From Motilibacter peucedani (GTDB lineage: Bacteria > Actinomycetota > Actinomycetes > Motilibacterales > Motilibacteraceae), in assembly GCF_003634695.1 (NCBI RefSeq), contig NZ_RBWV01000013.1, positions 124,001 through 188,000 on the forward strand: a DNA stretch of 64,000 nucleotides, read 5' to 3'. The position numbers and the translations under genes were made by a program. A model generated the notes under the pieces. That model was not told the DNA's origin and ran no database searches. It worked only from the letters and a program-made list of their open reading frames with translations. Positions within the stretch are counted from its first letter, which is position 1. Every line of letters begins with the position of its first letter. Below are positions 1-64,000 of this stretch, piece after piece.

Positions 1-717
1 ATCGTGCGGCTCGCCGACGAGCTCCCGGGGGGAGCGACCCTCGACGCCCTCGTCGTCGAGCTCGACGAGCGCGCGTCGGCCCAGCACGCGCCGACCGTCG
101 AGGGCGTCACTCTCGCCTCGCTCCACGCCGCCAAGGGCCTCGAGTGGGACGCCGTCTTCGTCGTCGGACTGGTCGAGGGGCTGCTGCCCATCAGCTTCGC
201 CGACACCCCCGAGGCGGTCGAGGAGGAGCGCCGGCTGCTCTACGTCGGGCTGACCCGTGCCCGGGAGCACCTCGTGCTCTCGTGGTCGCGGGCGCGGGGG
301 CGGCGCCCGTCGCGCTTCCTCGACGGCCTGCGCCCGGAGACCCGCTCGGCCTCCACCGGCGCCGGCGGCAGCGGCAGCGGGCGCCGGGCCCTCGCGACCA
401 CGTGCTCGAGCTGCGGGCGCCCGCTCGGCTCGCCGGCCGAGCGCAAGACCGGGCGCTGCGACGACTGCCCGCCCGCCTACGACGAGGCCGTCTTCGAGCG
501 GCTGCGCGCCTGGCGCGCGGCGCAGGCCAAGGAGCAGTCGCTGCCCGCCTACGTCGTCTTCACGGACGCCACCCTGGCCCAGATCGCCGAGGCGCTGCCG
601 GCCGACGAGCGCGCGATGTCGCGAGTTTCCGGTGTGGGCGCAACAAAACTGGCGAAGTACGGCGCTGACGTGCTCGCCATCGTGCGCGGCGCCGAGCCCA
701 GCGAGATCTCCCGCTAA
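1..717 (+). CDS. uvrD2: ATP-dependent DNA helicase UvrD2, C-terminal part (cut by window start)
   Basis: This is the 3' end of a superfamily 1 DNA helicase that unwinds DNA during repair. The frame is open at base 1, so the N-terminal ATPase motifs lie outside the window. Helicase motif V (LHAAKGLEWDAVFV) and motif VI (LLYVGLTRAREHL) are clear, followed by a four-cysteine CxxC...CxxC element (CSSC and CDDC, about residues 135-155 of the fragment) and an HRDC domain at the end. That cysteine-plus-HRDC tail is the signature of actinobacterial UvrD2. The neighbour whiB7 matches the conserved uvrD2-whiB7 gene order known in mycobacteria. The stop codon TAA overlaps the AT-rich element of the next promoter. 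Confidence 0.93.
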   Translation: MVRLADELPGGATLDALVVELDERASAQHAPTVEGVTLASLHAAKGLEWDAVFVVGLVEGLLPISFADTPEAVEEERRLLYVGLTRAREHLVLSWSRARGRRPSRFLDGLRPETRSASTGAGGSGSGRRALATTCSSCGRPLGSPAERKTGRCDDCPPAYDEAVFERLRAWRAAQAKEQSLPAYVVFTDATLAQIAEALPADERAMSRVSGVGATKLAKYGADVLAIVRGAEPSEISR

Positions 718-753
718 ATAGGGTTGCCCGCGTCACACCCGCGGCGCTACCGT
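715..753 (+). promoter_or_regulatory. Probable whiB7 promoter with AT-rich WhiB7 element
   Basis: A TTGCCC -35 at 724-729 and a TACCGT -10 (TAnnnT type) at 748-753 are separated by 18 bp. An AT-only hexamer, TAAATA (715-720), sits three bases upstream of the -35. WhiB7-activated promoters in mycobacteria and streptomycetes carry an AT-rich tract just upstream of the -35 that is read by the WhiB7 AT-hook, so the arrangement fits autoregulation. The promoter assignment is inferred from sequence only; transcription would start near 760 and give a leader of about 470 nt. Confidence 0.6.
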
Positions 754-803
754 CTTCTCACGCGCCGGGGAGCATCCCCGGACGCCCCGGAGCGGGAAGG
801 CAG

Positions 804-1073
804 GTGGATCCAGTGCTGACGATGCTGACGACGTCGATCTCGCAGACGCGCACGCTCGTGGTCCACGGTGCCGCGCCCGTGCACGTAGCGGCCCCGGTGC
901 AGGTCCCTGCCGCCGCGGTCGCGAACCTCTGCATGCCCGTGGCTGCCGGCGCAGCTGCGCGCGTCGCCACCGGTCCCTTCGCGGGCACCGATGCGGCCGC
1001 AGTAGCCACGTCGAAGCAGCGCTGGGTCTCCCCCCGAGTGCTGGGTCCCACGCCCTGGAAACCTCCGGCTTGA
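804..1073 (+). CDS. Candidate leader peptide (uORF) of whiB7
   Basis: A GTG-started frame of 89 codons lies inside the whiB7 leader and stops (TGA, 1071-1073) about 20 nt before the terminator stem at 1092. A purine-rich GGGAAGG lies 5 nt upstream of the GTG; an internal ATG a few codons later is an alternative start. The product is Ala/Val/Pro-rich and resembles no enzyme. WhiB7/WblC leaders in actinobacteria are known to contain an upstream ORF whose slowed translation under ribosome-targeting antibiotics prevents premature termination. That this particular frame is the translated one is inference. Confidence 0.45.
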   Translation: MDPVLTMLTTSISQTRTLVVHGAAPVHVAAPVQVPAAAVANLCMPVAAGAAARVATGPFAGTDAAAVATSKQRWVSPRVLGPTPWKPPA

Positions 1074-1091
1074 CCACCGGACGGCGCCTCC

Positions 1092-1130
1092 AGGGCCGCG
1101 GAACCCCTCACCGGGATCCGCGGCCCTTTT
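1092..1130 (+). terminator. Intrinsic terminator / attenuator in the whiB7 leader
   Basis: A perfect 10-bp GC stem (GGGCCGCGGA at 1093-1102 with its complement at 1117-1126), extended by one A-T pair, encloses a 14-nt loop and is followed directly by TTTTGTTTG. This is one of the very few hairpins in this GC-rich window with a real U-tract. It lies about 100 nt before the whiB7 start, inside the leader, so it can only serve as a conditional (attenuating) terminator for whiB7. Confidence 0.85.
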
Positions 1131-1233
1131 GTTTGCTCGCAAGGGCAGCACCTGCCGAGGTGGATCTCCTCTCCACCGCTGAGAAGTCCACCGACGCACC
1201 GTCAACAGTCCAAGACCCGAGGTAGGAGGCACC

Positions 1234-1512
1234 GTGCAACTGCTGGAGCTATCGATGTCGATAGGGGTTGTCGACGACAACATCCCCTGTCGCGCCGACG
1301 ACCCGGAGCTGTTCTTCGCCGAGTCGCCCCAGGACGTCGAGCAGGCCAAGGCCCTGTGCCGCACCTGCCCGCTGCGTGACGAGTGCCTCGAAGGGGCGCT
1401 CGAGCGTCAGGAGCCGTGGGGCGTCTGGGGCGGCGAGCTGTTCGTCCAGGGCGTGATCGTGGCGCGCAAGCGTCCGCGGGGACGTCCGCGCAAGACCGAG
1501 GTGGCCGCCTGA
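1234..1512 (+). CDS. whiB7: WhiB7 redox/antibiotic-response transcriptional activator
   Basis: WhiB7 binds a [4Fe-4S] cluster, associates with the principal sigma factor and activates intrinsic antibiotic-resistance genes. The 92-residue protein has the four cluster cysteines (C19, then the CRTC...C pattern at about residues 43-52), the WhiB7-specific EPWGVWGG turn and a C-terminal AT-hook (KRPRGRPRK) that contacts AT-rich DNA upstream of -35 boxes. GTG at 1234 follows AGGAGG at a short 4-nt spacing; ATG at 1255 (GGAG, 6 nt) is possible. Length equals mycobacterial WhiB7. Expression is probably controlled by the leader terminator at 1092-1130. Confidence 0.95.
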   Translation: MQLLELSMSIGVVDDNIPCRADDPELFFAESPQDVEQAKALCRTCPLRDECLEGALERQEPWGVWGGELFVQGVIVARKRPRGRPRKTEVAA

Positions 1513-1787
1513 TGCTCAGCTGCCTCACCGCGCTCACGGCCAGCGCGCCCACCACGCTGGACCACTCGGGCCGCCCGGTCATGCCACTGCACACCACTGT
1601 GGCCCGGTCGCCCGCACCCACCATCCGCACCACGATCCGGAGCACCGAGATGTTGCTGCTCAACGAAGCACTCGCACGCGCAGAGCATGCGCGGCGCCTC
1701 GACGAGGCGCAGGCCGGCCGCACCCGCCGCCGGCTGCTCGCCGAGGCTCGCACCTACCGCCTCCAGCGGCGCACGCCCGCCGGCTGA
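1512..1787 (+). CDS. Small hypothetical protein, translationally coupled to whiB7
   Basis: The ATG at 1512 overlaps the whiB7 stop (TGATG), so translation is probably coupled. The 91-residue product has a Thr/Ser/Pro-rich first half and a strongly helical, Arg/Ala/Leu-rich second half (NEALARAEHARRLDEAQAG and onward), a pattern seen in many short actinobacterial proteins of unknown role. A shorter start at ATG 1650, with GGAG upstream, would give only the 45-residue helical half. No domain is recognised. Its position suggests co-expression with whiB7; function unknown. Confidence 0.55.
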   Translation: MLSCLTALTASAPTTLDHSGRPVMPLHTTVARSPAPTIRTTIRSTEMLLLNEALARAEHARRLDEAQAGRTRRRLLAEARTYRLQRRTPAG

Positions 1788-1855
1788 GGCAAGCACGGTC
1801 GTACCGCTCGGCGTCGTCACCTGCGCCGGGCGGTACGGCGCCTGCCCCGGGTTCG

Positions 1856-1960
1856 TCAGTGACGGGCCCGCTTCGCCTTGCGCGCACCCATGACGGCAAC
1901 GGCTGCCGTGCCGAGGCACATCAGCAGCAGCACGAGCCCCACCGCGAGCAGGAACTCCAT
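1856..1960 (-). CDS. Possible 34-residue single-span membrane peptide
   Basis: Reading leftward from ATG at 1960 gives a hydrophobic helix (MEFLLAVGLVLLLMCLGTAA and a few more) followed by a Lys/Arg-rich tail ending KAKRARH, then TGA. The shape, one transmembrane segment with a positive cytoplasmic tail, is typical of small actinobacterial membrane peptides. There is no strong ribosome binding site (only GGGTG upstream) and the gene is very short, so coding status is uncertain. It lies between the whiB7 unit and ku. Confidence 0.35.
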   Translation of the reverse strand: MEFLLAVGLVLLLMCLGTAAVAVMGARKAKRARH

Positions 1961-2059
1961 GACACCCACGATCCGCACACCCCTACGTTCTCGATCACTG
2001 TCCGTCTACGTCGTACGGCGGGCCCTGGCCGCCGCGCTCCTCGAGGCGCGACCGCGCCG

Positions 2060-3124
2060 CTAGGCCGACTTCTTCGCCGCCGTCTTCTTCGCCGGTGCCT
2101 TCTTGGCAGCGGTCGAAGCGGTGGCGGCCTTCTTCGTCGCGGTCTTCTTCGCCGCCGCGGTGGACCCGGTCGTGGTGGACTTCGTCGTGGTGGACTTCGC
2201 TGCCGCCCTGGCCGGGGCCTTCTTGGCAGCGGCCGTGCTCTTCGCCGGCGCCTTCGTCGCGGCGGCGGCCGTCTTCGTCGTCCCGCCGCCCGAGCTCGAC
2301 GGCGACGCGGCCCGGGCGGCGGGCGCGGTCGCGGTGTCGGTGCCCGCGCGGCGCGACTGCGCGGCCTCGACGCTCGCGCGCAGCGCGGCCATCAGGTCGA
2401 CGACCTGGCCGCCGCTGTCCTCGGGCTCCTCGGTCTCGGGCACCTCGCGCCCGTTGACCTTGGCCTCGACGAGCTGCTCGAGCGCCACGCGGTAGTCGTC
2501 GGTGAAGCCCGACGGGTCGAAGTCGCCCGACAGCGTCTCGATGTAGGACTGGGCCATCGCGACCTCCTGGTCGCGGACCGTGACTTCCTGCTCGGGCGCG
2601 AAGGGCGCGGCGTCGCGCACCTCGTCGGGCCACAGCATGGTCTGGACGAGCAGGGCGCCGTCCTTCGGGCGCATCACCGCGAGCGACTCGCGGTTGCGCA
2701 GCGCCACCTTGACCAGCGCCGCCCGGCCGGCACCCTCCAGCGCGTCGCGCAGCAGGACGTAGGGCTTGGTGCCGGGCCCCTCGGCCGAGAGGTAGTAGGG
2801 CTTGGAGAGGTAGACGCCGTCGACCTGCTCGAGCGGCACGAACTGCAGCACGTCGATGACGCGCTTGGTCGCGAGCGGAAGGGCGCTGAAGTCCTCGTCG
2901 GTGAGCACGATGGTGTCGCCGTCGGGCAGCTCGTAGCCCTTGACGATGTCGCGGTAGGCGACCTCCTCGCCGTCGACCGAGCACACGCGCTTGTACTTGA
3001 TGCGCCCGCCGTCGGCGTCGTGGACCTGTCGGAAGGACACGCCCTTCTCCTCGGTGGCGGCGTAGAGCCGCACCGGGATCGACACGAGCCCGAACGACAC
3101 CGTGCCCTTCCAGATGGCCTGCAT
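2060..3124 (-). CDS. ku: Ku DNA end-binding protein (bacterial NHEJ)
   Basis: Ku forms a homodimeric ring on DNA double-strand ends and recruits LigD for non-homologous end joining. The start is set by MQAIWKGTVSFGLVSIPVRL, the canonical Ku N-terminus; the frame upstream is antisense to the neighbouring gene. The Ku core spans about residues 1-255. From about residue 285 to the end (354) there is a low-complexity Lys/Ala/Thr tail of AAKK and APAKK units, the DNA-binding extension known from actinobacterial Ku. The gene is divergent from the LigD-like polymerase gene at 3200 with only 75 bp between starts, so they probably share a control region. Confidence 0.96.
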   Translation of the reverse strand: MQAIWKGTVSFGLVSIPVRLYAATEEKGVSFRQVHDADGGRIKYKRVCSVDGEEVAYRDIVKGYELPDGDTIVLTDEDFSALPLATKRVIDVLQFVPLEQVDGVYLSKPYYLSAEGPGTKPYVLLRDALEGAGRAALVKVALRNRESLAVMRPKDGALLVQTMLWPDEVRDAAPFAPEQEVTVRDQEVAMAQSYIETLSGDFDPSGFTDDYRVALEQLVEAKVNGREVPETEEPEDSGGQVVDLMAALRASVEAAQSRRAGTDTATAPAARAASPSSSGGGTTKTAAAATKAPAKSTAAAKKAPARAAAKSTTTKSTTTGSTAAAKKTATKKAATASTAAKKAPAKKTAAKKSA

Positions 3125-3199
3125 GCGGCACAGTGTTCCCGATCTTCGGCCGCAGGGAAACTCTGCATGCCGGACGCGCGAGCCGGGGAGTGGGACGAC

Positions 3200-4150
3200 A
3201 TGGCCGCCACGAAGACGCCGGTCGAGGTCGACGGACGCCGGTTGATGCTCTCGAACCTCGACAAGGTGATGTACCCGGCGACGGGCTTCACCAAGGGCGA
3301 GGTCATCGACTACTACGCGCGGGTCGCGCCCGTGCTGCTCCCGCACCTGACCGGACGGCCCGCGACGCGCAAGCGCTACCCCGACGGCGTCGAAGGCGGC
3401 GACTTCTTCGAGAAGAACGCGCCGAAGCACACGCCCGACTGGGTGCGCACTGTCACGCTCGACTCGCCGGGCAGCACGAAGGGCCGCGAGACCATCGACT
3501 ACGTCGTGGTCGAGGGGCTGGCCACGCTGGTCTGGCTGGCGAACCTCGCCGCCCTGGAGCTGCACGTGCCGCAGTGGACCGTGGGCCCGCGCGGCGGCGT
3601 GCGCGGTGCCGACCTCGTGGTGCTCGACCTCGACCCGGGCCCGCCGGCGACGGTCGTCGAGTGCAGCGAGGTGGCCCAGCTCATCCGCACCACGCTGGTC
3701 CGGCCCGAGTGGGGCGGTCTCGAGGTGTGGGCCAAGACCAGCGGCTCCAAGGGCATGCAGCTGTGCGTGCCGGTCGCGACGACGCCGTGGGAGCGCACGC
3801 ACGCCTTCGCCCGCGCGCTGGCCGAGCACCTGGAGCGCGAGCGCCCCGACCTGGTCGTCTCGCGCATGACGAAGGCGCTGCGTCCGGGCAAGGTGCTCAT
3901 CGACTGGAGCCAGAACAACGGCTCGAAGACCACGGTTGCGCCCTACTCGCTGCGCGCCCGGGAGGCGCCGACCGTCTCGACGCCGGTGACGTGGGACGAG
4001 GTGGCCGCGTGCCGCGCCCCGGAGGACCTGCGATTCACCGCGCCGGACGTGCTCGCGCGGGTCGACGAGCTCGGGGACCTGCTCGCCCCTCTGCTCGAGC
4101 GCCGCCAGCGGCTACTGGACCCACCGGCACCCGCACAGGGGGTGCGCTGA
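3200..4150 (+). CDS. LigD-type primase-polymerase (stand-alone polymerase domain)
   Basis: This archaeo-eukaryotic primase family polymerase fills gaps and adds nucleotides during end joining. Catalytic features are visible in the 316-residue product: the DLDPG motif with metal-binding D143 and D145, LHVPQW (H122), SGSKG (181-185), and the third acidic residue in LIDW (D235). There is no ligase or phosphoesterase domain, so it is a polymerase-only paralogue rather than full-length LigD. ATG 3200 follows GGGGAG; ATG 3167 would add 11 residues. It is divergent from ku, and its 3' end overlaps the convergent gene by 39 bp. Confidence 0.92.
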   Translation: MAATKTPVEVDGRRLMLSNLDKVMYPATGFTKGEVIDYYARVAPVLLPHLTGRPATRKRYPDGVEGGDFFEKNAPKHTPDWVRTVTLDSPGSTKGRETIDYVVVEGLATLVWLANLAALELHVPQWTVGPRGGVRGADLVVLDLDPGPPATVVECSEVAQLIRTTLVRPEWGGLEVWAKTSGSKGMQLCVPVATTPWERTHAFARALAEHLERERPDLVVSRMTKALRPGKVLIDWSQNNGSKTTVAPYSLRAREAPTVSTPVTWDEVAACRAPEDLRFTAPDVLARVDELGDLLAPLLERRQRLLDPPAPAQGVR

Positions 4151-5173
4151 CCAGCTGCGCCGGCGCAGCAGGCCGTGGGGCAAGGAGTACTCCAGCGCCC
4201 CGTCGCGCGCGGGCCCGTCCCTCGCGCCGTCGAGGTTGGCCAGGACCTGGGCGGCGGCAGCGGCGCTCCCGAGCGCGGCCAGCGCCGTGTCGCAGGGCTC
4301 GACGTCGGGTCCGCCGGCCATAAGCTGGGCCACCAGCACCGGCCAGCCGGGGTCGCGGTCGCGCCGGTGCAGGTCGAGGCAGCGCAGGCAGCTCGTGACG
4401 CCCGGCACCACCAGCGGCCCCACGACCGCCACGGTCTCCCGCACGCCGGCCAGCAGGTGGGGCACCCCGGCGCGCACCAGCGCGTCGACGGTGCGCTGGT
4501 CGGGCCGTCCGGCGCCGGCCAGCACCGCCAGGTCGGGGGAGGCCCGGGCGGCGGGACGCTCCGCTAGCGGGGTGTCCGCCGCCGCCGCGATCTCCGCCGC
4601 GCGCCCGCGCGGCATGCCCACGGCCGCTGCAGGCAGGCCCAGCGGCGAGACGTCGGCGGCGCCGGCACGGGCGGGGTCCTCGACGGTCACCCGGCCCACT
4701 CCGGACGCCGCGAGCAGCCGGGCCACGCCCGCACCGACCCGCCCGGCGCCGTGGACCTCGACCCAGCGGCGGCTGCGCGCCTCGAGCAGCGCGGTCGCGC
4801 CGTCCGTGCGGGCGGGGTGGAGCAGCGAGAGGCTGGCGAGGTCGGGGGCCAGCCGGGCGCGTACGTCGCCCCGCCACCCGGCCAGCGGGGCAGCGCGCGC
4901 ACCGAGGTCGTCGAGCGCCCCGGCCCGCAGCAGCAGCGCCAGCAGCGCCCGGGCGCGCTCGGGCACCAGCCCGGCCCGTGCGGCCGAGCGCTCGAGGTCG
5001 ACGGTGTCGAGCGAGCCGTCGAGACCGCTCAGCAGCGCGCGCTCGGCGGGCTCCAGGCCCTGCACGACGACGGCCCGCTCGGGGTCGACGCCGAGCTGCA
5101 CGCTGCCCGGGTCGCGCCAGAGCAGGTGCAGGGCGGTCTTGAGGACGGGGTGCACCCGGTCAGCGTGGACCAC
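4112..5173 (-). CDS. ThiF/E1-like adenylyltransferase-fold protein of unknown substrate
   Basis: The 353-residue product has an N-terminal region (1-100) resembling the winged-helix front end seen in peptide-modifying ThiF proteins, then a Rossmann-like nucleotide segment (GAGRVG at 142-147), and a zinc-type cysteine set C262, C265 with C347, C349 near the end. E1-like enzymes adenylate a protein or peptide C-terminus. No leader peptide, YcaO or dehydrogenase partner is present nearby, so a RiPP pathway cannot be claimed; homologues occur alone near uvrD2 in actinobacteria. GTG at 5173 was taken as start; later GTG codons are possible. The 3' end overlaps the polymerase gene. Confidence 0.72.
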   Translation of the reverse strand: MVHADRVHPVLKTALHLLWRDPGSVQLGVDPERAVVVQGLEPAERALLSGLDGSLDTVDLERSAARAGLVPERARALLALLLRAGALDDLGARAAPLAGWRGDVRARLAPDLASLSLLHPARTDGATALLEARSRRWVEVHGAGRVGAGVARLLAASGVGRVTVEDPARAGAADVSPLGLPAAAVGMPRGRAAEIAAAADTPLAERPAARASPDLAVLAGAGRPDQRTVDALVRAGVPHLLAGVRETVAVVGPLVVPGVTSCLRCLDLHRRDRDPGWPVLVAQLMAGGPDVEPCDTALAALGSAAAAAQVLANLDGARDGPARDGALEYSLPHGLLRRRSWSAHPLCGCRWVQ

Positions 5174-5220
5174 CCGAGCCGGGCGCCGCGGTCGTCGTCC
5201 ACAGGCCTGGGGAACGCACG

Positions 5221-5250
5221 AGGGCGGCTCCCCCTCAGGGGAGCCGCCCT
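5221..5250 (-). terminator. Hairpin terminator downstream of the DUF5679 gene
   Basis: A perfect 13-bp stem (5221-5233 with 5238-5250) closes a CTCA tetraloop, 20 bp after the stop of the DUF5679 gene. It has no U-tract, as is common for actinobacterial stem terminators. It separates that gene from the downstream E1-like gene. Confidence 0.7.
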
Positions 5251-5269
5251 CGAGGACGTACGGGGTGGA

Positions 5270-5428
5270 TCAGGCCTTGCCGAGGATGCGGTTGAGCTTG
5301 GTGCCGCAGACGGGGCAGATGCCCTGCGCCATGCGACGGCCCGACTCGCTCACCTTGACCTCGCCGGTGAACTCGCGCTTCTCCTTGCACTTGACGCAGT
5401 ACGCGTCGCCGCTGTAGCTCTCGGCCAT
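5270..5428 (-). CDS. DUF5679 zinc-ribbon protein
   Basis: A 52-residue protein with two cysteine pairs (CVKCK near residue 11 and CPVCG near residue 38) arranged as a zinc ribbon, and the conserved KREFTGEV segment. DUF5679 is widespread in actinobacteria next to uvrD2-region genes; its function is not known. ATG 5428 is preceded by AAGGAG at good spacing. The 214 bp between this gene and the divergent protease gene at 5643 should hold both promoters. Confidence 0.9.
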   Translation of the reverse strand: MAESYSGDAYCVKCKEKREFTGEVKVSESGRRMAQGICPVCGTKLNRILGKA

Positions 5429-5642
5429 GGGGGTCTCCTTCTTCGTCGACGGGAGCTGGCGGTTCCACCACGGGGCGCTCCGAGGCGTCACCCTACGACA
5501 CGCGCGGCCGGGCCTGCCTGCGCCGCGCCGCTCCGGCGGCTCCGGCGGCCGTCCCCACCCTGTGGACAGAGCTGGGGAGAACCTGGGGACGCGACGGTGG
5601 AGAACCCCGCGCGCAGGGGGTGCGGCGCGGTAGCGTCCGGTC

Positions 5643-6209
5643 ATGAGCGCGGAGGCCTCACCCACCGGACTGAGCGTCGAGGTGCGGCGCAGCGCCCGCC
5701 GCAGACGCACCGTCTCGGCCTACCGCGAGGGCGACACGGTCGTCGTCCTGGTGCCCGCCGGCCTCCCGAGCGCGCAGGAGCAGCGCTGGGTGCGGACCAT
5801 GCTCGAGCGCCTCGACCTGCAGGAGCAGCGGCGCAGCCCCTCCGACGACGCCCTGCACGAGCGCGCCGCCGACCTCTCCCGCCGCTTCCTCGGCGGGCTC
5901 GCCCGCCCGCAGTCGGTGCGCTGGGTCGAGAACCAGGGCAGCCGCTGGGGCTCGTGCACGCCCACCGACGGCTCGATCCGGCTGTCCGCGCGGCTGCGCG
6001 GGGTGCCGACCTGGGTCATCGACTACGTGCTGCTGCACGAGCTGGCCCACCTGCTCGAGCCGGGCCACGGCCCAGCCTTCTGGACGCTGCTCGAGGGGTA
6101 CCCCCGCACGCAGCGCGCGAGGGGCTTCCTGGAGGGCATCGACTTCGTCACGCAGGCCGGCCAGCCCGGGACGGCCGACCTCGACCCGCCCGGGCCCTCG
6201 CTGAGCTGA
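5643..6209 (+). CDS. M48/YgjP-like zinc metallopeptidase (DUF45 family)
   Basis: The 188-residue protein carries the zinc site HELAH (H132, E133, H136) with a third ligand in EPGHGPAFW (H142) and the family motif NQGSRWGSC (97-105). YgjP-like proteins are small cytosolic putative metalloproteases. No signal peptide or membrane span is seen. It is divergently transcribed from the DUF5679 gene. Substrate unknown. Confidence 0.9.
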   Translation: MSAEASPTGLSVEVRRSARRRRTVSAYREGDTVVVLVPAGLPSAQEQRWVRTMLERLDLQEQRRSPSDDALHERAADLSRRFLGGLARPQSVRWVENQGSRWGSCTPTDGSIRLSARLRGVPTWVIDYVLLHELAHLLEPGHGPAFWTLLEGYPRTQRARGFLEGIDFVTQAGQPGTADLDPPGPSLS

Positions 6210-6317
6210 CGGCGCGGCGCAGATCGGCCGCCGTTCGCCCGCCGTCCACGTGGTCGGGGTTGACCCCGCTGCGGCGCACCGTGAGACTCCCCGGACACCG
6301 ACTCCCCGGGGGATCCC

Positions 6318-8648
6318 ATGCGGCAGACGCTCGCTGCCTTCTGCACTGCGGTCGCGCTGACGTGCGCCGGCCTCTCGGTCACGCCAGCCACCGCCTCGGC
6401 TGCGCCGGCCGCCGACCCCGGTCCGGCGGCACCGCCGGTCCAGGTCCGGACCTACCAGTTCCCGGGTCTCGGCGGCGGCCTCAGCCACTACGTGGACTAC
6501 AACTCGGTGCGCGACTTCGTCGGGTGGTCCGAGCTCCCCAACGGGCTGCGCCACGCGACGCTGTGGCGGGACTCGCGCGTCGTCGACCTCGCGCCCCGGT
6601 CCATCGAGTCCTACGCGACTGCCATCGCCGAGAACGGCGACATCAGCCTCTGGGCCGACTTCGGGCAGGGTCTGCGCCACTACCGGTGGCGCAGCGGCGG
6701 GCTCACCCGCACGACCCCGCCGAAGACGCCGGCCCCACCCGTCCCGCCTGTGCGGCCGCCAGGCACCGTCGCGACCAACGAGCACGGGGACGCCGTCGTC
6801 CGTGACGCCGCGTCCCAGCGGCTCTACCTCGTGCGCGCCGGCAGCAGCGCGCGCACCGAGGTCGTGGTCCCGGGCGTGGCACCCGCGACCATCAAGGGCG
6901 TCCTGCTGGCCGAGGACCGGGCCGTCGCCGTGAGCGTGCCCGGCGGGACCGTGGACTGCGAGCACGACGTCGCTCCGCCGTCGCGGTTCTTCGTCTGGCG
7001 GGCAGGCAAGGTCTCAGCGGTGCCCGTGAGTGACGGCCTCGCGCGCTCCACGACGGTGGTGCTGCGTGCATGGACGCCGGCCGGCGACCTGCTCCTGCAG
7101 AGCGACTACCCGTGCTTCGACGGACAGGCCGACTCCGTCGCGCTGGCGGTCTGGGACGGGACCTCGACGCACGACCTCGGCAGTGCCGGGGTCCGGGAGA
7201 TCTTCGTCAACGCGCAGGGTGTCGTCGCCGTCCACGACGAGGCGGACCAGGCGCCTGCCCGCGACCGGGTCGAGGTCTGGTCCCACGGCTCGCTGACGCA
7301 GGTCGCCGGCCCCTTCAGCGACGGCCGCGGCTTCCGCCTGGTGGCCCTGGGCGCCCACGGCGAGCTGGTGGTCCAGGGCTCGTTGCTCGAGGTCTACCGC
7401 CAGGGCGCCTGGATCCCACTCTCCGCGCCGGAGGGCTCTGCCTCCGAGTTCCCCGACTTCGCCTCTCTCGACGGCCACCTGGTCACCGCGGGTGCCCAGT
7501 GGCGTTCTCCGGACGGCATCCTGTCCAGCACCGACATCGCCTGGGAGCTCCTGTCGGTCGTGGTGAGCCGGACGCTGCCCTCGCTGGGCGCCTCGTGGAC
7601 GACCACGCCGACGCTCATCAGCCCGTCAGGGCGTGTCGTGGCGGGCACCGCCACCAAGCCCTACCCGGACGACCGCGTGCACGCCGTCGTCTGGATCGAC
7701 GGCCGGATCACCGACGTGACCGTCTCCGCCCCCGTGGCCGACGTGGACGAGGTCACCGACGCCGGCGACGTGCTGGGACGGGTGGGGACCCACACGGGCA
7801 CGGTGCCCTCGCGACCGTTCCGCTGGCACCGGGGCACCCTGACCTACCTCGACGGCCCGGGCGTGCTGGCCTACAACTCGCTCGGCGGGACCGTCCGGTC
7901 CACCTCCAGCGGAGTCGCCTTCGTCGACCCGGGCGGTGCGAGCCACCCCATCACCGTGCCCGGGCACGTCGTCCGCCCCACGGCGCACTTCGAGGTGAAC
8001 GACGCGGGCACCGTCGCCTTCGACGTGCCCGGAGCGACGGTCGACTGCGGCGAGCGGAAGGCCGTCGCCACCGAGGTGTGGACCTGGCACGGAGGCAGGG
8101 CGGTACGCGCCTCGACCAACCACCGGCTGGGCGCGCAGCAGCGGGTCCTCTCCCTGAACCGGCGTGACGACCTGCTGCTCGCCGGGACCGACCCGTGCGC
8201 ACCGGTGACCGACGCGCCGGTACTGCGCATCGGGCTCTCGGACGACACGGGGGTGCACCTGCTCGGCAGCGAGTACGCGGTCGACGCCGGCCGCGACGAC
8301 CTCGACGACGAGGGCGACGCCCTGGTGGTGTCCAGCTCTCTGTTCGCGAACAGCCCGCTCGTCTGGGCAGGTGGCCGTGAGACGCGGCTCGGCCTGCGCA
8401 GTCCCTTCCGCGGCCCGCGGCTGGGTGCGGGTGGTCAGGTGGTCGCCGAGGTCTTCGAGGTCCCCAGCCCTCCCGTGTGGACGGCCGGCACCTACGTCGC
8501 GATGCCCTCCAGCGGCGGCGTCGACTCGGTCGCCACCGCGGTGAGCCGGAGCGGCGTCATCGCGGGGTGGCGCTACACCCGAGTGCAGTTGCCCAACGGC
8601 TCCTTCGAGATCACCCAGGTCACGCCCACGCTCTTCACGCTCAGGTAG
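6318..8648 (+). CDS. Large secreted HAF-repeat-like beta-propeller protein
   Basis: A 776-residue exported protein. The N-terminus is a classical signal peptide (MRQTLAAFC..., hydrophobic core, cleavage likely near TASA-AP, about residue 32). The rest contains repeated blocks pairing an AI-x-ENGD-like turn with HATLW/RPFRW/HAVVW-RDG strands, the pattern of extracellular HAF repeats, which fold as a propeller. Two cysteine pairs (VDCEHD and VDCGERK contexts) could form disulfides. It is monocistronic with no neighbour that hints at a ligand; possible surface or secreted binding protein. Confidence 0.75.
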   Translation: MRQTLAAFCTAVALTCAGLSVTPATASAAPAADPGPAAPPVQVRTYQFPGLGGGLSHYVDYNSVRDFVGWSELPNGLRHATLWRDSRVVDLAPRSIESYATAIAENGDISLWADFGQGLRHYRWRSGGLTRTTPPKTPAPPVPPVRPPGTVATNEHGDAVVRDAASQRLYLVRAGSSARTEVVVPGVAPATIKGVLLAEDRAVAVSVPGGTVDCEHDVAPPSRFFVWRAGKVSAVPVSDGLARSTTVVLRAWTPAGDLLLQSDYPCFDGQADSVALAVWDGTSTHDLGSAGVREIFVNAQGVVAVHDEADQAPARDRVEVWSHGSLTQVAGPFSDGRGFRLVALGAHGELVVQGSLLEVYRQGAWIPLSAPEGSASEFPDFASLDGHLVTAGAQWRSPDGILSSTDIAWELLSVVVSRTLPSLGASWTTTPTLISPSGRVVAGTATKPYPDDRVHAVVWIDGRITDVTVSAPVADVDEVTDAGDVLGRVGTHTGTVPSRPFRWHRGTLTYLDGPGVLAYNSLGGTVRSTSSGVAFVDPGGASHPITVPGHVVRPTAHFEVNDAGTVAFDVPGATVDCGERKAVATEVWTWHGGRAVRASTNHRLGAQQRVLSLNRRDDLLLAGTDPCAPVTDAPVLRIGLSDDTGVHLLGSEYAVDAGRDDLDDEGDALVVSSSLFANSPLVWAGGRETRLGLRSPFRGPRLGAGGQVVAEVFEVPSPPVWTAGTYVAMPSSGGVDSVATAVSRSGVIAGWRYTRVQLPNGSFEITQVTPTLFTLR

Positions 8649-8677
8649 GGCCCTCCGCCACGAGCTGCAGGACGGCA

Positions 8678-8707
8678 CCGACCCGGCGAGCGGGGCGCCC
8701 GGGTCGG
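8678..8707. terminator. Probable bidirectional terminator between convergent genes
   Basis: A 9-bp inverted repeat (CCGACCCGG at 8678-8686 and its complement at 8699-8707) with a 12-nt loop lies in the 65-bp gap between the converging secreted-protein and NUDIX genes. No U-tract. Confidence 0.55.
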
Positions 8708-8713
8708 GACCGG

Positions 8714-9268
8714 TCAGTCCAGCTGCAGCGCCGCGCCGACCAGCGCGCGCACGGAGGCGTCCACGCCCTCGGGCAGCGCGTCGGGCGCGAACCACCGCAG
8801 GTCGATGGACTCCTCGCTGATCACCTCGACGGCGCCGGCGGGCGCGGTGGCGAGCCACTGCACGTCGAGGTGGGCGACCGAGCTGCCCGGCCCGGCGCAG
8901 GGGACGTGGTGGAGGTCGAGCCGGAGGGGCGAGTCGCTGACGACCAGCCCGGCGATGCCGGACTCCTCGCTCGCCTCCCGCAGCGCGGCCTTCGCCAGGG
9001 TGGCGTCGCCCGGCTCGCAGTGGCCGCCGGTCTGCAGCCAGCGGCCGAGCCGGCGGTGCAGCGTGAGCAGCACGCGGCCCTCGGGCCCGGCCACGAGCGC
9101 GCTGGCGGTGAGGTGCCCGGGCAGGCAGCCGCGGTCGAGGCCGTCGGGGTGGGCGCGCAGGTGCTCGAGGTAGTCGCGCCGCAGCGCGTCCTGCTGCGCG
9201 TCGGGCGCCGCCCACTGCTCCAGCACGCGCACCGCGTCGGCGTGCAGCGATCCTGGGACGGGCGTCAC
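8714..9268 (-). CDS. NUDIX hydrolase
   Basis: A 184-residue protein with a Nudix box at about residues 81-105 (GGHCEPGD...REASEESGI), which binds divalent metal and hydrolyses a nucleoside diphosphate linked to some moiety. The box has Asp where the first Glu is usual and one extra residue before the REx2EE core, as in the GGHCEPGD subgroup. It starts inside the stop of the upstream metalloprotease gene (ATGA overlap at 9265-9268), so both form one transcription unit. Substrate unknown. Confidence 0.9.
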   Translation of the reverse strand: MTPVPGSLHADAVRVLEQWAAPDAQQDALRRDYLEHLRAHPDGLDRGCLPGHLTASALVAGPEGRVLLTLHRRLGRWLQTGGHCEPGDATLAKAALREASEESGIAGLVVSDSPLRLDLHHVPCAGPGSSVAHLDVQWLATAPAGAVEVISEESIDLRWFAPDALPEGVDASVRALVGAALQLD

Positions 9269-10563
9269 GCGTCGCCCTCGTCGGTGGGGTCGGCCTCGTC
9301 GGCCTCAGCCGTCTGCTCGGTGGCGAGCATGGCCTCGACGGAGATGTCCTCGCCGCCGCCGCGGGCGAACGCCTGCGGGTCGTCGAGGTCGGCGCCCGAG
9401 GGCAGCAGGTCGGGGTGCGCCCAGAGCGCGTCGCGCCCGTCGGTGCCCCGCGCGTCGGTGACGGCCTGCCAGAGGGCGGCCGCGTCGCGCAGGCGACGGG
9501 GGCGCAGCTCGAGGCCGACGAGGCTGGCGAAGGTCTGCTCGGCGGGCCCGCCGGCGGCGCGGCGACGGCGTACGGTCTCGCGCAGTCCGCCGGCGTGCTT
9601 GAGGTGCGGCTCGGCGGCCGAGGCGACCACCGCGTCGACCCAGCCCTCGACCAGGGCGAGCAGCGTCTCGAGGCGGGTGAGCGCCTCCTGCTGCGCCGGG
9701 GTGGGCGCCGGGTCGAAGAGCCCCGAGCCCAGCGCCTCCTGCATCCCGGCGGGGTCGGTCGGGTCGAGCTGGCCCATGGCCGCCTCGATGGTGCCGGCGT
9801 CGACCTCGATGCCGCGCGCGTAGGCCTCGACCTCCGCGGTCAGCCGCGCCCGCAGCCACGGGGCGGAGGCGAACAGCCGCTGGTGGGCGGCCTCGCGCAG
9901 GGCCAGGTAGACGCGTACCTCGTCCTCGGGGACCTCGAGGCCCTTGCCGAAGGCGGCGATGCCCGAGGGCAGCAGGGCGGTGCGCCCGCCTTCGGCGAGC
10001 GGCACTCCGACGTCGGTGGAGCCGACGACCTCGGCGGCGAGGGCGCCGAGCGCCTGGCCCACCTGGGCGCCGAACATCGAGGCGCTCATCGAGCGGATCA
10101 TGCCGGAGAGCTGGCGGGGGTCGATCGCGGGCATGCCGAGCGCCTGGAGCTGGGCGAAGCCCTCGGAGCCCTCGGCGGTGGCGCCCTCCATCGCGGAGCC
10201 CATCGCCGCGACGACGCGCTCGGCGACCGGTTCGACCAGGCTCTTCCAGACCGGGAGCGTCCGCTCGACCCACTCGGCGCGGCTCCACGCCTCGGCCCGT
10301 CCGCCGGCGGCCGGCAGCGCGGTGACGTCGTCGAGCCAGAGGTCGGCCAGGCGCAGGGCCTGCTCGACCAGGCCGCGGTCGCCGAACGAGGGCGAGGGGT
10401 CGGAGCCGGCGACCGCGGCGCGCGCGGTGTCGCGGGCGAGGTCCCAGTTGACCGGGCCGCCCGTCCACGACAGCATCTGGCCGATCTGCGCGAACGCCGC
10501 GGCCATGTCGAAGGGCTCGCCCGAGCCCGTGCCCGGCCCGAACCCGAACGGGTTGTCGCTCAT
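9265..10563 (-). CDS. Zinc-dependent metalloprotease of the DUF2342 / F420-associated family
   Basis: A 432-residue soluble protein with the family's features: a Gly/Pro/Phe-rich start (NPFGFGPG), conserved AQVGQALGALAAEV helix, and the ExxH zinc site in REAAHQRLF (about E224 to H228) followed by the EGWVDAVV segment. This family was first noted in F420-producing actinobacteria and is annotated as a putative metalloprotease; no F420 genes are in this window. It is the first gene of an operon with the NUDIX gene and diverges from the epimerase gene. Confidence 0.88.
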   Translation of the reverse strand: MSDNPFGFGPGTGSGEPFDMAAAFAQIGQMLSWTGGPVNWDLARDTARAAVAGSDPSPSFGDRGLVEQALRLADLWLDDVTALPAAGGRAEAWSRAEWVERTLPVWKSLVEPVAERVVAAMGSAMEGATAEGSEGFAQLQALGMPAIDPRQLSGMIRSMSASMFGAQVGQALGALAAEVVGSTDVGVPLAEGGRTALLPSGIAAFGKGLEVPEDEVRVYLALREAAHQRLFASAPWLRARLTAEVEAYARGIEVDAGTIEAAMGQLDPTDPAGMQEALGSGLFDPAPTPAQQEALTRLETLLALVEGWVDAVVASAAEPHLKHAGGLRETVRRRRAAGGPAEQTFASLVGLELRPRRLRDAAALWQAVTDARGTDGRDALWAHPDLLPSGADLDDPQAFARGGGEDISVEAMLATEQTAEADEADPTDEGDA

Positions 10564-10613
10564 GACGTCGCCCTCCGCGCTTGTCCCTGGTCGCCGGGGG
10601 AGGATGGACCCCG

Positions 10614-11678
10614 ATGAAGCCCGATCCCGCCGCCAGCGCCTCCACCGTATCCGCGCGCCGGGTCACCGTGGGGGTCACGGGCGCGGCGGGTGCCGTGGGC
10701 TCTGCGACGGTGCGCCGGCTGGCGGCCGACCCGCGGGTCCGCAAGGTCGTCGCCATCGACGCGAGCCGTGACGGCGCCGCTCCGCTCGAGGGCGTCGAGG
10801 GAGTCGTCTGGCGCACCGCCGACGTGCACGACCCGGCGCTCGCGAGCGCCCTGGGCCGCCTCGACGCGCTGGTCCACCCCTCGCCCGACACGGGCGCGGC
10901 GTTGGCCGCGGCGACCGTGCTGACCGCCGCGGCCGCCTCCCGGGTGGCCCGCGTGGTGCTGGTCACCAGTGCCGCGGTCTACGGCGCGCTGCCCGACAAC
11001 CCGGTGCCGCTCGACGAGGACGGTCCGCTGCGCGCGCAGCCCGACGCCCATGAGGTGCGCGAGCTGCTCGAGGTCGAGGCGCTGGCCGAGCGGTCGCGCG
11101 GCACCCACCCGGGGCTCTCCGTGACTGTCGTGCGGCCCGCTGCGCTGGTCGGGCCGGGGGTCGAGACCAGCGTGGCCGGGCACTTCAGCGCTCCCCGGCT
11201 GCTGGTCGTGCGGGGCACCGAGCCGCGGTGGCAGTTCTGCCACGTCGACGACCTGGCCGACGCGCTCCTGCTCGCTGCGCTCGGCGCGGTCGAGGGCGTC
11301 CTGACCGTGGGGTGCGAGGGGTCGCTGAGCCAGGAGCAGGTCGAGGAGCTGTCGGGGCTGCGCCGCATCGAGCTGCCGGCCGCGCTGGCCTTCGGCACCG
11401 CCGAGCGGCTGCACCGGCTGGGCGTCGTGCCCGGGCCGGCGGCCGACCTGTCCTACGTCGTGCACCCGTGGGTCGTGCCTTCCGCACGGCTGCTCGCGGC
11501 CGGGTGGTCGCCGGCCTACGACAACGCGACCGCCTTCGGCCTGCTGCTCGAGGAGCTCGCCGGCGAGGGCCACCGCGCCATCCGGCGCGACGCGACGCTG
11601 GGGGCCGCAGGTGCTGCGGTTGCTGTGGTCGGCACGGCGGCGCTGGTGCGCCGCGCACGCAAGAGGAGGCGGGGATGA
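10614..11678 (+). CDS. NAD-dependent epimerase/dehydratase family protein
   Basis: An extended SDR-fold protein of 354 residues. The nucleotide motif TGAAGAVG is at residues 22-29 and a VYG element follows VTSAA, but the usual YxxxK lysine is not evident, so catalysis is uncertain and an NAD-sensing role is possible. The C-terminus ends in a hydrophobic helix and a basic tail (RRARKRRRG). ATG 10614 follows GGGGGAGG; a TTG at 10581 would extend it by 11 residues. It overlaps moaE by ATGA. Confidence 0.82.
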   Translation: MKPDPAASASTVSARRVTVGVTGAAGAVGSATVRRLAADPRVRKVVAIDASRDGAAPLEGVEGVVWRTADVHDPALASALGRLDALVHPSPDTGAALAAATVLTAAAASRVARVVLVTSAAVYGALPDNPVPLDEDGPLRAQPDAHEVRELLEVEALAERSRGTHPGLSVTVVRPAALVGPGVETSVAGHFSAPRLLVVRGTEPRWQFCHVDDLADALLLAALGAVEGVLTVGCEGSLSQEQVEELSGLRRIELPAALAFGTAERLHRLGVVPGPAADLSYVVHPWVVPSARLLAAGWSPAYDNATAFGLLLEELAGEGHRAIRRDATLGAAGAAVAVVGTAALVRRARKRRRG

Positions 11679-12097
11679 GCCGCGTACGGCTGACGGGGGT
11701 CCGCGACGCGCCGCTGGAGGTCGCCGAGGTGCTCGCGGCGGTCGACGACGTACGCGCCGGTGGCGTCGTCTCGTTCGTCGGCACCGTGCGCGTCTCGGAC
11801 GGCGGGCGCGAGGTGACGAGCCTCGGCTACACCGCCCACCCCACCGCGCCGGCGGTGCTCGCCGAGCTGGCCGAGGAGGCGGCGGCGCGCGCGGGCGTCG
11901 TGGCGGTCGCGGTGCTGCACCGCGAGGGCGACCTCGGGCTCGGTGAGGTCGCGGTGGTGGCGGCCGTGGCGGCCGAGCACCGCGGCGAGGCGTTCGCCGC
12001 CTGCCAGCAGCTCGTCGACGAGCTCAAGGCGCGGGCTCCGATCTGGAAGCACCAGCGCTTCGCCGACGGCACCGACGAGTGGGTCGGCACGCCGTGA
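11675..12097 (+). CDS. moaE: Molybdopterin synthase catalytic subunit MoaE
   Basis: MoaE with MoaD converts precursor Z (cPMP) to molybdopterin. The 140-residue protein shows the family core (GGVVSFVGTVR, LGYTAHP), and the conserved C-terminal lysine region RAPIWKHQRFADG that lines the active site. It is coupled to the upstream epimerase gene by an ATGA overlap. No moaA, moaC or moaD lies in the window, so its partner MoaD must be encoded elsewhere. Confidence 0.93.
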   Translation: MSRVRLTGVRDAPLEVAEVLAAVDDVRAGGVVSFVGTVRVSDGGREVTSLGYTAHPTAPAVLAELAEEAAARAGVVAVAVLHREGDLGLGEVAVVAAVAAEHRGEAFAACQQLVDELKARAPIWKHQRFADGTDEWVGTP

Positions 12098-12122
12098 GCG
12101 CTCCGCGGCTACGCTGGTGGAC

Positions 12123-12317
12123 GTGACGTCCCTCGCGTGGCTGGCGATCCCCGTGGTCGCGGTGGTGCTCGCGATCGCCTGCGTGAGCTGGCTGGGACGC
12201 ACCCGGCGCCCCGCCGACGTCGCCGACACGGTGGAGAGCTACGCGCGCTTCCAGGCAGCTCTCAGCCAGGCCACGAGCCGCTCCACGGTGCGCGTCAAGG
12301 GTCCGGACGCTTCGTGA
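12123..12317 (+). CDS. Small single-span membrane protein
   Basis: A 64-residue protein with an N-terminal transmembrane helix (WLAIPVVAVVLAIACVSWL) and a short polar tail containing YARFQAAL. The same kind of short gene is commonly found between moaE and the PDZ protease in actinobacteria. GTG at 12123 was chosen; GTG 12117 adds two residues. Its stop overlaps the GTG of the next gene, so the two are co-translated. Function unknown; possibly an accessory to the membrane protease. Confidence 0.7.
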   Translation: MTSLAWLAIPVVAVVLAIACVSWLGRTRRPADVADTVESYARFQAALSQATSRSTVRVKGPDAS

Positions 12318-13363
12318 CCCTGCGCCCGCGGACCGTGACCCTCACCTCGGGCGCGATCCTCATCGTCGTGCTGACCGCGCTCGCGTCGTGGCTGCCCGTG
12401 CCCTACGTCGTGCTCTCGCCGGGGCCCACGGCCAACACGCTCGGCACCGACGGCAGCAACGGCGAGGTCATCTCGATCTCCGGGCACGCGACCTACCCGA
12501 CCTCCGGCCACCTGCAGCTGCTCACCGTCTCGCTGCGCGGCGGGCCGGGGCGGCGCATGGACCTCGTGACCGCGCTGCGCGCGTGGTTCGACCCGCACGA
12601 CGCGGTCGTGCCGACCAAGGTCGAGTTCCCCGACAACCCGACGCCGCAGCAGGTCGAGAAGCGCAACGCCGAGGACATGGAGCTCTCGCAGAGCGCCGCC
12701 ACGACCGCTGCCCTGACCCAGCTCGGAATCCCGATCGAGCGCGACATCGTCGTGAAGTCGATCCAGGAGGGCGCGCCCGCGCTGGGCACGCTCAAGGCGG
12801 GCGACGTCGTGCGCTCCGTCGACGGCAAGCCGGCCTCGACGCCCGAGTCGGTGAGCTCTGCGATCCAGGCACACACCCCGGGCGACCCGGTCTCGATGAC
12901 GGTCGAGCGGGGCGGCAAGACCCTGACCCTGCAGGTGCCGACGGCGGCCAACGAGCAGGGCAAGGCCCGCATCGGCGTCGAGCAGGCGGTGCGCCAGACC
13001 TACCCGTTCCAGGTCAAGATCGGCCTGCAGGACGTCGGCGGCCCGAGCGCCGGCATGATGTTCGCCCTCGGCATCATCGACAAGCTGACGCCGGGCGAGC
13101 TCACCGGCGGCCAGTTCGTCGCCGGCACGGGCACGATCGACGACTCCGGCAAGGTCGGGCCGATCGGCGGCATCCAGCAGAAGCTCGCCGGTGCCCGCGC
13201 CGCGGGAGCGCGCTGGTTCCTCGCGCCCGCCGACAACTGCGGGGAGACCCACGGTGTCGTGCCGAAGGGCCTGCGGGTGGTGAAGGTCTCGACGCTGAAG
13301 GAGGCCTACGCCGACGTGACGGCGATCGGCCAGGGGAAGGCCGCGGCCCTCCCCACCTGCTGA
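12314..13363 (+). CDS. Membrane-anchored PDZ-Lon-like (S16) protease, YlbL type
   Basis: A 349-residue protein with one N-terminal transmembrane segment (10-27), a PDZ domain (about 142-210) and a C-terminal Lon-type peptidase domain. The Ser-Lys dyad is visible: S245 in GGPSAGMM and K280 in SGKVGPIGG. YlbL-type proteases sit on the outer face of the membrane; in Bacillus the homologue removes a division inhibitor after DNA damage. GTG 12314 overlaps the upstream stop (GTGA). Confidence 0.92.
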   Translation: MTLRPRTVTLTSGAILIVVLTALASWLPVPYVVLSPGPTANTLGTDGSNGEVISISGHATYPTSGHLQLLTVSLRGGPGRRMDLVTALRAWFDPHDAVVPTKVEFPDNPTPQQVEKRNAEDMELSQSAATTAALTQLGIPIERDIVVKSIQEGAPALGTLKAGDVVRSVDGKPASTPESVSSAIQAHTPGDPVSMTVERGGKTLTLQVPTAANEQGKARIGVEQAVRQTYPFQVKIGLQDVGGPSAGMMFALGIIDKLTPGELTGGQFVAGTGTIDDSGKVGPIGGIQQKLAGARAAGARWFLAPADNCGETHGVVPKGLRVVKVSTLKEAYADVTAIGQGKAAALPTC

Positions 13364-13390
13364 GCTCGCCGCCTGCGCAGGGAGGGCTGC

Positions 13391-13906
13391 TCAGTCCGCC
13401 AGCGTGGCGGCGAGCGCCTCGGCGAGCGCCGGCACGAGGTCCGGACCTCGCAGGACCTCCTCCTCGTGCGCCCGCATCCGCAGCACGCACGCGCGTGGGC
13501 CGTCGCGCAGCACCGCCACGGCGACGCGCACCTCCTGGCGCTGGGGGTGGCTCGAGAGCCAGTCGAGCGCCTCCTGCTCGTCGCCCGGCATGCCGGCCTC
13601 CGCCTCGGGCGGCAGGACCAGGCGCTCGACGACCAGTGCCGCGCCGAGGACGCCCTCGGGCCAGCCGATGCCGGCGAGCAGCTCGTCGAGGGTGTCGTGC
13701 TCGGGCAGGTCCTCCTGCTCGACCGGTGTCAGCGCCTCGGGGTCGGCCGGGCCCAGCTGCACGGCGAGCGCCGGCTCGGCGGCGAGCAGCTCGGCGGTGG
13801 GGACGAGGGCGAACAGCCGGGGCGGCGCGTCCCAGCCGTCAGCGGCGACGTGCTGCTCGACCTCGAGGGCGGCGGTCTCGAGGGCGGCGAGGCGGGCGGC
13901 ATCCAT
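13391..13906 (-). CDS. PPA1309 family protein
   Basis: A 171-residue acidic cytosolic protein of a family confined to actinobacteria and almost always located between the PDZ protease and the UPF0182 gene, as here. Recognisable stretches are WDAPPRLFALVPT and GIGWPEGV. Function unknown. The start at 13906 (MDAARLA) was chosen because upstream codons run into the divergent promoter of the UPF0182 gene. Confidence 0.88.
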   Translation of the reverse strand: MDAARLAALETAALEVEQHVAADGWDAPPRLFALVPTAELLAAEPALAVQLGPADPEALTPVEQEDLPEHDTLDELLAGIGWPEGVLGAALVVERLVLPPEAEAGMPGDEQEALDWLSSHPQRQEVRVAVAVLRDGPRACVLRMRAHEEEVLRGPDLVPALAEALAATLAD

Positions 13907-13961
13907 GGCCGCGAGTCTGGCAGAAGCGGAACTCCCAGGGTCGCTCGGTAAGTTGACGGAC

Positions 13962-16883
13962 GTGAGCTTCTCCATGCCCCGAGATCCGGGGCGCGCGCCC
14001 CGGATCGCCCTGCCCCGTCGCGGCAGGGTGCTGGTGCCGACGCTGGTCATCCTCGTGGTGCTCGGGGTGGGCTTCGCCCTCTTCTCCACCTTCTACACAG
14101 AGCTGCTGTGGTACCGCTCGGTCGACGCCTCGGGCGTCTTCACCCGGCGCATCGGCGTGCACGTCGGGCTCTTCGTGGTCTTCGGCGGACTGCTCGGCGG
14201 CGCGGTGGCGGGCAACACGTACCTCGCCCACCGCCTGCGGCCCACCTACATCCCCGGCTCGGCCGAGCAGCAGAGCCTCGACCGTTACCGCATGGGCATC
14301 GAGCCGCTGCGCAAGGTCGCCGTCATCGCGCTGGGGGTGGTCCTCGGGCTGCTCGCCGGCCTGTCGGCGTCGTCGCACTGGAAGACCTACCTGCTCTGGC
14401 GCAACGGCACGCCGTTCGGCAAGAAGGACCCGCAGTTCGGCAAGGACATCTCGTTCTTCGTCTTCGACCTGCCGTGGATCCGCTTCGTGCTGAGCTTCGC
14501 GTTCACGCTGGTCGTGCTGTGCCTGCTCGCCTCGGCGCTCACGCACTACCTCTACGGCGGGGTGCGCCTGCAGGGCTTCGGCGACCGCACCACCGACGCC
14601 GCGCGCGTGCACCTCAGCGTGCTGCTGGGTCTGTTCGTGCTGCTCAAGGCGGTCGCCTACTACATCGACCGCTACTCCCTCGCCGTGCGCGAGAGCAAGG
14701 TCGGGCGGGCCGACTTCACCGGCCTGACCTACACCGACATCAACGCGCTGCTGCCGGCCAAGACGATCCTCGCGTGGGTCGCGCTGATCTGCGCGGTGCT
14801 GTTCTTCGCCAACGTCGTGCGCCGCACCTGGCTGCTGCCGGCGCTCGGCCTCGGCTCGCTGGTGATCGCCGCGGTGCTGATCGGCGGTCTCTACCCGGCG
14901 GTCTACCAGCAGTTCCGCGTGAAGCCGAGCGAGGCCGACCGCGAGGCCGCGCAGATCACCAAGAACATCCAGCAGACGCGCGCGGCCTACGGCCTCGACG
15001 CGGTCAAGGTGCAGGGGTACGCCGCTCAGCGCGCCGCCGACGTGCAGACCGCAGCGGCGTCCCCGACCCTGGCCAGCAGCCGCCTGATCGACCCCTACGT
15101 CGTCTCGCCGACGTTCACCGCGCGCCAGCAGGGCCAGACCTGGTACGAGTTCCCCGACCCGCTCGACATCGACCGCTACACGATCGACGGGAAGGAGACC
15201 GAGGTCGCCGTCGCCGTCCGCGAGGTCGACACCAGCAAGCTCAACGCCTCGCAGCGCAACTGGACCAACGAGCGCACGGTCTACACCCACGGCTACGGCT
15301 TCGTCGCCGCGGCCACGGACAACCCCAACACCGAGGGCGAGCCGAGCTTCCTGTCCTCCGACAGCTTCGGGAAGTTCGAGCCGCGCGTCTACTTCGGCGA
15401 GGAGTCGCCGGACTACTCGATCGTCGGCGCGCCCAAGGGCGCCCAGCCGGTCGAGGCCGACGACCCGAGCGGGTCCTCGCGCAGCAACACCTACCAGGGC
15501 GGCGGCGGGGTGGAGGTCGGCTCACTGTTCCACCGGGTGCTCTACGCGACGAAGTACCGCGACAGCAACCTGCTGCTGTCCAACCGCGTCAACTCCTCGT
15601 CGCGCATCCTCTACGACCGCGAGCCGCGCGACCGGGTCGAGAAGGTCGCTCCGTGGCTGACGGTCGACGGCGACCCGTATCCCGCTGTCGTCGGCGGGCG
15701 CATCGTCTGGATCGTCGACGGCTACACGACCTCGTCGTCGTACCCCTACTCCACGCGGCAGAAGCTGGGCGAGGCCACGGCCGACGCGGTCACCCAGACC
15801 TCCAGCGTCGTCGCGCAGCAGGACGACCGGCGGGTCAACTACATCCGCAACTCGGTGAAGGCGACGGTCGACGCCTACACCGGTCAGGTCACGCTCTACC
15901 AGTGGGACACCAGCGACCCGGTGCTCAAGGCCTGGCGCAAGGCGTTCCCCGGCACCGTGCACCCGCGCGCCGACCTCGACAAGAACACCGAGCTGCTCGC
16001 GCACGTGCGCTACCCCGAGGACCTGTTCAAGGTGCAGCGCGAGCTCTACACGCGCTACCACGTCAGCGACCCGCGGGTCTTCTACAGCAACAACGACTTC
16101 TGGAAGATCCCGCAGGACCCGACCGGTGACGTCAAGCAGGACCTGCCGCCCTACTACCTGACGCTGCAGATGCCCGGTACGAGCGAGTCCACCTTCTCGC
16201 TGACGACGCCCTTCTCGCCGATCGGCAACCGGGAGAACCTCACCGGCTTCATGTCGGTCGACAGCGACGCGACCGACCCCGACTCCTACGGGACGCTGCG
16301 GGTGCTCACGATCCCGGCCGCCTCGGCGCAGATCAACGGCCCGCAGCTGGCGCAGAGCGCCTTCAAGAGCAACACCGCCATCGCCCAGCAGATCAGCCTG
16401 CTGCAGCGGGGCGGTGCCTCCGAAGTGGTCTACGGCAACCTGCTCACCCTGCCTGCAGGCCGCGGGTTCCTCTACGTCGAGCCGATCTACGTGCGGCCCA
16501 CGGCCGGCACGGCGAGGTTCCCGACGCTGCAGCTGGTGCTCGTCTCCGACGGCATCAACGCGGCCTACGGCAACTCGCTCGCGGCCGCGCTGACCGAGCT
16601 CGAGCGCGGAGGTGGTACGCCGTCGTCCGGCGACACGTCCGGCTCCGGCACGGCGCCGCAGACGAGCGCCACGCCGAGCCCGTCGGCGAGCACGGGCGCC
16701 ACGCCCACGCCCGGCACCGGGACGCTGGCCGCGACGATCGCCGACGCCGAGGCAGCCTTCCAGGCGGGGCAGAGAGCCTTGCGGGACGGCGACTTCACGG
16801 CCTACGGCGAGGCGCAGAAGCGTCTCCAAGCGGCCATCGAGCGGCTGGCCCAGCTGAGCCCGAAGCCGACTCCCACGGGCTGA
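13962..16883 (+). CDS. UPF0182 family membrane protein
   Basis: A 973-residue integral membrane protein. About seven transmembrane helices fill the first 310 residues, including the family motif LWYRSV near residue 50; a large extracytoplasmic domain follows, then a Ser/Thr/Pro linker (about 880-925) and a short coiled C-terminal helix (ADAEAAFQAGQ and onward). UPF0182 is characteristic of actinobacteria and cyanobacteria; function is unknown. GTG 13962 gives MSFSMPRDPG, matching the family's short N-terminus; ATG 13974 is the alternative. Confidence 0.93.
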   Translation: MSFSMPRDPGRAPRIALPRRGRVLVPTLVILVVLGVGFALFSTFYTELLWYRSVDASGVFTRRIGVHVGLFVVFGGLLGGAVAGNTYLAHRLRPTYIPGSAEQQSLDRYRMGIEPLRKVAVIALGVVLGLLAGLSASSHWKTYLLWRNGTPFGKKDPQFGKDISFFVFDLPWIRFVLSFAFTLVVLCLLASALTHYLYGGVRLQGFGDRTTDAARVHLSVLLGLFVLLKAVAYYIDRYSLAVRESKVGRADFTGLTYTDINALLPAKTILAWVALICAVLFFANVVRRTWLLPALGLGSLVIAAVLIGGLYPAVYQQFRVKPSEADREAAQITKNIQQTRAAYGLDAVKVQGYAAQRAADVQTAAASPTLASSRLIDPYVVSPTFTARQQGQTWYEFPDPLDIDRYTIDGKETEVAVAVREVDTSKLNASQRNWTNERTVYTHGYGFVAAATDNPNTEGEPSFLSSDSFGKFEPRVYFGEESPDYSIVGAPKGAQPVEADDPSGSSRSNTYQGGGGVEVGSLFHRVLYATKYRDSNLLLSNRVNSSSRILYDREPRDRVEKVAPWLTVDGDPYPAVVGGRIVWIVDGYTTSSSYPYSTRQKLGEATADAVTQTSSVVAQQDDRRVNYIRNSVKATVDAYTGQVTLYQWDTSDPVLKAWRKAFPGTVHPRADLDKNTELLAHVRYPEDLFKVQRELYTRYHVSDPRVFYSNNDFWKIPQDPTGDVKQDLPPYYLTLQMPGTSESTFSLTTPFSPIGNRENLTGFMSVDSDATDPDSYGTLRVLTIPAASAQINGPQLAQSAFKSNTAIAQQISLLQRGGASEVVYGNLLTLPAGRGFLYVEPIYVRPTAGTARFPTLQLVLVSDGINAAYGNSLAAALTELERGGGTPSSGDTSGSGTAPQTSATPSPSASTGATPTPGTGTLAATIADAEAAFQAGQRALRDGDFTAYGEAQKRLQAAIERLAQLSPKPTPTG

Positions 16884-16924
16884 TTTGGCTTCGCCCCGCG
16901 TCTCGCATATGCTGGACGAGCCGA

Positions 16925-17001
16925 CGCGGGGTGGAGCAGCTCGGTAGCTCGCTGGGCTCATAACCCAGAGGTCGCAGGTTCAAATCCTGCCCCCGCTACC
17001 A
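16925..17001 (+). tRNA. Initiator tRNA-fMet (anticodon CAT)
   Basis: A 77-nt cloverleaf with encoded CCA. The acceptor begins CGCGGGG, the D arm reads GGAGCAGCTCGGTAGCTC, the anticodon loop CTCATAA sits on a stem with three consecutive G-C pairs (GGG/CCC), and the T arm is GCAGG-TTCAAAT-CCTGC. Two initiator hallmarks are present: no Watson-Crick pair at 1-72 (C1 opposite U72) and the three G-C pairs of the anticodon stem. It lies 41 bp after the UPF0182 stop and is followed at once by a terminator. Confidence 0.98.
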
Positions 17002-17003
17002 CG

Positions 17004-17037
17004 ACGAAGGCCCAGGTCAGACGACCTGGGCCTTCGT
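17004..17037 (+). terminator. Strong hairpin terminator of the initiator tRNA
   Basis: A perfect 15-bp stem (17004-17018 with 17023-17037) around an AGAC loop begins two bases after the tRNA CCA. No U-tract follows; a short tandem repeat begins at its last base. Confidence 0.85.
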
Positions 17038-17085
17038 GCTGTCCAGAACCCCGTGCTGTCCAGAACCCCGTGCTGTCCAGGGCCC
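17036..17085. repeat. 17-bp tandem repeat, about three copies
   Basis: GTGCTGTCCAGAACCCC occurs exactly at 17036-17052 and 17053-17069, with a degenerate third copy at 17070-17085 and a further partial GTGCCGTCC. It fills the gap between the tRNA terminator and the end of the regulator gene. It is too short and too few to be a CRISPR array. Confidence 0.85.
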
Positions 17086-17117
17086 GTGCCGTCCGGGAGT
17101 GCGGCGGTGCCTGCTGG

Positions 17118-17945
17118 TCAGCTGCCCGTGGTCCGCGTGGCCGCGAGCGACCCGAGCAGCGCGAGCGAGCGCTCGCTCGCAGAGCCGGGCTCGGCGTGGA
17201 AGACCACCAGCAGCTGGCCGTCGGTGCCGCTGACCGCGAGCTTCTCGCGCCGCAGCTCGAGCAGGCCGACCTCGGGGTGCTGGATGCGGACCCCCGCGCC
17301 CGCAGGCTGCTTGACGTCGTGACGCGCCCACAACGTACGGAACTGCTCGCTCGCCAGCGACAGCTCGCCGACCAGCCGGGTCACGCGCGGGTCGTCCGGC
17401 GAGCCGATCGAGGCGCGGAAGCTCGCGACCATGCCGCCGGCGATGTGCTCCCAGTCGGGGTGCCGGGCGCGCTCGTCCTCGTCGAGGAACGCCGAGCGCA
17501 GGCGGTTCTCGCCGGGGCGCGCGGAGGGGTAGAGCTGGGACGCGAGCGGGTTGGCGGCGAGCACGTCGAAGATGCGGCTCTCCACGAAGGCGGGCAGGCC
17601 GATGACGTCGAGCAGCTGCAGGATGCCGGTGGGCACGACGTCGGGCGACCTGCGCGCCGCCCGGTCCGACTGGGCGCTCGAGAGGCTGCGGAGGTAGCGC
17701 GTCGCGGCGGCGTCGAGGCCGAGGACGCGGGCCAGCGCGTCGAGCACCTGCGGCGAGGGCCGCCGGTCGCGGCCCTGCTCGAGCCGGAGGTAGTAGTCGG
17801 CGCTGATGCCGGCGAGCGTCGCGACCTCCTCGCGCCGCAGGCCGGGGGTACGCCTGGTGCCCGTCACGCGGATGCCGACGTCCTCGGGTCGGACGAGCTC
17901 GCGGCGGGCCCGGAGGTACTCGCCCAGCGTGTTGGAGGAGGCCAC
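17118..17945 (-). CDS. XRE-family regulator with MmyB-like ligand-binding domain
   Basis: A 275-residue transcription factor: a helix-turn-helix at about residues 30-60 (GLRREEVATLAGISADYYLRLEQG region) and a C-terminal PAS-like MmyB domain (from about 105). Such regulators typically sit back-to-back with an oxidoreductase that they control, as here with the reductase at 18038. The 92 bp between them should hold the operator. Ligand unknown, though the family binds small hydrophobic or fatty molecules in solved structures. Confidence 0.92.
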   Translation of the reverse strand: MASSNTLGEYLRARRELVRPEDVGIRVTGTRRTPGLRREEVATLAGISADYYLRLEQGRDRRPSPQVLDALARVLGLDAAATRYLRSLSSAQSDRAARRSPDVVPTGILQLLDVIGLPAFVESRIFDVLAANPLASQLYPSARPGENRLRSAFLDEDERARHPDWEHIAGGMVASFRASIGSPDDPRVTRLVGELSLASEQFRTLWARHDVKQPAGAGVRIQHPEVGLLELRREKLAVSGTDGQLLVVFHAEPGSASERSLALLGSLAATRTTGS

Positions 17946-18037
17946 CCGACCACTGTAGGCAGCCGCATCCTGGGGGTGGCAGTCCTAGGGACAGCGGACG
18001 ACTGGCTGCCTGCCCGCTCAGCCGCGAAGGTTGCAGC

Positions 18038-18907
18038 ATGACTACTTCCACGCTCCCTGGCGGGACCTACCGCCTGGCTGACGACCTCGAGCTGACGCGC
18101 ATGGGCTACGGCGCGATGCAGCTGGCCGGGACCGGTGTCTTCGGCCCGCCGCGCGACCGCGACGCGGCCATCGCGGTGCTGCGCCGGGCCGTCGAGCTCG
18201 GCATCACCCACATCGACACGGCCGACTTCTACGGCCCGCACGTGACCAACGAGATCATCCGCGAGGCGCTCTCGCCCTACCCGGACGGCCTGCACATCGT
18301 GACCAAGGTCGGTGCGCGCCGCGACGAGCGCGGGGGCTGGCCGCACGCGCGTACGCCCGACGAGCTCCGCCAGGCCGTGCACGAGAACCTGCAGCGGCTC
18401 GGGCTCGAGGCGCTCGACGTGGTCAACCTGCGGATCGGTGGAGTCGAGGGTCCGGAGCCCGGCTCGCTCGCCGAGCAGTTCGGAGCGCTCGCGGAGCTGC
18501 AGCAGCAGGGGCTCATCCGGCACCTGGGCCTGAGCACCGTCAACGAGGATCAGCTCGCCGAGGCCCAGTCGATCGCGCCTGTGGTCTGCGTGCAGAACCT
18601 CTACAACGTGGCCCGCCGCTCGGACGACGCCATGGTCGAGGCGACGTCGGCGCAGGGCATCGCCTTCGTGCCCTACTTCCCGCTGGGCGGCTTCTCGCCG
18701 CTGCAGTCGGACGCGCTGTCGTCGGTGGCGACCCGGCTCGGGCAGACGCCCAACGCGGTCGCCCTCGCGTGGCTGCTGCAGCGCTCGCCCAACATCCTGC
18801 TCATCCCTGGCACGTCGTCCGTCGAGCACCTCGAGCAGAACGTCGCGGCGGCAGCGCTCGAGCTGCCTGCGGACGCTGTGGCCGAGCTCGACGCGATCGG
18901 CGCCTGA
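18038..18907 (+). CDS. Aldo/keto reductase, YdbC/PdxI-like
   Basis: A 289-residue NADPH-dependent reductase fold. Of the aldo/keto reductase tetrad, Asp and Tyr (IDTADFYG) and Lys (IVTKVG) are present, but the position of the usual histidine reads NLRIG, that is Arg. This substitution is typical of the YdbC group, of which Escherichia coli PdxI is a pyridoxal reductase, so vitamin B6 salvage is a reasonable suggestion rather than a proof. It is divergent from the MmyB-type regulator, its likely controller. Confidence 0.88.
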   Translation: MTTSTLPGGTYRLADDLELTRMGYGAMQLAGTGVFGPPRDRDAAIAVLRRAVELGITHIDTADFYGPHVTNEIIREALSPYPDGLHIVTKVGARRDERGGWPHARTPDELRQAVHENLQRLGLEALDVVNLRIGGVEGPEPGSLAEQFGALAELQQQGLIRHLGLSTVNEDQLAEAQSIAPVVCVQNLYNVARRSDDAMVEATSAQGIAFVPYFPLGGFSPLQSDALSSVATRLGQTPNAVALAWLLQRSPNILLIPGTSSVEHLEQNVAAAALELPADAVAELDAIGA

Positions 18908-18940
18908 CCGCCTGGGCTGCTCGAGCTGAGCGGTAGCAAC

Positions 18941-18980
18941 GGCGGGCCGGCGGTAGGCGATCTGCTACCGCCGGCCCGTC
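18941..18980. terminator. Bidirectional hairpin terminator
   Basis: A near-perfect 16-bp stem (18941-18956 with 18965-18980, one G-U pair, core GGGCCGGCGGTAG) with an 8-nt loop occupies the gap between the converging reductase and GH172 genes. A second inverted copy of the GGTAGGCG sequence follows at about 18982, giving alternative pairing. Confidence 0.75.
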
Positions 18981-19006
18981 GCGCCTACCGCCCACCGCGG
19001 GGGTAC

Positions 19007-20098
19007 TCAGCGCGTCGGCCCACCGCCCGTGCCCAGGTGCACCTCGAGCTCGTCCGCGCTCGGCACGGGCGGCCGTGCGGCCACCGGCCGGTCGAGGTAG
19101 AACAGCGCCGTGCTGGCGATGTCGTCGCGCAGCGGCAGGTAGCGCCCGCCGGAGCGCCAGCCCAGCGCCTGGATGTCGACGCGCAGCCGGCTGGCGAAGT
19201 GCACCGGGTCGGGCACGTGCCAGCGGTACATGCCGAAGCGCTGCTGCGCGACGTAGAGCCCGTCGGGGCGGATGACCTGCGGCACGCCGAGGCAGGGCGT
19301 GGTGTAGGTGGTATAGCCATGGCCGGGGACCTCGAAGTTCCAGGCCCCGCCGAAGTAGTCCTCCGTGCCGGTGCCGCAGATCGTCGGATGGTCGACGTCG
19401 CCGTCGAGGTAGAACTTCACCTCGCCCTCGCCCCACCAGCCGTTGCTGTTGACGCCCCAAGCGAGGTAGGTGCCGACGTAGTGCCCGCGGCCCTCGACGC
19501 CCTCGACGAGGACGTGCGGCGTTCGGTCGGCGAGCGGGTTGCTGCGCCGCCACTGCGCGTGGAGGTACGCCTGCCCGTCGGGGTCCTCGCCGCCCACCTC
19601 GTAGGTCACCTGGAAGTAGACCGTGGCCGGCACCGGAGCGAGGTTCTCGAGCGTCAAGCGGGCGCCGTCGCGGAAGGGCATCGGCCAGTAGGAGTTGAAG
19701 CCGCCGTGCGGGTTCGCCACCACCGGCAGAGAGCTGACCTGGGCGAAGGTGCCCCACCCGTTGCAGAAGAAGTCGCCCAGCGGCACCTCCACCGCCGGCT
19801 CCGCGGCGCCGTCCCAGTAGGCGCGCAGCAGCAGGGAGCGCCAGTGGTCGGTGTGGGTGGTGACCCAGACGTGCGTGATGCGGGCGGCGCCCTCGATGCG
19901 CGCCAGCTCGTAGGTCTCGCCGGGACCGACCACCACGCTGGGCGAGACCTTCCATCCCGGGCCGAGCTCGCGGGCGGCGTGCGCACCGGTGCCGTGCACG
20001 GCGCGCGCGCCCCCGCCGACCGACCCGTCGGGGTTCTCCGGGCTGATCGAGCGGGTCTGGACGTCGCGCAGCGCCGCGACGCTCGACAGTGGGCGCAA
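19007..20098 (-). CDS. DUF2961 / glycoside hydrolase family 172 protein
   Basis: A 363-residue protein with the jelly-roll core of DUF2961: ITHVWVT, WDGAAEPAVEVPLGDFF, NPHGGFNSYWPMPF, and GTGTEDYFGGAW, the last bearing acidic residues of the active site. GH172 enzymes act on fructofuranosides or D-arabinofuranosides, including exo-acting enzymes on mycobacterial arabinan. No signal peptide is seen, so this one is probably cytosolic. TTG 20098 was chosen because GGGAGG lies 5 nt upstream; no ATG or GTG fits. It is divergent from the DUF1810 gene. Confidence 0.85.
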   Translation of the reverse strand: MRPLSSVAALRDVQTRSISPENPDGSVGGGARAVHGTGAHAARELGPGWKVSPSVVVGPGETYELARIEGAARITHVWVTTHTDHWRSLLLRAYWDGAAEPAVEVPLGDFFCNGWGTFAQVSSLPVVANPHGGFNSYWPMPFRDGARLTLENLAPVPATVYFQVTYEVGGEDPDGQAYLHAQWRRSNPLADRTPHVLVEGVEGRGHYVGTYLAWGVNSNGWWGEGEVKFYLDGDVDHPTICGTGTEDYFGGAWNFEVPGHGYTTYTTPCLGVPQVIRPDGLYVAQQRFGMYRWHVPDPVHFASRLRVDIQALGWRSGGRYLPLRDDIASTALFYLDRPVAARPPVPSADELEVHLGTGGGPTR

Positions 20099-20158
20099 TG
20101 CGACCTCCCAGACACCGACCGGCTCCTCCGCCTGCGCCGATCGTGCCACGCTGGCGCC

Positions 20159-20584
20159 ATGCCCGACGACTCCGACCTCCAGCGATTCGTCACCGCCCAG
20201 GACTCCCGCGGCACCTACCCCGCCGCCCTCGCCGAGCTGCGCCGCGGGCGCAAGGAGAGCCACTGGATGTGGTTCGTGTTCCCCCAGGTCGCGGGCCTCG
20301 GGCGCAGTGCGATGGCGCAGGCGTACGCGTTGGCAGGGACCGCGGAGGCCGCTGCGTACCTCGCGCACCCGGTGCTGGGACCGAGGCTGCGGGGGTGCGT
20401 CGGCGTCCTGCTGGAGCTCGCCGGCGACGACCCCGTCGCCGTCTTCGGCAGCGTCGACGCGCAGAAGCTGCGCTCGTCGATGACGCTGTTCGCGCTGGCC
20501 GCGCCGGAGGAGACGGTGTTCGACGCCGCGCTGGAGAAGTACTTCGGCGGGGAGCGCGACGAGGCGACTACCGCCCGGACCTGA
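20159..20584 (+). CDS. DUF1810 family protein
   Basis: A 141-residue protein matching DUF1810 (calpastatin-like fold name only): DLQRFVTAQ near the N-terminus, ELRRGRKESHWMWFVFPQ, and SMTLFALAAPEETVF near the end. The family is widespread and of unknown function. The 3' end overlaps the convergent small gene by 17 bp. Confidence 0.93.
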   Translation: MPDDSDLQRFVTAQDSRGTYPAALAELRRGRKESHWMWFVFPQVAGLGRSAMAQAYALAGTAEAAAYLAHPVLGPRLRGCVGVLLELAGDDPVAVFGSVDAQKLRSSMTLFALAAPEETVFDAALEKYFGGERDEATTART

Positions 20585-20756
20585 GCTCGTCGTAGGCCGG
20601 GCGCAGCAGGTCGTGCAGGTTGCGGCCGCGCACGGTCACGTCGGGGCGGCCGAGCGGCTCCAGCGCGTCGGGGCCCACCGGGTGCGGCGGCTCGGGCTCG
20701 TCGGGCGCGAGCCAGAACTCGGCGAGGCACTCCTCGAGCGGGCGCTCGGCGCTCAT
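20568..20756 (-). CDS. Short protein, probable remnant of a SWIM zinc-finger protein
   Basis: A 62-residue product (begins MSAERPLEECLAEFW, ends LLRPAYDELRSGR) whose ATG overlaps the helicase stop (ATGA, 20753-20756). In many actinobacteria the gene coupled to this SNF2 helicase encodes a SWIM zinc-finger protein of a few hundred residues, whose C-terminus has a similar DVTVRG...LLRPAY pattern. The CxCxnCxH SWIM motif itself is absent. The simplest reading is an in-frame internal loss that kept the start coupling and the C-terminal end. This family match is from memory of the pattern and needs a profile search. Confidence 0.6.
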   Translation of the reverse strand: MSAERPLEECLAEFWLAPDEPEPPHPVGPDALEPLGRPDVTVRGRNLHDLLRPAYDELRSGR

Positions 20757-23716
20757 GCCTCGAGCTCCGCCACGGAGTCGGCCGACAGCGCCACCAGCTC
20801 GGCCAGCGCGTCGGTCGAGAGGTCGGCCAGCCAGTCGTCGGCGCCGCCCTGCACCGAGTCGGCGAGCACGCGCTTGCGCTCGATCATCGTGTCGATGCGC
20901 TCCTCCACCGTGCCGATGCAGACGAAGCGGCGCACCTGCACGTCCTTGGCCTGCCCCAGGCGGTGGGCGCGGTCCGTGGCCTGGTCCTCGACCGCGGGGT
21001 TCCACCACCGGTCGATGTGCATGACGTGGTTCGCCGCGGTCAGGGTGATGCCCGTGCCGCCGGCCTTGAGCGACATGAGCAGCACGGGCGGGCCCTCGCC
21101 GGCCTGGAAGCGCTCGACCATGCGGTCGCGCTCGGCGCGCGGCGTGCCGCCGTGGAGCCAGCCGATCTCGCAGTCGAGCCGCCGGGCCAGGTGCGGCTGC
21201 AGCGCCGAGCCGAACGCGGCGTACTGCGTGAAGCACAGCGCCCGGTCGCCCTCGGCCAGCGCCTCCTCCAGCACCTCCTCGAGCCGGGCCAGCTTGCCCG
21301 AGCGCCCGGCCAGCGGCGTCGAGTCGCCCAGCGCCAGCGCGGGGGAGTTGCAGACCTGCTTGAGCCGGGTCAGCGCCGAGAGCACGACGCCGCGGCGCGA
21401 GTGGCCGCGGCGGGTGGCGAGCTTCTGGAGCATGTCGTCGACGGTGCCGCGGTAGATCGCCGCCTGCTCGGCGGTCAGGTTGCACCAGACGGTGATGTCC
21501 TGCTTCTCGGGCAGCTGGCGCGCGATGGCGGGGTCGCTCTTGAGCCTGCGCAGCACGAACGGAGCGGTCAGCGTACGCAGTGACGCCAGTGCGGCGGCGT
21601 TGGAGTCGCGCTCGACCGGCGCTGAGTAGAGCCGCTTGAAGGCGGTGGGCGTGCCGAACATGCCGGGGTTGGCCTGGTCGAGCATCGAGTGCAGGTCGGC
21701 CAGCCGGTTCTCCACCGGCGTGCCGGTGAGCACCAGGCGGTGGCGGGCCGTCAGCGACCGCACTGCCCGCGCCTGCAACGTGGCCGAGTTCTTGACGTTC
21801 TGCGCCTCGTCGAGCACCAGGCGATGCCACTCCACTCCACGAAACACCTCATGGTCGCGGTGGACGAGGCCGTAGGTCGTCACCACCACGTCGGCGTCGA
21901 ACGTCGCGGAGCGGGTGGCGCCGTGGTGCACCTGCACCCGCAGGCCGGGCGCGAACCGTGCCGCCTCGCGCTGCCAGCTGCCCACCACCGACATCGGGCA
22001 GACCACCAGCGTGGGCCCGCCCTCGCCGCCCGCGTGCTCGACCGCTAGCAGTGCCAGCACCTGTGCCGTCTTGCCCAGGCCCATGTCGTCGGCCAGGACT
22101 GCGCCGAGGCCGAGCCGGGTCATCAGGTGCAACCAGTCGAGACCACGCTGCTGGTAGGGGCTGAGGGTGGCACCGAAGTCGGGCGGCACCGGGACGTCGG
22201 CGACGCGTACGGCTGCCGCGCCCGCCAGCACGTCGGCGAGCCAGCCCTCGGCGTCGATGCCGACGAAGCTGACTCCCGCCGGCGGGCGGGCGGCCATCCG
22301 CAGCACCTCGGCGACCGTGCCGCTGCCCGACGGGGCCTGGGACAGGAACTCCAGCGCCTGCGCGATGCCGGCGGGGTCGACCTCGAGCCACTGGCCGCGG
22401 ACGCGCACGAGCCGGCGTCCGGCCGCGGCCAGCTCGCGCAGCTCGTCCTCGCGCAGGCGGACCGCACCGACCGCCGCCCGCCAGTCGAAGTCGACGACGA
22501 CGTCGCGACGCAGCAGGCTCGGGACGTCGACGGCGCCCGGCTGGTGCGGTCGGGCCGAGAGCGCCACGCTCAGGCCGCCACCCGCACGCCACCACGAGGG
22601 CAGCAGCACGCCGACGCCGGCCGCGGTCAGCTCGGTCGCCGCGAGCAGCAGCCCCAGCGCTCCTTCGCGGTCGAGCCGCAGCGTGGAGACCGGTTCGCCG
22701 TGCAGCGCGAACCGCAGCGTCGGCCAGACCGCCGCCGCCCGTGTGATCAGCTCGCCTGCGACATCGGGGTCGTCGGCGGGCAGGAGCAGCGAGGGCTCGG
22801 AGCTGCGCTGCAGCAGCAGGTCGACCGACCAGTCGTCCTCGTCGTCGCCGAGCGGCTCGACCAGTCGCAGGCAGAGCCGCAGCTCGCCGGCGGGCGGTGG
22901 CAGCGAGCGGTGCCACGCGCGCAGCCGCGCCCCGAGCACGTGGAGGTCGTCGGGTGCGGCCTCGACCACAGCCGTACGCGTCGTGAGCGCTGCGACCCAC
23001 GCCTCCGCGGCGGGCGTCGACACCGCCGAGCTGCGCCCGGGCCGCAGCAGCGGCGCCTGCTCGCGCAGCGCCAGCCGGGCCTCGGCGTCGACCAGTGCCT
23101 CGAGGGCGCCGCCGAGGACCTCGGTGCCGGGGCGGCCTTCGGCGCGCGCCACCGGGGGAGCGGTACGCAGCAGCCCGCGCGTCTCGGCCCACCGCGGACC
23201 GGTCGTGGCCGGCACCCACCGCGCACGCCCGTCGAGCAGCGCCGGCAGCATCGCGCCCTCGCGCACGATGCGCCAGGCCAGGTCGTGCACGCGGACCAGC
23301 CAGCGCAGCGACGCGCCCACCCAGAGGTCGACCTGCTCGCCGTCGACCTCGGCGCCCAGCGCGGGCGGCGCGCCCCACAGCTCGCCGAGCAGCTGGGCCG
23401 CGTCCTCGGGCGCGAAGACCAGCGAGGGCACCGCGAACAGGTCGAGGGAGAGCCCCTCGGCCGTGCCGACGTGCTGCGCCCACCCCGGCCCGAGCAGCTC
23501 CGGCGAGGGCAGCGGGGCGCCCGCACGGCCAGGCATCAGCAGGGTCGTGTCGGCCGGCGCCGCCCGCCGGGCCAGCCAGCCGAGGCCCGGACCCACGCCG
23601 GCGAGCAGCTCGGTCAGCGACTCGGGAGCCAGCCCGTGACGTCCCGGACCCTCGGCCCACAGCGCGAGCCGGTCGTCGCTGCGCCACACGCCGTGCACCG
23701 CGACCATGCGGGCCAT
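20753..23716 (-). CDS. SNF2-family DEAD/DEAH-box helicase (HepA type)
   Basis: A 987-residue Swi2/Snf2 ATPase that translocates on double-stranded DNA. The first 500 or so residues are a family-specific N-terminal region; the ATPase core then shows DDMGLGKT (Walker A, about residue 540), DEAQN (motif II, about 635), LTGTPVENRL (motif III), and in the second lobe GTGITLTAANHVMHIDRWWNP with DRAHRLGQ. ATG 23716 and ATG 23707 are both possible starts. It lies 30 bp downstream of the oxidoreductase gene and is coupled to the short gene at 20568. Confidence 0.93.
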   Translation of the reverse strand: MARMVAVHGVWRSDDRLALWAEGPGRHGLAPESLTELLAGVGPGLGWLARRAAPADTTLLMPGRAGAPLPSPELLGPGWAQHVGTAEGLSLDLFAVPSLVFAPEDAAQLLGELWGAPPALGAEVDGEQVDLWVGASLRWLVRVHDLAWRIVREGAMLPALLDGRARWVPATTGPRWAETRGLLRTAPPVARAEGRPGTEVLGGALEALVDAEARLALREQAPLLRPGRSSAVSTPAAEAWVAALTTRTAVVEAAPDDLHVLGARLRAWHRSLPPPAGELRLCLRLVEPLGDDEDDWSVDLLLQRSSEPSLLLPADDPDVAGELITRAAAVWPTLRFALHGEPVSTLRLDREGALGLLLAATELTAAGVGVLLPSWWRAGGGLSVALSARPHQPGAVDVPSLLRRDVVVDFDWRAAVGAVRLREDELRELAAAGRRLVRVRGQWLEVDPAGIAQALEFLSQAPSGSGTVAEVLRMAARPPAGVSFVGIDAEGWLADVLAGAAAVRVADVPVPPDFGATLSPYQQRGLDWLHLMTRLGLGAVLADDMGLGKTAQVLALLAVEHAGGEGGPTLVVCPMSVVGSWQREAARFAPGLRVQVHHGATRSATFDADVVVTTYGLVHRDHEVFRGVEWHRLVLDEAQNVKNSATLQARAVRSLTARHRLVLTGTPVENRLADLHSMLDQANPGMFGTPTAFKRLYSAPVERDSNAAALASLRTLTAPFVLRRLKSDPAIARQLPEKQDITVWCNLTAEQAAIYRGTVDDMLQKLATRRGHSRRGVVLSALTRLKQVCNSPALALGDSTPLAGRSGKLARLEEVLEEALAEGDRALCFTQYAAFGSALQPHLARRLDCEIGWLHGGTPRAERDRMVERFQAGEGPPVLLMSLKAGGTGITLTAANHVMHIDRWWNPAVEDQATDRAHRLGQAKDVQVRRFVCIGTVEERIDTMIERKRVLADSVQGGADDWLADLSTDALAELVALSADSVAELEA

Positions 23717-23745
23717 TCTGCCGGGCGGGACCGACGGTGCAGGAG

Positions 23746-24555
23746 CTACTCCGGCAGGGCGGCGACCACGGCGAAGTCCTCGTCGCCCCGGCCGGCGGCC
23801 GACGCGGCCTCGAGCCGGCGCAGCACCGCCTCCAGCGCCGGGAGCGGCGCTCCGGTGCTGGCCTTCATCAGCCGGGCGTCCTTGGCCAGCAGGTCGGCGG
23901 AGAACTGGGTGTCGGTGAACTCCCCGGACGCGACCAGCGGGCCCTTGACCGCGGCGAGTCCCGCGATCATGGTCAGCCCGAGGACGTCGAGCACCTGCCC
24001 GGTCTGGAGCTCGTTGGAGCCGCCGAGACGCAGCGCCTCGACCACGCCCTCCATCGCGACGCCGAGCGCCAGGTTGGCGATGAGCTTGGCGGCGGACGCT
24101 TGCGCCGGGGTGGCGAACTCGCGCACCTTCTCCGGGTCGCCCCACGTGACGACCTGGCGCGCCGCGGCCACGGCGTCGGCCTCGCCGCCCAGGAAGACGC
24201 CGAGAGCGCGGCGGCGGGCGGGCTCGAGCGAGCCGACGACCGGCGAGTGCACGTAGCGGACGCCGTGCTCCCCGGCCCACTGCGCGAAGGCGGTGGCGTC
24301 GGCGGGCGACACGGTCGTGACGTCGACCCACAGCGCGCCAGCTCGGAGGGGCAGGTCGCCCTCGAGCACCGTCTCGCGCACGGCGTCGGGCCCGAACAGC
24401 ACCGTCACGACGACGTCGGCGCCCTCGACCGTCGAGCGCAGCTCGTCGCGGGTGCCCTGCGACCGGGTCCAGGAGCGGACGCTGTGGCCGTCCTCCACGA
24501 GGTGGTCGCGCATGATGCGACCCATGCGGCCGAGGCCGACGAATGCGATGTCCAT
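23746..24555 (-). CDS. NAD(P)-dependent 3-hydroxyacid/6-phosphogluconate dehydrogenase-like protein
   Basis: A 269-residue beta-hydroxyacid dehydrogenase. The N-terminal Rossmann motif GLGRMG starts at residue 7, and the C-terminal helical domain has the catalytic-lysine region AAKLIANLALG. The conserved substrate-loop DAPVSGG is altered to HSPVVGSLEPAR, suggesting a diverged substrate. It heads an operon with the SNF2 helicase and diverges from the secreted-protein gene at 24628. Substrate unknown. Confidence 0.88.
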   Translation of the reverse strand: MDIAFVGLGRMGRIMRDHLVEDGHSVRSWTRSQGTRDELRSTVEGADVVVTVLFGPDAVRETVLEGDLPLRAGALWVDVTTVSPADATAFAQWAGEHGVRYVHSPVVGSLEPARRRALGVFLGGEADAVAAARQVVTWGDPEKVREFATPAQASAAKLIANLALGVAMEGVVEALRLGGSNELQTGQVLDVLGLTMIAGLAAVKGPLVASGEFTDTQFSADLLAKDARLMKASTGAPLPALEAVLRRLEAASAAGRGDEDFAVVAALPE

Positions 24556-24627
24556 GAACAGATCTTGCACGGGCACGTATCCCCGGAGAGCATTGCCCCT
24601 GTCCGGTCGCCCCGAGAGAGACGTGCC

Positions 24628-25566
24628 ATGAGACTTCGCGCCATCGCCCCCGCCCTCGCCGTCGCGGCCCTCGCCGCCGCGGTCCCTGCCACCGCCGACG
24701 CAGCCGTCTCCACGCAGGCGCGCATCGAGCTGCCCGCGGGCTTCCTGCCCGAGGGCATCACCACCGTCACCGGCGGCTCCGCCTTCTTCGCCGGGTCCAT
24801 GGTCGACGGGCGGATCGTCACCGGTGACGTACGCACCGGTGCCCTGCGCACGCTCACCCCCGGCACGACCGGGCGGGCGCTGCGCGGCATGGCCTACGAC
24901 CCGCGCACGCGGCTGCTGTGGGCGGTCGGGACGCAGGGCTCGCAGGGCATCGTGCTGGCCGTCGACTCGCGCTCCGGCGCCGTGCGCTGGTCGCACCTGA
25001 TCGCCGGCGCCGCCTTCGTCAACGACCTCACGATCACCCCGGGCGCCGTCTGGGTCACCGACTCGGGGGTCGACCGGCTCACGCGGGTCGCCCTCCAGGG
25101 CGGCCTGCCGGTGGGCGAGCCGACCTTCCTGCCGCTGACCGGCGCCTGGCCCACGGCCGGCGACCTGCGCGCCAACGGCATCCGCTCTCTGGTCGACGGC
25201 TCGCTGCTGCTCGACCACTCGAGCGCGGGCGGGCTCTGGCGCGTCGACCCGGCGACCGGCGTGACGACGGCGGTACCGATCAAGGGCGGCTCGCTGACCG
25301 GCGGCGACGGGCTCGAGCTCGCCGGCAACACGGCCTTCGTCGTGCGCGGCAACGACAACTACAGCGTCAGCGTGCTGACCCTGGGCTACGGCGCCGGGCG
25401 CTCGGTCACGGCGACCTGGCGGCGCACCGTCACCGACCCCGGGCTCGACGTGCCGTCGACGACCTCGCGGGCCGGCAAGTACCTCTTCACCATCAACGCG
25501 CGGTTCGGCGTGGCCGACCCGACGTCGGCGTCCTACTGGATCACGCGCCTGCCCGCGACGACGTAG
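24628..25566 (+). CDS. Secreted SMP-30-like beta-propeller protein
   Basis: A 312-residue exported protein: signal peptide MRLRAIAPALAVAALAAAV with cleavage near ADA-AV (about residue 26), then repeated propeller strands (LRGMAYDPRTRLLWAVG, VNDLTITPGAVWVTDS, ANGIRSLVDGSLLLDHS, GDGLELAGNTAFVVRG), the layout of SMP-30/gluconolactonase-like proteins. Metal-binding residues could not be assigned firmly. AGAGAG precedes the ATG. Its 3' end overlaps the convergent DksA-type gene by 26 bp. Confidence 0.82.
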   Translation: MRLRAIAPALAVAALAAAVPATADAAVSTQARIELPAGFLPEGITTVTGGSAFFAGSMVDGRIVTGDVRTGALRTLTPGTTGRALRGMAYDPRTRLLWAVGTQGSQGIVLAVDSRSGAVRWSHLIAGAAFVNDLTITPGAVWVTDSGVDRLTRVALQGGLPVGEPTFLPLTGAWPTAGDLRANGIRSLVDGSLLLDHSSAGGLWRVDPATGVTTAVPIKGGSLTGGDGLELAGNTAFVVRGNDNYSVSVLTLGYGAGRSVTATWRRTVTDPGLDVPSTTSRAGKYLFTINARFGVADPTSASYWITRLPATT

Positions 25567-25891
25567 CGCAGGAGACGCACGTCCGCGCGGTCGGCCGGGC
25601 CTCGAGCCGGCCGGCCGCGACGGGCTGCCCGCAGACCTCGCACGTGCCGTAGGTGCCCGCCTCGACCCGCGCGAGCGCCGCGTCCAGCTCGAGCAGGCGG
25701 GCGCGCGACTGCTCGAGCAGCGCGCTGAGCTGGGCGCGCTCGAAGCCGATCGTCGCGCCCTCGGGGTCGTGCTCGTCGTCGGCGTTGCTGTCGGCCGAGG
25801 CGGCCACGATGCCGGTGAACTCGCGCTCGAGCGCGCCGATGCGGGCCAGCGTCCCGGCCCGCTCGGCGTCGAGGAGCTCCTCGGGGCTCAG
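25541..25891 (-). CDS. TraR/DksA C4 zinc-finger family protein with no ATG/GTG/TTG start
   Basis: DksA/TraR-like proteins enter the RNA polymerase secondary channel or act as general regulators. The product has the family layout: an N-terminal helix ([17 protein letters not shown]), [21 protein letters not shown], a long helix ending [15 protein letters not shown], and a four-cysteine finger (CEVC...CVSC). The conserved N-terminal helix is coded right up to the cold-shock stop, yet this frame has no ATG, GTG or TTG there. CTG at 25889-25891 overlaps the cold-shock TGA (CTGA) and would give 116 residues. A GTG about 30 codons in would lose the helix. No Shine-Dalgarno is seen; translational coupling is likely. 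Confidence 0.82.
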
Positions 25892-26928
25892 AGCGGTGTG
25901 ACGTCGACCGCGTGGGGCCCGCGGTCGGTCGGGGTCGTGCCGAACGCGACGCGCTGGCCCTCCTCGAGCGTGCGGAAGCCGCCCTTCTCCGCGATGGCGG
26001 AGAAGTGCACGAACACGTCGGCGCTGCCGTCGTCGGGCGTGATGAACCCGAAGCCCTTGTCGGCGCTGAACCACTGCACCGTGCCGTTGCCGCCCGAGCC
26101 GCCGCCGGCGGGCCGGCGCGCGGGCGCGTCGCGCCGCTCGTAGGAGTCGCGGCGCGGTGCGGCGTCGCGCCGCTCGTAGGAGTCGCGGCGGGGAGCGGCA
26201 TCGCGCCGCGGCGGGGCGTCGCGCTTGGGCCCGCGGGCAGGAGCGGCGACCGCGCCGACCACGCGTACCTTCTCGGCCTGCAGGCCGCGCTGGCCGGCGC
26301 CGACCGCGAACTCGACCTTCTGGCCCTCGTCGAGGGTGCGGAAGCCGGTGCCGCCGCTGATGGCGGAGAAGTGGACGAAGACGTCGTCGGGCGTGATGAA
26401 CCCGAAGCCCTTCTCCTGGTCGAACCAGTGCACGGTGCCGGTGAACGTGAGCACGTCGCCCGCGGCGGGGTCGGCGACCGGGCGGACCTTCTCGGCCTGC
26501 GGGCCGCGCGGGCCCTCGGCCACCTCGAACTCGACCTTCTGGCCCTCGTCGAGGAAGTGCACGCCGACCAGCGAGGACAGGTGGACGAAGACGTCCTCGC
26601 CGCCGTCGTCGGGCGAGAGGAAGCCGAAGCCCTTGTCGGGGTCGAACCACAGCACCGTGCCGAGCGAGAGCCCGCTCGCCGGCTCGTGGACGGCCGGCGG
26701 CGCGTCCTGCGGCTCGCGCTCGGCCGCGACCAGGCGCACGTCCTCGGCCTGGGGGCCGCGCTCGCCGTCGACGCGCTCGAACTCGACGCGCTGGCCCTCC
26801 TCGAGGGTGCGGAAGCCGCCGTCGGCCACGATCGCGCGGAAGTGCACGAACACGTCCGCCTCGCCGTCGTCGGGCTCGAGGAACCCGAACCCCTTGTCTG
26901 CGTTGAACCAGCGCACTGTGCCCTGCAT
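25888..26928 (-). CDS. Four-domain cold-shock protein (4 x CSD)
   Basis: A 346-residue protein built from four cold-shock domains: about 1-67, 89-151, 163-224 and 281-345. Each has RNP1 (KGFGFL or KGFGFI at 12, 99, 173, 291) and RNP2 (VFVHF/VFVHL at 26, 113, 183, 305), plus a GTVxWF start and EGQ-VEF strand. Domain 3 lacks about four residues between its DD and VFVHF. Domains 3 and 4 are joined by a basic linker with two 12-residue [12 protein letters not shown] units. Bacterial Csp proteins normally have one domain of about 67 residues and bind single-stranded RNA/DNA. ATG 26928 (MQGTV) follows GGGAG at 9 nt; TTG 26934 is an alternative. Confidence 0.92.
26126..26190 (-). repeat. 36-bp tandem repeat coding the RDSYER linker
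   Basis: Two nearly identical 29-nt blocks (26126-26154 and 26162-26190) recur with a 36-bp period inside the four-CSD gene and encode the repeated basic linker between cold-shock domains 3 and 4. Confidence 0.85.
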
Positions 26929-26962
26929 CGACAAACACTCCCTCAGCTGCCGGAGACCACGC

Positions 26963-26996
26963 GGCCCCGGTAGCGCAAGGATCGCGCACCGGGGCC
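26963..26996 (-). terminator. Hairpin between the DUF7455 gene and the four-CSD gene
   Basis: GGCCCCGGT (26963-26971) pairs with its exact complement at 26988-26996, and an inner GCGC/GCGC pair extends the stem to 13 bp with one bulge. It lies 32 bp after the DUF7455 stop and 35 bp before the four-CSD start on the same strand. It may terminate the first gene, or be a 5' structure of the cold-shock mRNA; the sequence alone cannot decide. Confidence 0.6.
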
Positions 26997-27027
26997 GGTT
27001 GCCGGAAATCGTCCGGCTCGGACGGGG

Positions 27028-27270
27028 TCAGGCCGGGATGAGCCCGGTGTCGTCACGCACCTCGGCGCCGAGGGAGATCAGACGGGGGGTCGCCTCGCGG
27101 CCGTGGTGCCCGCAGAAGACGAGCTCGCCGCCCTCGCTCATCCGCGCCCGCACGAAGGCCTGGGCCCCGCAGCGGTCGCACCGGTCGGCGACGGCGAGGG
27201 GCGCGAGGACGGAGTCCGAGGTGTGGGAAGGCGTGATGTCGGGCCGGGTGTCGGAGATCGCGTTCGACAT
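27028..27270 (-). CDS. DUF7455 zinc-ribbon-like small protein (copy 1)
   Basis: An 80-residue protein with the family core LAPLAVADRCDRCGAQAF, a GELVFCGHH motif and a RDDTGLI end; the CxxC plus CGHH residues are likely metal ligands. DUF7455 is an actinobacterial family of unknown function. GGGAAAG precedes the ATG. A close paralogue lies on the opposite strand at 30605. Confidence 0.92.
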   Translation of the reverse strand: MSNAISDTRPDITPSHTSDSVLAPLAVADRCDRCGAQAFVRARMSEGGELVFCGHHGREATPRLISLGAEVRDDTGLIPA

Positions 27271-27361
27271 GAGCTTTCCCTTCGCTGGACCGACGTCGCG
27301 GTCGATGTCGGGAGGACGTCGGCTGTGACGCTAGTCGGTGTACCGGGTCAACGCCCTCACG

Positions 27362-28711
27362 TCACCCTGTTGTTCCTCGTCCGTGTCGCGCCAACCGCGG
27401 TGTGTCGCAGGTCATGCCCGATCGTTCGCTGGAGCACGACCTCAGCGCTGGACGAGCAGCACCGGCTCGCCCGTCACGCGCACCGCCGCCCCGGGGGCGA
27501 CCTCCTCCCGCGAGCCGTCGAGGCGGCGCAGCTCGGTCGTGCGCGCCGGTGCGGTCACCGGCGCCCCTCCGGACTGCACCCAGACGACCTGGGCGCTCGC
27601 CCCGGCCGTCGAGGTCGTCGTAGCCGAGCTCGAGGCGCCACGTGCCGGAGCCGTCGGGGCCGTAGGGGCCCGGCCGCGCTCCTGCGACCCACCGCGCGGC
27701 CTGCGCCCAGGCGGTGCCGGCGCCCGACAGCGTCCGCCCGTCGTCGCCGGTGAGCCAGAGCCCGACCGCCTTGTTGGTGAAGCCGTACCAGTAGACCCGC
27801 GGCACCTGCGCGGCCACGAGCGCGAGGTAGGTGCGGGCGACGAGCCCCGGACCGTCGGCGGTCGGGACCAGCCAGGGGTGCGGGTCGGTCGGGCTCGTGT
27901 GCCCCCAGCCGGTCTCGGTGTCCCAGAGCGGCAGGTGGGCGCCTCCGGCGACGGCGCGGGCGCGTACGTCTGCGGCCACGTCCGCCAGCTGCTCGGGCGC
28001 CCAGCCCTCGCGCGGGTACGCGTGGAACCCGACGACGTCGGCACCGCTCGCCCCGCCGGCGGCGAGGAACGCGTCGAACCACTCGGGGCCGCCCGGCGAC
28101 GTCCAGGCGACGCCCGGGGTGACGACCCGCGCCCGCGGGTCGACCTCGTGCACGACGGCAGCCGCCGCCGAGCTGAGCGCTGCGAGCGTCTGCGGGCTGC
28201 CGGTGTAGAAGGAGCGCAGGTTCGGCTCGTTCCAGGTCTCGTAGGCCTCGATGCGGCCGCGGTAGCGCGTCACCACGGCGCGGACGTAGTCGGTCCAGTC
28301 GGAGGCCCCTGCCGGCTCCGCCGGCGTGGTCGTGCCGCCGTAGGGCGAGGGGTCGCCCGGGCGAGCCGACGCCCACTGCGGCGACTGGCCGAGGGTGAGC
28401 AGCACCGGGGCACCGTGCGCGGTCGCCGCGTCGACGTAGGCGTCGAGCCGGCTCCAGTCCCACGTGCCGCGCGCCGGCTCGAGGTCGGGCCACGCGGTGC
28501 CGGAGTCCCACAGCCGCAGGGCGCCGACGGGCACGGACGGCCAGGCGGCGGGGTCGACCTGGTTCATGCCGAACGCCGTGCGGGGCACCGGCGCGCTGAC
28601 CGGCAGCTCGAGCGCCGCAGGCTGCGGCGCACCGGTCGGCGGGGCCAGCGCGAGGACCGCGAGCAGCGTCGCGAGGCCCAGCAGCAGGCGTACGTGGCTG
28701 GCCCGGCGCAT
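27362..28711 (-). CDS. Secreted clan GH-A glycosidase (GH39-like), with a probable frameshift near its 3' end
   Basis: The product starts with a signal peptide (MRRASHVRLLLGLATLLAVL...) and a TIM-barrel glycosidase domain: acid/base E162 in YETWNEPN and nucleophile E266 in LWDTETGW. As read, the frame runs to 27362 (449 residues), but after GYDDLDGRGER (about residue 373) it becomes Arg/Gly-rich and uncharacteristic. One base later the other frame reads QVVWVQSGGAPVTAP and stops at 27442, a normal end for this type of protein. One extra base near 27591-27603, where GGG and CCCC runs occur, explains this. It may be a real mutation or a sequencing error; the catalytic domain is unaffected. Confidence 0.8.
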   Translation of the reverse strand: MRRASHVRLLLGLATLLAVLALAPPTGAPQPAALELPVSAPVPRTAFGMNQVDPAAWPSVPVGALRLWDSGTAWPDLEPARGTWDWSRLDAYVDAATAHGAPVLLTLGQSPQWASARPGDPSPYGGTTTPAEPAGASDWTDYVRAVVTRYRGRIEAYETWNEPNLRSFYTGSPQTLAALSSAAAAVVHEVDPRARVVTPGVAWTSPGGPEWFDAFLAAGGASGADVVGFHAYPREGWAPEQLADVAADVRARAVAGGAHLPLWDTETGWGHTSPTDPHPWLVPTADGPGLVARTYLALVAAQVPRVYWYGFTNKAVGLWLTGDDGRTLSGAGTAWAQAARWVAGARPGPYGPDGSGTWRLELGYDDLDGRGERPGRLGAVRRGAGDRTGAHDRAAPPRRLAGGGRPRGGGARDGRAGAARPALRSCSSERSGMTCDTPRLARHGRGTTG

Positions 28712-28787
28712 CCCCCGCAGCCTATGCGGCGCGGCAGGACGCGCGCGGCTGAGACACTAGGGGGACTGCAAGACCTCGAGGAGCGAC

Positions 28788-30512
28788 GTGAGCGACGACG
28801 GATTCGGCGAGCTGGGCCTGCGGCCCGAGCTGCTGGCGGCACTGGTGACCCTGGGATACGAGGAGCCGACGCCGATCCAGCGGGAGTCGATCCCGCCGCT
28901 GCTCGAGGGCCACGACCTGCTCGGCCAGGCGGCCACCGGCACCGGCAAGACGGCGGCGTTCGCGCTGCCGCTGCTGAGCCGGATCCTCGACCGGCCCGAC
29001 CGCCGCACGCCCGGCGCCCTGATCCTGGTGCCGACCCGCGAGCTCGCGGTGCAGGTGTCGGAGGCCACGCACAAGTACGGCAAGGACCTCGGCGCCCGGG
29101 TGCTGCCGGTCTACGGCGGTGCGCCCATCGGCCACCAGCTGCGCGCGCTCGAGCGCGGTGTCGACGTCGTCGTGGCCACCCCGGGGCGCGCGCTCGACCA
29201 CATCAGCCGCGGCACGCTCGACCTGTCGGCGCTGCAGATGGTCGTGCTCGACGAGGCCGACGAGATGCTCGACATGGGCTTCGCCGAGGACATCGAGTCG
29301 ATCCTCGAGAGCACGCCCGAGGGCCGGCAGACGGTGCTCTTCTCGGCGACCATGCCCGGGCGCGTCGACGCGATCGCGCGCCGGCACCTGCGCGACCCGA
29401 TCCGCATCCAGATCGAGCGCGAGCGGGCCGCCGCGGGCGAGGCGCCGCTGGTGCGGCAGAGCGCCTACGTCGTGTCGCGCGCCTACAAGTCGGCAGCGCT
29501 GGGCCGCGTGCTCGACGTCGAGGCGCCGACCGCCGCCATCGTCTTCTGCCGCACCCGGGACGAGGTCGACACGCTCACCGAGTCGCTCAACGGCCGCGGC
29601 TACCGCGCCGAGGCGCTGCACGGCGGCATGAGCCAGGAGCAGCGCGACCGGGTGATGAACCGCCTGCGCTCGGGCACCGCCGAGCTGCTCATCGCCACCG
29701 ACGTCGCCGCCCGCGGGCTCGACCTCGACCAGCTCACCCACGTCTTCAACTACGACGTGCCCTCGGCTCCCGAGGCCTACGTCCACCGCATCGGCCGCGT
29801 CGGCCGCGCCGGCCGGGCCGGCGTGGCCATCACGCTCGCCGAGCCGCGCGAGCACCGCATGCTCAAGGTCATCGAGCGCGTCACCGGCCAGAAGATCGCC
29901 GTGGCCAAGGTGCCGACCGTGTCCGACCTGCGGGCCCGCCGGCTCGAGATGACCCGCTCCGCGCTCGAGGAGAGCCTGGTCACCGACGAGCTCGACGAGT
30001 TCCGCGTGGTGGTCGAGGCGCTCGCCGGGGAGTTCGACCTCATGGAGATCGCGCTCGCCGCGGTCAAGCTGGCCCACGAGGCGGGCGGCCCGACCACCGA
30101 CGAGGAGGAGATCCCCGAGGTGGCGCCGCGCCCCGAGCGCGAGCAGCGCGCCGGTGGCTCCCACGCCGGCGGCCCGGGCGGCTCCCACTCCGGCGCCGGC
30201 CGCGGGGGCTCGGGCGGCTCCGGTGGCCCGAGCGGGCGGCCGCAGCGCTCGCTGGGCGCCGACTCGACCAAGCTGTGGATCAGCCTCGGGCGCAGCGCGG
30301 GCATCCGCCCGCAGGACCTCGTCGGCGCGATCGCCGGCGAGGCGGGGCTGCCCGGGCGCCAGATCGGCGCCATCGAGATCGCCGACCGGTTCTCGCTGGT
30401 CGAGGTGCCGGAGTCGGCGGCCGAGACGGTCATGCAGGCGCTGCGCGCCACGAAGATCAAGGGCCGCACCGCCGCCGTGCGCCGCGACCGGGGCCACCGC
30501 GAGCGCGGCTGA
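28788..30512 (+). CDS. DEAD-box RNA helicase with DbpA-type RNA-binding tail
   Basis: A 574-residue ATP-dependent RNA helicase: Q motif (GYEEPTPIQ), ATGTGKT (motif I), DEAD (LDEADEMLDMGF), SAT, and HRIGRVGRAGR (motif VI). A Gly/Ser-rich linker (about 450-485) leads to a C-terminal RRM-like DbpA domain (TKLWISLGRSAGIRPQDLVG to IKGRTAAV). CsdA/DeaD proteins of this build act in ribosome assembly and cold adaptation. GTG 28788 has GAGGAG upstream. It is near the four-CSD gene and between the two DUF7455 paralogues. Confidence 0.95.
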   Translation: MSDDGFGELGLRPELLAALVTLGYEEPTPIQRESIPPLLEGHDLLGQAATGTGKTAAFALPLLSRILDRPDRRTPGALILVPTRELAVQVSEATHKYGKDLGARVLPVYGGAPIGHQLRALERGVDVVVATPGRALDHISRGTLDLSALQMVVLDEADEMLDMGFAEDIESILESTPEGRQTVLFSATMPGRVDAIARRHLRDPIRIQIERERAAAGEAPLVRQSAYVVSRAYKSAALGRVLDVEAPTAAIVFCRTRDEVDTLTESLNGRGYRAEALHGGMSQEQRDRVMNRLRSGTAELLIATDVAARGLDLDQLTHVFNYDVPSAPEAYVHRIGRVGRAGRAGVAITLAEPREHRMLKVIERVTGQKIAVAKVPTVSDLRARRLEMTRSALEESLVTDELDEFRVVVEALAGEFDLMEIALAAVKLAHEAGGPTTDEEEIPEVAPRPEREQRAGGSHAGGPGGSHSGAGRGGSGGSGGPSGRPQRSLGADSTKLWISLGRSAGIRPQDLVGAIAGEAGLPGRQIGAIEIADRFSLVEVPESAAETVMQALRATKIKGRTAAVRRDRGHRERG

Positions 30513-30522
30513 GACTTCGTCG

Positions 30523-30547
30523 CCCGTCCGGGCTAAGCCCGGGCGGG
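30523..30547 (+). terminator. Hairpin terminator after the DEAD-box helicase
   Basis: An 11-bp stem with one G-U pair (30523-30533 with 30537-30547, core CCGGGC) around a TAA loop, 10 bp after the helicase stop. No U-tract. Confidence 0.65.
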
Positions 30548-30604
30548 TGGGCGGTCGATGGGGAGAGCACACGTCCCCCGTCGGGCCACGCAGAAGAGGT
30601 GCTC

Positions 30605-30862
30605 ATGAACACCACGGCAACGGACAGCACGGCTGACCCGGTCGCCCAGGCCCCGCTGGCGCCGCTCGTCGTCGCCGACCGCTGCGACAGCTGCGGCGCG
30701 CAGGCGTTCATGCGCGTGCGGCTGCGCTCCGGCGGCGAGCTGCTCTTCTGCGGCCACCACGGCCGCGAGAACGCCCCCGCCCTCGTGGCTGCCGGCGCCT
30801 CGGTGCGCGACGACACCGCGCTCATCAACGTCAAGCCCTCGACCTCGGCCAACGCCCTCTGA
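30605..30862 (+). CDS. DUF7455 zinc-ribbon-like small protein (copy 2)
   Basis: An 85-residue paralogue of the gene at 27028: LAPLVVADRCDSCGAQAF, GELLFCGHH, RDDTALI, differing mainly at both ends. The CxxC and CGHH putative metal ligands are kept. Only 9 bp separate it from the convergent LysE gene. Function unknown; the duplication suggests two differently regulated copies. Confidence 0.92.
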   Translation: MNTTATDSTADPVAQAPLAPLVVADRCDSCGAQAFMRVRLRSGGELLFCGHHGRENAPALVAAGASVRDDTALINVKPSTSANAL

Positions 30863-30871
30863 GCGGACGCC

Positions 30872-31486
30872 TCAGACCGTGCGGCCGAACTCCACGACCA
30901 GGGCGACGCCGGCGGCGACCAGCAGCAGGCCGGCGCCGGTGAGCGCCCGCCGGTAGCCGACCTCGCCCATCCGGCCGGAGCTGCGCCCGACCAGCACGGC
31001 GACGGCCACCTTGGCGCCGACCAGCGTCGCGTAGAAGCCGACCACGAGGGCCACCCCGTGCGAGGGCGCGTCGCGCCAGGCCGACACGGTGAGCGGGCCG
31101 AGGGCCGTCGCCCAGCTGATCCAGGGGTGCGGGCTCAGCAGGTTGACCACGGCGGCGCGGCGCAGCGCCTGCACCAGCGCGGCGGGGGCGGCGGCACGCG
31201 TACGCAGCTGTGCCGTCCGCGCCTCGCGCACCGTCGCGACGCCCGACCAGACCACGAAGACGCCGCCGACCACCCCGACCGCGCCGAGCGCGGCCTCGGG
31301 CAGGTGCTGCAGCACCAGCAGCACGCCCGTCACCACCAGCACGTCGCTCAGCAGTGGCGCGCACGCCGTGGCGGCGCCGGCCCGCCAGCCCGAGCGCAGG
31401 GTCTCGGTCACCACCAGGGCGAGCAGCGGGCCCGGGCTGATGCCGGCGGCCAGCCCGATGCTCAGCCCCAGGGCCAGCGCGTCCAC
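30872..31486 (-). CDS. LysE/RhtB family exporter
   Basis: A 204-residue membrane protein with about six transmembrane helices and the family's N-terminal [20 protein letters not shown] signature. LysE/RhtB proteins export amino acids or related metabolites. GTG 31486 gives the expected short N-terminus. It diverges from the MerR gene at 31553 with 66 bp between starts, so the two could share an operator; the exported substrate is unknown. Confidence 0.88.
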
Positions 31487-31552
31487 GGCCGAGACCGTAG
31501 CGGGTGCACGTCCCCCGCCCGGACCTTCACACGGTCCTGCTAAGGTTGGGCC

Positions 31553-31954
31553 ATGGAGCTCGCCACGGTGCAGGAGGCAGCGGCCACCACGGGGTGGTCG
31601 CCGCGCATGCTGCGCTACGTCGAGCAGCGCGGGCTGGTCGTGCCGCGGCGCTCCAGCGCCGGCTACCGCCTCTACGGCCCGGCCGAGCTCGACCGGCTGC
31701 GCACGCTGCGCACCCTGCTCGACGAGACCGGGCTCGAGCTCTCCGACGTGGCGGTCGCGCTGCGCCTGCGCCGGGAGCGCGCGCTGCACGAGGCCGTCGA
31801 CGGGTGGCTGGACGGCGTACCCCCGGCGCCGCCCGCCGCAGGCGCCGCCGGCTCGGCCGACGCGCTCGACGCCCTGCGCTGGGACCAGGAGCGCCACCTG
31901 CGCCTGTTGCGCTCCGGCCAACATTCACGCAACAATGTCAAGGAAGCCCAGTGA
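31553..31954 (+). CDS. MerR-family transcriptional regulator
   Basis: A 133-residue regulator with the winged helix ([38 protein letters not shown]) and a short dimerisation helix; the effector end is brief, ending [11 protein letters not shown], without cysteines for metal sensing. It stands 19 bp upstream of ahcY on the same strand and divergent from the LysE exporter. Control of ahcY or of the exporter is inferred from position. Confidence 0.9.
31907..31938 (+). promoter_or_regulatory. Possible ahcY promoter/operator at the 3' end of the MerR gene
   Basis: TTGCGC (31907-31912) and AACAAT (31931-31936) are 18 bp apart, and a 5-bp dyad ACATT-N8-AATGT (31921-31938) overlaps the spacer and the -10, an arrangement typical of MerR-type operators. 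This AT-rich patch stands out from its GC-rich surroundings. The match is weak and unproven. Confidence 0.3.
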
Positions 31955-31973
31955 ACCACCCGAGGGAGACTGC

Positions 31974-33476
<1,503 letters not shown>

Positions 33477-33506
33477 GCCTCCGCGCCTCCCGGCGGGCCC
33501 GGCACT

Positions 33507-34748
33507 GTGACGACAGCACGGCGCATCGAGCGTTCTGAGCGCTCGATGCCCGTGCTGTCGCGCGTCCGGGACCAGTGGAGCAGGAGCCGCCCGCTCACGG
33601 GTGTCGTCGTCGCAGGCTGCCTGCCGCTGACCGCGGAGACCGGGGCCCTGGCGCGCACCCTGCGGGCGGGCGGCGCGGAGCTGGTGCTGTGCTCGTCCAA
33701 CCCGCTCTCGACCCAGGACGACGTCACCGCCTCGCTGCGCGAGCAGGGCATCGCGGTCCACGCCAGGCGCGGGGTCGACCGCGCGGGCTACTACGACGAC
33801 GTGCGCGCCACGCTCGACGCGCTGACCGGTGCTGGGCGCGCGGTGCTGCTCGACGACGGCTGCGACCTCATCAGCACCCTGCACCAGGAGCGCCCCGACC
33901 TGCTGGGGACGGGTGCGCTGCTCGGCGCCAGCGAGCAGACGGGCACGGGAGTGCTCCGGCTGCGCCAGCTCGCCCGCGACGGCGCCCTGTCCCTGCCGGT
34001 CGTCGCCGTCAACGACACCCCGGTCAAGCGGGTGGTCGACAACCGGTGGGGGAGCGGGCAGTCCACCGTCGACGCGCTGCTGCGCGCCACCGGGATGCTT
34101 CTCGCCGGGCGGGTCTGCGTGGTCGCCGGCTTCGGCGACGTCGGCAGGGGAGTGGCGACCCGGCTGCGCGGGCTCGGCGCCCAGGTGGTCGTCACCGAGG
34201 TCGACCCCGTCGCCGCGCTCGACGCCACGCTCGACGGCTTCCGCGTGCTGCCGATGGCCGCTGCTGCGGCCGAGGCCCACGTGGTCGTCACCGCCACCGG
34301 CGGCGTCGACGTCGTGGGCGCGCGCCACCTCCCCCTGCTGCGCGACGGCGTGGTGCTCGCCAACGCCGGGCACTTCGACGTCGAGGTCGACGTGCGGGCG
34401 CTGCTGGCCGCTGCGTCCGACCGCGAGCCCGACGTGCGGCCGGCGCTGGACGAGTACACCCTGGCCGACGGCCGGCGGGTGCTGCTGGTGGCCGAGGGCC
34501 GGGTCGCGGGGCTGGCGGCGGCCGAGGGCAGCCCCCCGGCGGTCATGGACCTCGCCTTCGCGCTGCAGGCCCTCACGGTCCGCTGGCTGGTCGGCTCCGC
34601 CGGCACCCTCGCCGAGGGCGTCCACGAGCTGCCCACCGAGATCGACCAGCGGGTCGCCGCGCTGGCCCTCGAGTCCCTCGGCGTCGAGGTCGACCGGCTC
34701 AGCACGGCGCAGGCGACCTACCTGCGCTCCTGGCGCTCGGGGTCCTAG
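33507..34748 (+). CDS. Divergent AhcY homologue, Thermotoga/archaeal class, substrate histidines replaced
   Basis: A 413-residue homologue of S-adenosylhomocysteine hydrolase, 30 bp after ahcY. It resembles the shorter Thermotoga/archaeal class: MPVLSRV, SNPLSTQDDV, GSGQSTVDALLRAT, NAGHFDVEVD, VMDLAFALQ and a YLRSW end with no KADHYRY tail. NAD motif GFGDVGRG, DDGCD, SEQTGTG and the VKRVVDN Lys/Asp are kept. The His of GSLHMT reads GCLPLT (Pro), and the His of GHPS reads GSPP (Ser). Both normally contact substrate, so activity is doubtful or altered. GTG 33507 is preferred because RIERSERSMPVL aligns with the class N-terminus; ATG 33546 lies inside a hairpin. Confidence 0.85.
   Translation: MTTARRIERSERSMPVLSRVRDQWSRSRPLTGVVVAGCLPLTAETGALARTLRAGGAELVLCSSNPLSTQDDVTASLREQGIAVHARRGVDRAGYYDDVRATLDALTGAGRAVLLDDGCDLISTLHQERPDLLGTGALLGASEQTGTGVLRLRQLARDGALSLPVVAVNDTPVKRVVDNRWGSGQSTVDALLRATGMLLAGRVCVVAGFGDVGRGVATRLRGLGAQVVVTEVDPVAALDATLDGFRVLPMAAAAAEAHVVVTATGGVDVVGARHLPLLRDGVVLANAGHFDVEVDVRALLAAASDREPDVRPALDEYTLADGRRVLLVAEGRVAGLAAAEGSPPAVMDLAFALQALTVRWLVGSAGTLAEGVHELPTEIDQRVAALALESLGVEVDRLSTAQATYLRSWRSGS
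33511..33560 (+). promoter_or_regulatory. Long hairpin over the 5' end of the second AhcY homologue
   Basis: A 22-nt arm (33511-33532) pairs with 33540-33560 over 21 bp with a single bulged C at 33522 and a loop of about 7 nt. It begins 4 bases after the GTG start and contains the alternative ATG (33546). It could terminate ahcY transcripts, limit translation of the second gene, or be a protein-binding palindrome (core GCATCGAGCG...CGCTCGATGC). No U-tract follows. Confidence 0.75.
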
Positions 34749-34787
34749 CCCCGAGAGCCAGCAGCGGCAGGCAGGTCGGGAGGGGGC

Positions 34788-35975
34788 CTAGTCGCGCCCG
34801 ATGAGGTGCTTGAGCGCCAGGCGCTGCACCCGGGCGTAGCCGTAGCCCTTGGTCCGGGCGGCCTCGAGGTCGTAGTCCTCGAACGACGAGCGGTCGGCCA
34901 GCAGCTGCTCGTAGGACTCGCCCACGTCGAGCGTGGGGTTGGCGAGCTCGGCCACCTGCGCGGCCGCGAGCGCCTCCTGCACCTCGGGGTCGGCGCGGAA
35001 GGCCTGCGCCCGCTCCTTGAGCGAGAGGTAGAGCTCCATGTTGGCCGACGCCGACTGCCAGACGCCCTCCATGTCCTCGGTGCGCAGCGGCTTGTAGTCG
35101 AAGTGGCGGTCGCCGTCGTAGGTCGGGCCGCCGCCGGGCGCGCCGTTCTCCAGCAGGTCGACCGTCGAGAACGCCTGGAGCAGGTCGCCGTAGCCGAAGA
35201 CCAGGTCCTGGTCGTAGCGCGGGCCCTTCTGGCCGTTGAGGTCGATGTGGAAGAGCTTGCCCTGCCAGAGGGCCTGCGCGATGCCGTGGGTGTAGTTGAG
35301 GCTGGCCATCTGCTCGTGGCCGACCTCGGGGTTGATGCCGACCATGTCGGCGTGCTCGAGCTCGTTGATGAACGCCAGCGCGTGCCCGATCGAGGGCAGC
35401 AGGATGTCGCCGCGGGGCTCGTTGGGCTTGGGCTCGATGGCGAACCTCATGCCGTAGCCCTTGTCGATGGAGTACTGCGCGAGCAGGTCGATGCCCTCGC
35501 GGTAGCGGTCGAGCGCCGAGCGGATGTCCTTGGCGAAGTCGACCTCGGAGCCCTCGCGTCCGCCCCAGAACACGTAGATCTGGGCGCCGAGCTCGGCGGC
35601 GAGGTCCATGTTGCGCATGACCTTGCGCAGCGCGTAGCGGCGGACCGAGCGGTCGTTGCTGGTGAAGCCGCCGTCCTTGAAGACCGGGTCGCCGAACAGG
35701 TTCGTGGTCACCATCGGCACTTCCATGCCGGTGTCCTGCAGTGCCTGCTTGAACTCGGCGATGATCCGGTCGCGCTCGGAGGAGCTGCTCCCCGGCGGGA
35801 TCAGGTCGTCGTCGTGGAAGGTGATGCCGTAGGCGCCGATCTCGGAGAGCTTGTGCACTGCCTCGACGCCGGCGAGCACCGGCCTGGTCGCCTCGCCGAA
35901 CAGGTCTCGGGCCTGCCAGCCGACGGTCCAGAGACCGAAGCTGAACTTGTCCTCGCGGGTGGGCTGCGGTGCCAT
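34788..35975 (-). CDS. xylA: Xylose isomerase
   Basis: XylA interconverts D-xylose and D-xylulose (and glucose/fructose). The 395-residue protein matches Streptomyces-type enzymes with all catalytic residues in place: H54 and D57 (TFHDDDL), E181 and K183 ([11 protein letters not shown]), E217 and H220 ([10 protein letters not shown]). AGGAGG precedes the ATG at 35975. No xylulokinase, xylose transporter or ROK repressor is nearby, so the gene is isolated from the usual operon. Confidence 0.97.
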
Positions 35976-36086
35976 GCGTCCTCCTGGTCGAGCTCCGGCG
36001 TGGTCCGGGTCTCCGCTCCCCGTTCCACCAGGCACCCCGGCGAAACGTCCGCGCGCGCGGCGGGCGGCGTCCGGGAGGATGGGGCC

Positions 36087-36725
36087 GTGCGGACGACTCT
36101 GACCTGGCGGGTGCCCCAGCTGGTGGTGGGGCTGCTGCTCTACGGCGCCTCCGACGCGCTGCTCGTGCGCGCCGGACTCGGCCTCGACCCGTGGACCAGC
36201 CTGCACCAGGGCCTCTCGGAGCGCATCGGGCTGGTCACGAACCTGGTGGGGCTGGTCGTGCTGCTGCTGTGGCTGCCGCTGCGCCGGCGCCCGGGCGTCG
36301 GGACGGTCGCCAACGTCGCGCTGGTGGGCACCGCGATGGACGCCGCTCTCGCCGTGCTGCCGACGCCGCACGCGCTCGGCGTGCGGGTGCCGCTGCTGCT
36401 GGCGGGCGTGCTGCTCAACGCGCTGGCCACGGCGACCTACGTGGGTGCGGGGCTCGGCTCGGGCCCACGCGACGGCCTGAGCCTGGGGCTGGCCGACCGC
36501 GGGCTGACGCTCTGGCGGGTGCGGACGACGATCGAGGTCGGCGTGCTGGTCACCGGCGTGCTGCTCGGCGGCTCGGCCGGGGTCGGCACCGTCGTCTACG
36601 CCGTGGCGATCGGCCCGCTGGTCCACCGCCTGCTGCCGGTGCTCAGCGTGCCGGCTCAGACGGGCGGGGCGAACCCCGAGCCGGTGCTCGCCGAGCCGCC
36701 CGTCTGCGGCACGGCGGCGGGGTAG
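36087..36725 (+). CDS. YczE/YitT-like integral membrane protein
   Basis: A 212-residue membrane protein with about five transmembrane helices and the YczE signature: [24 protein letters not shown] near the N-terminus and [19 protein letters not shown] in the middle. Function of this family is not established. GTG 36087 follows GGGAGG. Its last 70 bp overlap the convergent RDD gene. Confidence 0.88.
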
Positions 36726-37546
36726 GGAGCGGGCGCGTACCCGACGGGCGCGTGCTGCACCGGCGCGTACGCGGCCGGAGGAGGCGCGGGCACCGGGACG
36801 TACGTCGGGGTGACCCGCGCGAGCTCGCGCCGCCGGCGCTCGGCGAGCACGGTCGCGAGGTAGGGCTCGGCGGGCAGCCCGGGGGGCGGCGGCGGGGTGA
36901 CCCGCGCGGCGACGGCAGAGGCCAGCTGGCCCGCCAGCCGGGCCCGGCTGCCGTCGTGGAGGAGCGGCGCGCGCGAGAGGAAGGTGCGCGCCTCGAGCGC
37001 CAGCCCGTCGGGCAGGGCCGAGAGCTCGAGCGCGCCCGCCCACTGCGCCAGCCCGGGCGCCACCAGCGGCACCGGCCGGGAGAGCGAGGGCACCCGCTCG
37101 CGGACCACCACCGTGCCGGCCAGCTGGTCGCCCAGCCGCTTGCCGCGCTCGGAGACCATCGAGGCGATCAGCGCGGCGCTGCCCGAGGTCAGGTAGAGCT
37201 CGCCGAAGCCGACCAGCGCCCGGACCAGCGCGTGGCGGAAGCGCTCCGGGCCGCCGTCGTCGCGCACGACGCGCAGCCCGAACGCGAGCTTGCCGAGGCT
37301 GCGCCCGCGGGTCAGCGTCTCGAAGACGACGGGGTAGCCGATGAGCACGCCGACCACCCCGACGACGGTCAGCCCCGCGACGACGGCGGAGTCGAAGGCG
37401 CCGAGGCCCAGGGTCACCGCCAGGAAGATCGCGTAGAGCGCTGCGAACTGCACCGCGAGGTCGAGGAGCAGCGCCAGCGAGCGCGACACGAAGCTCGCGG
37501 TCCGCAGGTCGAGGGCGACCGCCTCACCGGTCACGAGGGAGCTCAC
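36656..37546 (-). CDS. RDD-family membrane protein
   Basis: A 296-residue protein: an RDD domain with three to four transmembrane helices in the first 150 residues ([46 protein letters not shown]), then a cytosolic region and a Pro/Tyr/Ala-rich end. RDD proteins are proposed ion or small-solute transporters. It is divergent from the SpoIIM gene, only 18 bp apart, a pairing conserved in actinobacteria beside the MoxR/DUF58 cluster. Confidence 0.9.
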
Positions 37547-37564
37547 CGGGCTAGTCTGCCCGCG

Positions 37565-38557
37565 ATGGACGTCGACGCCTACGTCGTGGCCCGCACCGCG
37601 GAGTGGGCGCGGCTCGAGGAGCTCGCCGCGCGCCGCCGGCTGTCGGGGCCCGAGTCCGACGAGCTGGTGCGGCTCTACCAGCGCGCGGCGACCTCGCTCT
37701 CGGTGGTCCAGTCCGCCTCGCCCGACCCTGCGCTGGTCGGCCGGCTCTCCTCGCTGGTCGCCCGCGCCCGGTCGGCAGTCACCGGCGCGCACACTCCGGC
37801 CTGGCGCGACCTCGCCCGCTTCTTCGCCGTCGTCTTCCCGACCGCGGTGTGGCGGGCGCGCTGGTGGGTGGCCGGAGCCGCGGGCGCGTCGGCGGCGGTG
37901 GCCGTGGCCGCGGGCGCCTGGGTGGCGGCCGACCCCACCGTGGCCGCGACGATCACGCCGCCCGAGGGGGTCCGGCAGTTCCGCCGCGAGTTCGTCGACT
38001 ACTACTCCGAGCACCCGCACGGCGCCTTCGCCTTCTCGGTGTGGACCAACAACGCGTGGGTGGCGGCCCAGTGCCTGCTCACCGGCATCTCGCTGCTCTT
38101 CCCGCTGTGGGTGCTGCTCCAGAACGCGCTCAACGTCGGCGTGAGCGGCGGGCTGCTCGCGCGTGAAGGCGGCCTCGGCACGTTCTTCTCCTACATCCTC
38201 CCGCACGGGATGCTCGAGCTGACCAGCATCTTCGTCGCCGCGGGGGCCGGGCTGCGGCTCGGCTGGGCCTGGGTCGCGCCCGGTCGCCGCACCCGCGCGA
38301 CCGCGCTCGGCGTCGAGGGCCGGGCCATGGCGGCGGTGGCGCTGGGACTGGTGCCGGTCTTCGCCGTGGCCGGCACGATCGAGGGCTTCGTGACCCCGAG
38401 CGGGCTGTGGTCGCCGGTCAAGCTCGCCATCGGCGCGCTGGCGCTGGGCGGCTTCCTGGCCTACGTCGGGGTCCTCGGCTCGCGCGGCGCGAGGGCCGGC
38501 GAGACGGGCGACCTGCTCGCGGACGAGGGAGCGGCCGAGCTGCCCTGGGCGGGCTAG
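37565..38557 (+). CDS. SpoIIM-like stage II sporulation protein M family membrane protein
   Basis: A 330-residue protein with a cytosolic helical N-terminus (1-100) and about six transmembrane helices. Family features include REFVDYYSEHPHGAFAFSVWTNNAW and FFSYILPHGMLELTSIFVAAGAGLRLGWA. In Bacillus SpoIIM helps septal wall remodelling during engulfment; in actinobacteria its homologues sit with RDD and MoxR/DUF58 genes and need not be linked to sporulation. It is convergent with the DUF58 gene, 7 bp away. Confidence 0.92.
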   Translation: MDVDAYVVARTAEWARLEELAARRRLSGPESDELVRLYQRAATSLSVVQSASPDPALVGRLSSLVARARSAVTGAHTPAWRDLARFFAVVFPTAVWRARWWVAGAAGASAAVAVAAGAWVAADPTVAATITPPEGVRQFRREFVDYYSEHPHGAFAFSVWTNNAWVAAQCLLTGISLLFPLWVLLQNALNVGVSGGLLAREGGLGTFFSYILPHGMLELTSIFVAAGAGLRLGWAWVAPGRRTRATALGVEGRAMAAVALGLVPVFAVAGTIEGFVTPSGLWSPVKLAIGALALGGFLAYVGVLGSRGARAGETGDLLADEGAAELPWAG

Positions 38558-38564
38558 CGGCCGG

Positions 38565-39854
38565 TCACAGCCGCCCGGCCGCCTTCACGCCGAGGTACGC
38601 GTCGGCGAGCGCGGGCGCCACCTCCGCCGGCAGCGCGTCGACCACGAGCGCGCCGTGCCGGCCGAGCAGGTCGGCCACCCGCCGGCGCTCGGCCAGCGCC
38701 GCCTCCGCAGAGGCGGCGGCGTAGGCAGCGGCCGCGTCGCCCCTGCCCGCGGCGAGCTCCGCGACGCGCGGGTCGCGCACGGAGGCGACGACCAGCGTGT
38801 GGCGGTGCACCAGCCGGCCGACCTGCGGGAGCAGCCCCTCCTCGACGCCCGCGGCGTCGAGACCGGTCAGCAGCACCACGAGGCTGCGGCGCGGCTCGGT
38901 GGTCAGCACCGTGCTGACCAGGCCCGCGAGGTCGGACTCGACCAGCCGCGGCTCGAGCGGAGCCATCGCCCCTACCAAGGCGGGCAGCAGCGCGGGGCCC
39001 TCGGCGCCGCGTACGCGTGCGCGCACCGCGCGGTCGTAGGCGAGCAGCGAGACGTGGTCGCCCGCCCGCGCCGCGAGCGCGGCGAGCAGCAGCGCGGCGT
39101 CCATCGCCGCGTCGAGCCGAGGGGCGTCGCCCACCCGCCCCGCCGACGAGCGGCCGGTGTCGAGCACGAGCAGCACCCGCCGGTCGCGCTCAGGGCGCCA
39201 GGTGCGTACGACGACCTCCGGACGGCGAGCGGTCGCCCGCCAGTCGACCGAGCGCACGTCGTCGCCGGGCACGTAGGCGCGCAGCGAGTCGAACTCGGTG
39301 CCCTGGCCGCGCAGGAGCAGGGCGCTGCGCCCGTCGAGCTCGCGCAGGCGGGCGAGCTTGCCGGGCAGGTGGCGCCGGGAGGTGAACGGCGGCAGCACGC
39401 GCACCGTCCACGGCACCTGCCGGGAGCGCTGGCGGGCGCCGAGGCCCAGCGGACCGGTGCTGCGGACGGTCACGCCGGCGGCGGCGCGGTCGCCACGGCG
39501 GGTCGGGTGCAGCTCGGTCGTCAGGCGCGCCCGGTCGCCCGGCGCCAGGTCGAGGGCGTGGCGCTGGGTGACGGCGCCCGCGGAGGGCGGCCAGGCGTCG
39601 CGGACGCTGCCGCGCAGCCGGCGGGGCGACTCGACGACCAGCGTGACCCGGGCGGTGTCGCCGAGGCGCGCTGCGGTGTCGCCCGAGCGCTCGACCCGCA
39701 CGTCACGGACCCGGGCGGCCAGCCAGGCGTCCAGGCAGACGAGGGCCGCGACGAGCAGCGAGACGACCAGCACGCCCCACCACGACGGCGCGGCGAGCGC
39801 CACCACCAGCACCGAGGCGGCCGCCAGCAGGGCCGCGCGTCCGGTCAGCGCCAC
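38565..39854 (-). CDS. DUF58 domain protein (MoxR-associated, vWA-like)
   Basis: A 429-residue protein with two N-terminal membrane helices, then the DUF58 core with the GTEFDSLRAYVPGDDVRSVDW signature (about 195-215) and a vWA-like fold (VLLVLDTGRSS as the metal-site start). DUF58 proteins work with MoxR ATPases in assembling or maturing envelope proteins. It is the last gene of a five-gene run on this strand (43751 down to 38565). Confidence 0.93.
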   Translation of the reverse strand: MALTGRAALLAAASVLVVALAAPSWWGVLVVSLLVAALVCLDAWLAARVRDVRVERSGDTAARLGDTARVTLVVESPRRLRGSVRDAWPPSAGAVTQRHALDLAPGDRARLTTELHPTRRGDRAAAGVTVRSTGPLGLGARQRSRQVPWTVRVLPPFTSRRHLPGKLARLRELDGRSALLLRGQGTEFDSLRAYVPGDDVRSVDWRATARRPEVVVRTWRPERDRRVLLVLDTGRSSAGRVGDAPRLDAAMDAALLLAALAARAGDHVSLLAYDRAVRARVRGAEGPALLPALVGAMAPLEPRLVESDLAGLVSTVLTTEPRRSLVVLLTGLDAAGVEEGLLPQVGRLVHRHTLVVASVRDPRVAELAAGRGDAAAAYAAASAEAALAERRRVADLLGRHGALVVDALPAEVAPALADAYLGVKAAGRL

Positions 39855-39870
39855 GGCGTACGCGTCCCGG

Positions 39871-40817
<947 letters not shown>

Positions 40818-40821
<4 letters not shown>

Positions 40822-41936
40822 GGGCGGCGCACCTCCTCCTCGAGCGCGTCGAGCGCGCCCGCCAGCCGGACGAGGGCGGCGTCGTCCCCCGGCGCCGCAC
40901 CGTACAGGAGGGCGGCGACATCGGCGCCGGAGCGCCCGGTGGCCGCCGCGACCGCGCTGACCACCTGCTCGGGCGGCGCGCCGCGCGGGAGGCGGTGCAG
41001 GGCGGCCAGCCGGTCGACGCTCGCCCGGCGCAGCACGTCGGCGGCGTGCCCGCGGGCGCGACCGCGGCGGTAGAGCCGGGCCCGGCCCTCGACCGCCTCG
41101 GCCGCGGGCACGACGACGGGCAGCGGCTCGGTCACGACCGGGCCGAGCCGCCGCCCGCGCCACAGCGCCACGACCAGCGCGGCGAGCAGCGCCTGGAGGG
41201 CGCCGAACCGTACGCCGTCCGGCAGCAGGCTCGAGAGGGACCGACGCGCCTCGGCGGGCACGTCGTCGGGGGAGGGGAGGTACCAGACCAGCCTCGGGCG
41301 GGCGCCCAGCAGTCCGAGCACGAGGGCGGCGTCGCCCTCGTCGTCGAGCCCGTCGTTGGTGAGCGGGTGCTCCGAGCCCAGCACGGTGACCGTCCGGCCG
41401 GAGGTGGCGTCGGTGCGGGCGAGGACCGAGGCGGCGTCGCCCGAGCGGTAGCACTGCCTCGCCCCGGCGTCGCCGGAGCTGTAGAAGACCCCCGGCACGC
41501 GCGCGCTGCCGGCGCGGACGGCGGCGGGGAGGTCGCACTGCGGGGTACGCCGTCCCGACCCGCCCTCGCGCACCGCCTCCGCCCACGGCGCCAGCGCCTG
41601 GAGAGGCGCCTGGCCCGGTGCGACGAGCACGAGGTCGGACCGGAGGCCGGCGAGCGTGCGCAGCTGCGAGGCGGCGAGCAGGTCGGCGTCGACGACCAGC
41701 AGCGTGTCGCCCGAGCGGGCGAGGGAGCTGGCCCGCGCGGTGGTCCGGGCGAGCTGCACGTCCACGCCCTGGCCCGAGAGGACCCGGGCCAGCGCCCGGC
41801 TGCCGGCACCGTCGACCGCACGCGGGTCGAGCCGTCCCTTCCGGTCGCCGGAGGCGGTCAGCGCGAGCGCGAGCACGGCGAGCGCGACGAGAGCGACCAG
41901 CACGAGCGCGCCGCGCCGGCTCCGCAGCCGGCTCAC
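40818..41936 (-). CDS. DUF4350 domain protein
   Basis: A 372-residue protein with an N-terminal transmembrane helix, a DUF4350 domain outside the membrane (DPRAVDGAGSRALARVL, LLVVDADLLAASQL, GSEHPLTNDGLDDEGDAAL), a second helix at about 245-262 and a cytosolic C-terminus. The family is a constant member of actinobacterial MoxR/DUF58 clusters; function unknown. GTGA-type overlaps join it to both neighbours. Confidence 0.9.
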
Positions 41937-42556
41937 CGCGGCGCTGCGATCGGCGGGCGGGCGCTGCGCACCTCGTAGTCGACCCGGCGCAGCAGCTCGT
42001 CGTCGCGCGCGAGGGCCGGTCGGCCGCCGTACCAGACGTCGTCGAACGTGGCCGCCGCCGCCGCCAGCCCCTCGCGCGCCGACGGGAGGGCGGCGCCGGC
42101 CTCGCGGGCGGCCTCGTCGACGGTGCGGCCGGGACGCACGTCGAGCAGGCCTCGCTCCTCGAGGCCGCGCACGACGGCGCGCAGCCGCTCGCGGACGGCG
42201 AGCTCGAAGCGAGCTGCTGCGGCGTGCTCGTCGGCACGCCGCCGGTGCCCGGCGGCGTCGAGGACCTCGGCGTCGAACAGCGGCTCGGCCGCGCGGGCCG
42301 AGCGGGCCACCGGACCGAGGCGGGCACGCAGCGCGACCGCGCCCAGGGCGGCGACCAGGACGAGGAGGGTCAGCGCGAGCAGCGCGTGGCCGCCGCTCGC
42401 CCGGTCGACGGTGCCGAACAGCTGCCCGATGCGGTCGAGCACCCAGTCGAGCGCCCGCTCGACCAGCCCGGGGTCGTCGCGGTGGTAGTCCTGGCGCGCG
42501 AGCTCCTCCGCGGCCAGCCGGTGGGCTGCCTCGCGGCCGAGCTCGACGGGGACCAC
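41933..42556 (-). CDS. DUF4129 domain protein
   Basis: A 207-residue protein with one transmembrane helix at about 58-78 and a cytosolic DUF4129 domain (RADEHAAAARFELAVRERLRAVVRGLEERGLLD, DDVWYGGRPA), the region often compared with transglutaminase-associated tails. It belongs to the MoxR/DUF58 operon and is coupled to the DUF4350 gene by a GTGA overlap. Function unknown. Confidence 0.9.
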   Translation of the reverse strand: MVPVELGREAAHRLAAEELARQDYHRDDPGLVERALDWVLDRIGQLFGTVDRASGGHALLALTLLVLVAALGAVALRARLGPVARSARAAEPLFDAEVLDAAGHRRRADEHAAAARFELAVRERLRAVVRGLEERGLLDVRPGRTVDEAAREAGAALPSAREGLAAAAATFDDVWYGGRPALARDDELLRRVDYEVRSARPPIAAPR

Positions 42557-42566
42557 GGGCCGGGGC

Positions 42567-43751
42567 TCAGCGCTGCGGAGCCGAGGCGGCCCGCGCGAGC
42601 TCGAGGTCGAGGCCCTCGCGGCGCATGCGCAGGTCGACGTAGAGCAGGGCCGTCGCCCCCGCGGCGATCGGGTAGGTGACGACCCCCGACGCCACCTGCC
42701 CGATGCCGGTCAGGACCTGCGGCAGCAGCGAGAAGCTCGTGGAGTCGGTGGCCGCGGCGAGGACGGCCGAGCCGGCGACGAACGGCACCGAGATGATGCC
42801 ACCGGCGACCTGCGTGACGACCTGCACGAGCGCGAGCACGCCGAGGACCCGCCAGAACGACCCGCGCACCAGCCGGAACGAGCGGCGGAAGCCGCCGCGC
42901 ACGCCCTGGCGCTCGAGCACGACCGCCGGACCGGCCACGCCGACCATGGTGGCGAGCCAGATCGCCACCGGGACGAGCGCCAGCGCCAGCAGCAGCCCGA
43001 GCAGCACGCCCGCTGCTGGCACGGTGGCCACCGCGACGAGCGCGGCGAGCCCGACGACGAGCCCCGCTGCCACGACGAGCACCACCACGGCGCTCAGCGT
43101 GAGGCCGAGCAGGGTCAGCAGGCGAGGCCGCACCTCGGACCAGATCTCAGCGAGGCGTACGGGTCGGCCGAGCACCGCGCGCCCCATGACCGCGGTCAGC
43201 ACGCCGGTGAGCACCACCTGCCCGGCGACGGTGAGCACGGCGGTCACGGCGACCCACGGGATGAAGTCGGCGGCGAGGTGGCGCCACTGCGCGTCGGTCA
43301 CCTCGGTCTCGTTGAGGACCGAGCTGCTGTCCGAGAGCAGCAGCACGCCGAGCACGACGCTGACCAGGGTCGAGACGGCCACCACGGCCGCCGTGAGCCC
43401 GAGCGTGACGCGCGGGTGGCGCCGGGCGGTCGACACCGAGCCGTCGAGGATCTCCATGACGCTGAGCGGCCGCAGCGGGATGACGCCGGGCTTGACGTCG
43501 GCGTAGGGCACCGGGGCCGAGCCGTAGGGCGCCGGGCCGTAGGGCGAGGGGCCCCAGCCGGGCGGCGGTCCCGCGTACTGACCCGGCGGCGGGCCGTACT
43601 GGCCGGGCGGCGGGCCCTGCTGGCCGGGCTGGCCGGGGGGCGGGCCCTGCTGGCCGTACTGGCCGGGGGGCGGGCCCTGCTGGCCGTACTGGCCGGGCGG
43701 AGGCGGCGGAGCGGCACCGGGCGAGGCCCACCGGGTCTCGTCGTCGCTCAT
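42567..43751 (-). CDS. Multi-span membrane protein with GQYGQQGPPP repeats
   Basis: A 394-residue protein. The first 95 residues are a low-complexity cytosolic segment of PPPGQYGQQG units; then PLSVMEILDGSVSTARRHPR, a motif shared with glycerophosphoryl-diester-phosphodiesterase-type membrane domains, and about six transmembrane helices with RQGVRGGFRRSFRLVRGSFWRVLG in a loop. No catalytic phosphodiesterase domain is present. It heads the MoxR/DUF58 operon and diverges from mtrA, so it may share the mtrA control region. Confidence 0.85.
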   Translation of the reverse strand: MSDDETRWASPGAAPPPPPGQYGQQGPPPGQYGQQGPPPGQPGQQGPPPGQYGPPPGQYAGPPPGWGPSPYGPAPYGSAPVPYADVKPGVIPLRPLSVMEILDGSVSTARRHPRVTLGLTAAVVAVSTLVSVVLGVLLLSDSSSVLNETEVTDAQWRHLAADFIPWVAVTAVLTVAGQVVLTGVLTAVMGRAVLGRPVRLAEIWSEVRPRLLTLLGLTLSAVVVLVVAAGLVVGLAALVAVATVPAAGVLLGLLLALALVPVAIWLATMVGVAGPAVVLERQGVRGGFRRSFRLVRGSFWRVLGVLALVQVVTQVAGGIISVPFVAGSAVLAAATDSTSFSLLPQVLTGIGQVASGVVTYPIAAGATALLYVDLRMRREGLDLELARAASAPQR

Positions 43752-43891
43752 CTGCACTCCGTCCGCTCGTGGTCGCAGCGGGTCACCCCGTGCGTCGTCC
43801 TGGTCACCGTCGTGCGCCGGCGGGTCGACGCCCGCTGCGCTGCGAGCGATCCTGCCACCCCTTCCGCGCAGCGGGGGTGCACGATGGAGGG

Positions 43892-44569
43892 GTGAAGGGA
43901 CGCGTGCTCGTCGTCGACGACGACCCCGCACTGGCAGAGATGCTCGGCATCGTGCTGCGTGCAGAGGGTCTCGAACCCGTGTTCTGCGCCGACGGCGACT
44001 CCGCTCTGGAGATCTTCCGCGAGAGCCGGCCCGACCTGGTGCTGCTCGACCTCATGCTCCCGGGGCGCGACGGCATCGACGTCTGCCGGCAGATCCGCGG
44101 CGAGTCGGTCGTGCCGGTCGTGATGCTCACCGCCCGCGGAGACACCGTCGACGTCGTCGTCGGGCTCGAGGCCGGCGCCGACGACTACGTGGTCAAGCCG
44201 TTCAAGCCCAAGGAGCTCGTGGCCCGGGTCCGCGCCCGCCTGCGCCGCACCGACGAGCCGGCGGCCGAGGCGCTGCAGATCGGCGACCTGTCGATCGACC
44301 TCGCCGGCCACAGCGTGCGCCGCAACGGCGAGATCATCAACCTGACCCCCCTCGAGTTCGACCTGCTGGCGGCGCTGGCGCGCAAGCCGTGGCAGGTGTT
44401 CAGCCGCGAGGTGCTGCTCGAGCAGGTGTGGGGCTACCGCCACGCCGCCGACACCCGGCTGGTCAACGTCCACGTGCAGCGCCTGCGCGCCAAGATCGAG
44501 CGCGACCCGGAGCACCCCGAGGTGGTCGTCACCGTGCGCGGGGTCGGCTACAAGGCCGGTCCGGCCTAG
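43892..44569 (+). CDS. mtrA: MtrA response regulator
   Basis: MtrA is the DNA-binding regulator of the MtrAB system that controls cell-wall hydrolases, division, replication timing and osmotic responses in actinobacteria. The 225-residue protein has a receiver domain (acidic pocket D9-D11, phosphoacceptor D53, KPFKPKELVARVRARLRR) and an OmpR winged helix (LTPLEFDLLAALARKPWQVFSR, RLVNVHVQRLRAKIE). GTG 43892 gives the conserved MKGRVLVVDDD start although GGAGGG lies unusually close to it. Confidence 0.97.
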   Translation: MKGRVLVVDDDPALAEMLGIVLRAEGLEPVFCADGDSALEIFRESRPDLVLLDLMLPGRDGIDVCRQIRGESVVPVVMLTARGDTVDVVVGLEAGADDYVVKPFKPKELVARVRARLRRTDEPAAEALQIGDLSIDLAGHSVRRNGEIINLTPLEFDLLAALARKPWQVFSREVLLEQVWGYRHAADTRLVNVHVQRLRAKIERDPEHPEVVVTVRGVGYKAGPA

Positions 44570-44573
44570 TCCC

Positions 44574-46289
44574 GTGCACCTGCCCTCGGCCCTGCGCTCC
44601 GGGCGCCGGCCGCGACCCGTCCAGCCGCCGGAGCCGCCGCAGCCCCGCTCGCGCACGCCGGTCCTGCCGCGCGCGCCGCTGCCCCGCCACCCCGTACGCC
44701 GCGTCACCGCCGCCTGGCGCCGCTCGCTCCGCCTGCGCGTCGTCACCACGACCGTGCTGCTCTCGCTGCTCGTCGTCGGGCTGATCGGGTCGTTCATCTA
44801 CGTCCGCGTGCGCGACGGCATCCTCTCGGCGCGGGTGCAGAGCGCGGTCGCCGAGGCGCTGTCGGGGGCGCAGCTGGCCACGGTGACCTGGAACGCCGCC
44901 GACCCGCCCACCTCGGCCGACGTCTACAACGCCGTCAACACCCAGCTCGGCAACCTCGCTGCCGCCGGCGGCGAGACCGGACGGCGTGAGGTGATGCTGC
45001 TGGCGCCGTCGAGCACCAGTGACGACGCCGTCCTCTTCAGCGGCTCGTCCGGGCGCAACCCGCCGAGCATCGTGCCCGAGAGCCTGCGCGCCAGCGTGCG
45101 TGCGGGGGTGGCGGGCTACGCCTACGTCACCGCTCGGGCCGTGGACACCGACGCCCGCGTGCCTGCGCTGGTCGTCGGCGCCCAGGTGCCGATCCTGCAG
45201 CAGGACTACGAGCTCTACTACGTCTTCTCGCTGGCCCCGGAGCGCGCGACCCTCGACCTGGTGCGCAACACCTTCGCCCTCGCCGGCGGCGCGCTGATCC
45301 TCATGATCGGCCTGATCGCCTACGTCGTGGCGCGCACGGTCGTCACCCCCGTGCGCCTGGCCGCCCGCATCGCCGAGCGGCTGGCGGCGGGCAAGCTCGA
45401 GGAGCGCATGCACATCCGCGGCGAGGACGACCTGGCCCGGCTGGCCGCCTCCTTCAACCGGATGGCCACCAACCTGCAGCGCCAGATCCGTGCGCTCGAG
45501 GACCTCTCCCGCGTGCAGCGGCGCTTCGTCTCCGACGTCTCCCACGAGCTGCGCACGCCGCTCACCACCGTGCGCATGGCCGCCGACGTGCTCCACGGCT
45601 ACACCGACGACTTCCCCGCCGACGTGGCGCGCGCCAGCGAGCTGCTGCAGACCCAGCTCGACCGCTTCGAGTCGCTGCTGGCCGACCTGCTGGAGATCAG
45701 CCGGTTCGACGCGGGCGCCGCGCAGCTCGACCTCGAGCAGATCGACCTGGAGCCGCTCGTGCGCCGGGTGCTCGAGGCCGCCGAGCCGCTCGCCGAGCGC
45801 CGCGGCAGCGAGCTGACGCTCCAGACGCCGTACGCCGTGGTGCTCTGCGAGTGCGACACCCGGCGCATCGAGCGCATCGTCCGCAACCTGGTCGTCAACG
45901 CCATCGAGCACGGGGAGGGCCGCCCGATCACCGTCACGCTGGCGGCCAACGACCGAGCCGTCGCGGTGGGCGTGCGCGACCACGGGGTCGGACTCTCGCC
46001 CGAGGACGCGGCCCGCGTGTTCGACCGCTTCTGGCGCGCCGACCCCTCGCGCGCCCGGCACACCGGCGGCAGCGGGCTCGGGCTCTCGATCGCGCTCGAG
46101 GACGCCCACCTGCACGGCGGCTGGCTGCAGGCCTACGGCGAGCTGGGCCGCGGCGCCCACTTCCGGCTCACGCTGCCCCGCACGGCCGGAGCCCAGCTGC
46201 AGGGCTCGCCGCTCGAGCTCGGGCCGTCGCGCACCGACCCGATCGTCAGCATCGGCATGGCCTACCAGCGCCACGGACGGGCGACGTGA
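44574..46289 (+). CDS. mtrB: MtrB sensor histidine kinase
   Basis: The 571-residue sensor has a Pro/Arg-rich cytosolic start, two transmembrane helices (about 58-82 and 240-262) flanking an extracellular sensor domain, a HAMP segment, the H box SHELRTPL (H324) and ATPase boxes (NLVVNAIEHGEG, DHGVGL, GGSGLGLSIA). It phosphorylates MtrA. GTG 44574 lies 4 bp after the mtrA stop, and its own stop overlaps lpqB. Confidence 0.97.
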   Translation: MHLPSALRSGRRPRPVQPPEPPQPRSRTPVLPRAPLPRHPVRRVTAAWRRSLRLRVVTTTVLLSLLVVGLIGSFIYVRVRDGILSARVQSAVAEALSGAQLATVTWNAADPPTSADVYNAVNTQLGNLAAAGGETGRREVMLLAPSSTSDDAVLFSGSSGRNPPSIVPESLRASVRAGVAGYAYVTARAVDTDARVPALVVGAQVPILQQDYELYYVFSLAPERATLDLVRNTFALAGGALILMIGLIAYVVARTVVTPVRLAARIAERLAAGKLEERMHIRGEDDLARLAASFNRMATNLQRQIRALEDLSRVQRRFVSDVSHELRTPLTTVRMAADVLHGYTDDFPADVARASELLQTQLDRFESLLADLLEISRFDAGAAQLDLEQIDLEPLVRRVLEAAEPLAERRGSELTLQTPYAVVLCECDTRRIERIVRNLVVNAIEHGEGRPITVTLAANDRAVAVGVRDHGVGLSPEDAARVFDRFWRADPSRARHTGGSGLGLSIALEDAHLHGGWLQAYGELGRGAHFRLTLPRTAGAQLQGSPLELGPSRTDPIVSIGMAYQRHGRAT

Positions 46290-48046
46290 GGCGCGTCGCG
46301 CTCGGCGCCGCGGTCCTGGTGCTGCTGACGGCGTGCGCCGGCGTCCCGCACAGCGGTGTACGCACCGTCGCCACCGACCCGCAGAGCGCCGCGGACGCGT
46401 TCGTCCACATGCGCGCGCCCGGGCGCGAGCCGGGGCTGAGCCCCCGCGCGGTCGTCACCCGGTTCCTGGCCGCCTCCGGCGGCTTCGACGAGGGCTTCGC
46501 CACGGCGCGCGAGTTCCTGACCCCGGCTGCGGACGGCCGGTGGACGCCCGGCGCGGGCGAGCTCGTGTTCGACACGCTGACCGCGGTCGAGGGCGACCCC
46601 GCCGCCGAGGACCAGGTCTTCACCGGCAAGGTCGTCGCGGTCGTCTCTCCCGACGGCCACTACCGCACCGTCGAGGACCCGCAGCCCGCCACCCTCACCT
46701 TCCACCTGGTCAGCAGCGGGACCGGTGCCTCGCCCACCTGGTCGATCGACGGGCTCGTCAGCGAGGGCGGCGGCGTCCCGGTGGGGCTGGGTTCGGGGGT
46801 GCTGCTCGACCGGCTGGGGGTGTCGCACTCGATGGCGCCGCTCGACCTGTGGTGGCCCAACCGCTCGCTCACCGCTCTGGTGCCCGAGCCCGTGCTGCTG
46901 CCCCGGGGGGTCGGCGACCTCGCGACCGTGCTCACCGACCGGCTGGCCGGCGAGCCGGGTCCGGCGCTGCGCCGTGCAGTGCTGCCGGCCGTCCCGCCGG
47001 GCGTGCGCGTCGAGATCCGGCCGGCCGGCACCGGCGCCGTCTCGGTCGTCCCGAGCGGCGACGGGGTCCTGTCCGAGGTGCGCCGCCGCGCCATGCAGGC
47101 CGCCTACGTCCGGACGCTGACGCAGGACTCGCTCGGCATCGACAAGGTGCTGCTCGGCCCCGGCGTCACCGACATCACCGACTCGCCCGCGTCGTTCGAC
47201 GGCGGCACCAGCGCGCCGCTGCGCACGCTGCTCGCCGTCGACGAGGCCGACCGGGCCGTCGAGGTCGACGTGCCGCAGCAGCCCGACTCCGCGCCCACGC
47301 CGGTGGCCGCGCTGGCCGGAGAGGCGGTCAGGCACCCCACGCGCTCGCGCACCGGTGGCGGCGACCGCTACGCGGCGCTGTCGTCCGACGGGCGGCGGCT
47401 GCTCGTCACCGACGACACCGGCACGCCGCAGGTCGTGCTGACCGGGCGGCGCGCCGTGCTGAGCGCCCCGTCGATCGACGCCTCCGGCACGACCTGGACG
47501 CTCGACCGCACGACGGGGACGCTCTACGCCTACGCGCGCGGCGAGGCCGCCGCCCGCCCGGTCCCGCTGCCCTCGCTTCCCGCGGGATGGTCCGTGGTGA
47601 ACGCAGAGCCCTCGCCCGACGGCGCCCGGGTGGCGCTGGTCCTGCAGCAGCAGCGCGGGAAGGCGAGCTCGAGCCAGCTGGTGGTCGCGGCGGTCGAGCC
47701 GCAGCAGCCCGTGGAGGGTGGCGCCGCACTGCGGCTCGGCGACACGTCGCCGTTCGCGACCTCGGCGCTGAGCGGCAGCGTGCTCGACCTCGACTGGGCC
47801 GACCCGGCGGTGCTCAGCGTGCTGGTGAGCGCGACGACCGGCTCGACGCTGCTGCAGGTGCCGGTCGGCCAGCTGGTGAAGCAGCCGGGCCCTCTGGTGC
47901 TGGCCACCGCGGTACAGGTTGCCGTGCCCTCGACGAGCCAGACCAAGCTGCCGGTCGTCTACCAGGACGCGAAAGGAACGCTGCTGCAGGGCTCCGCCGG
48001 TCGCCGGCTCGGCTCGAAGCTGCACGACCCGTCCTACGCGGGCTGA
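46286..48046 (+). CDS. lpqB: LpqB lipoprotein (MtrB partner)
   Basis: LpqB is a surface lipoprotein that interacts with the MtrB extracellular domain and modulates the system. The 586-residue protein has a lipoprotein signal with the lipobox LTAC (C17), a GerMN-like domain in the first half (GDLATVLTDRLAGEPG region) and a beta-propeller-like C-terminal half (DGRRLLVTDD, SPDGARVALVLQQ). GTG 46286 overlaps the mtrB stop (GTGA). The 3' end overlaps the convergent MFS gene by 13 bp. Confidence 0.96.
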   Translation: MRRVALGAAVLVLLTACAGVPHSGVRTVATDPQSAADAFVHMRAPGREPGLSPRAVVTRFLAASGGFDEGFATAREFLTPAADGRWTPGAGELVFDTLTAVEGDPAAEDQVFTGKVVAVVSPDGHYRTVEDPQPATLTFHLVSSGTGASPTWSIDGLVSEGGGVPVGLGSGVLLDRLGVSHSMAPLDLWWPNRSLTALVPEPVLLPRGVGDLATVLTDRLAGEPGPALRRAVLPAVPPGVRVEIRPAGTGAVSVVPSGDGVLSEVRRRAMQAAYVRTLTQDSLGIDKVLLGPGVTDITDSPASFDGGTSAPLRTLLAVDEADRAVEVDVPQQPDSAPTPVAALAGEAVRHPTRSRTGGGDRYAALSSDGRRLLVTDDTGTPQVVLTGRRAVLSAPSIDASGTTWTLDRTTGTLYAYARGEAAARPVPLPSLPAGWSVVNAEPSPDGARVALVLQQQRGKASSSQLVVAAVEPQQPVEGGAALRLGDTSPFATSALSGSVLDLDWADPAVLSVLVSATTGSTLLQVPVGQLVKQPGPLVLATAVQVAVPSTSQTKLPVVYQDAKGTLLQGSAGRRLGSKLHDPSYAG

Positions 48047-49473
48047 GCGGCGGCCTCCGCTGGCTCGCGGGTGCGGGCCGCCGCCCGCACGGTCCAGGCC
48101 ATCACCAGCGCGGTGCAGACCACGAGGGCCGCCGACGAGAGCCCGAGCGACCAGTGGACGCCGATCGCGCTGCCGAGCAGCCCGACGGTGAAGCCGCTGC
48201 CGGCGCGAAGACCGCTGGCCGACATGCCGTAGACGCCGACGACCTGCCCGCGCTTGCCCGCCGGGGCGAGCAGCTGGACCAGGGTCTGGCCGATCGACAT
48301 GCTCGCCAGGTTGGCGACGCCGCCCACGAGGAGCATCAGCACCGCGAACGGGTAGTTGCGGGTGACGGCGAAGGCGAGCATCGACCCGCCGTAGACGAAG
48401 GTCGAGACGACCGCGGTCCGCACGGTCGGCCGCAGCCGGCCGGTCACCTCGAGCAGCAGCCCGCCCACCACGCCGCCGGCGCCGTTGGCGAACAGCAGCA
48501 CGCTGTAGGCGGTGCCCGCCGACCCGGCGCCGTCGTCGTGGGCGAAGATCGGCATGGCCGACTGCAGCGACGCGCCGATGAAGAACGAGCCGAGCCCGCC
48601 CAGCAGGATCATCGCCAGGATCGTGGGGTTGCGGCTGACCTCGGGCAGGACGCGCAGGGCCTGCACGAACGTCACGCGGGTGCGCGCGACGGCCTCGTCG
48701 CGCGAGTGGCCGGTGACCTTGGTGCGGAAGAGGAACAGCGTCAGCGGCAGGTAGATCGCGACGTTGACGAAGATGCCGGCGGTCGAGCCCAGCCCGAGCA
48801 GCAGGCCCGCGCCGACGACCGGACCGCACAGGATGCCGAGGCTGCGCGCGGTCGCGTTCAGGCGCACCGCGCTGGGCAGGGCCGCGTTGCCCACGAAGTC
48901 GTGCAGCATCAGCTGCTCGGCGGGGCTCCACAGCGAGCCCGCCATGCCGTGGACGACGAGCAGCAGGCAGGCGGCGGGCACCGTCAGGGTGCCGGTCACG
49001 AACAGCACGCCCCAGGCGGCCGACACCGCCATGAACATGCCCTGCGCCACCTGGATGACGCGGCGGCAGTCGTAGCGGTCGGCGAGCCCGCCGAAGTAGA
49101 CGGAGAACACCAGGAACGGCACCCAGTGGCTGATGACCGCGAAGCCGGCCAGCGCCGGGGAGTGGAACTCCTGCCAGAGGACCCAGTAGGTCAGGACGTG
49201 CTCGATGTTGTCGGCCATCATCGAGAGCATCCCGCCCACGAGGTAGGTGCGGCACTCCTTGTTGCGCAGCGCCGCGAACTTCGCCGGCACTCCCGCGCCG
49301 TCGGCGTCCGCGGCCCCACCGGCCGCGACGGCCCCACCGGCTGCGACGGCCTGCGCCGCCGTGGCGGCGGCCGGGTCGGACGAGGGCTCGGGAGCGCGCT
49401 GCGGCGAGGGAGCCGACGGGGGGTCGAGCTCGCCCGCGGAGAGGTGGGAGGAGACGCCGCACGCTGCACACAT
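48034..49473 (-). CDS. MFS transporter (MFS_3/enterobactin-exporter type)
   Basis: A 479-residue carrier with twelve predicted transmembrane helices and the signature YFGGLADRYDCRRVIQVAQG between helices 2 and 3. Similar proteins export siderophores or drugs; the substrate is unknown. The first 60 residues are a cytosolic Ala/Gly/Ser-rich lead beginning MCAACGV, a short CxxC that is unusual for the family. ATG 49473 has GGAG at 10 nt; ATG 49482 is the alternative. Confidence 0.9.
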   Translation of the reverse strand: MCAACGVSSHLSAGELDPPSAPSPQRAPEPSSDPAAATAAQAVAAGGAVAAGGAADADGAGVPAKFAALRNKECRTYLVGGMLSMMADNIEHVLTYWVLWQEFHSPALAGFAVISHWVPFLVFSVYFGGLADRYDCRRVIQVAQGMFMAVSAAWGVLFVTGTLTVPAACLLLVVHGMAGSLWSPAEQLMLHDFVGNAALPSAVRLNATARSLGILCGPVVGAGLLLGLGSTAGIFVNVAIYLPLTLFLFRTKVTGHSRDEAVARTRVTFVQALRVLPEVSRNPTILAMILLGGLGSFFIGASLQSAMPIFAHDDGAGSAGTAYSVLLFANGAGGVVGGLLLEVTGRLRPTVRTAVVSTFVYGGSMLAFAVTRNYPFAVLMLLVGGVANLASMSIGQTLVQLLAPAGKRGQVVGVYGMSASGLRAGSGFTVGLLGSAIGVHWSLGLSSAALVVCTALVMAWTVRAAARTREPAEAAAQPA

Positions 49474-49525
49474 GGGTGCCATTCTCCGGCACGGCGGGCC
49501 GGCGCCCTGACGTGCACCTCGCCGC

Positions 49526-49605
49526 TGTGGACGGCGGCGCGCCGGCACAGCGGTCTGTGGACAGCTCGCCGCCCGTCCACAGCCGCGGCTCCGCCGCGTC
49601 CACAG
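49526..49605. promoter_or_regulatory. Cluster of four near-DnaA-box 9-mers
   Basis: TGTGGACGG (49526), TGTGGACAG (49556), CGTCCACAG (49574) and CGTCCACAG (49597) resemble the actinobacterial DnaA box TTGTCCACA or its complement with one or more mismatches. They lie between the MFS and comF genes. Four copies in 80 bp may bind DnaA as a titration or regulatory site; the match is imperfect and the GC-rich background makes chance plausible. Confidence 0.3.
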
Positions 49606-49656
49606 CCCCCGCAGCGGTGGGGTGCGCAGTGGCGCCTCCCGCGGCACGCTCGCCGG

Positions 49657-50517
49657 ATGCCCACGACCGCCAGTACCGCCGATCCCGCCAGTCCCGCCAG
49701 TCCCGCCAGTCCCGCCAGTCCCGCCACTGCCACCGCCACGCTGCCCGGACCCGCCCGGGGCTCGCTCGCGCCGGTGCGCCGCGGCCTGCGCGAGCTGCTC
49801 GGCCTGGTGCTGCCCGACGGCTGCGCCGGGTGCGGCGCGCGCGACTGCCCGGCGCTGTGCCCCTCCTGCGCCGGCGCCCTCGCCGGCTCCGCGGTCCGGG
49901 CCGACCCGACGCCGGCACCGCCCGGCCTGCCGCCGGTGTGGGCCGTCGCTCCCTACGCCGGGCCGCTGCGCCCGCTCCTCGCGGCCTACAAGGAGGACGG
50001 CCGCCGCTCGCTGGCCGCGCCGCTGGGTCACGCGCTCGCCCGCTCCCTGCTGGCGGCGGCAGCCGCGTCCCCGCCGGGGCGGCCCGCCGTCGTGGTCGTG
50101 GTCCCGTCGGCGCCGGCCTCCGTGCGTCGGCGGGGCCGCGACACCGGCGCCGTGCTCGCGCGGGCGGCGCTGCGCAGCAGCCGGAGCGGGGACCTCCTCG
50201 CCCCGGAGCGCGACCCCTGCCCCGTCGGCGAGCTCGCGCACGTGCTCCGGCTGCGCCGCAGGGTCCGCGACTCGGCCGGCCTCGACGCGCGGGAGCGCGC
50301 GGCGAACCTCGCCGGCGCGTACGCCGTGCCGCGCACCCTGGCGCCGCTGCTGGCGGGCCGCTCGGTGGTGGTCGTCGACGACGTCGCGACGACCGGTGCG
50401 AGCCTGGCCGAGGCGGCGCGCGCGGTCCGGGCCGCGGGCGGCACCCCGGTGGCCTGCGCGGTGGTCGCCGCGACGCCGCGCCGCTGCGCCTATCCAGGCG
50501 GTGGGCCGGACGACTAA
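49657..50517 (+). CDS. ComF family phosphoribosyltransferase-like protein
   Basis: A 286-residue protein with a zinc-binding front (CAGCGARDCPALCPSC, about 53-70), AYKEDGRRSLAAPLG, and the phosphoribosyl-binding loop VVVVDDVATTGASLAEA. ComF proteins contribute to DNA uptake in competent species; in actinobacteria the role is unsettled. The N-terminus contains a run of ASP-type tripeptides coded by a 9-bp tandem repeat; translation could instead begin later at GTG codons near the conserved region. Confidence 0.9.
   Translation: MPTTASTADPASPASPASPASPATATATLPGPARGSLAPVRRGLRELLGLVLPDGCAGCGARDCPALCPSCAGALAGSAVRADPTPAPPGLPPVWAVAPYAGPLRPLLAAYKEDGRRSLAAPLGHALARSLLAAAAASPPGRPAVVVVVPSAPASVRRRGRDTGAVLARAALRSSRSGDLLAPERDPCPVGELAHVLRLRRRVRDSAGLDARERAANLAGAYAVPRTLAPLLAGRSVVVVDDVATTGASLAEAARAVRAAGGTPVACAVVAATPRRCAYPGGGPDD
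49683..49727 (+). repeat. 9-bp tandem repeat in the comF 5' end
   Basis: TCCCGCCAG is repeated four times exactly (49683-49718) and once imperfectly (49719-49727), coding Ser-Pro-Ala tripeptides. Copy number of such repeats can vary between strains. Confidence 0.9.
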
Positions 50518-50984
50518 CGTTCCGTCATGGCACTCGCCCGAGCCCGTGGTTGCGTCCGGGCCGATCCCCGTGCCGGGGCTCCGGCTCCGACGCGGGACAG
50601 GTCCGGGCAAGCCGATGCCAGCCGCAGGCGAAACGGTCCACGTAAGGCGACTCCTCGTCGCTCGATCACGGTGCGGCTTAGGAGTAAGTCCTGCCCCGCC
50701 GGGGGTCCAGACGTCCCCCGACCCGGGAGAAGGCCAGTAGTGGCCGATGGGCTGCGAACGCCTCAGCAGGCGGATGTGGGGTCGAAGACCAGGTCGGTCG
50801 GGCGAGTGCCGCCCCGCCCGGCCACGACCCCGTCGGGGCACCGCCCGCCGGCACGGTCGAGGCTGCCCGGCGAGAACGGCCACTTCCGTGAGTGCATGAC
50901 CGTTCACATTGGGTAGGCCGTAGTTCCCCGGCCCTGTCCGTCCGGGACGAGGGCCGGCACGTCGAGCACGAGGAGGCCGCATCC
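50518..50984 (+). promoter_or_regulatory. 467-bp gene-free region: long leader/promoter of hpf
   Basis: No convincing gene is present. The stretch is somewhat less GC-rich than its surroundings and holds several hairpins, for example CCCCGTGCCGGGG near 50566, GCGACTCCTCGTCGC near 50648 and paired C-rich/G-rich tracts around 50695-50730. AGGAGG at 50971-50976 serves hpf. I could not match it to a known riboswitch class by eye. Promoter position is undetermined. Confidence 0.45.
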
Positions 50985-51662
50985 GTGGATGTCGTCGTCA
51001 AGGGCCGTCACACCGAGGTCACCGAGCGGTTCCGCACCACCGCCGTCGAGAAGCTCGCCCGCGTCGAGCGCTTCAACACCCGGGTCATCCGGATCGACGT
51101 GGAGGTCTCCGAGGAGCACAACCCACGACTCGCGGGTGAGTGCGAGCGGGTGGAGATCACGGTGCAGAGCAAGGGTCCGGTGATCCGCGCCGAGGCCTGC
51201 GCCGACGACCGGACGGCAGCGCTCGACATCGCGATCGGCAAGCTGGAGGCGCGGCTGCGCAAGGCAGCCGACCGGCGCCGGGTCCACCACGGCGGCAAGA
51301 CGCCTGTCTCGCTCGCGGCGGCCTCGGCCGCTGCGGAGGCCGCCTCGGCCCTGTCGGCGCAGCCGCTCGACGACGAGGAGCCCGACACCGGCCCGGACCA
51401 GGGCGAGAGCCCCGTGGTCATCCGCGAGAAGGTGCACCAGGCCTCGCCGATGACGCTCGACCAGGCGATGTACGAGATGGAGCTCGTCGGCCACGACTTC
51501 TACCTGTTCGTCGACGCGGCGACCAAGCGCCCGAGCGTCGTCTACCGGCGCAAGGGCTGGGACTACGGGGTCATCGGGCTCGACCTCGACTCGGCCACCG
51601 TCTCGGCGGGCGGCCAGGGCGAGGACGCGGCGCTCGCGGCCGGGCTGCACCAGGGGGGCTGA
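50985..51662 (+). CDS. hpf: Long-form ribosome hibernation promoting factor
   Basis: HPF dimerises 70S ribosomes into inactive 100S particles in stationary phase or stress. The 225-residue protein has the N-terminal S30AE domain (MDVVVKGRHTEVTERFR..., about 1-105) and the C-terminal dimerisation domain (REKVHQASPMTLDQAMYEMELVGHDFYLFVD), joined by an Ala/Asp/Glu-rich linker. Two domains mark the long form. GTG 50985 follows AGGAGG at 8 nt. The long leader may carry regulation. Confidence 0.96.
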   Translation: MDVVVKGRHTEVTERFRTTAVEKLARVERFNTRVIRIDVEVSEEHNPRLAGECERVEITVQSKGPVIRAEACADDRTAALDIAIGKLEARLRKAADRRRVHHGGKTPVSLAAASAAAEAASALSAQPLDDEEPDTGPDQGESPVVIREKVHQASPMTLDQAMYEMELVGHDFYLFVDAATKRPSVVYRRKGWDYGVIGLDLDSATVSAGGQGEDAALAAGLHQGG

Positions 51663-51711
51663 GCGCCGCGCGTGGCATCATGGCGCCGAGCGGACCCGAA
51701 GGGCGGCAGGC

Positions 51712-52422
51712 GTGACGAATGCTTCGCGCGAGCACGGCGAGGGGTCTCCGGCGCCGGCCGGGGACCCCATCCGGGTGCTGGTGGTCGACGACCACGCCCT
51801 GTTCCGCCGTGGCCTCGAGATGGTCCTCGGCCAGGAGGAGGGCATCGAGGTCGTCGGCGAGGCCGGCGACGGCGCGCAAGCGGTCCAGCTGGCCGCCGAG
51901 CTCGCGCCCGACGTCGTGCTCATGGACGTGCGCATGCCCCGCCGCAGCGGCATCGAGGCGTGCCTCGCGATCCGCGACGCGGTGCCCACCACCGAGATCA
52001 TCATGCTGACGATCTCGGACGAGGAGGCCGACCTGTTCGAGGCGCTCAAGGCCGGCGCCAAGGGCTACCTGCTCAAGGACGTGCCGATCGACGAGGTGGC
52101 CGACGCGGTCCGCGCGGTGCGCGACGGCAACACCCTCATCAGCCCGGCCATGGCGTCCAAGCTGATCACCGAGTTCTCGGCGATGTACAAGCGCAACGGC
52201 GAGCGCGACCAGGTGCCGGCCCCACGGCTCACCGAGCGCGAGCTGCAGGTCCTGCGGCTCGTGGCCCGCGGCATGAACAACCGCGACATCGGCCAGGAGC
52301 TGTTCATCAGCGAGAACACCGTCAAGAACCACGTCCGCAACATCCTCGAGAAGCTGCAGCTGCACTCGCGCATGGAGGCGGTCGTCTACGCGGTGCGCGA
52401 GAAGCTGCTCGAGATCACCTGA
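51712..52422 (+). CDS. NarL/LuxR-family response regulator
   Basis: A 236-residue two-component regulator: receiver domain ([16 protein letters not shown], phosphoacceptor D72 in LMDVRMP, GYLLKD) and a LuxR-type helix-turn-helix ([36 protein letters not shown]). No histidine kinase gene is adjacent, so its partner is unknown. It follows hpf by 49 bp and precedes the YcaQ-like gene by 8 bp. Confidence 0.95.
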
Positions 52423-52430
52423 GCGCCCGG

Positions 52431-53639
52431 GTGGGACTCTCGCTCGCCCAGGCTCGCCGGGTGGCGCTGGCCGCCCAGGGCTTCGCGGCGCCCCGCCCCG
52501 AGGCGCCCGGCGCCCGCCAGCTGCTCGCGACCGTGCGCCGGCTCGGCGTCGTCCAGATCGACAGCGTCAACGTCGTCTCGCGCGCCCACTACCTGCCGCT
52601 GTTCTCCCGGCTCGGCCCCTACGACCGGGCCGCGCTCGACCGGCTGGCCTCCCACGCCCCGCGCCGGCTCGTCGAGTACTGGGCCCACGAGGCGAGCCTG
52701 GTCCCCGCCGCCACGCGGCCGCTGCTCGCCTGGCGCATGGCGCGCTGGGGCACCGACGCGTGGGGCGGCATGCGCCGGGTCGCCGAGGAGCAGCCCGAGC
52801 TGGTCGCCGCGGTGCTGCAGGAGGTGCGCGACCGCGGCCCGCTGACCGCCGCCGCGCTCGAGCGGGCGCTCGCCGCCGACGTCCCGCGCACGAAGGACCA
52901 CTGGGGCTGGAACTGGTCGTCGACCAAGCAGGCGCTCGAGCACCTGTTCTTCGCCGGCCAGATCACCTCCGCGGGGCGCACCGCGCAGTTCGAGCGGCGC
53001 TACGCGGTGCCCGAGGAGGTGCTGCCGGTCGAGGCGCTGGCGCCGCCGCCCAGCGACGAGGAGGCCGTCACCGAGCTCGTCGAGATCGCCGCCCGGGCGT
53101 GCGGCGTGGCGACCGAGCGCGACCTGCGCGACTACTTCCGGCTCACCCCGGCCGACGCGCGCACCGCCGTGGCCAACCTCGTCGAGGCCGGCACCCTGCT
53201 GCCGACCGAGGTCGAGGGCGTACGCCGCACCGCGTACCTCCACCGCGACGCCCGGGTGCCGCGCCGGGTCGAGGCCCGCGCCCTGCTCGCGCCGTTCGAC
53301 CCGCTGGTGTGGGAGCGCACGCGCACCGAGGAGCTGTTCGGCTTCCGCTACCGCATCGAGATCTACGTGCCTGCGGCGCAGCGGGTGCACGGCTACTACG
53401 TGCTGCCGTTCCTGCTGGGCGACCGGCTGGTGGCACGCGTCGACCTGAAGGCCGACCGCGCCGTCGGCGTGCTGCGCGTGCAGTCCGCCCACTCCGAGCC
53501 GTCAGCGCCGCCGGAGACGGCCGAGGAGCTGGCGGCCGAGCTCGCGACCATGGCGGGCTGGCTGGGTCTCGACCGCGTGGAGGTCGAGCCGCGGGGCGAC
53601 CTCGCCGGCGCGCTGCGCGGGCTGGTGCGCGCGGCGTGA
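52431..53639 (+). CDS. YcaQ/AlkX-like winged-helix DNA glycosylase
   Basis: A 402-residue protein of the HTH_42 (YcaQ) family. E. coli YcaQ and Streptomyces AlkZ unhook interstrand crosslinks or remove bulky alkylated bases; the catalytic QxQ/QxD motif is visible here as VQIDSVNVV near residue 40. Other family landmarks are [13 protein letters not shown] and [22 protein letters not shown] 52431 was chosen. The stop overlaps the next gene (GTGA). Confidence 0.9.
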
Positions 53640-56600
53640 CCGCCTACGCCGTCCTCGGCCCGGTCCGTCCCGAGGTCCCCGGCCCGCGCGTGCGCGCGCT
53701 GCTCGCCCGGCTCGCCCTCGACCCCGGTCGGGTGGTCGCCCGCGAGGCGCTGGTCGACGCGCTGTGGGGCGAGGAGCCGCCCGGCGACTCGGCCAACGCG
53801 CTGCAGACCCTGGTGTCGCGGCTGCGCCGCACGCTCGGGGCCGGCGCCGTCACCTCGCACCCCGCCGGCTACGCGCTGGCCGCCGCCCCCGACGAGGTGG
53901 ACGCGGTGCGCTTCGAGCGGCTCGTGCAGCGCGCGGGCGCGACGAGCGACGACGCCGACGCCCGGCGCACCTACGCCGAGGCGCTCGCGCTGTGGTCCGG
54001 CCCGCCGCTCGCCGGGCTCGACGCGCCGTTCGTCGACGAGGCGGTGCGACGTCTCGAGGACCTGCGGGCGCGGGCGGTCGAGGCGGACGCCGCGCACGCG
54101 CTCCGGCTCGGCCAGGCCGGCGAGGTCCTCCCCGCCCTCCAGGCGCTGTGCGCGGAGCGGCCGCTGCGCGAGAGCGCGCAGGCGTTGCTGGTCGAGGCGC
54201 TCGCTGCCGGTGGGCGCCAGTCGGAGGCGCTCGCGACCTACGAGGAGATACGCCGCCGGCTCGCGGACGAGCTCGGCGTCGACCCCTCGCCCCGGCTCGC
54301 GGCCGCGCACCTCGCGGTCCTGCGCGGCGAGGTCGCCGCGGTCGCGCCGCCCGCGGTGCCGGCGAGCCCGCGCCGGCACCTGCGTACCTACCTCACCAGC
54401 TTCGTCGGACGCGAGGACGCGCTGCGCGACGTCGCCGCCGCCGTCGCCGGCTCCCGGCTCGTCACCGTGCTCGGTCCGGGCGGGATGGGCAAGACCCGGC
54501 TCAGCGTCGAGGCAGCCGCGCGGCACCCCGGCAGCCGCGTACGCATGGTCGAGCTCGCGTCGGTCGCCCCCGGTGGCGACGTGCTCGGCGCGGTGATCGC
54601 CGCGCTGGGCCTCCGCGAGACCGCGCTGATCGAACGGGCGGGGCCGTCGACCGAGGCCGGCGACCCGGTGGCGCGGCTGGTCGAGCACCTCGACGGCGCC
54701 GAGTCCGTGCTCATCGTCGACAACTGCGAGCACCTGACGGCGGGCGCCGCGCAGCTGGTCGCCGAGCTGCTCGCGCACTGCCCGGGGCTGCGGGTGCTGG
54801 CGACCAGCCGCGAGCCGCTCGGGCTGACCGGCGAGGTCGTCGTGCCGCTCGCGCCGCTCGAGCCGGCTGCCGCCGTCGAGCTGCTGGTCGAGCGCGCCCG
54901 CGCCGTGCGCCCGGGGATCGAGCTGGACCCCGAGCTCGCGTCGCGCGTGTGCCAGCGGCTCGACGCGATGCCGCTGGCGATCGAGCTCGCCGCCGCTCGC
55001 CTGCGCGGCATGTCGCTGGAGCAGCTCGCCCAGCGCCTGGACGACCGGTTCCGGCTGCTGCGCGCCGGCGACCCGACCGTCGCCGAGCGCCACCGCACGC
55101 TGCGCGGCGTCATCGACTGGAGCTGGGACCTGCTCGAGCCGCCGGCGCGCCGGGTGCTCGCCCGCCTGTCGGTCTTCGCCGCGCCGGTGTCGCTGGAGGC
55201 GGCCGCGCACGTCTGCGCCGGTGAGGACGTCGACGCGGCCGACGTGCCGGACCTGCTCGCCGAGCTGGCCGAGCAGTCGCTGCTGGTGCCGGGCGCCGAC
55301 GGCCGCTACGGCGTCCTCGAGACGGTGCGCGAGTACGCCGCGGGCCGCCTCGCCGAGTCCGGCGAGCTCGCCGACGCGCGAGCCGCGCACCTGGCGCACC
55401 ACCTGGCGTTCGCGGAGGCCGAGGAGCCCCGGCTGCGCACGTCGGCACAGCGCGACGCGCTCGCCCGGCTGCGCGGCGAGCGCGACGAGCTGCTGCTGGC
55501 GCTCCGGCACGCCGAGGAGGCCGGCGACGCCGGCTCGGCGGTGCGCCTCGCCGCGGCGATGGCGTGGATGTGGACCCTGCTCGGAGCCCACACCGAGGCC
55601 ACCCGTGAGCTGGCACGGGCGCTCGGCGTCCCGGGCGAGTCCCCGCCCGGCGCGCGGGCGGTGGCACTGGGCCTCTGGGCCGTCTCCTCGAGCGCAGCGA
55701 CGCAGGGCGACACGCCGCGCGAGGGCTGGGTGGAGGAGGTCCGCCAGCTCGCGGCCCGCGTCCCGGAGCCGGAGCGCAGTCCGCTGCTGACGCTGACCGA
55801 AGCGATGCTGGCCATGGTCGAGGACGACAACGCCGGCGTGCTGCGGGCGACCACCGAGGCGCTGGAGCGCGACCTCGGCGACTGGGAGCGGGCGGCGCTG
55901 CACCTGATGCAGTCCTTCTCGGCCGAGAACTCCGGCGACGTGGCCACCCAGCGCCGGGCGCTGGCGCTGGCGCACGAGGAGTTCGAGCGGCTGGGCGACA
56001 CGTGGGGCCGCGCGATGACCATGTCGCTGCTGGCGTCGCAGGCGGCGCGCGAGGGGCGCCTCGGCGAGGCGCTCGAGCAGTCCAAGGCCGGCCTGCACCT
56101 GCTCGACGAGCTGCACGCCGACGACGACGCGGCGTTCCTGCGGGTGCGGGTGGCGACGCTGCTGGCGGCGCAGGGCGACGCCGAGCAGGCGCGCCGGTGG
56201 CTCGAGGGGGTGCTCGAGAGGGGAGCCAGCGACCTGGACGGGCCGTCCGCTCTGGTCGCGACGCACATGCTGGTCGAGCTCGACCTCCTGGACGGCGACG
56301 TGGCCGGCGCCGAGCGCCGGCTCCGCGGGACGCGGGGGCGCTACGTCCACGGAGCGCCCGGCGGCCCCGCCCAGCTGCGGGCGCTGATGAGCGGGGCGGA
56401 GGCGCTCGTCGCCGCTGCGCGCGGCGACGGGGAGGCGGCGGACAGGCTGATGGCCGAGGCGCTGGAGACGGGGGAGGCGGCCCGGGACATGCCGGTCCTG
56501 GCCGACCTCGCCGTCCTGCGCGCCTCGATCGTGCTCGACCGCGGCGCCCCCCGCGACGCGATGCGCGTGCTCGGCGCAGGAGCGGCCGTCCGAGGGACGG

Positions 56601-56761
56601 GCGACCTCGGGTCCCTGCGCGCCATCCGCGTGCGCGAGGCGGCGACCGGGCTCCTCGGCGCCGACGCGGTGGAGGCGGCCTACGCCGAGGGCGCGGCGCT
56701 CGACCGCGCCAGCGCCCTCGAGCTCGTACGAAGCGGCGGCGCTCAGGCCTTGCGGCGGTAG
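53636..56761 (+). CDS. BTAD/NB-ARC/TPR transcriptional regulator (AfsR-like)
   Basis: A 1041-residue regulator: OmpR-type winged helix (1-75), bacterial transcriptional activation domain (about 80-225, ending [20 protein letters not shown]), an NB-ARC ATPase (GPGGMGKT near 280, [39 protein letters not shown]), and a long helical TPR-like C-terminus. Such proteins control secondary metabolism or nearby genes. GTG 53636 overlaps the glycosylase stop. The 3' end overlaps by 19 bp the convergent ABC permease gene. Confidence 0.93.
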
Positions 56762-57515
56762 GCCCGCGTGGCGAGCGGCAGGAAGACCACCACCAGGCCG
56801 ACCGCCCACGCCGCCGAGACGAGCAGCGGCTCGGCGACCGCACCGCCAGTCGTGAGCCCGCGGACCGCGTCGACCAGGTGCGTCACCGGGTTGACCCGGG
56901 TCCAGCTCTGCAGCCAGCCGGGCAGCGTGTCGGCCTGCACGAACGCGTTGCTGCCGAAGGTCAGCGGGAACATCACCAGGAACATCACGCCCTGCACCGA
57001 GCCCGCCGTGCGCAGCACCAGCCCGAGGAAGACCGAGACCCAGCACAGCGAGAGCGCGAAGAGCACCGCGACCACCAGAGCGAGCAGGCCCTCCACGGGG
57101 TTGGTGCCGAGCCGGAAGCCGAGCGCGAAGCCGACGGCGGTGAGCACCGTGCACGACACGACGTACCTCACGACGTCGCCGAGCACCGCGCCGATGAGCG
57201 GCGCCGAGCGCGGGATCGGCAGGCTGCGGAACCGGTCGAAGACGCCCTTCTCGACGTCGGCGTTGAGGTTCACGCCGATCGCCACCGAGGAGAAGACGAC
57301 GGTCTGGACGAGGATCGCGGGCAGCACGTACTCGAGGTAGTCGTGGCGGGAGCCGGTGATCGCTCCGCCGAAGACGTAGACGAAGAGCAGCACGAAGATC
57401 ACCGGTTGCAGCGTCACGTCGATCAGCTGCTCCGGGGTGCGGGCGATCTTGCGCACGGCGCGGCCGGCGAGCGTGACGCTGTGCCGGGCGGTCGCCGGGA
57501 GGGCGAGGGCGGTGC

Positions 57516-57519
<4 letters not shown>
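56743..57519 (-). CDS. ABC-2 transporter permease (DrrB type)
   Basis: A 258-residue permease with six transmembrane helices and the DrrB features VFDRFRSLPIPRSAPLIGAVLGD and NAFVQADTLPGWLQ...NPVTHLVDAVRGL. With the ATPase encoded just upstream it forms an exporter of lipids or drug-like molecules. Its start overlaps the ATPase stop. Confidence 0.93.
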
Positions 57520-58541
<1,022 letters not shown>

Positions 58542-58658
58542 GCCGACGACGGTGCCCGGCGGCGCTGTCAGGAGGCGTACGCGTCGCTGGCAGTGCTCCT
58601 GTCAGCGGTCGTCAGCGGCCCCCGTCGGCTGCCAGCGGCCGTCGCTGCGGCGGCCCGG

Positions 58659-58847
58659 CTAGTGGACGTCGCTCAGGATGCCGGTGAACAGCGAGGCGAG
58701 CCCGGCGAGCACGAAGCCGGCAAACCCGATCCAGAAGACGACCCAGGAGCCGGCCGCGAGCCCGACGCCGCCCACGATGAACAGGACGACCATCAGCAGG
58801 ACCCAGAGCCAGGAGATCGGCCGACCGCGGGTGCTCGCCTGCGCCAT
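58659..58847 (-). CDS. Small two-span membrane protein
   Basis: A 62-residue protein with two transmembrane helices (WLWVLLMVVLFIVGGVGLAA and VVFWIGFAGFVLAGLASLF) and short polar ends. GAGAGG lies about 8 nt upstream of ATG 58847. Similar short genes are common near secA and ABC genes in actinobacteria. Function unknown. Confidence 0.8.
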   Translation of the reverse strand: MAQASTRGRPISWLWVLLMVVLFIVGGVGLAAGSWVVFWIGFAGFVLAGLASLFTGILSDVH

Positions 58848-59013
58848 GTCCAGAACCTCTCGTCGCTCCACGTGACTGCGCTGCCAGCGTAGTGCTCCAG
58901 GGGGGCCGGCCCCACGGCAGGCACCCGGGGCGCGTCGCAGCGGCATAGCATGAACGTCCACGGCGTCATGGCGGCGCCGCTCGTCCTGACGAGAACTGGT
59001 AGGAGTCGATCGG

Positions 59014-61851
<2,838 letters not shown>

Positions 61852-61861
61852 CACCCGTCCC

Positions 61862-62545
61862 TCAGCCCGCCGAGGCGGCGGGCAGCTGGTCCTCGAGCCC
61901 GGCGGCGTAGGCGCTGCCGGGCTCGAGCACGTCGAAGGACGTGCACAGCCAGCGGCCGTTGAGCCCTTCGAGCCGCATGGCGACCGCCAGCGCCCGGCCG
62001 GCCCGGGTCGCGACCGCGCTGACCTCCGCCACGCCGTCGGCCGGCTCGCTGACGTGGACGGAGCGCACGCGCACGGGTGCCCGGCCGGAGCCCGCTGCCA
62101 CCCCAGGCACGCCCGGGGTGGTCGGCGTGCCCGTGCTGCGCGCAGCGAGCGCGCTGCGGCGACGCAGCTCGGCGGCGAGGTCCTCGCGCAGCCAGCGCAC
62201 CAGCTGACCGGCCGGCCGGTGGCCGGCCTGCGCCTCGAGCACGGCCTGCGCCAGCCGCTGGGCCCAGGGGCCGGGGTCGGGAAGGTCGGCGCGAGGAGTG
62301 GTGCGCGGCCCCCAGCCGTCCTCGTCGTCGACGACGCGCAGCCGCTCCACCACCGGTGCCGCGGGCAGTCCGCTCGGCAGCGTGAAGGTCAGCGGCAGGG
62401 GGTCCTGGACCGCGTCGTGCGATCCGCGCCGCGGCTCCGGGACGACCGGGAGAACCGGGTCGAACGGCGCCTCGGCGCGTGGTGCGGGGACGAGCACGAG
62501 CGGTGCCGCGGCGCGGCGGGGAGCGGGGAGCGTGGCGGTCGGCAT
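61862..62545 (-). CDS. Rv3235 family protein
   Basis: A 227-residue protein with a Pro-rich N-terminus and a C-terminal domain that reads WAQRLAQAVLEAQAGHRPAGQL, VRSVHVSEPADGVAEVSA, RWLCTSFDVLEPG, the pattern of actinobacterial Rv3235 proteins located next to secA. Function unknown. AGGAG precedes the ATG. It lies 56 bp downstream of the LysM gene and probably shares its transcript. Confidence 0.9.
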   Translation of the reverse strand: MPTATLPAPRRAAAPLVLVPAPRAEAPFDPVLPVVPEPRRGSHDAVQDPLPLTFTLPSGLPAAPVVERLRVVDDEDGWGPRTTPRADLPDPGPWAQRLAQAVLEAQAGHRPAGQLVRWLREDLAAELRRRSALAARSTGTPTTPGVPGVAAGSGRAPVRVRSVHVSEPADGVAEVSAVATRAGRALAVAMRLEGLNGRWLCTSFDVLEPGSAYAAGLEDQLPAASAG

Positions 62546-62601
62546 GGGAGCTCCTGGAGTCGTCGAGCGTGGTGGGGACGTCGTGGGGAGTGCGCGGTGC
62601 C

Positions 62602-63375
62602 TCAGGGCGCCCTGAGGACCTGGCCGGGCAGGAGCACGGAGGGGTCGGCGCCCACGACGTCGCGGTTCGCGTGCCACCAGCGCGGCCACTCGGCGGCGAT
62701 CTGGGCGGCCGTGGCGTGGGCGCCGAGGTGGCGGGCGCTGATCGACCACAGGGTGTCGCCGCGCAGCACCACCACTCCGGTGGCCGCGTCGGCACCCGCT
62801 GCGTGCACCGGCCGGCGTGGGGCTGTAGCGAGCCCGGTACGCGGCTGACGGACGGGCTCGGCCCGGACATCGGCGTGCGGCGGGGCGGCGGCTGGGCGGT
62901 CGGGCAGGGACAGGGCGGCTGCGTACGCCGTCGCTCCGTCTGCCGCCCGTCCGTCCAGCGGCGCTGCGACGGTGGCGCTCACCGTGGCGCCCCGGCTCGG
63001 TGCCGAGTCTGGGGCGGCGAACGCGGGCGCCGCTGGGCCGACGAGGACCGCCGCGCCGGTGAGCGCGCTCGCCGCCCGGCGCAGCAGCTGCGGCGCGATG
63101 CGGGCGGCGACGGAGTCCGCTGCGCGGCCCAGACGGCCAGGGAGGGTGGCGAGCAGCGAGCAGGCGGTTGCAGCCGCGAGCCACGTGAGGCAGGCGAGCC
63201 CTGCGGCCGCCGCGCCCGCGGAGACGAGGTCGTCGAGGTCTGCAGTCGTCGTGGCGGCGTCCGCGACCGCGGCGCGGAGAACAGCTCCGAGCACCAGGCC
63301 GAGCGCAACCGGTGCCCCGCAGGCTGCAGCAGCGACCGGCGCGGTGAGCCACCGGCACGTGCTCTCTCGCTTCAT
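62602..63375 (-). CDS. LysM-domain membrane protein
   Basis: A 257-residue protein: two hydrophobic segments (about 10-40 and 50-75) anchor it, a third at about 103-120 may be another span, and an Ala/Pro-rich linker leads to a C-terminal LysM (VVVLRGDTLWSISARHLG... ending PGQVLRAP), which binds peptidoglycan. It resembles the actinobacterial LysM genes found beside Rv3235 and secA. ATG 63375 has GGAGG at 5 nt; two 9-bp direct repeats lie just upstream. Confidence 0.88.
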   Translation of the reverse strand: MKRESTCRWLTAPVAAAACGAPVALGLVLGAVLRAAVADAATTTADLDDLVSAGAAAAGLACLTWLAAATACSLLATLPGRLGRAADSVAARIAPQLLRRAASALTGAAVLVGPAAPAFAAPDSAPSRGATVSATVAAPLDGRAADGATAYAAALSLPDRPAAAPPHADVRAEPVRQPRTGLATAPRRPVHAAGADAATGVVVLRGDTLWSISARHLGAHATAAQIAAEWPRWWHANRDVVGADPSVLLPGQVLRAP

Positions 63376-63391
63376 CTTGGCCTCCGTTACG

Positions 63392-63410
63392 TGCGTTTGC
63401 TTGCGTTTGC
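63392..63410. repeat. Two direct 9-mers spaced one helical turn, upstream of the LysM gene
   Basis: TGCGTTTGC occurs at 63392-63400 and again at 63402-63410, a 10-bp period, only 17 bp upstream of the LysM start. It is AT-richer than its surroundings and could be a direct-repeat operator or part of the promoter. Confidence 0.5.
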
Positions 63411-63501
63411 ATTCGACCACGCAGTCTTGCCGTTGCCTAGTGCACGGAAGGGTGGGGACGACGGCCCCGGAGGACCGGTCCGACCGCGTACCCTCGCGCG
63501 C

Positions 63502-64000
63502 ATGTCATCGGCGCCGGACGCTCCGCGCGGCCGATGGGCGGGCTTGTTCGACGACTTGGAGGCGCAGCTCGAGGAGTCCGAACGGCTGGAGCAGGCGGCG
63601 GAGGTGGCCGACCGGACGCGCCGCGAGCTCGCGTCCGTGCCCCTGGCCGACCGTCTGCGTGCTGCGGTAGGGAGCCGGGTGGTGCTGCGCCTGCAGGGCG
63701 TGGGCCCGGCGGGTGGCGTCCTCGAGGATGCCGGCCCGGGCTGGCTGCTGCTCCTCGACGAGGGTCGCGAGGTGCTGGTCGCCACCGCGGCGGTCGTCTC
63801 GGTGACGGGTCTGCCCTCTCGTGCGGCGAGCCCGCTCCCGCCGGGTGCCCTGGCCGGTCGCATCGGGCTGGGCTCGTGCCTCCGCGGGCTCGTGCGCGAC
63901 CGGGCTCCCGTGCGCGTCGAGCTCACCGACGGCAGCACGCAGACAGGCACGTTCGACCGCGTCGGCGCCGACTGGGTGGAGCTGGCAGTGCACGACGCCG
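63502..64000 (+). CDS. Hypothetical protein, partial (runs off the window)
   Basis: ATG at 63502 opens a frame with no stop to the window end, at least 166 codons. The start reads GRWAGLFDDLEAQLEESERLEQ, a short acidic helix, followed by beta-rich segments (GSRVVLRLQGVGPAGGVLEDAG, PVRVELTDGSTQTGTFDRVGADWVEL) that look like two related small barrels. Similar proteins occur beside LysM/Rv3235 genes in actinobacteria; function unknown. The gene is divergent from the LysM gene with 126 bp between starts. Confidence 0.75.
   Translation, partial: MSSAPDAPRGRWAGLFDDLEAQLEESERLEQAAEVADRTRRELASVPLADRLRAAVGSRVVLRLQGVGPAGGVLEDAGPGWLLLLDEGREVLVATAAVVSVTGLPSRAASPLPPGALAGRIGLGSCLRGLVRDRAPVRVELTDGSTQTGTFDRVGADWVELAVHDA

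Follow-up and report, generated by a model that had tools for sequence, protein, structure and literature searches.

A single gene of the actinomycete Motilibacter peucedani encodes a protein with four complete cold-shock domains (CSDs), which fits a group of tandem-CSD proteins that have three or four CSDs and a penultimate domain with a loop of only four residues between its RNP1 and RNP2 motifs. The gene lies in the 64,000-nucleotide stretch of DNA analysed here (contig NZ_RBWV01000013.1, positions 124,001 to 188,000), which we refer to as the window. The parts of this protein are ordinary and their arrangement is unusual and conserved. Judging from sequence comparison and a predicted structure, it is probably a multivalent chaperone that binds single-stranded nucleic acids, a bacterial tandem-CSD protein.

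The preliminary description of the window had proposed four CSDs in one 346-residue chain, and profile searching with the Pfam model PF00313 (cut-off 27 bits) bears this out with exact coordinates, placing the gene on the minus strand (Table 1). Four separate stretches of the single chain match the model (whole-protein E 1.1e-99), and all four score above its cut-off (77.8–97.9 bits). RNP1 reads KGFGF and RNP2 reads VFVH in every one of the four domains. GC content at codon positions 1, 2 and 3 of the frame (0.77, 0.49 and 0.97) is a clear coding signal, and the DNA of the four domains is 74–83% mutually alike, so that they are not collapsed fresh copies. Three more CSD matches occur in the genome, each the sole CSD of its frame. 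Residues 161–191, at the start of domain 3, also match PF22707, the S1/CSD-like domain 2 of TOTE conflict systems (the chain scores 34.7 bits, cut-off 27), probably through nothing more than the common CSD core.

Table 1 Position of the four-CSD gene and its parts within the window (G001 is the second genome of the genus)
Feature	Position	Strand	Basis
Gene for 346-aa protein with four cold-shock domains, ATG at 26928 to TGA at 25888	25888..26928	-	ORF, Pfam, coding composition, same-layout homologue in G001
Cold-shock domain 1, residues 1–68	26725..26928	-	PF00313, 97.9 bits
Cold-shock domain 2, residues 87–152	26473..26670	-	PF00313, 77.8 bits
Cold-shock domain 3, short-loop subtype, residues 161–226	26251..26448	-	PF00313, 81.4 bits
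TPDD, RNP1–RNP2 loop of domain 3 (four residues)	26383..26394	-	Other CSDs read: 7–8 residues
Linker from domain 3 to domain 4, rich in Arg, Asp, Pro and Ala, residues 227–278	26095..26250	-	Sequence; predicted disordered (pLDDT)
Cold-shock domain 4, residues 279–346	25891..26094	-	PF00313, 91.3 bits

In an AlphaFold2 model computed from the window chain and three relatives (4 sequences), four OB barrels are predicted, with no further barrels between them. Mean pLDDT is 70.9 and pTM 0.28, and the relative placement of the barrels is therefore not predicted. Averaged over 10-residue blocks, pLDDT is ~89–92 across most of domains 1 and 4, 68–86 in domain 2 and 56–81 in domain 3, the least certain barrel, in which the strands on either side of the short turn are nevertheless preserved. 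The long linker of ~50 residues has values of 31–49, with residues 226–276 all below 50; the other two linkers have just 18 and 8 residues. A search of the PDB by fold returned tandem CSDs of Drosophila Unr as the best three matches (7zhh, 7zhr and 6y6e, E 3.4e-12 to 1.1e-10), followed by single bacterial Csps (0.7–2.2 Å), consistent with the likeness to UNR that had been suggested from the sequence.

Comparison with known systems sets the protein apart from each of them. Like CspA-type Csps (CspA, CspB, CspE), every domain of the window protein is a full CSD with RNP1 and RNP2 that scores over the Pfam cut-off; however, those proteins consist of one domain of ~70 residues, whereas here four domains stand in 346 residues, with the lysine of the GTVKW strand replaced in all of them (by R, L, H and Q), one four-residue loop and a long linker rich in arginine and aspartate. 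With UNR/CSDE1 of animals it shares the presence of several CSDs in one chain, but CSDE1 is described, in the available part of a 2021 review, as having five canonical CSDs with extra CSDs interspersed (PMC7825780), an architecture that differs from four domains joined by flexible charged linkers. We found no evidence that the window protein descends from UNR/CSDE1. Among bacteria, chains with more than a single CSD are also known from Alphaproteobacteria (Caulobacter CspD, described as a two-CSD protein in the accessible text of PMC4830024, Azospirillum and others); these proteins have two CSDs against three to five in the proteins considered here, the window protein with its four lies outside that type, and a short-loop domain was found in none of six two-CSD loci (L046–L050 and L055).

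The same review, in the part available, states that bacterial Csps have one CSD "as a rule" (PMC7825780), and the initial claim that the architecture is unusual for bacteria holds in this sense; it is not singular, because proteins with three to five CSDs occur in other Actinomycetes. Among the titles and abstract starts of the matches listed in the open-licence literature, none dealt with a bacterial protein that has three or more CSDs. Proteins with three or four CSDs are present in all five genomes examined from Motilibacter's order, the window's own included. G001 encodes a four-CSD protein with 63% identity to that of the window, and domains 1, 3 and 4 each find their best match in their own counterpart there (68, 77 and 72%), while domain 2 is 58% identical to its counterpart and 62% to domain 1. 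In the alignment, the domain 2 position is also occupied in G001 and G026, and is absent from the three-domain relatives.

Altogether, 37 distinct proteins with three to five CSDs were read: six from the order, two of them in Motilibacter deserti (G004, the coding sequence of locus L041 being identical letter for letter in that genome), 29 from the Geodermatophilus family, and one each from G025 and G026. Within the Geodermatophilus family, 13 of these proteins have three CSDs, 11 have four and five have five, where the protein of L163 reaches the edge of its stretch 22 bases past its fourth CSD and may have further ones. The five-CSD proteins (L139, L146, L155, L158 and L162) equal animal CSDE1 in the number of its canonical CSDs. 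The occurrence of multi-CSD proteins in the sampled genomes is patchy, and most relatives are without one: matches were obtained in at least 7 of 89 genomes of an even sample of the class at 1e-32 (five of the seven from the window's order), at least 1 of 110 genomes across the phylum at 1e-30 (the window's own) and at least 29 of 76 genomes sampled from the family to which Geodermatophilus amargosae belongs at 1e-30 (yielding the 29 proteins), all of these being lower bounds set by the required E values of ≤1e-30 or 1e-32, with candidate-rich genomes scored in part (at most 23, 19 and 27 candidates per genome for class, phylum and family, respectively).

A second tandem type was detected at L124 (M. 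deserti, 5594–6601) and L125 (G025, 3357–4385). Like the window protein, its members come from Actinomycetes and have four CSDs, but their linkers measure 8–29 residues and the short-loop domain is absent; M. deserti carries both types. The domains of L124 and L125, which belong to two families, pair one-to-one with each other and not with those of the window, except that domain 1 of this type pairs with window domain 2 in the tree, with poor support (97/40). Modestobacter lapidis likewise has a three-CSD protein that lacks a short-loop domain. When four multi-CSD proteins were run against NCBIfam, the only models above cut-off were those of single Csps, among them CspA, CspD and CspE, apart from a model for a retron effector; the single-Csp models matched each protein three to five times, CspE first, and a model for the multi-CSD architecture was not found. 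Present names would therefore hide such proteins.

The most distinctive element of the window protein is its third domain, in which four residues before RNP2 are missing compared with the neighbouring domains (ITPDDVFVH). A four-residue loop between RNP1 and RNP2 is seen in 16 of the 127 domains of proteins with three or more CSDs, the other 111 having eight residues. None of the 86 single-domain CSDs that could be scored has it (n = 87; eight residues in 77, seven in nine, one unread by the pattern). The 16 short-loop domains come from 16 of the 37 multi-CSD proteins, in three families, and invariably occupy the penultimate position, as domain 2 of three in 13 cases and domain 3 of four in the remaining three. 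The alignment shows the same columns gapped in the penultimate domain of G001, G002, G003, G004, G026 and Geodermatophilus. A single origin of the short-loop domains is not rejected by the AU test (p 0.497), although the CSD tree of 69 columns does not show it: the best tree needs three changes for short-loop domains, six for first domains and four for last domains, and by domain position, 25 of its 50 inner branches are open on these 69 columns. At the level of sequence, the short-loop penultimate CSD is a conserved, position-bound subtype, in agreement with the early remark that domain 3 is shortened before RNP2 and specialised.

A further difference concerns the first strand (GTVKW). All 87 single-domain CSDs have its Lys-Trp pair, against 21 of the 111 long-loop domains of multi-CSD proteins (6 unread) and none of the 16 short-loop domains. 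For the single domains, only the lysine contrast in this comparison is meaningful, since they were gathered by similarity to the window protein, in many cases with peptide patterns that specify the tryptophan but not the lysine. A second, differing pattern detected the lysine in 15 of 127 multi-CSD domains (12 unread), and both counts are far under 87 of 87. Arginine stands in place of the tryptophan in 12 of the 16 short-loop domains, as it also does in 6 of the 111 long-loop domains, while in the window protein, and in three genomes of its order, the short-loop domain reads His-Trp. In B. subtilis CspB, the tryptophan of the first strand participates in RNA binding, as reported in the available portion of PMC11648934. 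Retention of the pair in single-domain proteins and its loss from most multi-CSD domains speak for a divergence in role.

Linkers of the 37 proteins share a characteristic composition (R 25.5%, G 24.8%, D 12.6%, P 10.1%, A 9.8%, K 0.1%). The basic RDSYER repeat noted earlier between domains 3 and 4 does correspond to a stretch rich in arginine and aspartate, but the comparison does not support a role for the repeat as such, as the letters SYER are found in none of the other 36 multi-CSD proteins; it is the Arg/Gly/Asp-rich linkers that recur, with RDDR/RGG-type repeats in several relatives of the window protein.

From these features, we infer a mode of binding, a ligand, a partner and a condition of use. 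Csps bind single-stranded DNA and RNA through stacking and with low sequence specificity, according to the available part of PMC7825780. In the window protein, CSD barrels with intact RNP1/RNP2 faces would bind short segments of single strand on the same molecule of RNA (or single-stranded DNA), the whole chain would bind more tightly and cover a longer footprint than a Csp of 70 residues, and the flexible Arg/Gly/Asp-rich linkers would supply reach and weak, charge-based contacts. With its trimmed loop and mostly replaced Lys-Trp pair, the short-loop penultimate CSD would likely engage a different ligand or a protein partner. A loop near the RNP face sets the target preference of E. coli CspD, in the accessible text of PMC11648934, albeit a different loop, located after strand 3. 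Under stress, such a protein would likely work with helicases to keep structured RNA or unwound strands from closing. The specialised RNA binding proposed at the outset is retained as regards a specialised domain 3, while the ligand may be RNA or single-stranded DNA. Against the multivalent reading, a CSD number that ranges from three to five fits loose selection equally well, and the occurrence is so patchy that most relatives do without such a protein.

Gene order in the Geodermatophilaceae raises a more specific possibility. All ten short-loop genes of this family are the next gene after the helicase gene lhr, 62–94 nt downstream on the same strand, whereas lhr was found upstream of none of the family's 19 other multi-CSD genes, in stretches reaching 0.8 to 5.4 kb upstream. 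Pfam identified the L178 helicase as Lhr, with matches to DEAD, DEAD_assoc and four models of the Lhr winged helix; the other nine were recognised by 85–98% identity to it. Farther downstream, on the same strand, nine of the ten loci have a glycosylase-like gene (aligned over 243–316 of 331 residues); at the tenth, L172, the contig stops 337 bases past the CSDs. The protein might accordingly serve in DNA repair: as a partner of Lhr, an SF2 helicase, and of other helicases, it would bind single strands and coat the one opened by Lhr, a role that we regard as possible, if rather unlikely. It would accord with the lhr-nei2 pair of mycobacteria, described in the available part of PMC11323726 as a DNA-damage-induced operon for crosslink repair, and with the roughly tenfold preference of BsCspB for DNA over RNA (available part of PMC7825780).

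Several observations weigh against this repair role. The ten loci come from one family, and their lhr genes are 85–100% alike, so that the linkage probably goes back to a single event in the past. All five genomes examined from the window's order have lhr, and a search for it adjoining a CSD gene there found none: in G001 it is ~246 kb from the CSD gene, and in G000, G002, G003 and G004 it lies on a contig other than that of the CSD gene. Nine of the ten loci (L130, L140, L142, L144, L147, L148, L150, L154 and L156) share a conserved, promoter-like box, CGCGTACCGT, downstream of lhr and upstream of the CSD start; it may be a promoter, which makes co-transcription uncertain. Lastly, the glycosylase label comes from the L178 gene only, which matches the Fapy N-terminal model (34.5 bits, cut-off 25.5) and falls just under the cut-off for H2TH (32.7 bits against 34.7), and its identity as Nei2 is putative.

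A neighbourhood common to all multi-CSD genes was sought by clustering ORFs (clusters of at least four loci, over 21 loci) and rejected. One single-linkage cluster covers all 21 loci, with its listed rows antisense to the CSD genes; as read, these are shadow frames, which may conceal a true neighbour. The remaining clusters belong to the Geodermatophilus lhr region, one of them including a single ORF of another locus. Some other multi-CSD genes have neighbours that are conserved inside their particular group: an aminotransferase gene lies near two four-CSD genes (L169 and L174), and a Haem_oxygenas_2 gene near the multi-CSD genes of G002 and M. deserti (L121 and L123).

Around the window gene itself, the neighbours carry little weight. 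The DEAD-box helicase mentioned in the preliminary description (28788–30512, plus strand) combines a DeaD dimerisation domain with a DbpA RNA-binding domain. The sister species has retained it, at 78% identity, and there the DUF7455, glycosidase and DEAD-box genes stand upstream of the four-CSD gene in the same order as in the window. Two DUF7455 (PF24254) genes (27028–27270, minus strand; 30605–30862, plus strand) flank the glycosidase and DEAD-box genes in the window. At eight further loci of relatives (L040, L042 and L121–L126), none of these three kinds of gene was found; the sole exception is a weak match to the DEAD-box query in L040 (29%, E 7e-7), which coincides with the lhr of that locus. 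The supposed DksA-like neighbour fared worse. This zinc-finger ORF (25541–25891, minus strand), which overlaps the stop of the four-CSD gene, matches PF01258 (TraR/DksA-type; 49.5 bits, cut-off 24.9) but scores under the DksA cut-offs (NCBIfam DksA-like, 57 bits against 105; TIGR02420, 51 against 115.5), and no counterpart of it was found in the stretch around the G001 gene or at L040, L042 and L121–L126. A conserved operon with either the DEAD-box helicase or the DksA-like gene was thus rejected, the search for kept neighbours outside G001 being negative. No ATG, GTG or TTG start was seen at the junction between the zinc-finger ORF and the four-CSD gene. A CTG overlapping the four-CSD stop (CTGA) would give an ORF of 116 residues, which suggests, from sequence, a rare CTG start with translational coupling.

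Another reading takes the linkers as its starting point: tandem CSDs joined by mixed-charge Arg/Gly/Asp linkers could make a phase-separating mRNP protein that scaffolds RNA condensates. Over the 37 proteins, arginine, glycine and aspartate together make up 63% of the linkers, the long linker is disordered in the model, and the RDDR/RGG-type repeats of several relatives are in keeping with such a function. As the argument draws on composition alone, and two of the window protein's three linkers are short, we consider condensate scaffolding unlikely; it and multivalent chaperoning are not mutually exclusive.

Plain tandem duplication, which would leave four independent Csp-like units with a dosage effect and no new function, appears more doubtful still. 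Consistent with it are the variation in domain number from three to five, the three Modestobacter lapidis domains, which group together in the tree as copies made inside one gene would, and window domain 2, which is not best matched by its G001 counterpart. On the other hand, domains 1, 3 and 4 remain recognisable as the same domains in both Motilibacter species, the short-loop domain is locked in position in proteins of three families, and the Lys-Trp pair, universal in the single-domain CSDs, is scarce in the long-loop and missing from the short-loop domains of multi-CSD proteins, all of which argue against mere multiplication of Csp units. An assembly or annotation artefact that fused separate csp genes is refuted by the homologues, since the G001 protein, 63% identical, has the same layout and its gene shares the upstream neighbours of the window gene, each of the five genomes examined from the order has a protein of three or four domains, and the window gene is a single open frame with a strong coding signal.

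Bacterial Csps have been treated as one-domain RNA chaperones and multi-CSD proteins as mRNA regulators of animals. Proteins with three to five CSDs in the window species and a few other actinobacteria indicate that some bacteria have a form of their own of a design familiar chiefly from RNA-binding proteins of animals, and the bacterial line with three to five CSDs is a simple system for probing multivalency, loop length and linkers. The linkage to lhr is a concrete pointer towards DNA repair, in a family, that of Geodermatophilus, noted for its hardiness towards desiccation and radiation. As a speculation that we hold to be improbable, Actinomycetes may have evolved UNR-like proteins of their own, with CSDs in tandem on mixed-charge linkers and a distinct penultimate subtype, and helicases may have gained a standing partner in this line, in Geodermatophilus the crosslink-repair helicase Lhr. 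If true, this would add a cold-shock-domain component to a bacterial DNA-repair pathway.
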